From: Prasinococcaceae sp. CCMP 1430
Taxonomy: Eukaryota > Prasinodermophyta > Palmophyllophyceae > Prasinococcales > Prasinococcaceae
NCBI GenBank assembly: GCA_013416795.1
Contig: RQSC01000029.1
Location: forward strand, 79,420-114,397
DNA: 34,978 nt
Reading direction: 5' to 3'
The position numbers and the translations under genes were made by a program. Below the pieces are notes generated by a model. That model did not search any database, was not told the origin of the DNA, and saw nothing but the letters and a program-made list of their open reading frames with translations. Positions 1-34,978 of this stretch are shown piece by piece. Each line of letters starts with the position of its first letter. The stretch's first letter is position 1.

Positions 1-346
1 CTACCCCACCCCCCCACCTTCCCCCTCCTTCCGTGCTCCACTTCAGCAAGACGCCCCGGGCCGCGGTGGCAACGCGCGCGCGCTTTCGAACGCCTCGCCG
101 GGCGGCAAGGCCGCGCGCGCGATGAAAACGCGCCGCCCGCCCACGCAGCCCGCCCGCCCGCCGGCGCTCTCTCTCTCTCACACACACACGCGCGCGCGCG
201 TGCGCGCGCGTGTGTGGTGGCGTGGCGTGGCGGAGCGGGCCGGGGTGGGGTGGGGTGGGGTGGGGGAGGCGGTGTGTGTCCGGTGGGGAGGGGGGGACTC
301 AGCGCGCGCCTCTCGGCGCTCGCCCCGAAGGGCGCGCGGCGCGCGA

Positions 347-362
347 GTGCGCTTTGACCTCG
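347..362 (+). promoter_or_regulatory. TTTGACCTCG-containing 16-mer, copy 1
   Basis: GTGCGCTTTGACCTCG is identical over 16 bases to the copy at 8900-8915. Related copies occur only in intergenic DNA of this window (8881-8896, 15053-15067, 15089-15104, 22482-22496). The core contains TTGACC, which resembles a W-box, but no factor can be assigned from sequence alone. Confidence 0.4.
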
Positions 363-761
363 CACGCCCGAACAAAAAAGAAAAAGTCCCCCCGCCCCAC
401 CAAAAAAAAAAAAAAAAGGATGCCCCTCCTCCCGCTTCCCTCTGTGAATTCCGAGTCGCGTTGCAATTTTTTTCCTCCAAAGCTCTTCATTGAAACATGG
501 CATTGAAATGAAAAATACAATGGTATCATCGCATCGGCGCGCGCGGCGCGCGCCTCCGCCGTCCGCGCGCGTTGGACGGTCGGTGCGCGTTTCCGTTTCC
601 GGGTCCGGCGCTGGGCTCGCCGGCGCGGGGAGAGGCGCGTGCGCTGAGCCTCGGAGTGAAAGTCCTATTCGAGACCCGCTCACGGCAGGCGCCTCGCGTG
701 TGTGGTGTGTGTGTTGCGTGGTGTGGCGTGCGTGTGTGTCGAGCGCGCGCGGGCCACACGC

Positions 762-764
<3 letters not shown>

Positions 765-790
<26 letters not shown>
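765..790 (+). repeat. Poly-G homopolymer run
   Basis: An uninterrupted run of 26 G lies directly upstream of the coding-looking segment at 797-1132. Its true length is likely unreliable in an assembly, and it could form G-quadruplex DNA or RNA. Confidence 0.85.
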
Positions 791-792
<2 letters not shown>

Positions 793-796
793 CGGC

Positions 797-1132
797 TTTG
801 ATGACCTCGGCGGGGAGCGCGGCGCGGCGGACGCGTTCACGCGGCTCACGGCGGCGCGGGACGCGCTGCTGCGCGACATCCCAGACGCGCGGGGCGGGAC
901 GAGTGGCGTTGGGGGCGGCGCGCGTGGGGGCGCGTGGTGGGAGTGGGCCTCCGCCCAGCGCGTCCTCCGCATCGAGGGCATGGCCGCCCGGCCGACGCCC
1001 ATCACTACCCGCAACATCCGGCTCTTCGCGAGCGTGCTGCTCATGCTACCGCTGTCGGCGGCCGTCTTCAGCCTCCACCGCAACAGCAAGCTGCCGTACA
1101 GCAATCCGCTCTACGCGAGGAGAATCATATGA
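797..1132 (+). CDS. Small protein with C-terminal membrane segment (partial, last exon)
   Basis: I do not recognise the family. The frame from about 797 to the TGA at 1130-1132 looks coding: an amphipathic stretch (TRLTAARDALLRDIP), a glycine-rich linker, a Trp-rich patch (WWEWAS), then a hydrophobic helix (about LFASVLLMLPLSAAVFSL) and a short basic tail ending YARRII. That layout fits a C-terminally anchored membrane protein. No in-frame ATG sits at the front of the conserved-looking part. The first ATG is at 980 and would give only 50 residues, so an upstream exon is likely, with the junction hidden near the poly-G run. It converges on the LRR gene, and the (GT)n tract lies between them. 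A VMA21-like assembly factor was considered, but the second membrane helix of that family is missing. Confidence 0.4.
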   Translation, partial: FDDLGGERGAADAFTRLTAARDALLRDIPDARGGTSGVGGGARGGAWWEWASAQRVLRIEGMAARPTPITTRNIRLFASVLLMLPLSAAVFSLHRNSKLPYSNPLYARRII

Positions 1133-1286
1133 GACAGCACAGCGGGCAGTCCGCGAGCGCCGCGCCAGGCGCGCTTGTACACTACTGTAGCAATTTATTG
1201 TACGTGGATGGTCAGCGCGCCGCTGGCGCGCGCGCAGTCGTGAACGCACGCGCGGGCGAGCGGACGCTGCGCTTCCGGCGCGTGGT

Positions 1287-1288
1287 GT

Positions 1289-1378
<90 letters not shown>

Positions 1379-1379
1379 N

Positions 1380-1462
<83 letters not shown>
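1287..1462. repeat. (GT)n microsatellite, about 175 bp
   Basis: A nearly perfect dinucleotide tract of about 87 GT units is interrupted only by an N at 1379. It fills the tail-to-tail space between the small membrane protein gene and the LRR gene and can adopt Z-DNA. The single N in mid-tract suggests its length was not resolved. Confidence 0.95.
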
Positions 1463-1465
<3 letters not shown>

Positions 1466-1470
1466 ATTAT
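1463..1470 (-). terminator. AATAAA-type polyadenylation signal of the LRR gene
   Basis: On the minus strand AATAAAA lies within 20 bases after the LRR stop codon (1479-1481) and directly before the (CA)n side of the microsatellite. It matches a canonical poly(A) signal. The spacing to the stop is unusually short, so this remains a candidate. Confidence 0.35.
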
Positions 1471-1478
1471 TGGCGCCG

Positions 1479-3893
1479 TCAGCAGTCCCCTCGCTGTGGA
1501 GGAGCGAGGACGGCCGCACGCCGCGCGAGGGCGTCGGCATTCTCACGCTGAGATGCACCTATCTCGCGCTCGACGCGCTCGGGCGTCAGCTGCACGCCCG
1601 AGCCTCGGAGTCGTGCGGTCGGCGTCGGCGAGCTCGCCGCGGCGGCCACACTTTTGCTGCCGGCCCGGTAGTACCTGATGTGGTCCTCAACGATCGATGG
1701 GCCGGTTGCCACGCCGCGCACGCCGTTCATGCCGCACGCGCGGTAGCCAGCGCCGCCCGCTGACCCAATACCGAGTGCCTCATCCTCGCTGTCGGTATCC
1801 TCGAGCGGCGAGCGCGAGTCTGAGCCCGAGTCCAGCTGGCTGTCGCTCGTCGTGTCGCTCGTGTCGCTTTGCGCGCGCCGCCAGCGCGCGTCGCCGAGCG
1901 CGCTGCCGCCGCGGGCCAGCGGCGATTGTACGTACCAAACGCCCCCGCAGTCGCTGCCGCTGCCGTCACTTCCATCGCCGCTGACGCCGCCTCGCTTGCG
2001 CGCGACGAGCTCGCGCATGGTAGGCGTGGCGGCCTTAGCTTGGGCTGGCAGCGCACACGCGCCGTCGACCGCGCCAGTGCTGCTCGAGGCGGGGCGCGGG
2101 TGTAGCACGGCGTCCTCGTACCGTGGCGGCGAGCCGGAGCGCGGAAGCACGTGCGGCGTGGTGGCGCGCGCGGCGCGCGCCGAGCGGACTGACGACAGCA
2201 GCTGCTCAAGGTCGGCCTCGAGCACCGCATCGGGGGGGGTCCTGGGCGTGCATGGCGAACTGGGCGAATCCGCGCCCGCGCCGTGCTCGCGCTCGCGCAG
2301 CACAGGCACGCGCCTGTCGAGCCATTCGTTGAAGCTGGTCAGCCACTGCGAGCCAGACTGGCGTTTGAACTCCTCCGCGCGCTCGCGCAGAGCGTCGGCC
2401 TCCGCTTCGCCCGCCGCGAGCGCACCGAGGAGGGGCGGTTGGCGCAGCGGCGACGCCGTTTCAGACACACCGCTGCTGCGTGAGCCGCCGCTGCCGCCAG
2501 CCGTGGCTCCGGAGGGCGTGGCGGCGTGTGCGACCCACGTTGCCCCGCCTCGAGCGGACTCCTCGGCCTCGGCGATTGTGCGTATGCGCGGCCGCCGTCG
2601 CCGTCCGCCACCCGCTCGCCGCTCGATGCCTCCGGCCCCGTCGCCCGTGCGCGCGCTCGAATCCCCACTGTCGTCGCTGCTGCCTCCGTCGAGGCTGCCG
2701 CGCCGCCATGCCGTTTCCAGCCGCTCAGGCAGGGCACGCGGCGAGAGGTGCTGCTGTGCGCGCGCGGCGGCTGCCGCATCGACGTCAGCATTTCCTTGAG
2801 CGCGCGCGCCCGGCAAGCCGCGCGCAGGTGTTGCGCGCACGGTCGCCGCGGCTTCAGTGACAGTGGGAGCGTCGCCGTCGAGCGTCACCAGGGCACCCGC
2901 GAAGGCCGCGAGCACTCCCAGGCGATAGCCGGACGCCCACGCGACGGGGTTTTCCTCGAGGCACAGCGCGCGCAGCGATGAGAGCGAAGCGAGGCGGGCC
3001 ACATCCGAGACGTCGGCGAGCACGTTTCCTGCCAGGTCGAGCGCGGCGAGGTGGGCGAGCGGCAGTGCGCTCGCCACACGCGCGAGCGCGTTGCCCCGCG
3101 CGGCGAGCACTTCGAGCGACGCGGCGGACGCCTCGAGGCCGCGCAGCGATGCGAGGCGGTTGAACGACACGTCGACCATCACGAGCGTGCGCACGCAGCC
3201 GAGCGCGTCCAGGCGCTCGAGCGAGTTCCACGAAAGGTCCAGGCGCGTGAGCGCGCCGCCGCCCGCGGCCGCGCGTAGGCATGCCGCGCTCAGCCGCTCG
3301 AGGCCGCACTTTCGCGCGCGCAGCGACGAGAGCCGCGGCCAGGCAGGCGCGTCGTCCAGCGACGCCTCGTCGGCGCCGCACAGCAGCGCCTCGCCCAGAG
3401 CGCCGACGCCCTCACCGCGCGCTTCGGATGCGTCCGTCGCGGCATCGTCGGCCGCGAGGAGCGCGGTGCAGCGCTCGAGCTCGAGCGCTTCGAGGGCGTC
3501 GCGCAGCGCCGCGATTGCCTCTGCACCAGCGCCGCGCGCCACGGCGCAGCGCTCGAGCCGCAGATGCCGAAGCGACGCGAACGGCGCGTACGAGCTCGGC
3601 GCGCGCGGAAAAGGGCGCGTTTCCGGCTCGGCGACCAGCTCGAGCGCGCGCACGCCGCCCAGCACGCGCGCGGTCCCCTCAAGCTGCTTGAAGAACGGCG
3701 CATCGGGGCCGTACTGCCGCAGATACTCGACGGGCGCTCGCTCGCACGCCTCGCGCGCGGCCTGCAGCTCGCGCAGCGCGGCCTGCGTGGCTTGCAACGC
3801 GCGCGGCGCGATGCGCAGCGGCGTCGCGCCGCCGCACAGCGCGCGCGCGTCGCGTGCCGCAAGCGTGCCCAGCCGCTCGACATCGGCGCGCCC
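1479..3893 (-). CDS. STK11IP/nischarin-like leucine-rich-repeat protein (N-terminus open)
   Basis: Probable scaffold protein. Visible frame is about 804 residues. An N-terminal helical part precedes about five SDS22-type LRRs at visible residues ~215-325 (LDLSWN, VDVSFNRL, LAARGNAL, LDLAGNVL). The last repeat, LCLEENPVAWASGYR followed by a TLDGD segment, is the cap seen in animal STK11IP and in a plant LRR family with the same N-terminal layout. The rest is low-complexity, Ser/Asp-rich, with acidic patches near the C-terminus, probably disordered. The frame stays open through the N at 3895 to a TAG near 4030 without any ATG. In a neighbouring frame ATG at 3997 starts a plausible segment (MEFALVFRIGPG), so the single N may hide a length error that would join them. 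Head-to-head with the Rab gene. The family call rests on recalled similarity; molecular role unknown. Confidence 0.75.
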   Translation of the reverse strand, partial: GRADVERLGTLAARDARALCGGATPLRIAPRALQATQAALRELQAAREACERAPVEYLRQYGPDAPFFKQLEGTARVLGGVRALELVAEPETRPFPRAPSSYAPFASLRHLRLERCAVARGAGAEAIAALRDALEALELERCTALLAADDAATDASEARGEGVGALGEALLCGADEASLDDAPAWPRLSSLRARKCGLERLSAACLRAAAGGGALTRLDLSWNSLERLDALGCVRTLVMVDVSFNRLASLRGLEASAASLEVLAARGNALARVASALPLAHLAALDLAGNVLADVSDVARLASLSSLRALCLEENPVAWASGYRLGVLAAFAGALVTLDGDAPTVTEAAATVRATPARGLPGARAQGNADVDAAAAARAQQHLSPRALPERLETAWRRGSLDGGSSDDSGDSSARTGDGAGGIERRAGGGRRRRPRIRTIAEAEESARGGATWVAHAATPSGATAGGSGGSRSSGVSETASPLRQPPLLGALAAGEAEADALRERAEEFKRQSGSQWLTSFNEWLDRRVPVLREREHGAGADSPSSPCTPRTPPDAVLEADLEQLLSSVRSARAARATTPHVLPRSGSPPRYEDAVLHPRPASSSTGAVDGACALPAQAKAATPTMRELVARKRGGVSGDGSDGSGSDCGGVWYVQSPLARGGSALGDARWRRAQSDTSDTTSDSQLDSGSDSRSPLEDTDSEDEALGIGSAGGAGYRACGMNGVRGVATGPSIVEDHIRYYRAGSKSVAAAASSPTPTARLRGSGVQLTPERVEREIGASQRENADALARRAAVLAPPQRGDC

Positions 3894-3894
3894 G

Positions 3895-3895
3895 N
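3895..3895. other. Single ambiguous base at the 5' end of the LRR gene
   Basis: An isolated N sits in CG-rich sequence where the LRR reading frame loses its start. It may represent a short unresolved gap rather than one unknown base. Confidence 0.6.
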
Positions 3896-4198
3896 AGCGC
3901 GCGGCAGACTCCGCGCGCGCGCGAAAGCGTCGCGCGGCGGCGAGCCGCGCGCGCCGCGCCCCCCCGGCCCGATCCGAAACACGAGGGCGAACTCCATCCG
4001 TCCAGCCAGCTCGATGGGTCTATCGATCGATCGATTATTCGGGGGACGACCCGCGATCAGTCCGGGCGAGCGTCGGGTCATCCGCGCGATGACCCCGGTT
4101 CGACCGCTGACTGACCGGGTTCGTTCGCCGTGGGGGCGCGCGCGCGATTTTTTTCGTTCGAACGCGGCGCGAAACGGAAGGCGAATTGCGGCGGTTCC

Positions 4199-4215
4199 AG
4201 TCAATTCAGTCAATT
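4199..4215 (+). promoter_or_regulatory. AGTCAATT direct repeat in a divergent promoter
   Basis: Two copies of AGTCAATT with a 9-base period lie in an AT-rich island (about 4195-4275) within the head-to-head space between the LRR gene and the Rab gene. The island stands out against the GC-rich background, so it is a reasonable core-promoter candidate for one or both genes. Confidence 0.35.
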
Positions 4216-4357
4216 TCAATCTGATTGTATAGTTGCTCCCTCAAATTGTAGTTCATCGCAATAGAAAATCCGAATCCGCGCGAATGCGAAGCGGGCGGCC
4301 GCAGCAGAGGTCGAAACGGAAGCGGCAGCGGCAGCGCGCGCGCGCTCGCGCGGGGCG

Positions 4358-5690
4358 ATGGCTCCGGAGAGACCGGGTGTGTGTGCGCCGGTCCCACCGG
4401 TATTGAACGGGTTGGACGGGGTGGTTAGGTGGGGAAACGGGGTAATCCGCGTTGGGGAACCGGGGGTGTGTGATGGGGCGCGTGCGCGCGAACGCGCGCG
4501 GACTCGCCGTACGACTGGTGATCCAATCCGATCACGTCGCAGCACGCGAAGTCGGAGCGGCGCCAGTCGAACCTGCGGGGGGCGCGAGCGAGCGATCGGG
4601 CCGGCGAGCGGGCGGGTAGCGCTCTATGGGCGGGCGGGCGTCCCTTCCCCCACCCCCCACCCACCCCCCGCCGCCCGCGCGTGCTGGGCGCGAGCGTGGC
4701 GCTAGAGCGCGCTCGCGTCCCTCGGGTGGGCCAGGCCGTTCGCCTCTGGGTCGAGGGCACGCCAGTCTGCGGTCGCTGACCCGCGCCCGCGCCACGCGCA
4801 CGCCGCTCGCGTGCCCGCTCGCGCCGTGCGTCTGCATCCCGGGCGCGCCGCGCCGCTGCAGGCGTCGCGTGGCCGCCAGGACTATGACCACCTGGTGAAG
4901 CTGCTGCTCATTGGTGACAGCGGCGTGGGCAAGTCCTGCCTCCTGCTGCGCTTCAGCGACGACCAGTTCACAACGAGCTTCATCACGACCATCGGAATCG
5001 ACTTCAAGATCCGTACGCTCGAGCTCGACGGCAAGCGCGTCAAGCTGCAGATCTGGGACACCGCGGGGCAGGTGCGCAGCAGCGCGGGCGCAGTGCGTGC
5101 GGTGCGAGGCGCGGGCACGACACGGAGCTGACGGCGTGCGCGCGCGGCTGTGCGCGCTCCGTCGCCCCCGCAGGAGCGCTTCCGCACGATCACGACTGCG
5201 TACTACAGAGGCGCGATGGGCATCCTGCTGGTGTACGACGTGACCGACCTGAAGAGCTTCGAGAACATTCGGCAGTGGATGCGCAACATCGAGCAATACG
5301 CTAGCGACGGCATCAACAAGATTCTGGTGGGGAACAAGTGCGACCTGGTGAGTGGGCGCGCGGCGCCGGCAGCGCCTTGGGCGCGGGGGCGCAATGCGCG
5401 TGCTGACTCATCGCGCCCGCCTGCTCCGCCGTGCTCTGCAGGACGAGAGCAAGGTGGCCGTTCCCACGAGCCGCGGCAAGGCACTCGCCGACGAGTTCGG
5501 CATTCGCTTCTTCGAGACGTCCGCCAAGCTCAACATCAATGTTGAAAACGTGTTTTGCACCATCGCCCGCGACATCACGCAGCGCCTCGCGGATGGTGCC
5601 GATCGCAGCGTGGACCTCGAGGTAGCGGCCAAGGTCAAGCTCGAAAAGAAGAGCAAGAAGAAAAAGAAGAAGGATTCGTCGTGTTGCTAG
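4358..5690 (+). CDS. Rab8/RabE-type small GTPase (4 exons)
   Basis: GTPase controlling vesicle targeting to the plasma membrane in the Rab8/Sec4/RabE class. Inferred exons: 4358-4378, 4862-5071, 5174-5347 and 5442-5690, giving 217 residues. Introns begin GTGTGT, GTGCGC and GTGAGT and all end CAG. Motifs: P-loop GDSGVGKS, switch I with the Rab8-like [33 protein letters not shown] in switch II, NKCD and ETSAK for guanine binding, a lysine-rich tail and a terminal CC for double geranylgeranylation. The core exons are certain. The first exon is inferred: MAPERPG spliced in phase 0 to [15 protein letters not shown] restores a RabE-like N-terminus across a 483-base first intron, and no in-frame ATG lies closer. 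Converges on the GRAM-VASt gene, 272 bases from stop to stop. Confidence 0.9.
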
Positions 5691-5962
5691 AGACTGTCCG
5701 GGCGCACGCGGGGTGGGGGAGATAATTTCGTGCGCGCGTGAGTGCTGGCTGGGGGGCCTCGGGCGGTGGCGACAGCTGGCTCACTGGCACGAAGACGCAG
5801 GCGCGCGCAGGCGAGCGCGGCGCGTAAGTACTACATTCATTCACACTTACAGCACCCACGCACTGCAGCACGCAAACACCCTTCTCCTCGTTTGTGTCGA
5901 CACTACGGGCCACCGGCTCTCGCCCGCGCAGCGGTCGTTCACTCTCACAGGTCTGTCGGCGC

Positions 5963-8650
5963 TCACTCGCTCTTGCCGTCGAAGACCGCGCCTTCGTCCG
6001 TGCCAGCGAAGCCGGGGAACACACATGTGCACACGATGCGCGACGCCGCCTCGTCGGTGTCCACAGTCGGCGAAGCGCGCAATAGCTGCACGTAGAGCAC
6101 GGCGAAGAGGAGCGCGAGAGCCATCCACGCCTGGGCCGGGATGACGCAGCACACACTGCCTGAGACCGAGTCGAGGCGCTGCAGCGCCTCACCAGCTTTC
6201 TCGAGCATGTCATGCGATGTCATGCCCAGCATGTTGCGGATGCGGCTGGCGTCAGCGGGGGAGATCTCCTTCAGCTTCGTCGCGATCCTGGCTTCGTCAG
6301 CCTCGTGGCCGTCGTCGGCAGGGGAATCACCGGCGCCAGCGCGCACGGACGGAGAGCCCGCCGCGCCCATTTCGCGGCGCATTTGCTCCGCAAGCACCAA
6401 CTGCATTTCGTGCAGATGCCTTTCCATGCTCGGCTTCAGCTTGGCGAAGGTGGCTTTTTCGATCTTGCCTCTGAACATCGTGCTTTTGAGGAAGGTGACC
6501 TGGCCGCTGGCCACGCATTGGCACGCGGGCCCGCCGTCCGGACGCTGGACAGGGGTGACGTCGAACCGCGTGTCCACGCGGAAGTAATCGCCGAAGGGGA
6601 TGTCGAGGTTACTCTGCGACCCCTCAATTAACACGGCGGCGCGGTCGGGCTCGTCTGGATTCTCAGTCCACAGGCGGTAGCGTTGCACCTGGTGGCAGCG
6701 CGTCGTCTTTGGCCCCATGCTCTGACCCGTCGCATGGACGAAGGTGATCTCGCGCACGTGCTCTCCAAGCTCAGTGCCTGTGGTCCAGTCGGTTATGTTG
6801 ACGTCGGTGTCGCCGCGCGACTGTCGCAGGCGCGTCTCGAAGTCGCCGTTCGCCAGGAAAGTCGTGAAGAAGTGCGGCACCGAGCACGGATATGTGGCGG
6901 ATGCCAGCCTGGCCATTGAGTCCGGCACAGGCGTTGGTGTGCGCATCGTGCACGGCGACAGCAGCTGCGCCATGGTGCTCTTGCCTCTGGTCAGCTTCGC
7001 GCCTGTGTCCCGCGCGTCGTCCACGCCAACGAGGCCGTCGGGCGTGCCCACCTCGGAGCCCTCGTCGGCGTCGCCTTCATCCCCACTCATGGCATTTTCA
7101 CCTGCCACTGACTTGTCCCCGGCAGACCCGCCCTGGAAATACCTCTTGACTTCTGCGCCAGCGGCTTTGAATGCCTTTCGCCCGCGGTGCTTGCGCTCGC
7201 GCTTGCGTCGCCAACTGCTGCCCTTCGCTGCCACCCGCGCGCCGTCACCTTCGCCCGAGGCGGCGGCCTGCGCAACTGCGGCAGACGTGAGCGAACGCCA
7301 CGCGTCCGCTTCAAGGTGCGCGTCAGTGCCTGCCGCGCTGGCGTTGGTGCCCGCTTTGAAGTGCTGCGATGCGTCGGGCGTCTCCATGGAGCCGTGAGCA
7401 CGGCCGCCGGGGCGCTCACCCTCCTCGTCGAGCGCGAGGGTCGGGACGCCGGTGGTTTCACTCACGTCTCCAGCCTCGCCGCGGCCTGTTGCCACGCTCG
7501 AACCCAGGTGCAGCTTGGCATATCCGCTCTTCTTCGACCACTGCGCACAAATGTCCTGATAGGCGTCCTCGCGTCGGAGGAAGCTGGTGAAGCGATACGC
7601 TTTGCCCTCACAAACGATTTCGATCGTGTTGGGGAAAGTACCAAGCTTGCGGCGTTTATTGACCGCCGTGGTGCTCCGATGCGGAAGCAGGAGCTTGGTG
7701 GTGTAGCCCATGATGTTGGAATAGAAACCCACGTACGAGGTGAGCACGTACAATCGCCCTTGGAGGAGCACCTTGCCGTCTAAGGCACAGGCGTAGTCGG
7801 AGAGCACTCGCTCGCGCCTGTCTTCGTCTGTAAAGGACGTCCCATCCCAGTTCGCGCTGTCACCGGCAACGCCCTCGTCCTCTTCAGGAATGTGCGCGTG
7901 CGTCTCGTGAAGGCCGAGCTTCTGCAGCACGACCGCCTCGTCGTGGGGAACGGCCTCGAACCGTTTGGCGACTCTTTCCATGCCTACTTGGACGCCCGAC
8001 AGCAACCGCCGCGAGATGGAGTGCCTTGGCTGCCTGGACCCAGATGCGTGCGATTGAGCGGCGGGCAGTGGGCCGTGCGCTTCGCCCGTCGTTTGCGCGG
8101 CGCCACCGAGCTCGTGGGCGTTGTCGCCGCTCAGAGTGCGACCCGAGCTTAGCAGCGCGCGCTCCGGTGCAGGCAGCGCCGTGCTTGCCGTGTAATCATC
8201 ATCGGGCAACAGCGGCATGGACGTCGCCGTCGAGAAGCGCGCCAGCCCAGCCTGGACGTCCGAGTCTAGGTCGCTCCCTGTGCGCGTCGCAAGCTTCGCT
8301 GGCCCGTCGCTGTCTTCGGAGGCCTCTGCAGGGGTGCCACCATACTCTTCGTTTAGCTCCTCGCTGCGCGTCCCCCCGTGTTTTACGGTGAGCGAGGGGC
8401 GCACGAAGGAGGAGGTAGCCGCGTCGCCATCGACGGCTGGGGCGGCGCTGACCGTGGCACGCACATCGGATGGCGGGCTCATCAGCGACGGAGCGGGTGG
8501 CGACGGACTCTTAGATGACTCTCCCCTCGCCGCGAGCGCTGCCCGCACGAGCCGCTGCTGCTCGCTGTCTGGGTGCAGGCCGCTGTCTCCATTGGAGCTG
8601 CCGCCGGTGGCATGCTCGGCGTCGATGGGCCTCGACGGGGGCGATGGCAT
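5963..8650 (-). CDS. GRAM-VASt domain membrane protein (Lam/Aster/VAD1 type)
   Basis: Likely ER-anchored sterol or lipid transfer protein at membrane contact sites, as for yeast Lam/Ltc, animal GRAMD1/Aster and plant VAD1 proteins. One uninterrupted exon encodes 895 residues. A disordered Ser/Gly-rich N-terminus (1-~280) is followed by a GRAM domain at ~283-372 (RLYVLTSYVGFYSNIMG, then FPNTIEIVCEGKAYRF). A basic linker with RRKRERKHRGRKAFK precedes a VASt/START-like domain at ~585-755, including the SNLDIPFGDYFRVDTRFDV strand and a lysine-rich end. A hydrophobic helix at ~838-857 (AWMALALLFAVLYVQLL) gives a single membrane anchor, followed by a ~38-residue tail. The start is the first ATG of the frame. 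It is head-to-head with the epimerase gene and tail-to-tail with the Rab gene. Ligand specificity cannot be read from sequence. Confidence 0.9.
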   Translation of the reverse strand: MPSPPSRPIDAEHATGGSSNGDSGLHPDSEQQRLVRAALAARGESSKSPSPPAPSLMSPPSDVRATVSAAPAVDGDAATSSFVRPSLTVKHGGTRSEELNEEYGGTPAEASEDSDGPAKLATRTGSDLDSDVQAGLARFSTATSMPLLPDDDYTASTALPAPERALLSSGRTLSGDNAHELGGAAQTTGEAHGPLPAAQSHASGSRQPRHSISRRLLSGVQVGMERVAKRFEAVPHDEAVVLQKLGLHETHAHIPEEDEGVAGDSANWDGTSFTDEDRRERVLSDYACALDGKVLLQGRLYVLTSYVGFYSNIMGYTTKLLLPHRSTTAVNKRRKLGTFPNTIEIVCEGKAYRFTSFLRREDAYQDICAQWSKKSGYAKLHLGSSVATGRGEAGDVSETTGVPTLALDEEGERPGGRAHGSMETPDASQHFKAGTNASAAGTDAHLEADAWRSLTSAAVAQAAASGEGDGARVAAKGSSWRRKRERKHRGRKAFKAAGAEVKRYFQGGSAGDKSVAGENAMSGDEGDADEGSEVGTPDGLVGVDDARDTGAKLTRGKSTMAQLLSPCTMRTPTPVPDSMARLASATYPCSVPHFFTTFLANGDFETRLRQSRGDTDVNITDWTTGTELGEHVREITFVHATGQSMGPKTTRCHQVQRYRLWTENPDEPDRAAVLIEGSQSNLDIPFGDYFRVDTRFDVTPVQRPDGGPACQCVASGQVTFLKSTMFRGKIEKATFAKLKPSMERHLHEMQLVLAEQMRREMGAAGSPSVRAGAGDSPADDGHEADEARIATKLKEISPADASRIRNMLGMTSHDMLEKAGEALQRLDSVSGSVCCVIPAQAWMALALLFAVLYVQLLRASPTVDTDEAASRIVCTCVFPGFAGTDEGAVFDGKSE

Positions 8651-8880
8651 GATTGTCTCCGCGCGCCCGCGCGTTGGCGTGGCCGAGGGCGTGTCTCCGT
8701 GTCAAATGCTGAGTTGGCAATTGCTTTCAGTCGCGCAACTCAATGGGAGCGCGTCCGGCGGCGCGCCGAGGAGCACGCGCGGCGGCGCGGCGGCGCGACC
8801 GCGGCCCCGGGGCCGCGCGGCGTGTGGCGCGCGCGCGCGGCCGCTGGGAAAAAGCGCGCCGAAAATCTCTCGGCGCGGCG

Positions 8881-8915
8881 GTGCGTTTTGACCTCGGCGG
8901 TGCGCTTTGACCTCG
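8881..8915 (+). promoter_or_regulatory. Tandem pair of the TTTGACCTCG element
   Basis: GTGCGTTTTGACCTCG (8881-8896) and GTGCGCTTTGACCTCG (8900-8915) repeat with a 19-base period, about two helical turns apart. They lie 230-265 bases upstream of the GRAM-VASt start and about 470 bases upstream of the epimerase. The second copy is identical to the one at 347-362. Confidence 0.45.
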
Positions 8916-8997
8916 ACGGGGGGCTGCACACGTGTCAGCGCGCTCGAACGCACATTCACTCGCACGCGCGCGGAAAAATCAAGGCAAAAGTGATAAA

Positions 8998-9032
8998 CCC
9001 TACACCCTACACCCTAAACCCTGCACCCACCC
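8998..9032 (+). repeat. Interstitial telomere-like heptamers
   Basis: Consecutive seven-base units CCCTACA, CCCTACA, CCCTAAA, CCCTGCA and CCCACCC, preceded by AAA. The third is the complement of the plant/algal telomere unit TTTAGGG; the others are one- or two-base variants. They lie in the divergent intergenic region between the GRAM-VASt and epimerase genes. They could be a healed break, a remnant of telomerase addition, or a telo-box-like promoter element. Confidence 0.6.
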
Positions 9033-9140
9033 GCTGGAGCCCCCCAACCGTGGCCGCGCGTGGCATCCCGGTGGGTCACCCCGAACACGACAGAGGAAGA
9101 TGCTCTTTCTCTTGATGCCCCTCGTCCGGATCTTTTCCCC

Positions 9141-9187
9141 GGTGTTTTCTGGGGGGGGTGGCGGATTGAATCGGGTGTTTTCTGGGG
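9141..9187 (+). repeat. 14-bp direct repeat upstream of the epimerase
   Basis: GGTGTTTTCTGGGG occurs at 9141-9154 and again at 9174-9187, a 33-base period, about 200-245 bases before the epimerase ATG. It is a possible promoter or 5' leader element. Confidence 0.4.
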
Positions 9188-9383
9188 AGGCGATCGACCC
9201 CGGGTCTGGCGGTGGTTGCTCGCCGTGGCGGGGATGGGGAAGTGCTCGACGCGAGGGGGTGTTGGCGCGCCACAGCGCGCACAGTGGCGGCCCTCTCGCG
9301 TGCGTGCCGCGCAGGGCCGCCTTGTCTAAGTACTATGGCGAAGCAGAAGCGCCGCGCCGCGCTGGCAGCGGCGCTCGGCGGCG

Positions 9384-10799
9384 ATGGACGGCAAGGAGAA
9401 GGGCGCGGGCCCGCTGCCGCGCGGGCGCCCCAGCACGACGACGGTCAAGGCCTTCGTGGCCATCTTTGCGGGAGTGATCCTGGGCTACCAGCTGGGTTGG
9501 AGCCAGGGGACGCGCTCCAGGGCGGGAGTGTTTTCCGAGGGGTCGCGGTTGCGGCTCACCAGGGGTGCGGGCGGCGCCGGTGCTGTCGATGTGACGAGGA
9601 TACGCGCGACGTGCCGGCCGGAGCGCGGGGGGGGCAAGGTGGTGCTCGTCACCGGCACGGGCGGATTCGTTGGCTTCCACTCGGCGCTCGCGCTCAAGGC
9701 GCGCGGCGACGCGGTCATCGGCCTGGACAACTTCAACGACTACTACTCGGTCAACCTGAAGTACGCGCGCGAGGCCGAGCTGGAAAAGGCCGGCGTATAC
9801 ACGGTGCATGCGGACCTGAACGACGCGGACGCGCTCGCCCACCTCCTTGGGGAGTGCCACTTCACGCACGTGCTGCACCTCGCGGCGCAGGCCGGAGTCC
9901 GCTACGCACTACAGAATCCGCTTAGCTACGCGCGGTCGAACGTGGACGGCTTCGTAACGCTGCTCGAGGCGCTGCGCGTGCAGGAGGGGGGGCCGCCCGC
10001 AATCATCGCCGCCTCGAGCTCGTCGGTATACGGGCTCAACACGAAGGTGCCGTTCTCCGAAACTGACGCCGTGGCGCGCCCTGCCTCGCTCTATGCTGCG
10101 ACCAAGCGCGCCGACGAGCTGCTTGCGCACACATACGTCAACATCCACAACCTGCCAATCACCATGCTGCGATTCTTCACCGTGTATGGCCCGTGGGGGC
10201 GGCCCGACATGGCCTACTTCTTCTTCGCAAATAAGATCGCGAAGGGGGAGCCCATCACGGTGTACAGCCTTCCCGACGGGCGAGAGCCAGGTGCGTGCTT
10301 GCTCACTCGCCCGCGAACGTGTGTGGGGGCCGCCGCGAGTCGCCGCGCAGTGCGCTGACAGCAAGCGTACGCATCACGCACAGGGCGCGATTTCACGTAC
10401 ATCGATGACGTAGTGCAGGGCTGCCTGGGCTCAATCGACTCGAGCCCGGTGCCCGGCGCCACCTTGGGCTGCGAGGACTGTGAGCACAAGCGGGCGGAGC
10501 TGCGCATATACAACCTGGGGAACACGAGGCCCACCGCGGTGGGGACAATGGTCGAGATCCTCGAGAAACACCTGGGCATGGATGCCAACAAGCACGTGGT
10601 GCCCATGCCCGCGAATGGCGACGTGCCCTTCACCCACGCAAACATCAGCGCCGCAAAGAGGGACTTTGCGTACAAGCCCACGACCGACCTAGACACGGGC
10701 CTCGGAAAATTCGTGGAGTGGTACCGCGAGTGGATCATGAGCGGCAGGATCACGCTCGGCGGGCGCCAGGCCTTCGAGGGTGGCAGCGGCAGGCGATAG
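9384..10799 (+). CDS. UDP-glucuronate 4-epimerase, type II membrane protein (2 exons)
   Basis: Interconverts UDP-glucuronate and UDP-galacturonate in the Golgi, supplying acidic sugars for cell-surface polysaccharides. Exons 9384-10290 and 10384-10799 give 440 residues. The 93-base intron is GTGCGT...CAG and splits the glycine codon of GRDFTYIDDV. A short basic cytosolic tail and one membrane helix (~22-38) precede a short-chain-dehydrogenase fold: NAD-binding TGTGGFVG (90-97), DNFNDYY (115-121) typical of UDP-sugar epimerases, and the catalytic pair Y237/K241 in YAATK with upstream SSSSVYG. This matches plant GAE proteins. ATG 9384 starts the conserved frame. An upstream out-of-frame ATG at 9335 opens a long overlapping frame that would compete for initiation. 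UDP-arabinose or UDP-glucose 4-epimerase is less likely given the membrane anchor and the DNFNDYY motif. Confidence 0.88.
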
Positions 10800-10821
10800 G
10801 CGCGCAGGACGCGCGGGTGCA

Positions 10822-10870
10822 GGGGCGCGTGCGCCCCCACGGCGCGCGTGCGCCCCCACGGCGCGCGTGC
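10822..10870 (+). repeat. 19-bp GC-rich tandem repeat in the epimerase 3' region
   Basis: Two near-identical 19-base units (G-rich start, CGCGTGCGCCCCCAC end) and half of a third lie just after the epimerase stop. Each unit can base-pair within itself, so the transcript could fold into short hairpins near its 3' end. Confidence 0.6.
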
Positions 10871-11005
10871 TCCGTCGGAACATTGATGTGGGTGGACAAC
10901 TTTACTCTAATTTCTAAGGTTGTGTACACATACTGATGATGTTGCTCATCACGCGGGCGCGGTGCTCCCCCCTCTCTCCCTATCGTGGGGCGTTGCGCGC
11001 CGTGC

Positions 11006-11475
11006 TCATTTCTTCATCTTAATCTGCGCCTTGCCCGACGCCGAGTCCCAGATCGACTGGTAGCCAAGCACCTTGTGGGCGCATGCTCAGAGTCAGCTCT
11101 ATAGCACGCACGCAGCGCCGCCGCGAGCAACTCGCAGAGCCGCAGATGTCGCACCTTATCGAGCGCATCCTTCGGCACGCGGCCCTTGTTCGCCAGCGTC
11201 TTCTCCTCGAGGAAGCGCAAAGCACCGATGCGCGTGATGCTCTTCGCCTTGTCGAAGCCGCTCTCTTCGAGGTACTTCTGGATGCGCGCTCGCTCCGCCA
11301 GCCCGCGGCGCCAGAACTCGGCGATGAACACGCTGGCGCCCGCGACAAAGTATGGTCCCACCGTCGCGAGCGGGTCCTCGGCGCGCGTGGAGGCGCGCGC
11401 CGCGCGGCACCGCCGCGCCGCGCGCCGNTGTTTCCCTCCGTGGAAGACACCATCTCCGAAGTGCGTAAATGCCAT
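11006..11475 (-). CDS. Small unknown protein with one hydrophobic segment (2 exons, contains N)
   Basis: Not recognised. The C-terminal exon 11006-11071 (VLGYQSIWDSASGKAQIKMKK, stop TGA) joins in phase 0 to the exon ending at 11155 (...VPKDALDK) across an 83-base intron GTGCGA...AAG. An AAG/GTG duplication at both junctions makes the exact join ambiguous by a few bases without changing the protein. The main exon has a hydrophobic stretch (VGPYFVAGASVFIAEFW), then a charged helical region (ERARIQKYLEESGFDKAKSITRIGALRFLEEKTL). The start is probably ATG 11475 (MAFTHFGDGVFHGGK). An N at 11428 directly follows that peptide, and the next ~20 codons are Arg/Ala-rich, so an intron or missing sequence probably sits there. 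Real length is perhaps 120-140 residues. A small organelle membrane subunit would fit, but this is a guess. Confidence 0.55.
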
Positions 11476-11743
11476 GATCCTATGTAATCGCTCCGTACAC
11501 ACACACGACCGCCCAAGGTGAGAGGCCCAACCAGGCCGTAAAGGTCTAGCCGGCAGTACCTAGACGCGCAGAACCCGACGGCGCACGCGCGCGCTAGAGA
11601 CTCGGAGCCTCAGGCATTGTTGTCGTGGCGAACCCGGCTCTTGCTTGCACGCGCTGTCGCATCGCGGCCAGGTTGGACGCCACGGCCGGTGTGCGCGCGC
11701 CGCGCTCCTGGTGAGCGCGCGTACGGCGCGAGGCGCGTTCGCC

Positions 11744-13774
11744 ATGGTGCAGGGTGCGGCGTCTCGCCGCGCCAGCCGCGCGGGGACGGTGGCGGTTGCT
11801 GTTGCGATGCTGCTCGCCGTGAGCTCGCCTGGCCGATTGCAGCGGCGCGGCGCGGCCGCGTTCGTCCTGCCGGGAACGTATCCTGTAGAGTGGAGCTTCG
11901 GGGATGCCCTTCACGTGTGCGTGAACAGTCTGCGGAGCGCCGCGACCGAGCTGCCGTACGACTACTACGCGCTCCCCTACTGCGTACCAGAGGGCGGCCC
12001 CCAGCGCATTACCGAGAACCTCGGCGAGCTGCTCCACGGTGACCGCATCGAGTCAAGCCCGTACGTCTTCCACGCGCTGCGCCCAGAGATGGGTAGCTTA
12101 TGCAAGCGTACGCTCTCCAAGGCGGATGCGGCATCGTTTGCCACCTTCATAAGAGAGGGCTACCGAGCGCACATGATTCTCGACAACCTGCCGGTCACCA
12201 CAGCCGATCTTGCTTCGGCAAGAAACGGGACGATCGCAAGTGCGATGGGCGATGGCTCACGCCCTCTGGGCGAAGTGCAGACGGGCTTCCCGGTGGGGGC
12301 GCTCATTCCAGGCGAGGCTTCCAGGTTCGACGTGAAGCTGGTGCCCGTGATTCACAATCACCTCGCGTTCACCGTGCTGGTGCATCCAATCGCAGTGAAC
12401 GACACAGTGCGAGTGGTGGGCTTCGAGGTAGAAGCCTGCAGCGCAAGGGATGCCGCCCGGGGTGTGGCGAAAGGGAGCGTGCGTCGCGACAGTGCTGCGG
12501 GCACCGACAGCGTGTGTGACGGCGCGACGATTCCGGTATACGCGCGGGAGGGCGAGACCTTTGAGTTTAGCTACAGCGTGGCATTTAGGAACAGCTCCAC
12601 CGAATGGGTCACACGCTGGGACGCGTATCTGCAAATGGGCGACGCGAGTGTGCACTGGTTCTCAATCGCAAACTCTGCCACGATCGTCTTATTCATCGGC
12701 GGCATCGTGGGGGTGATACTGGCCAAGACGGTGCGCCGCGACCTCGCCCGGTACGAAACGCTCGTGCAGCGTGCGCGTCCGCACACGGACGGCGCAATCG
12801 AAGACTCCGGGTGGAAGTTGGTCTCCGCCGACGTCTTCCGCCCGCCCGCACGCGCCCGCCGCCTCAGCGTGTTCATTGGCACAGGCGTACAGACGCTGTG
12901 TGTCGCAGTTGCCACCGTGGCCTTCGCCGCGCTGGGCTTCCTGAGCCCTGCATCGCGAGGCTCGCTGCTGTCTGCAATCATTGTGGCGTACGTGCTGCTT
13001 GGATTCGTGGGTGGCTACGTGTGCGTGTCCGCCCACAAATTTATCGTCGGAACAAGCCACGGCTGGCTGCCGCTAGCTCTGCAGACGGCTGTTATGATGC
13101 CGGGGATCACTTTCGCCACGATGATGCTGGTGAACATGGCCATATGGCGCACTGGATCGAGCGGCGCGACTCCCGTGAGCGCGCTGGCAATCATGGCGGT
13201 GCTCTGGACGGCGGCGGCGGTCCCATTGACGGTGGCAGGCGCCTTCGCTTCCTCAAAGGTCGCTCCCGAGGCACGCGAGCACCATCGCTCGAATCAGATC
13301 CCGCGCCAGATCCCGCCCAGTGCGCACGGCGGCCTCCTCATCAGCCTCGCCGCAGGGCTGCTGCCGTTCAGCACCGTCTTCATGGAGGCGTTCTTCATCA
13401 TGCAGTCTGTGTGGCTGAAGCACACGTACTACCTGTTCGGCATCCTCACTATAGTGCTAGCGTTGTCGTTGCTCGTGACCGCCGAGGCCACCCTCTGCCT
13501 CGTATATATGCAGCTCTGCGCAGAAAACTACCGATGGTGGTGGCCTGCGTGGCACATGGGCGGATCCGTGGCGGCGTATGTCGCCGCCTTCTCCGTCATT
13601 TTTTTCTTCAAGGACTTGGAGCGTCTGCAAGCAGGTGGATGGCCGGCGGTGGTCATGTACTTCTCATACATGGGCCTCGCATCAATGTTCGCATACTTCG
13701 CTCTTGGTGCGGCCTCATGGGCGAGCGCGGCGTGGTTCGTCAACGAGCTCTTCCGCTCACTGAAAGCCGAATGA
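11744..13774 (+). CDS. TM9SF/nonaspanin (EMP70) membrane protein
   Basis: Nine-transmembrane Golgi/endosome protein of the TM9SF family, involved in sorting membrane proteins. A single exon encodes 676 residues from ATG 11744 (context GCCATGG); the frame stays open upstream but lacks a better start. A signal peptide (AVAVAMLLAVSS) is followed by the family hallmark FVLPGTYP at the mature N-terminus, a large lumenal domain containing LPYDYYALPYC, then nine hydrophobic segments in the C-terminal half, with the family features SVWLKHTYYLFG and CAENYRWWWPAW. The protein ends LKAE, which fits the KXD/E coatomer-binding signal described for plant nonaspanins and predicts Golgi retention. Head-to-head with the small unknown gene (268 bases between starts), tail-to-tail with the unknown gene at 14066. 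Confidence 0.92.
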   Translation: MVQGAASRRASRAGTVAVAVAMLLAVSSPGRLQRRGAAAFVLPGTYPVEWSFGDALHVCVNSLRSAATELPYDYYALPYCVPEGGPQRITENLGELLHGDRIESSPYVFHALRPEMGSLCKRTLSKADAASFATFIREGYRAHMILDNLPVTTADLASARNGTIASAMGDGSRPLGEVQTGFPVGALIPGEASRFDVKLVPVIHNHLAFTVLVHPIAVNDTVRVVGFEVEACSARDAARGVAKGSVRRDSAAGTDSVCDGATIPVYAREGETFEFSYSVAFRNSSTEWVTRWDAYLQMGDASVHWFSIANSATIVLFIGGIVGVILAKTVRRDLARYETLVQRARPHTDGAIEDSGWKLVSADVFRPPARARRLSVFIGTGVQTLCVAVATVAFAALGFLSPASRGSLLSAIIVAYVLLGFVGGYVCVSAHKFIVGTSHGWLPLALQTAVMMPGITFATMMLVNMAIWRTGSSGATPVSALAIMAVLWTAAAVPLTVAGAFASSKVAPEAREHHRSNQIPRQIPPSAHGGLLISLAAGLLPFSTVFMEAFFIMQSVWLKHTYYLFGILTIVLALSLLVTAEATLCLVYMQLCAENYRWWWPAWHMGGSVAAYVAAFSVIFFFKDLERLQAGGWPAVVMYFSYMGLASMFAYFALGAASWASAAWFVNELFRSLKAE

Positions 13775-14065
13775 CGAGGCCGCACAAAGCAGCAGGTGAA
13801 CAAGCAGAAGCACGACATTCTGAGCGCAACCAGTGGGCAGCTTGCTGACTCTCTCCAGATGCGCCAGGAGAGGCTATCATGCGATGCGTCGTAAGAGCGT
13901 CCAGCGAGAACGAGCACGAGCACGCGTGCGTGTGCTGGCAGGGCAAATGCGTGTGAATGCTCCTACGTGATTACATTGTCATTCTGCCGTGCCTTCGCGC
14001 TGCGTCGCGAAATATCTGTACATGGGGGGCGGCACGCGCCCACAGCGCGCGTGCAATTGCGGCCG
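13775..14065. other. Tail-to-tail spacer between nonaspanin and unknown gene
   Basis: 291 bases without a supported gene. On the minus strand a TGTAAT at about 13970 lies about 95 bases after the stop of the unknown gene and could serve as a TGTAA-type poly(A) signal. No repeat or RNA gene seen. Confidence 0.35.
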
Positions 14066-14698
14066 TCACGCCGCTGCAGCCGGCTCGGAGTGCACGAGTC
14101 TCTGCGCATCCTCGGGCCGCAATATTTGCAGCACACGACAGCTCTCGAAGGCGAACTTGTCGCCGCGTCGGTAGCCCGGCCCAGCGCACTCCACCTGTAA
14201 GAGTATGCGTGGCTTGAGCCTCGCCTTCGAGCTGGAAGGGAAGTCGCAGCGTACTGCTCCCTCCTCAGTGAGATGTGCGAAGAAGCACGCCTCAAATGGC
14301 GGCCAGGAACACGCCCCACGCGAGCTCAGCGCGTTTCGGCCGAGCTGGTAGCCCGTGCGCGCGTCGAAGACCGAGCGAAGCTCGGTCCCGACCACGGCGG
14401 TCACTTTGAAGAAAGTCATTGGCTTCTTGAGCTCGACGCACTCCCACCCGCGCGGGATGCGACTCGAGCATGGCAACTGCCGGTGAGGAGGCTCATAGAG
14501 CATGCGGTGCAGCGTATGCAGCCGGCGCAAGAACTGCGCGCGCTCGGCCGTCGTCTCGAGCTTGTCCAAGGCCTCGCCGACGCGCCGGTCAAGCTCGAGC
14601 CGCCGTGATCCCGTGCGAGCGTCGCGCGGCGTCTGCACCCGCTCGGGCAGCAGATCCAAGTAAGGCCGCACGGGCGGGTCCAAGGAGGCACTCGCCAT
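14066..14698 (-). CDS. Unknown 210-residue protein
   Basis: I do not recognise the family. ATG 14698 starts MASASLDPPVRPYLDLLPERVQ; the frame is open further upstream but that part is Gly/Arg-rich, so this ATG is preferred. An N-terminal helical region (LDRRVGEALDKLETTAERAQFLRRLHTLHRMLYEP) precedes a compact, mixed domain: RIPRGWECVELKKPMTF, SVFDARTGYQLGR, WPPFEACFFAH, FPSSSKARLKPRILLQVEC, KFAFESCRVLQIL. The order of these elements is reminiscent of uncharacterised protist/viral beta-rich domains with a 'SVFDG..Y.LG' motif, but that is a memory-based impression. No signal peptide or membrane helix. Codon use resembles its neighbours. It is head-to-head with the tepsin gene, 896 bases between starts. 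Confidence 0.7.
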   Translation of the reverse strand: MASASLDPPVRPYLDLLPERVQTPRDARTGSRRLELDRRVGEALDKLETTAERAQFLRRLHTLHRMLYEPPHRQLPCSSRIPRGWECVELKKPMTFFKVTAVVGTELRSVFDARTGYQLGRNALSSRGACSWPPFEACFFAHLTEEGAVRCDFPSSSKARLKPRILLQVECAGPGYRRGDKFAFESCRVLQILRPEDAQRLVHSEPAAAA

Positions 14699-15594
14699 CG
14701 CCTCCGGTCCCTCCCCGCCCCTCCCTCTCCCTCCCGCCTGTGCACGTCTCTCTGCCTGTTCCCCCCGGTCGCACGCGTCTCCTGCCTCGCCAACCGCGGC
14801 CGGCGCGTGCACCACCCGCCGCCGACCCACCAAGCCCACACCCCTCCGAACCGTCTAAACCGCGTCCCGCAGACCTACACCCCCAGCCCCTCGCGAGCGC
14901 GTCGGCCCGGGCCCTCGTCGCCCCAGCGGGCTGGCCCCGCCAGCGCGCGCGGTGTGGGAGTGCGCCGCCGCTAACAGCCTCCCCAGGCCAGGCCTCGCCA
15001 CGCAACTTCGAAATAACAACGCGCCGCCGTTTCCGTGCATTTTGATGGGAGGCACGTCAAAACGCACCAGCAACGCAACGCACGCGGGCCAGGTCAAAAG
15101 GCACGCGCCCTTTCCCCCGGAAGGAATTTCGAGCATCAACGCACGCGTTTCTGCGCGGGTGTTGAATTCATGTACATATATTACCTGGGAATGCGGGGGA
15201 AGGTTTCAACGAGGGAAGCGTTTTTATTGGCCTTTTTTTCCCCCACTTTACTGGAACTCGGGCGCGTGCCGCCGCGCCACATCTCGCGCGGGGGGGGGGC
15301 GCTACCGGCCTGGGGAGGCCGCTCCGAGGAAGGTGGTGGTGGTGGTGGTGGTCGCAGAGGGCTGGGACTGGAGCATTGCTCGCCTCGCCTCGTCGCGCTG
15401 CGCGCCCCGCCACCTGGGAGCGCGCCTTCGCGCGGCGGGCGGGGCGGGGCGGGCGCGCGCTTTCTCGAGCGGCGGGAGAGGTGGCCGGGGCTGTGCGTGT
15501 GTGGGGAGGGGGGAAGTGAGGGGTAAAGCGGCGGCACTGCCGGGCTGCGCAGTTGCGCACGCCGAATCGATCGTGCCAAGTCACACAGAAGACC
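14699..15594. promoter_or_regulatory. Long divergent intergenic region with inverted TTTGACC elements
   Basis: About 900 bases between the unknown gene (-) and the tepsin gene (+). No supported gene. Pyrimidine-rich and CG-rich blocks alternate with an AT-richer island at 15000-15250. Two minus-strand copies of the TTTGACC element lie here: GTGCGTTTTGACGTG at 15053-15067 and GTGCCTTTTGACCTGG at 15089-15104 (both read on the minus strand). Read on that strand they point towards the unknown gene. Confidence 0.4.
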
Positions 15595-17565
15595 ATGGCG
15601 GCGATGATGGACCGCTATAAGCGCAACCGCCAGATAGACGAGGCGACGGCCCCGCACGAGAACCCCTCGCCGCAGTGGCTGCTCAACGAGGTCGCCAAGG
15701 CGCTCGAAAGCGGTGACCCGGACGCGTCGGCGGACACGGCGGCCCACCTGGCGCGCAGGCTGGAGCACAAGAGTGTGCTCACGAAGCTCAAAACCCTCAA
15801 GTTCCTCAAGTTCTTGTGTCAGCACGCGCCGCTGCTCTTCCGGCGCGAGGCGCAGAAGGCATGCGCGGCGCCAGCCCGCGCTCTGCAGATGTACCGCGGG
15901 CCGCCAGATCCAACCAAGGGCGAGGCCCTCAACAGGCAGGTCCGCGAGCTCGCGGCGGAGACAGTCAAGTCCATCTACTCTGAGGCGCCGCCGGAGGCGC
16001 TGAACGCAGGCGCGACGCAACAGAGTGGCAACGCCAGGATCCAGGGCTTTGGCAGCTCGAACATGTCCGGGGGGCTTCGCAGCGGCGCTGCCGAAGCTGG
16101 CGGCAGTGGCAGCAAGTACGGGGGTTTTGGAAGCGATGGCAGCAGCGGCGGCGGTGCCAGGCGTGGGAGTGGCGCCGCTGCTGACATTGTTAGCTCCGCC
16201 ACCAACGTGGCGACGAGCGCCATGCGCATGATGGGCTTCAAGGGCGCGGGAGGATCCCAGAGCCAAACTTCGCAGGGGCAGCAGCAAGGCTTCGGCTCGC
16301 AGAGCCAGTACGAGCCGTACGATCCCCACCCTGCGCCACGCGTCCAGGCGGTGCCGCTTCCGACGCCCACAAACCTCGCCGCTGACGCCGGTCGCGACGA
16401 GGAGCGGACGGTGGCGACCGTGTGCGCGCCGGGCGGCGTGCGCGTTGCGCCCAAAAAGGAGGTGCTCGCGTCTGCGGTCCGAGCGGCGCTGACGCAGAGC
16501 GAAGCGGCGCTGACGGTGGCAATCGACGCGCGCCTGGCCGACGCGCAGGGCGAGGGTGGTGGCTGGCAAGCAGCGCTCAAGGCGCTGTACTTTCTCGAGG
16601 CGCTGCTCGGCGCAGGCGAACCCACCGCTGGGCGATATAGGACGCACTACTCGGCAAACCCGCAGGTGCTCGAGGCGCTGGAGTCCAGCTCTCAGGCCCA
16701 GCTGCGTGACAAGGCCAAGAAGGTGCTAGCAATGCTAGGTCTACGCGCGCCGCCAGCCGCACCTACGGCAGCCCGCGCTGCCGCAGCGCCCACCGGGAGT
16801 CTGATAGACTTTGGTGGCGCCGAGGCGGCCCCGGCGCAGCCCAGCGCTGGTGGCCTCGACGATCTGTTCGGGGACATGAGCTTCGGTGGTCCAGCGCCGG
16901 AAGCGGCCGCGTCAGCAGGGGCCTCAGCTACACAGTCTGCAGCCTCCCCTGGCGCCGACTTGTTTGCAGGTTTGGCCGTCGACGGCAGTGCCTCCTCGAC
17001 AGCTCCAGCTCGAACCCCTCCTGCGCCTGCCGCTGTCACGCCCGCCGCTCCCCCAAGCGCCTCCGCACCCCTGGACGCGGACTTCTTTGGCGGCGCCGCC
17101 CCCCCCGCTCCGCAGATACAGCAGCAACAGGTGCCGCAGATGCAGTACCAGCAGATGCCGCAGATGCAGCAGCCACAGGCGCCGCAGATGCAATACCAGC
17201 AGATGCCGCAGATGCAGCAGCCACAGGCGCCGCAGATGCAATACCAGCAGATGCCGCAGATGCAGCGGCCACAGGCGCCGCACATGCAGTACCAGCAGAT
17301 GCCGCAGATGCAGCGGCCACAGGCGCCGCACATGCAGTACCAGCAGATGCCGCAGATGCAATACCAGCAGATGCCGCAGATGCAGTACCAGCAGATGCCG
17401 CAGATGCAGCAGCAGTACGCCCACGTGCCGCACATGCAGTACGCCCAGGGGCAACAGCAGCAGCGCGCCCAGCAGGCCGTGGGCAACGGCAGCAGCCAGC
17501 GCCCCGCGCCGATGAGCAAGCCGTCGCCAAAGAAGACTGATGCTTTCTCCGGCCTGGGCTGGTGA
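15595..17565 (+). CDS. Tepsin/MTV1-like ENTH protein, AP-4 accessory factor
   Basis: Probable accessory protein of the AP-4 adaptor coat at the trans-Golgi network. A single exon encodes 656 residues from ATG 15595 (context ACCATGG). ENTH domain at ~1-135, with the tepsin-type helix VLTKLKTLKFLKFLC and the FRGPPDP-like YRGPPDPTKGEALNRQVREL, in contrast to lipid-binding epsins. A Gly/Ser/Gln-rich linker leads to a VHS-like second domain at ~295-400 (CAPGGVRVAPKKEVL, then WQAALKALYFLEALLG), as in tepsin and plant MTV1. The tail carries DLFAGLAV (LFAGLAV from residue ~456), which fits the LFxG[ML]x[LV] motif that binds the AP-4 beta appendage, a related LDDLFGDM, and a Gln/Met/Pro tandem repeat (~507-618). 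It ends DAFSGLGW. I see no clear clathrin box. Confidence 0.85.
   Translation: MAAMMDRYKRNRQIDEATAPHENPSPQWLLNEVAKALESGDPDASADTAAHLARRLEHKSVLTKLKTLKFLKFLCQHAPLLFRREAQKACAAPARALQMYRGPPDPTKGEALNRQVRELAAETVKSIYSEAPPEALNAGATQQSGNARIQGFGSSNMSGGLRSGAAEAGGSGSKYGGFGSDGSSGGGARRGSGAAADIVSSATNVATSAMRMMGFKGAGGSQSQTSQGQQQGFGSQSQYEPYDPHPAPRVQAVPLPTPTNLAADAGRDEERTVATVCAPGGVRVAPKKEVLASAVRAALTQSEAALTVAIDARLADAQGEGGGWQAALKALYFLEALLGAGEPTAGRYRTHYSANPQVLEALESSSQAQLRDKAKKVLAMLGLRAPPAAPTAARAAAAPTGSLIDFGGAEAAPAQPSAGGLDDLFGDMSFGGPAPEAAASAGASATQSAASPGADLFAGLAVDGSASSTAPARTPPAPAAVTPAAPPSASAPLDADFFGGAAPPAPQIQQQQVPQMQYQQMPQMQQPQAPQMQYQQMPQMQQPQAPQMQYQQMPQMQRPQAPHMQYQQMPQMQRPQAPHMQYQQMPQMQYQQMPQMQYQQMPQMQQQYAHVPHMQYAQGQQQQRAQQAVGNGSSQRPAPMSKPSPKKTDAFSGLGW
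17116..17412 (+). repeat. Coding tandem repeat (16-residue QM-rich unit)
   Basis: The tepsin tail contains several copies of a 48-base unit encoding QMPQMQQPQAPQMQYQ, with shorter 24-base sub-repeats (PQMQYQQM) near the end. Near-identity at DNA level points to recent expansion or homogenisation. Every insertion keeps the frame. Confidence 0.9.
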
Positions 17566-17868
17566 GGCAATGGAACGGCAGGCTTCTCGAGCGCCGCCTC
17601 CCAGCGGAGGGACGCGCCGCTAGGACATGGCGCGGCGCACCCCGCGCCCTAGCGACGGGCGCCGCCGCCGCGCGCATTCTTTTCTGTATTTTGGTGCTCG
17701 AGTCGCCTTAAACATTATGGTACCTGTTCTAAGGGCGGCGCGCGCGCTCGTCTCGGCGCTGCGTGCTCGCATCCTGCTCTCCCCACGCGACGGGACGTGT
17801 GCGCGCTCGCGGGGCATGGACAATCCCATGCGCGATTTGCACGGACGCCTCGTGGTGCATGCGGCCCA
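17566..17868. other. Tail-to-tail spacer between tepsin and SMC4
   Basis: 303 bases, no supported gene. A slightly AT-rich island at 17680-17725 may contain the polyadenylation region of either gene. Confidence 0.4.
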
Positions 17869-20800
17869 TTACACCGCCACGGCCCCTTGCGTGGGCATCC
17901 GCTGCCCGTTGCTGTCCTTGAGAGCGAATGCATGCGGGTTGACGGTGACGCTCTTCGTAGCGTTGTGTGTCTTGTAAATGCCCACCAGTCGGTCCGCGAG
18001 CTCGAACATGTTGTTGCGCAGCGAGATGACCACGAACTGCGCACCCTTGGTGCGCTCCTTCAGGTAGTGCGCCACGATCGACACGTTCTTGAAGTCCAGC
18101 GCGGCGTCAATCTCGTCCATGACGTACAGCGGCGTGGGGCGGTAGTGGTGGAGCGCAAAGATGAGCGCCAACGAGGACAGCGTCTTCTCGCCACCGGAGA
18201 GATTCGCGATGTTCTTCCACGACTTCTTGGGCGGGCGCACGCTGAAGACTATGCCCTCGGAGAAGGGGTCAAGGCTGTCCACAAGCTCGAGCTCTGCATC
18301 GCCACCGAGGGTGATCATCTGATACATCTCCTTGAGCTTCAGCGAGATGGTGTGGAAGCCCGCCATGAACTCGTCCAGACGCTGCTTGCGCAGCCCGTCG
18401 TGATCCTTGCGCAGAGCGTCGCGCTGCGTGGTGGCGCTCTCAAGGGCGGCCACGCGCTGGTTGTATTCGGCCTCCTTCTCGCGGTACTCGCGCACGGCCT
18501 TGATGTCGTAGTCCTTCTCTGCGAGCTCGGCCTCGAGCACAGAGATCTGATTTTGGGCCTTGTTCTCGTCAACCTCAGCAAGCTCCTCCTCTGTGAGCAG
18601 CGCTGGCAGCTCTAGCTCCGCGCCCATATCCGGCTTCTCGCCGCTCTCCGCCCCCATCGCCGACGCCGCGCGCTGCCAGCGCGCCGTCTGCAGCTCCTTC
18701 GACCAGTGCTTCTGCTTCGCCACCGCCCCCGCGTACGCCTCATTCGCCTCCTCGGCCATCGCGGTCAGATCCACCTCCGCCGAGCGCGCCCTCGAAACTT
18801 CCTCCTGGCGAGCCTCGAAGTCCTTGCGGATGGTGTTCAGGGCCGCCTCCTTCTCCTCGAGCACGGCCTGCGTCGCCTGGAACGCTTCGAGCACCGCCGC
18901 GGCCTCATCCTCCATGACTTTGAAGTCCTCCTTGAGCTTGTCGGCTTCATCACGCAGGCCGCCCGTCTCCTTCTCAAGCTTCGCAACCGCCTTCTCGACC
19001 TTCGGCAGCTGCTTCGCGCTGGTCTCCATTGTCACGCGTCGCTTCATGGCCTCCTCCTCGGCGGCTTCAATGCCCTCCTTCGCGGCGCTGACGGCCTTGC
19101 GCGCCTTGGCCATCGGCGCGCCGCCGACGTTGTCGAGCCGCGCCTTGAGCACGGCGACCTCGCCCTTGAGGCCGGCGGCGGCCTTCTCCACCTTGGCAGC
19201 TTCGGCCTTGGCTGACGAAGCCGCCTTCTCAAGCGCCTTGAGCTGCGCGCTGTCCTGCTTGCCCATGGCGGCCTCGGCCTCAAGTTTGGTGATGCGCTCC
19301 GCAAGCTCCACCACGGAGTCGTTGAGGGCCTTCAGGTCGAGCTCGAGCTTGGGGATCTCGCTCTCGAGCGCTGCGACCGCCTTCTCGGCCGTGGCGAGTG
19401 CCTTGACCGACACCTTGAGCTGAGCGCGCGCCTCCTTGGCGGCAGCCTCGGCCTCAGCGACCTCCTTCTCCGCGGCCTTGCGCTCGGCCTCCGGGTCGCC
19501 GCCGTCGTTGCTGGCGGTGGCGTTCTGGCCCATGCCACCGCGCTTGACGGTCTTGCCACCACCAGCCATGGTGCCCGACGCCTCGAACATGTGGCCTTGC
19601 ACCGTGACGACGCGGCGAAAGCGCTTGTCGTCGCCGTAGGCGATGCGCGAGCCCTGATCGAGATCGTTCGCAACCACGGTGTCGCGAAGCGCGTAGTAGA
19701 AGGCCACGCGCAGGCGCGCGTCCTTGACCTTCACCAAGTCGAACAGGCGCGAGGTGCCCTCGGGCGGGCTCGCCGGGGCGTCCATCTGCTTGACGAGGCC
19801 CTGCTGCTTCTCAAGGATGAGGAAGGTCGCCACACCGAGGTTGTTCCTGCGAAGCAGATCGACGCAGCGCTGCGCAGCGGCGGTGGTCTCCACCACGATG
19901 TAGTCGAGCGCCGGGCAGGCGGTGGTGACTGCAACGTCGTACTTGGCGTCGATGCCGCCGAGATCGCCGAGGCGGCCGTAAATACCCGGGATCTTTCCGC
20001 TGGCCTTGGCAGCCATCAGCGCCTTGAGCACCGTTCCCTGGCTCTTGGCGGCGCCGGCGCGCGCGCGGGCCTCGGCGGCCTTGCCTGAGGCGCCTGCGAG
20101 GGTGCGCTCGGCCGTCTCCTCGGCAGCGCGCGCGGCGTCGATTTCGCCCTGAACCTTGGTGAGCGCGGCCTTCTGCTTCTTCAGCTCGGCCTTGCGGGCC
20201 TTGAGCTTGGCTTCGGTTATCTCCGCCTTCTCGATGGCCTGCTCACGCGACTCGCGCGCGTCCTCGACAGCCTTAGCGGCGGCGGCCTGCTTCTCCTTCA
20301 TGAGGGCCGCCTCGGCCTCGGCCTCCTTCGCCGCGGCAGTGTGCTCGGCGAGCTCTGCGTCGTACGGCGCGAGCTTTGCCTGCGCGGCGTCCATCTCGCT
20401 GCGGAGGGCGTCCACCTCAGTCCGGACGCCCTCGGTGAGCTCCTCCACCTTGGCTTGCGCCGCCTCCAGGTCCTCGCCAAGCTCGGCAACCTTGGCCTCG
20501 AGCTTCGGAATCTCGGCCTTGTTGGCCTCGACGTCGCGAGCCAAGGCGTCGCGCTTCTTGGCTTCCGCGGCGAGCTTGTCCTCGGCCTTCTTCTTCTTGG
20601 CCTTGAGGTGCTTCATGTCCTCGCGGAACTTGACGTCCTTGCGCTCGAAGGACTCGAAGTCCTTCTTGGCTTTCTCGAGCTCGGCGGCGATCTTACCGTG
20701 TGCCTTGCTGGCGGCGTTGTACTCCTTCTCCATGCCCTTCAGCTCGCCCTCGTACTTGCCCATCTTCTCGCGCTCGGTCTCCAGCTTGGCGTCGACCTCA

Positions 20801-22141
20801 GCCTTGGCCTTGGCGGTCTTCTCCGCTTCGAGGTCGGCATCCGCGTTGTACATCTGATACAGGTGGCTCTTCCACATCTGCAGCTCCTTCTCCGTCTCAA
20901 GATACTTCTCGGCCTCGGCCTTGTTCTTCTGCAGCGGCTCGAGCTCCTTCTCCACCACGCGCAAGCGGCGCACGAGGCCCGCGCGCTCCTCGTTGACCTC
21001 GTCGAGCTTCTTGGCACCCTCCTCGATGGCCTCGATGTGGCGGTTGGAGCCGATGATGTCCTCGAGGTACTCGAGCAGGCCCTCGTCGTTGCCGCCCTTG
21101 TCGGCGGTCTTAGGCTTCATCATCGAGATCTGCTCGACCTCTCCCTGCAGGATGAGGAAACGGTTGTGATCGAGGTCGATGCCCTTGGCCTTGAGCAGCT
21201 TCGTCACCTCGGTGAAGTTCGAGTTCTTGCCGTTGACGAGGTACTTGGACGTGCTGTCACAGTAGGCGACGCGGCTCACCTCGAGGTCGGTGCCCGGCAC
21301 GTACTCGAAGCCCTCGCCGCCCTCCTTGTCCACGATCTCGCAGAACGAGACGGTCACCTTGGCGAACTGCAGATCGGGATGGTTGTCGGAGTTGTGGATG
21401 AGCTCGGCCACCTTGTTCAAGCGCAGCTGCTTGGCACGCTTGCCGAAGACGAAGAGCATGGCGTCGATGACGTTGGACTTGCCGCTGCCGTTGGGCCCAA
21501 CCACGCACGAGAACGACTGCAGCAGCCCCGAGGTTGGCCACACGCGAGCGCACGCGCGCGCAGACGCAATCGCAGGGGCGAGAGGGCGGGGGAGGGGTGA
21601 ATTGGAGTCCGGCCGCGGGGGCAGCGCGCAGGATGGGCGCGGCGCCGGGCCGTCAGCTCGCCGCACGCGCAACGCGCTCGGTCGGCGTCGGCGGTGCGCG
21701 GGGAATGCGCGCATCGGGAACCGCCTCCTCCACTGCGCGCACGCAGCGCCTACGTGCCGCGGCCCAGCCCGGCGCACGCGGGTGCTCAGCTGCACACGGC
21801 CACGCGCCTGCCCTCAGGCCTGGCTTGCACCGCTCGCACGTCGGTGCGAGTCACTCACGTGCACGCTGAGCGCGTTGGCGGAGCGCGCGCATTCCCAGCG
21901 CGCCCGCCTTTCGAAACGCGCCACACTGCGCCATACCATCACACCTTCCCCTCCCCCCCGCGCTCCACCACCTGGCGCACCCGCGCCCCTGCGCCCTCAC
22001 GCGCCCACCCCCTCTCACCTTGTGGAACGGCCCGACGCGCTGCGCGCCGGCGTACGACTTGAAGTTCTCGAGCACCATGTCCTTGATGACGAGGCGCTGC
22101 GAGGGCGCGGCGGGCGCGACATCGGGCGCGTCGGCCGCCAT
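17869..22141 (-). CDS. SMC4: Condensin subunit SMC4 (2 exons)
   Basis: Core ATPase of condensin, pairing with SMC2 to compact mitotic chromosomes. Exon 1 is 22019-22141 (41 codons, through VGPFHK) and exon 2 is 17869-21516, giving 1256 residues, a normal SMC4 length. The 502-base intron begins GTGAGA, ends CAG and lies in phase 0 just before SFSCVVGPNGSGKS. Walker A GPNGSGKS (48-55), Q-loop region LQGEVEQISMMKPK (the MMKPK run is diagnostic for SMC4), two long Lys/Glu/Ala-rich coiled coils, a hinge at about 545-690 (GIYGRLGDLGGIDAKYD), signature LSGGEK (~1145) and Walker B LYVMDEIDAALD (~1169-1180). The coiled coils are strikingly alanine-rich, in line with the GC-rich codon pool. The C-terminal tail is short. 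Start ATG 22141 has context ACCGCCATGG. Confidence 0.95.
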
Positions 22142-22481
22142 GGCGGTGACGCGCTCTAGGCGCGGGCGGCTGCTGCGGCAGCCACAGGGGAAGGGGGGGG
22201 GGGGCGAGAGGGGAGGCGGCGCCCGCCGCTCGCGCTGTGGCGACGGCGCGCGCGCCCGGCCCCCTTTCAAACGCGAATCGCGGAGGCACGCGCACGCGAA
22301 ATCACCCCCGCCGAACATACCGCGAGCCACTCCGTTCGCGCGACTTTGCGGCCGCCGAAAACGCCGCTTCCGCGCGCGCGCCCGCGCCCGCGAAAAACGC
22401 GCGCGGGCGCACCCCGAACGGCAACATTTTTTTTTTTTTTTAAAGGACGGGCGGGGTCGCTCGCGCGCCGCGCTCCGCGCA

Positions 22482-22496
22482 CTGCGTTTGACCTCG
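22482..22496 (+). promoter_or_regulatory. TTTGACCTCG element upstream of SMC4
   Basis: CTGCGTTTGACCTCG is one base shorter than the copies near 8.9 kb. It lies about 340 bases upstream of the SMC4 start. Confidence 0.35.
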
Positions 22497-22836
22497 CCGC
22501 CGGTCGATTTCGATTTCGCGTCGCATTTCCGACGCCGCGCCGTCCGCCGCCCGCCCGCGGCCCTCCCCCCCGATTTCGATCCGACTTCCGACTCTCGATT
22601 CCGACGGGCGGACCGCGCTGCGTGCGCCCTCGATCCACACCCCGCCCGCGACGCCAAGCCACAACAAGAAAAAAAAAGGAGCCGTTGGGAGGCTCTGCTT
22701 CGGCTGCGGCTTTTTTTGTTGGTCGTTGCGCGTCGGAAGGTGCCGTTGGCAGCAAAGAGGCGAAAGGGAGGAAGGAGGCAAGAAAAAAAAAACGCCGCCG
22801 CGATGAAACGGAAGCACACCGGCTCCCCGTACGAAG

Positions 22837-22884
22837 ATCCCGGGTCTACCGGCACGAGGACCCGGGTCTACCGGGCACGCAGGC
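22837..22884 (+). repeat. Two-copy tandem repeat with CCCGGGTCTACCGG core
   Basis: Two near-identical units of about 23-24 bases (GATCCCGGGTCTACCGG... and GACCCGGGTCTACCGGG...) lie end to end, about 100 bases before the assembly gap. A third partial ACCCGGGT occurs at about 22904. The gap may contain more copies. Confidence 0.6.
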
Positions 22885-22981
22885 GGCCGTGAAGGGATTT
22901 GGACCCGGGTTCGTTCCAGGGCGACGCCGCGCGGGCGCGAGCAGGCACGCGCGCGCGCGCGCGCGCGCGCCGCGGGGGAAC

Positions 22982-23081
22982 NNNNNNNNNNNNNNNNNNN
23001 NNNNNNNNNNNNNNNNNNNNNNNNNNNNNNNNNNNNNNNNNNNNNNNNNNNNNNNNNNNNNNNNNNNNNNNNNNNNNNNNN
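22982..23081. other. Assembly gap of 100 N
   Basis: A run of exactly 100 N, the usual placeholder for a gap of unknown size. It is flanked by (CG)n and (GGC)n-like sequence and lies between the SMC4 promoter and the isopropylmalate synthase 5' end. Confidence 0.98.
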
Positions 23082-23386
23082 GGGGCGCTGCGGCGGCGGC
23101 GGCGGGCGCCGCGGACGCGGGACCCGTGACGTAGAGGGCTCGTAGGTGGCGCGCGGGAGAGGGTGTGTGCAGCGGCGGCACCTGGGATGGGCGTGGCTGC
23201 GGGCCCGCGCGTGCCCGCGCGCTGGCGCGCGCGCTGGCGCAGTGGGGAGTTGAGGCGGTGCTGCACGCACCGCCCAAACGGCGCGCGTGGCCTCTGCATA
23301 GCGCCGTGGGGCGTGTGCGCGGGGGCCCTCGGCTGACTCGTGTCGCGGCGTGCGCCCTGTCCACGGCGTTGACGTTGGTGCTGATT

Positions 23387-25171
23387 ATGGTGGCCCCGCC
23401 GTCCCGCGCGCGCGCGTCCCGCAAAAGGTGTGCGGCTGAGGGTCGCCCTGAGTATGTGCCCGGCGTGATCAGCGACCCCAACTACCTGCGCATCTTCGAC
23501 ACGACGCTGCGCGATGGCGAGCAGTCGCCCGGCGCGGCGCTGACATGCAAGCAGAAGCTGGACATCGCGCGCCAGCTGGCGCGTCTGGGCGTCGACATCA
23601 TCGAGGCTGGCTTCCCTCGCGCGTCGCCCGACGACCTTGAGGCTGTGCGCCAGATCGCCAAGGATGTGGGCTGCACGCCGACGGAGACGGGCCATATCCC
23701 CGTGATCTGCGGGCTGAGCCGCGCGAACAAGGAGGACATCGACGCGGCGTGGGAGGCGGTGCGCCACGCGCAGTTCCCTCGCATCCACACCTTCATCGCA
23801 ACGTCGCCCATCCACATGGAGGCGAAGCTGCGCATGACGCCCGACGAAGTCGTCGCGCAGGCGGTCGAGGCCGTGACGTACGCGCGCTCGCTTGGCTGCG
23901 ACGACGTCGAGTTCTCTCCCGAGGACGCTGGTCGCTCCGAGCTGCCGTTCCTGTACCGCATTCTGACCGAGGTCATCAAGGCGGGCGCCACCACCATCAA
24001 CATTCCCGACACGGTCGGCTACACGATCCCCAACGAGTTCGGCTCGATGATCGAGGCCATCCGTGCCAACGTGCCCGGGCTGGAGGGCTGCGTGGTCAGC
24101 ACGCACTGCCAGAACGACCTGGGCCTGGCCACGGCCAACTCGCTCGCGGGCGCGGCCGGGGGCGCGCGGCAGGTGGAGTGCACCATCAACGGCATTGGCG
24201 AGCGCGCGGGCAACGCCTCGCTGGAGGAGGTGGTGATGGCGGTGGCGATGAGGGGCAAGGAGCAGTTTGGCGGCATGTACACGGGCATCGACACAAAGTA
24301 CATCACGTCGGCCAGTCGCATGGTGAGCGAGTACACGGGCATGCTTGTGCAGCCGCACAAGGCTATCGTGGGCGCGAACGCCTTTGCGCACGAGTCCGGT
24401 ATCCACCAGGACGGCATGCTCAAGGACAAGTCGACCTACGAGATCATGACCCCCGAGAGCGTTGGGCTGCTGCGCGATGACGATGCGGGACTGGTCATGG
24501 GCAAGCACAGCGGCCGCCACGCGCTGCGCACGCGCCTGGCGGACCTGGGTTACACTGTGTCAAACGAGGACATGAAGGACGTCTTCGCCCGCTTCAAGGC
24601 GCTGGCTGACACCAAGAAGATCGTCACGGACGAGGATTTGCAAGCACTGGTCATGGACGAGGTTTTCCAGCCGACGGAGATCTGGCACCTGGACGACATG
24701 CAGATCGTGTGCGGCACCATGGGCATGCCCACGGCAACGGTCCGCCTGGTGGGACCCGACGGCGTCAGGCGCACGACCAGCGCGGTGGGCACGGGGCCTG
24801 TGGACGCGGCGTACAAGGCGGTGCAGCAGATTGTGCAGGTGCCCGTCGAGCTGACCGAATTCGGGATGAACGCGGTCACTGAGGGCATCGACGCGCTGGC
24901 GAACACGCGCGTGATGGTGGCCGATCTGGGCGAGGCGGATGGCGTGGGCAGCCGGTCGGTGAACCCGCAGACTGGCGAGGGCAGGGATTTGATGTACTCG
25001 GGCATGTCTGCCGACTCGGATGTGGTGGTCGCGTCCACCAAGGCGTACATTAACGCCTTGAACAAGCTGCTGGGTATGCGCGCCGCCAAGAACGCCGTGT
25101 CGGAGTCGGAGACCTCCGAGTCGGACAGCGAGGGCGCCGCTGCTGCTGCCGCCGCGAGCAACAGCGCGTAG
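23387..25171 (+). CDS. 2-isopropylmalate synthase (N-terminus uncertain)
   Basis: Condenses acetyl-CoA with 2-oxoisovalerate, the first committed step of leucine synthesis; plastid-located in plants and algae. From ATG 23387 to TAG 25171: 594 residues. Plant-type catalytic domain: [13 protein letters not shown] signature with catalytic Arg and metal Asp, [40 protein letters not shown] (metal His) and [11 protein letters not shown]. Then come the linker and the C-terminal LeuA regulatory domain ([36 protein letters not shown]), where leucine feedback acts, and an acidic Ser/Glu then Ala-rich tail. The frame is open upstream of 23387 back to about 23165 and encodes [21 protein letters not shown], which looks like a signal peptide core with no ATG before it. 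The true first exon may therefore lie upstream or in the 100-N gap. Homocitrate or citramalate synthase is unlikely given the motifs. Confidence 0.93.
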
Positions 25172-25578
25172 GGACCGCTAAGAATCGCGAATTCGGCTCT
25201 TTTCCGCTGTCAGTCCGCCCCCCCTCGATTGTGTTCGTGCGATTTACGTGACTGTGACCGAGTGGGGTTTTGAAGGATCCGGGCGCGCTAGCGACACCTC
25301 TACGGGCCGCGCGTGTCGCCTGACCGCCAGCGCCAGTGTGAGCATCGCTGCCGCATGCGCCATCCATTCCACCAGAGGTGAAAGGTAGTGCGCGGTGTCA
25401 CGACGCACGAACATCATGGCCATCTCGGGCGTGCGCATGCTGCTAAATGCGAGAAGAGCCAAGACCCCTGCCACGACGCGAGACGCTGCCGAGCAGCTTC
25501 GTTCGCGCACGCGTACCCCGCGCGGGGGGCGGAGGTGCACGTGATAATTAAGTGATTAATGGGTAGCAATTTCCGCGC
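25172..25578. other. Tail-to-tail spacer between isopropylmalate synthase and GT15
   Basis: 407 bases. A minus-strand frame (25244 to about 25540) encodes a two-helix hydrophobic peptide (VVAGVLALLAF and AHAAAMLTLALAV) with the first ATG only mid-way. It would be the only gene breaking the strand alternation and begins about 40 bases after the GT15 stop. I regard it as probably 3'UTR. An AT-rich stretch at 25540-25575 is a likely GT15 polyadenylation region. Confidence 0.4.
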
Positions 25579-27462
25579 TCACGCAGTCTCGCCGGTCGCA
25601 ACGTCGCCCGCGTCGAGCATCGTCTTGTTGTGCAACGCCTTGAAGACCTCCTTCTCAGGCGAGCCAGCGAGGAGCATCTCGAGAGCGCTGTGCAGCTGCG
25701 CATCCGTGAACGCTCCGTAGAGCATGGGGACGTGGGCCGCCAGCACTGTCTGGACGACCGACGGCTCACCGTACGCCGGCGTCGTGCGCACGTGTTTCTC
25801 AACGAGCTCGCGCAGCGCCGCGTTGGTGCCCTCGGTGCGCATGTACTTCACGCGGCAGATTTCGTGCAGGTCGCTGTTGGACAGAAACTGCACGATGCGA
25901 ATGGGGATGCCGGTGTTCGCGCTCACCATGTCGACCAGACTGTTGCGGTCGTCTTCCGTCATCGGCAGCGAGACGGACATGTATAGGTGCAGCTGTGTGT
26001 CGGTCCAGTCGTTCACTTGCGAATGGTTTAGATGGTAGTGGGCGACCACATCCTTGTCGACGATGGCGCGCACCTCCTCGTGTGTTTTGGCATTCTTGAT
26101 TGCCTCGAGCTGCGGCAGATCACGCTCGAGGTCCCACTTGAAGCACTGTGCCGCCCACGTGAGCAGCTCGAGGTATGAGAACCAGGCTAGGTGGTCCGAG
26201 GCCTCGCCGGCACAGTCGCCCAGGTGATGGATGAGAAGGTCGCGCAGGTCTTGAACGCTCTTGCCCTCGAGCACCTCCGGTGCGCCCCATCCGTTGGGCA
26301 GCATCCCTACAGCCATCTTGACGAGAATTTCGGCGACGTAATGGGCGACCACCCCGTCGAGGTCCGCCTTGGCCTCGGGGTCGAGGCCCTTGATCGCGCC
26401 ATCGCGCAGGCAGTGACCAGTCGAGTAGTGGCAATACTCGAGGCCGTGCATCTTGTACAGCGAGTCGGGCTGCAAGAACGTCTTGAGCAGCACGGTCTGA
26501 ATGGGTGCGTCGCCCCAGCGGTACTTGTAGACGTTGCCAGTGTCGTCGATAGCGTGCAGCATTGACTGGACGGGCAGCTGCCTCCAGAAAGTCACGTCGG
26601 CGATGAAGAAGTGCGTGAAGAACATGGTGTTGCTTAGGTGCTCATGTTGGGTGGCGATGCCTTTTTCCTTCACATATGCGCGGGCCCAGTCGAAGAATGT
26701 GCGATTGGTGAGCCCGTGCCACTCGGGCACCTCCACCGAGTACGTGTACACGATATCGCGCTCGTACATGAACTCGAAGGGATCCTCGACCATTTCCGTC
26801 TCTAGCACCACATCATCGTCAAAGCGCATGACATAGTCGTAGTCGCGCACCGCATCCCACACCTGCAGCATGAAGAAGCGGCACATGTGCTTGTACCCAA
26901 TAGGTTTGTCGTCCGGTTGCTTGCGCAGCGGCAGCCGGACCCACGAGGGCACTTTGAACGCCCCGTACGGCATGATGTTGATGAACTTGGTGTGCGGCGT
27001 CTCGGCAATGATTTCACGCATGTGCTCCGGCTTGATGTCACCCTCGTGGAACAGAATGTTGTCGTATCCGTACCGAGCATTGAAGTGCTCGTGCAGCGCC
27101 TTGTTTCGCGCGCGCAGGCTCTCGTAGCCGTCCATCGTGTCCGACCCGCGGATGAGCGCGATGATCGCGCAGCGCAACCCGCTTTTGCTCCGGCTCGTGC
27201 TCGCACCGTCGCCGTCGGAACCGCCGAAAATCCCTGTCGCCGCCCGCGAGCCCCAGCCCGCGCCCGCTCCAGAGGAGATCACGCCTCCACGCAGCGAGTG
27301 CAGCGTCGCCCCGTGTCCCCCGCCGCGTGCCGACCTCCCTATGCCGCTCGCCATCACCACGACCGCGAGTACGGTCACAAAGGTCGCGGCGGCCGCTGCC
27401 GCGACCTGCGCCCACGACATGCCATCCCCGCCCCTGCGCCTTCCCGCGCCGCCACGCCGCAT
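25579..27462 (-). CDS. GT15-type alpha-1,2-mannosyltransferase-like protein
   Basis: Probable Golgi glycosyltransferase of the Kre2/Ktr/Mnt1 family (GT15), transferring mannose from GDP-mannose to glycoproteins. A single exon encodes 627 residues from ATG 27462. Type II topology: basic tail MRRGGAGRRRGGDG, then one membrane helix at ~18-41. Catalytic domain features: NILFHEGDIKPEHMREI (~130), the metal-binding MRFDDDVVLE (~210), SNTMFFTHFFIADVTFWR and YRWGDAPIQTVLL (~313), which correspond to the family's H-FW-NFEIAD..FF and RWGDAP.H blocks. YCHYSTGHC supplies conserved cysteines. Fungal members end near 400-440 residues; here another ~250 residues follow with no recognised domain and no membrane segment. 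Head-to-head with ribokinase, 347 bases between starts. The GT15 assignment is firm at motif level; donor and acceptor are inferred. Confidence 0.85.
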   Translation of the reverse strand: MRRGGAGRRRGGDGMSWAQVAAAAAATFVTVLAVVVMASGIGRSARGGGHGATLHSLRGGVISSGAGAGWGSRAATGIFGGSDGDGASTSRSKSGLRCAIIALIRGSDTMDGYESLRARNKALHEHFNARYGYDNILFHEGDIKPEHMREIIAETPHTKFINIMPYGAFKVPSWVRLPLRKQPDDKPIGYKHMCRFFMLQVWDAVRDYDYVMRFDDDVVLETEMVEDPFEFMYERDIVYTYSVEVPEWHGLTNRTFFDWARAYVKEKGIATQHEHLSNTMFFTHFFIADVTFWRQLPVQSMLHAIDDTGNVYKYRWGDAPIQTVLLKTFLQPDSLYKMHGLEYCHYSTGHCLRDGAIKGLDPEAKADLDGVVAHYVAEILVKMAVGMLPNGWGAPEVLEGKSVQDLRDLLIHHLGDCAGEASDHLAWFSYLELLTWAAQCFKWDLERDLPQLEAIKNAKTHEEVRAIVDKDVVAHYHLNHSQVNDWTDTQLHLYMSVSLPMTEDDRNSLVDMVSANTGIPIRIVQFLSNSDLHEICRVKYMRTEGTNAALRELVEKHVRTTPAYGEPSVVQTVLAAHVPMLYGAFTDAQLHSALEMLLAGSPEKEVFKALHNKTMLDAGDVATGETA

Positions 27463-27516
27463 GGTGCCCCGCGGCGCGATGCCGCAGCGCGCCCGCGGCG
27501 CTGTGCTACGCGTGCG

Positions 27517-27530
27517 ATGATACGTATCAT
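27517..27530. promoter_or_regulatory. 14-bp perfect palindrome in a divergent promoter
   Basis: ATGATACGTATCAT is a perfect palindrome 55 bases upstream of the GT15 start and about 280 bases upstream of the ribokinase start, in an otherwise GC-rich 347-base divergent region. TACGTA is an ACGT-core of the kind bound by bZIP dimers. A single symmetric site between two divergent genes could act on both. Confidence 0.45.
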
Positions 27531-27809
27531 GCAATTCGGCTCGAGCGCACGCCGGGCGGCGAAACGGCAGACGAAACGACCCGGGCCGCCGGCCCTCGCG
27601 CCGTAGCGAGGCGGCGGCGACAGCCTTTTCAAAAAAAAAAAAAACTTCCGAGCTCACCGCACACGCGCGTGCTCGCACACGCGCGCGGCGGGCCAGAGGG
27701 CACGTGCCAGAGTGCGCGCGGGGAGCGCACGTTCCTCCCCCCCCCTCCACCGCCCGTGCTGGCCCGCGCGCGCGGAGCGGGTGGCGGGGGAGGGGAGAGG
27801 AGGGAAACA

Positions 27810-29010
27810 ATGGCGGCGGAAGGCGGCGTGCCGGCCGTGGCGGTGTTCGGGAGCGCGACGTGCGACCTGCTCCTCGGCGTTGAGGCGCTGCCGCGCGCCG
27901 GGGAGACCGTGCTGAGCAAGGAGGGCTACGTCCTCGCTGGGGGTGGGAAGGGCGCGAACCAGGCGTGCGCGGCGACCTGCGCTGGCGCAGCTGTCGAGAT
28001 GGTGGCGTGCGTCGGTAGGGACCAATTTGCGGAGGTAGCGCTGGGCAACCTGCGCCGGCGCGGTGTGCGTGTGGCGGCGCGCGAGTCGGACGACGGCGTG
28101 CCCACTGCGCTCGCGATGGTCGCGTGCTCGACGGCTACCGGCGAAAACCAGATCATCGTCGCGGCAGGTGCCAACATGTGCCTGCGCGCATCAGACTTCG
28201 AGGGAACAAGCGCGGCGCTCGCGGAAGCGCGGAAGGATCCGACCCGCCCGTGGGCGGTGCTGCTGCAGTCGGAGGTGTCGCCCGAGGAGAACTGGGCCGT
28301 AGCCGCCGCAGCGCACGCGGCGGGTGCCTTCGTGCTTCTCAACAACGCGCCGACCGCGCGCGTGCCGAGGGAGGTGTACCGCCACCTCGACATGCTGGCG
28401 GTGAACGAAGTCGAGGTGGAGCAGATGCTGCGCTTCATGGGCATCGTCGTGGAGGAGCTGCGCGTGCAGGACAGCGCGCAGTCCCGCGGCGTCGTCACTG
28501 CGCTCGGCTGCACGTCGGATGCGACAGCCTCCCGAGCGATCGAGGCCGGCCGCTGCCTGTACATTGCGACGTCGGTGACGGTGTGCCTCACGCTGGGCGA
28601 GCACGGAGGTGCGTCGTGCGCTCTCAACGGGTGGTGTGCGCCGTGCGGCGCGGCAGCTAGCGCGAGCTGCCCGCACGCCGGCGCGCGGCTCTCTAACAAT
28701 TAGCACGCGCTCGCGCACCCCCTACGCAGCTGTGGTATTCAACGAGGACGGCGCCACCGCTGTGCGGCAGACGCTGAGGGTGGAGGTCGAGGACACAGTT
28801 GGTGCTGGGGATGCTTTCATTGGCGGCATGGCTGCGGCTCTCACTGCGCAAGTGCCCCTTGAGGAGGCCATCAGGCGCGGCGTTGCTGCGGGCACTCTGG
28901 CGTGCGCCGGCAAGGGCGCACAAAACGCCGCGCCTTCTGCCGAGCAGATTGCCGCCGCAGCAAAGCAGCTCGTCGCGAGGGTTGTGCCTCCAGACACGCC
29001 AATCGAGTGA
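27810..29010 (+). CDS. Ribokinase, PfkB family (2 exons)
   Basis: Phosphorylates ribose with ATP to ribose 5-phosphate, recovering ribose from nucleosides. Exons 27810-28608 and 28730-29010 give 359 residues. The 121-base intron is GTGCGT...CAG in phase 1 and restores EHGAVVFNEDG. PfkB fold: VFGSATCDLL at the N-terminus, substrate-binding GGGKGANQA, LNNAP, the MLAVNEVEVEQM segment and the nucleotide/anion-hole signature DTVGAGDAFIGG with the catalytic Asp. These match ribokinase rather than adenosine kinase or fructokinase (GGKGANQA and DTVGAGD). An insertion between EEL and GVVTALGC replaces the usual short loop. The start has context AACAATGGCGG and lies after a GGGGAGAGG-rich leader. The stop is only 69 bases from the stop of the converging phytyl-ester-synthase gene, so their 3'UTRs must overlap. 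Confidence 0.88.
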
Positions 29011-29079
29011 ACTATTAGCAATTAAATGCATCCAAAAATGCGCGGCGCGTTGCTCCTGCCGCCCTATGACTCTCATGTC

Positions 29080-30993
29080 CTAAGGGTTGTTGAAGAACGG
29101 CAGCGACGACAGCATCCTTGTGCTGAGCTCGCGCTCGGGGTCTTCCTGGTCGCGATAGACAACCAGGTCATCGAGCGCGCGCTGCACGGTAGAACGCACT
29201 TCGTCGTACGCACCCTGCGAGGCGCCGCTGCCCTTGCTGACATCAATCCCTCGTAGGTCGATGGGCGCTTCGAATTTGAAGTAGATGCGCTCCACCGACG
29301 AAGGCAGAGGCACAGGCGAAGGCAGGCCCGTGTTCCCTAGCTGTGTGACTGGATAGACTGTGTCTTCCGGCTATTTGTGGGACAAGAAGGGGTCAGCACG
29401 GCGCGCATGTGCGAGCAGCGCGCGAAGGCGGCCCTGGTGGCGAGTGGCCCGCACCTGTAGGCTCGAGTCCACCATTTTCACTGACTCCCGGATGGCGTCC
29501 CCGACAACCGGCAGGGCCAGCAACTCGTCTGTGTCTGTGTGCCATTTGAACGCGTCGTCTGCGCCCACCGAGGCAAAGGGAACAATCAGCGCGTCGGTCT
29601 TGGCCGCGAGGCGTACGAAGTCGACCTCAGATTTCCAGATGACCTTGTTTTGCTGGCCATCGCGCTTGAGCACTTCCTGCGCCCCCCCAGGAAAGAGCAA
29701 GACGTTCTCGCCACGCGTGAGCAGCTCGAAGACGGACATAGGCGTCACCTGAACGGCACCGAAGCGCTCGAAGATGGGACCCATCGGATTGCCGCTCGCG
29801 TAGTGCGATCGATGCGCCAGACCGCGCGCAGAAAATCCAAGCTCGTGAAGCTCAAGTAGGAGCAGAGGAAGGTCGTAGAGCCCCATGCGGCCATGGTTGC
29901 CGACGAAGAGCACCGCACGGCCGTCACGCTGTCCCGGCGAGGGCAGATTCTCCGCGCCGAGCACTAAAGGGGCTGTTGCCGCCTTCCAGGGCGTCATGAG
30001 CGTCGCGAGCATCTTGTAATCATCGTCCGTCGGAGCGGGCGGGATGCGCGAGCTGGGCCTGTTTCCGCGCCTCGCTCGCGTGCTCCCACCCCGCTCGCGA
30101 CCTGCGTCATCAAAGGCCGCGACTGCATTGCTCCTGCCCGCGCCATCGCCGCCTTTGGCGCGGGCGTTTCCGTCCTCGGTGCCACGGCGCGCGTGCACGG
30201 GTGCTGCGGGCACATCCACGCCATTGTCGGCCATAAGCGCTGGCAGATCGATGCCACGCTCGAGCAGCGCCACGTGGCCGCTGTCCGGCAAAACCACCGT
30301 CGTTGCGTCTCGGAGCAGCGCCTGCAAGCGCCTGCCCTCGGCGACGGAGTCGAGCACCCGGTCTTTGGCAGAACTTATCACCAGCACCTTCTGGTGAACG
30401 CGCCGCAGCGTCGAGTCGCTGAGCCTGCCCGAATCAGCCGCAAGTTGCGACAACCGGAAGGTGACCGTGTCGGCAGGGACAACGTCCGCACCACCCGACA
30501 CTACCTTGGGATCGACGCGCCCCTCCTCCAGCATGAGCGGCCACACAGTCCCTCGCGCCCACGAGATGAGCTCAGTTGGCACGAGCGGCAGCAGCTGAAA
30601 TAGACCCGCTGCGCTCGCAGTGCCGACCAGCATGTTGCTCTCGGACAGATTGGTAGCAGGATTGCAGAGCACGAGCCGCGAGACCGCGCTTCCAGTGTGC
30701 GCAGAGCCGGCCAGGCGCAGCGCCGTCGGCGCGCCGAAAGACTCGGCGACGAGCGTGACGCCCGTGCCGTGGCGCTCGGCCACGCGCGCCACGAGCGGGG
30801 CCAGCGCCTCCGCGAGCGCGTCCAGCGGCCGCCGGTCGGACGCTGGGAGCTTCAGGCACCAAACCTCGTAGCCACGCGTCGCCAGCAAGTCCGCCTGCGC
30901 GCTGAAGGTGTAGCCAATCCCGTCCATGCCCGGCAGGTATAGAAGCGGCGCGCCGTTGCCCTCGCCGGCGACGCACGACACAGATGCCCCCAT
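29080..30993 (-). CDS. Phytyl ester synthase / DGAT-like esterase-acyltransferase (2 exons, N-terminus open)
   Basis: Plastid enzyme family that makes fatty acid phytyl esters and triacylglycerol when chlorophyll and galactolipids are broken down. Exons: 29455-30993 (or further upstream) and 29080-29370. The 84-base intron is GTGCGG...TAG, joining MVDSSLQ to PEDTVYPVTQ. The N-terminal alpha/beta-hydrolase half starts APLLYLPGMDGIGYTF and has nucleophile elbow AESFG (~30736-30750) and PDSGHVALLE with the catalytic His. After a disordered linker comes the lysophospholipid-acyltransferase-like half: FVGNHGRMGLYDLPLL, LLFPGGAQEVLKR, FVRLAAKTDALIVPFASVG and ERIYFKFEAPIDL. The two-domain order is diagnostic of the PES/DGAT-esterase family. 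ATG 30993 (MGASVSC) is the first in frame. The frame is open to about 31101 as SSSSAPFYERRRARRRAS, a plausible transit peptide lacking an ATG, so the real start may be further upstream or lost. Confidence 0.85.
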
Positions 30994-31074
30994 CGGCTCC
31001 ACGATTGCCTCTGCGGAGGCACTGCTCGCGGACGCGCACCCGGATGCGCGCCTGCGCGCACGCCGCCGCTCGTA

Positions 31075-31535
31075 GAAGGGCGCGCTTGAGGAGGAGAACA
31101 AGAGCTTGGTGGAGCGCCTGCGCTCGGTGCGCGCCGAGTCGCGCGCTGAGCGCGAGACAGAGATGGCGCGTCAGAAGGCCGTCGCCGCGGCTGATCGCGA
31201 TCGTCTGGAGCGCCAGCTGCAGGCTGCGATGGAGGGCCAGGCTGTGGCTGAGCAGGCGTGTCTGCGCGCGAAGCGCGAGGCTGCCTCGGCGGCCGCCGAT
31301 GCGCGTGCTGCGCGTGAGGCAGCGCTCTCGCAGTTCGGTGGCCAGGCGCTCGCCGCCGCGACTGGCACTGCAGCCGCCGTGGCCGCTGGCGCCCCCGTGG
31401 CGGACGCCGAGGGCGCTGCTGCCGCCGCTTCGGCGCTCTCGCCCCTGCAGTTGGTGGCGCAGCTCGAGAACGCGGAACGCGCCCGCCAGGAGTCCGAAGA
31501 GCGCGCGGCGTCGGAACAGCGCAGCGCCGAGCGCG
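31075..31535 (+). pseudogene. Orphan coiled-coil coding fragment ending at an N
   Basis: An open frame after a TAG at 31072-31074 encodes KGALEEENKSLVERLRSVR and continues as an Arg/Glu/Ala-rich coiled coil (ERETEMARQKAVAAADRD, LERQLQAAMEGQAVAEQ), an Ala-rich linker, then another coil (LQLVAQLENAERARQESEER). Composition looks genuinely coding. It has no start: the CTCGTAG before it could be a splice acceptor. It has no end either, because it runs into the N at 31536. Its first bases overlap the 5' end of the phytyl-ester-synthase frame on the other strand. It could be a truncated gene, or part of a locus whose remainder is missing at a collapsed junction. Family unknown; type 'pseudogene' is used only for want of a better category. 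Confidence 0.4.
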
Positions 31536-31578
31536 NCGCGGGCGCGCCGTCGCCGCGCGCCGCGCGCGCCGCGCCGCC

Positions 31579-32238
31579 ATGGGCACCACCGCCTCGCGCG
31601 CGCTTTTCTCGCCGCCAAACGTCAAGACCTCGACGGAGACCCTCGCGGACTTCAAGGCTAAGGACATCGACGGCAACGAGGTCGAGCTGTCCAAGTACAA
31701 GGGCAACGTCGTGCTCATGGTCAACGTCGCATCGGCGTGAGGTCTGACCGCCCAGAATTACAAGGAGATGGCCCAGCTGTACTCGAAGTACAAGGGTCAG
31801 AACTTTGAGATTCTGGTGCGTCAGCGTTTGCGCGCTCGTTCGTGCGCGCACCCCACGGTCAGACGCGCACGCTCGCGCCTCGCGTTGCTCTTTGGCTGAC
31901 TTGCAGACATACGCGATGGCGCGCACGCGCGCGCACGCCTGCAGGCATTCCCGTGCAACCAGTTCGGTGGCCAGGAGCCCGGCTCCAACGCGGACGTCAA
32001 GGCGTTCGCTCAGAGCAAGGGCGCCGAGTACCCCCTGTTTGCCAAGATCGACGTCAACGGCCCCGACGCCCACCCGCTCTGGAAGTGGGCCAAGGAGTGC
32101 AAGGGCTCCCTGCCCACCTCGGACATTAAGTGGAACTTCGGCAAGTTCCTTCTCGACAAGGACGGCAAAGTGTACGAGCGCTACGCGCCGACCTCGAGCC
32201 CCATGTCCATCGAGGGCGACATCAAGAAGCTGCTCTAA
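31579..32238 (+). CDS. Selenocysteine-containing glutathione peroxidase, GPx4-like (2 exons)
   Basis: Reduces lipid and hydrogen peroxides with thiols. Exons 31579-31815 and 31945-32238 give 176 residues, a normal length for a monomeric phospholipid-hydroperoxide GPx. The 129-base intron is GTGCGT...CAG. An in-frame TGA at 31738-31740 (codon 54) sits exactly at the catalytic position: NVASA-U-GLTAQNY. The frame then continues with every family landmark: [25 protein letters not shown] and [15 protein letters not shown]. The catalytic tetrad is U54, Q89, W142 and N143, with the same U-to-Q spacing as animal GPx4. No targeting peptide is evident ([13 protein letters not shown]); MG at the start could be myristoylated. 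A SECIS candidate lies in the 3' region. Decoding TGA as Sec rather than a nonsense mutation is strongly favoured, since conservation continues after it. Converges on MetAP. Confidence 0.93.
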
Positions 32239-32308
32239 ATTGAGCCCGCCCCGAGGGCCGCGCTCGCGCCGCCGGGAACGCTCGTGAGCTGCTCGTGCGA
32301 GAGGATTG

Positions 32309-32378
32309 AGTACCCCATGACGCCACCGACGCAAACCTTTCTGCCGTCGCGCAGGCTGATATGTACGCTTGAAGTACT
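32309..32378 (+). promoter_or_regulatory. Candidate SECIS element of the GPx gene
   Basis: About 80 bases after the GPx stop, an ATGAC (32317-32321) is followed after 11 bases by an unpaired AAA (32333-32335) and then by GGCTGAT (TGAT at 32357-32360). ATGA and TGAT can form the non-Watson-Crick quartet. Above it GCC pairs with GGC and CGACG with CGTCG, leaving the AAA in the apical loop. Below it AGTAC (32309-32313) can pair with GTACT (32374-32378). The AUGA-to-AA spacing is within the eukaryotic SECIS range. The internal mismatch (AC opposite CGCA) makes the fold less than ideal. Confidence 0.6.
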
Positions 32379-32572
32379 GGCACCCACCTCGCGCTCGCGC
32401 TCTCAGGGAGCTCCGCCGCCGCAGCGCAGCCCGCTAAAAACGCACTGCGCGCCATGATGGAGAGGGCGCACCAAAGAACGCGCTACTATAAACCTGGGCC
32501 TGTGCGCGGCTGCGCACGCGTCCAATTATAAAAGTCAGTGACTGTGAAGTCCTAGCGCACGCCGCGCCGCGC

Positions 32573-34125
32573 TCACTGGAAGCAAAGCCTGGGCGAGTCT
32601 TCCTGTCTCCGTGTGAGGACCTCGGCGCCCTGCTCGGTGAGGAGCAGCGTGTGCTCGAATTGCGCCGAGCGCTTGCCGTCGGTGGTGACCGCCGTCCACC
32701 CATCGGGCCACAGGACATCCTTCCACTTCCCCGCATTCAGCATCGGCTCGATGGTGAAGCACTGACCCGCCTTCATCGTGCCGCGCGCCTTGTTGTTGGC
32801 GTAGTGCGGGATGTTGGGCGCACAGTGGAACAGCTCGCCTATGCCGTGGCCGCAGAAAGACTTGACCACCGACAGGCCCTCGGCGTGCGCGTGCTGCGTG
32901 ATGACGTCACCGATGTGTGAGAATGGTACGCCGGGCTTGCAAATGGCGATGCCCTGAACGGCGCGGAGCGCGGCGCGGAGCGGGTCAGCGCGCTTTTGGG
33001 GCGCCCTGGGCGCGAGCTCGGAGCGGCAGAGGGAGCAGCGCGCACGTCGGCAGCGGCCGGCGCGGGCAGCGAGCTTGCGTGCCCCCTCACCTTGTGCAGA
33101 CACTCGTGCGTGACGCGGATGAGCTTTTTCAACTCCGGCGCGGGTTTGCCGACCACGAACGTCTCGTTGAGGTCGCCGTGGAAGCCGTCCTTGATGACCG
33201 TCACGTCAACGTTGACGGCGTCGCCCTCCTTGAGCTCGCGCTTGTCCGGAATTCCGTGGCAGATGACCTCATTCACACTGGTGCACACAGACTTCGGGAA
33301 ATCGAAGTAGCGCAGCGGCGCGGGGTACGCGCCGGCCTCCACGCAGGCCTCATGCACCACGCGGTCGATCTCGTCCGTGGTGGCGCCCGGGCGCACGGCG
33401 CGGTGCGCGGCGTCGAGCACTTCGCGCCCCAGGCGGCCCGCGGCGCGCATGCCCTCGATCTGCGCCGCGTTCAGGATGGGCGGCGTGCGTTGGTAGGGCG
33501 AGGCTTGCTCCTCCTCCGGGTAGCCAGTGTCGGCGTAGTCGGGCCGCGGGATGGACGCGGGCACGGGGCGGTACGGCGAGATGGGCGCCGGCCGCAGCTT
33601 GCCCGTCCAGTGGAAGGTCGGGATGCGCTCGGCGCGGTCCGCGCCGCTCTTGATGCAGTAGCCCCACTCGCCGTCGGCTGGGGCGGCGTACGAGGCGTTC
33701 GCGCTCGCGCGGCTGGCCAGCAGCAGGCCCTCGCACGCCACGCACGCCACGTACGTCTTTGCGGGCGCCGTCGCGCCCGGGGCCATCGCCTCGGCCGCCT
33801 TGGCGACGTCGTCCGCCCCAGCGTCCGCGGCGGCCTCGGCGGCCCACGAGCGCAGCTCGTCGGCGGAGAACGCGACCTCCGTGCGCATCATTAGCGGGCG
33901 CCAGCGACTGCCGCTGTCCGCCGACGCCGTCGCCGCCGCCACCTTGGCCATCGTCGCGAGCTCCTTGGCGTTCCTGAACGCGATGCACGCCGCCACGTAG
34001 CCGCCGCCCGCGCCGACGGCCGCGCCGCCCCGCGGCCGCGCCTTCACGTCGAGCGCCATGTACTTGAAGAGCGGGTCCGCAGTCACCGCGTCGAGCAGCG
34101 CGCCCGCATCCTCCTCCAGCCCCAT
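32573..34125 (-). CDS. Methionine aminopeptidase type 1 with unusual N-terminal domain (2 exons)
   Basis: Removes the initiator methionine from nascent proteins. Exons 33091-34125 and 32573-32953 give 471 residues from ATG 34125; the 137-base intron is GTGAGG...CAG and joins HECLHK to GIAICKPG. The C-terminal ~280 residues are a complete type 1 enzyme: [19 protein letters not shown] lead-in, [14 protein letters not shown], metal ligands in VNVDVT and [22 protein letters not shown] and QFEHTLL. The usual C6H2 zinc-finger N-terminus of eukaryotic MetAP1 is absent. In its place are ~180 residues ([44 protein letters not shown]) that I do not recognise. The frame is open above ATG 34125 to another ATG at 34305 (MMDTYVRMHACMRAALSRRC), which could be an Arg-rich targeting peptide, so an organellar form is possible. 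Confidence 0.88.
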
Positions 34126-34978
34126 CGCGGCCCGCGCCCTCCCTGCCGCCCGCAGCGCCCCGCGGGACCGCGCTGGCGCCCCTGCCGATCCCGCCCCGCC
34201 CGCGCCGGCCGGCGGCTGCGCACCGCTTTGCCGGGGCGATGCCGCGCACCGACGAGAGAGCGCCGCCCGCATGCATGCGTGCATGCGCACGTACGTATCC
34301 ATCAATCGACGCCTTCGCAGTCACCGGATCGCATCCACTACGGTCGGCTCGCACGTCTCGCCGCGCCTTGCGTGCGCGTGGGCGGCGATTCCACTCAGGT
34401 CGCGGCGTCGCACGCGGCGTGCAGCTGGCAGTTCCGGGGGCCTCTGACCGGTCCACAGATCGAAACTTTTCCTGCCGGGCGCCCACCGTCCGTCCGTCTG
34501 TCTCGCCTCTGTGCTGGCCGGCTGACCATGGATGGATGGATGGTGGTATGAATTCGGTGCCTTGATTTGATTGGGGTGATGCCGCGCGCGACGACGCGGG
34601 CCGCGCGGCGCTCGCGCCATGCTGACTGGCTGACTCATAGCGGCAACAAGCGGACGCGACCGTCTCCGCCCGCGGGGCGCGTGATGATGATGATGAGACC
34701 GATCGAATGATGAGAGGATGGAAGCGCGATTTGGATCCCTCGGATGGGGATCGATCTGCCGAGGATCTGCGGGCTTGCTCGCCCAACACCCAAACCCCAG
34801 CGCCTGTGATTACCCCCAACACACCAAGCAAACCCAGGTCGAAGAGGTCGTTTGTGGAGCATTCAGACGTGCACACCCGGATATATGAGACCCTGTGAAG
34901 GTCATCCCCTAATAACTAAATGGGAGCGCGCCCGGGCCTGCGGATTCGGGTGCGCGCGCGGGCGCGCGCGGGCGCGCG
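34126..34978. other. Region upstream of MetAP to the right edge
   Basis: No supported gene. Contents: a purine-pyrimidine alternating GCATGCATGCGTGCATGCGC tract at 34270-34290, GATGGATGGATGG near 34530, TGATGATGATGATGA near 34682, and an A/C-rich stretch 34780-34835. The last 45 bases are (CG)n with GGG interruptions. Frames in this region are composition-driven. Confidence 0.45.

Follow-up and report, generated by a model that had tools for sequence, protein, structure and literature searches.

A glutathione peroxidase gene with a probable selenocysteine codon in the nuclear genome of a eukaryotic alga

Within the 34,978-nucleotide stretch of algal DNA analysed here (the window), a glutathione peroxidase (GPx) reading frame carries an in-frame TGA at its catalytic codon, which raises the question of whether this triplet ends the protein or is decoded as selenocysteine (Sec). 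The best explanation, to which we give a probability of about 95%, is that a eukaryotic, probably green, alga carries here a nuclear selenoprotein gene for a GPX4-type glutathione peroxidase with Sec at position 54.

Gene structure and family membership

Read directly from the ATG at 31579 to the TAA at 32236-32238, the frame gives a two-exon gene for 176 residues, with the TGA as codon 54. The features of the locus are as follows.

31579-31815, forward strand: GPx exon 1, 79 codons (residues 1-79); frame and splice site read directly, with a PF00255 match
31738-31740, forward strand: in-frame TGA, codon 54, the putative catalytic Sec codon; in alignments it stands opposite the catalytic Cys in paralogue L014 and in solved GPx structures
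31816-31944, forward strand: intron, GT..AG, 129 nt, phase 0, read from the sequence; protein similarity is continuous across it
31945-32238, forward strand: GPx exon 2, residues 80-176 and the TAA stop; it contributes Gln89, Trp142 and Asn143 to the catalytic tetrad
32309-32372, forward strand: SECIS element candidate, with ATGA at 32317-32320, AAA at 32333-32335 and TGAT at 32357-32360, from a rule-based scan and constrained folding

The translation of exon 1 ends in NFEIL, and the intron borders are GTGCGT...TGCAG. A first-pass annotation of this DNA had placed a TGA at the catalytic codon and described family similarity continuing beyond it and across a clean intron. Both claims were borne out, as the triplet aligns with the catalytic Cys of GPx, the frame stays intact to the conserved C-terminus and the matches to solved structures are continuous. 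Elsewhere in the window, a long, N-interrupted GT/CA microsatellite occupies about 1290-1500, and similar repeats fill the introns of the paralogous locus L022.

With Cys placed at position 54, the window protein matches the GSHPx family PF00255 with an E value of 9.9e-39 and 131.7 bits against a cut-off of 27. Among structures in the PDB, poplar GPx5 (2p5q) is matched at 1.1e-53 over residues 18-176 and GPX4 structures at about 1e-48 over residues of about 20-172. In an alignment of six paralogues the catalytic columns 54 (Sec/Cys), 89 (Gln), 142 (Trp) and 143 (Asn) are invariant. The protein is of GPX4-type size (176 amino acids), lacks the oligomerisation loop and shows few gaps against GPX4-type and plant GPx5 sequences. 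The earlier label "GPX4-like" is fair for this short, loop-less class, although in sequence the protein comes nearest, among natural structures, to a plant GPx.

Recurrent TGA codons and SECIS candidates

The genome examined comprises 24.5 Mb in 145 contigs, and the window has a GC content of 65-71%. Seven GPx loci were found, of which six carry TGA at the catalytic codon and one carries a Cys codon. Their catalytic motifs, with U for the TGA codon, are listed below.

Window GPx: NVASAUGLT, TGA codon
L015 and L016, near copies: NVAGLUGTT, TGA codon
L017: NVATHUGAT, TGA codon
L018: NVASLUPLQ, TGA codon
L022/L021: NVASRUGAT, TGA codon
L014: NVASYCGLT, Cys codon

A SelT-like gene (L027) also has a TGA within its CxxU motif (CQSU), and scores above the TIGR02174 cut-off when Cys replaces Sec. 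Downstream of the TGA, comparison of L015 with L016 gave a dN of 0.091 and a dS of 0.389, with 0.010 and 0.188, respectively, in the last exon; the region beyond the TGA is therefore under purifying selection.

These observations bear on the possibility that the TGA is a sequencing error for TGC or TGT, or a recent nonsense mutation that leaves a pseudogene truncated at residue 53. Only one base separates TGA from the Cys codons. However, an error or a decayed gene is hard to reconcile with TGA at the same codon in six separate GPx loci and at the equivalent codon of SelT, with a frame unbroken over the intron to the conserved C-terminus, with the selection acting after the TGA in L015 and L016, and with the SECIS-like hairpins that follow the stops. 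We regard this explanation as highly improbable.

Several of the paralogues have peculiarities of their own. In L015 (G000:C68), 81 bp around the Sec codon are perfectly duplicated in tandem and in frame at positions 1426-1587, which yields two in-frame TGA triplets; the duplication may be genuine or an assembly artefact. L018 (G000:C135, about 1290-2193) has U-P rather than U-G after the catalytic residue, and L017, on the reverse strand of G000:C89, reads FPSNDF in place of the conserved FPCNQF.

A SECIS element about 80 bases past the stop had also been proposed in the first-pass annotation. The ATGA/AAA/TGAT arrangement is indeed present, its ATGA lying 78 nt past the stop. Helix II is formed by GCC/GGC and CGACG/CGTCG and helix I, which is short, by GTAC/GTAC; an internal loop is present. 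For a wider scan, a strict site was defined as [AG]TGA followed 9-13 nt on by AA, with GA closing the hairpin and at least seven pairs around the AA; these rules were drawn up with knowledge of the window candidate and with the UTRs of the other loci unseen. Strict sites follow the stops of L017 (98 nt), L022 (127 nt), L015 (201 nt) and L016 (206 nt), and the Cys paralogue L014 has none in the 400 nt after its stop. The background of the scan was 12 sites in 199 kb, or about 0.018 per 300 nt, and four or five strict sites in six or seven UTRs is far beyond chance, even allowing for the kinship of L015 and L016. L018 and L027 yielded candidates under relaxed rules only (a CC-type apical loop at 32 nt and an AAA type at 64 nt after the stop, respectively), and these are weak because relaxed matches are common in the background. 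The CC-type candidate of L018 has a strong helix I.

Taken alone, the window hairpin is suggestive only. A strict match arose in 19 of 500 dinucleotide shuffles of the window UTR, and Rfam returned no SECIS match in the window UTR or the paralogue loci, the matches in the latter being mostly false ones to CA repeats. Folding with RNAfold, which had been put forward as a check, weakened the case: in unconstrained folding of the region the hairpin was not produced and is not the minimum-energy fold (z +1.23). A MAFFT alignment of all seven candidates misaligned those of L017, L018 and L027. The shuffles and the weak fold would both fit a selenoprotein gene that has its functional SECIS at another place in the 3' UTR, 32309-32372 being a chance hairpin. 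Against this, a scan of 762 nt past the stop yielded no other strict site, and the hairpin has ATGAC, AAA and the AC of the internal loop in common with the candidates of L015 and L016, its distance from the stop being comparable to theirs. We consider a chance hairpin unlikely. Since four other Sec genes show the same architecture past their stops, the window SECIS candidate, though weaker than first described, becomes convincing once the paralogue evidence is added.

Selenocysteine machinery

The first-pass annotation had further reasoned that such a gene implies Sec machinery in the organism, and this was confirmed in part. Judged by profile matches, a Sec synthase (SepSecS) is definitely encoded (PF05889, E 4.2e-112; TIGR03531, E 9.6e-147, with 489 bits against a cut-off of 224.85). 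PSTK is likely present as well: a PSTK-like gene with VLVDDNHFYRSMRREFYGLCRRA lies on C54, and its first exon matches TIGR03575 with an E value of 4.3e-16 and 59 bits, below the whole-protein cut-off. A tRNA-Sec (UCA) was recovered from the genome neither with RF01852, for which only 53 of 2135 candidates received a score, nor by pattern searches; eEFSec was not recovered in genome searches that scored the best candidates only, and the AIRS search for SPS gave no match at all. PurM of purine synthesis carries the AIRS domain, is near-universal and is expected in any alga. Because the AIRS search missed PurM too, the negatives for tRNA-Sec, eEFSec and SPS carry little weight; the machinery searches were insensitive, since introns interrupt the genes, some stretches lay outside the searched sequence and scoring was confined to the best candidates. 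That the alga decodes UGA as Sec through a divergent tRNA-Sec, eEFSec or SPS lying beyond the standard models seems to us improbable.

The candidates inspected in these searches proved to be other genes. All four RF01852 matches, which lie on the organellar contig, proved to be tRNA-Leu and tRNA-Ser genes, and pattern matches to the tRNA-Sec anticodon and T arms were organellar or non-tRNA only. The first eEFSec candidate (L007) is EF-Tu, and the other inspected matches to the selB model read as IF-2, eIF2-gamma, LepA, EF-G/EF-2-type and HBS1/eRF3-like GTPases, to judge by their motifs.

The failure to recover tRNA-Sec would fit a reading of the TGA as some other amino acid, through a changed code or general stop readthrough. 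Yet TGA serves as the stop codon in 7 of 13 ORFs examined across the window and occurs inside none of them, which argues against its reassignment, and the in-frame TGA codons sit at redox Sec positions in a genome that encodes a Sec synthase and a PSTK-like gene. A changed code or readthrough therefore appears very improbable.

Organellar sequence was encountered in the same assembly. A plastid-like contig carries rps12-rps7-tufA-rpl19, an order known from green algal plastids, together with chlI (both read from ORFs), which makes a green alga the likely source. On G000:C136, a clpP-like ORF of plastid type lies next to GC-rich, nuclear-like DNA near 216643-219728 (L002), through either a plastid insertion or a misassembly. 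Mitochondrial-like sequence on G000:C41 and G000:C98 (L023-L026) gives identical matches in both contigs, shifted by a constant offset, which suggests redundant assembly.

Proposed mechanism and comparison with known systems

The reading of the locus as a real selenoprotein gene is supported by TGA in six of the seven GPx genes and at the SelT-like Sec position, by the recurrent SECIS-like hairpins and by the Sec synthase. By analogy with known eukaryotic Sec decoding, the 3' UTR hairpin would recruit a SECIS-binding factor and eEFSec with Sec-tRNA-Sec, and the UGA at 31738-31740 would thereby be read as Sec and not as a stop. The enzyme would then reduce peroxides, probably lipid hydroperoxides, via Sec54 with Gln89, Trp142 and Asn143. 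The Cys paralogue L014 keeps a helix Cys (VQEFCTRQ) where poplar GPx5 has FVCTRF; in plant GPx this Cys acts as the resolving residue of a thioredoxin-type cycle. As the window protein lacks this residue, direct reduction by glutathione or another thiol seems more likely than a two-Cys cycle of the plant type.

The window gene would probably be cut short or given a wrong start by standard annotation, and the six Sec-coded GPx loci and SelT in this genome need Sec-aware annotation. Existing knowledge is unchanged by the gene, Sec-containing GPX being among the commonest algal selenoproteins.

Compared with mammalian GPX4, the window protein shares the Sec/Gln/Trp/Asn tetrad and the short, loop-less, monomer-type sequence (about 1e-48 over residues 21-172), whereas it resembles plant GPx5 at least as closely. 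The plant enzyme (poplar GPx5, 2p5q), the nearest natural solved sequence, has Cys where the window protein has Sec, and opposite its FVCTRF the window protein reads FAQSK, without Cys. The SECIS candidate has the ATGA/AAA/GA motifs, the 12-nt spacing from ATGA to AAA and the 3' UTR position of eukaryotic SECIS elements, but its helix II is short, rich in GC and interrupted by an internal loop, and Rfam does not match it. At the genome level, the green alga Prasinoderma coloniale (25.3 Mb, 69.8% GC, 22 chromosomes), for which Sec proteins were reported in high number (PMC7455551), resembles this genome in size and GC, with 22 chromosomes there against 145 contigs here. More than 1000 selenoprotein genes have been described in 137 algae, GPX, SELENOU, SELENOT and TXNRD being the most widely distributed (PMC7539508). 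From the algal Sec-GPX family, with its catalytic-site Sec, PF00255 fold and GPX4-like length, the window protein shows no meaningful difference, and because Sec-GPX is so widespread in published surveys of algae, the window gene is a genuine but ordinary addition to this known family.
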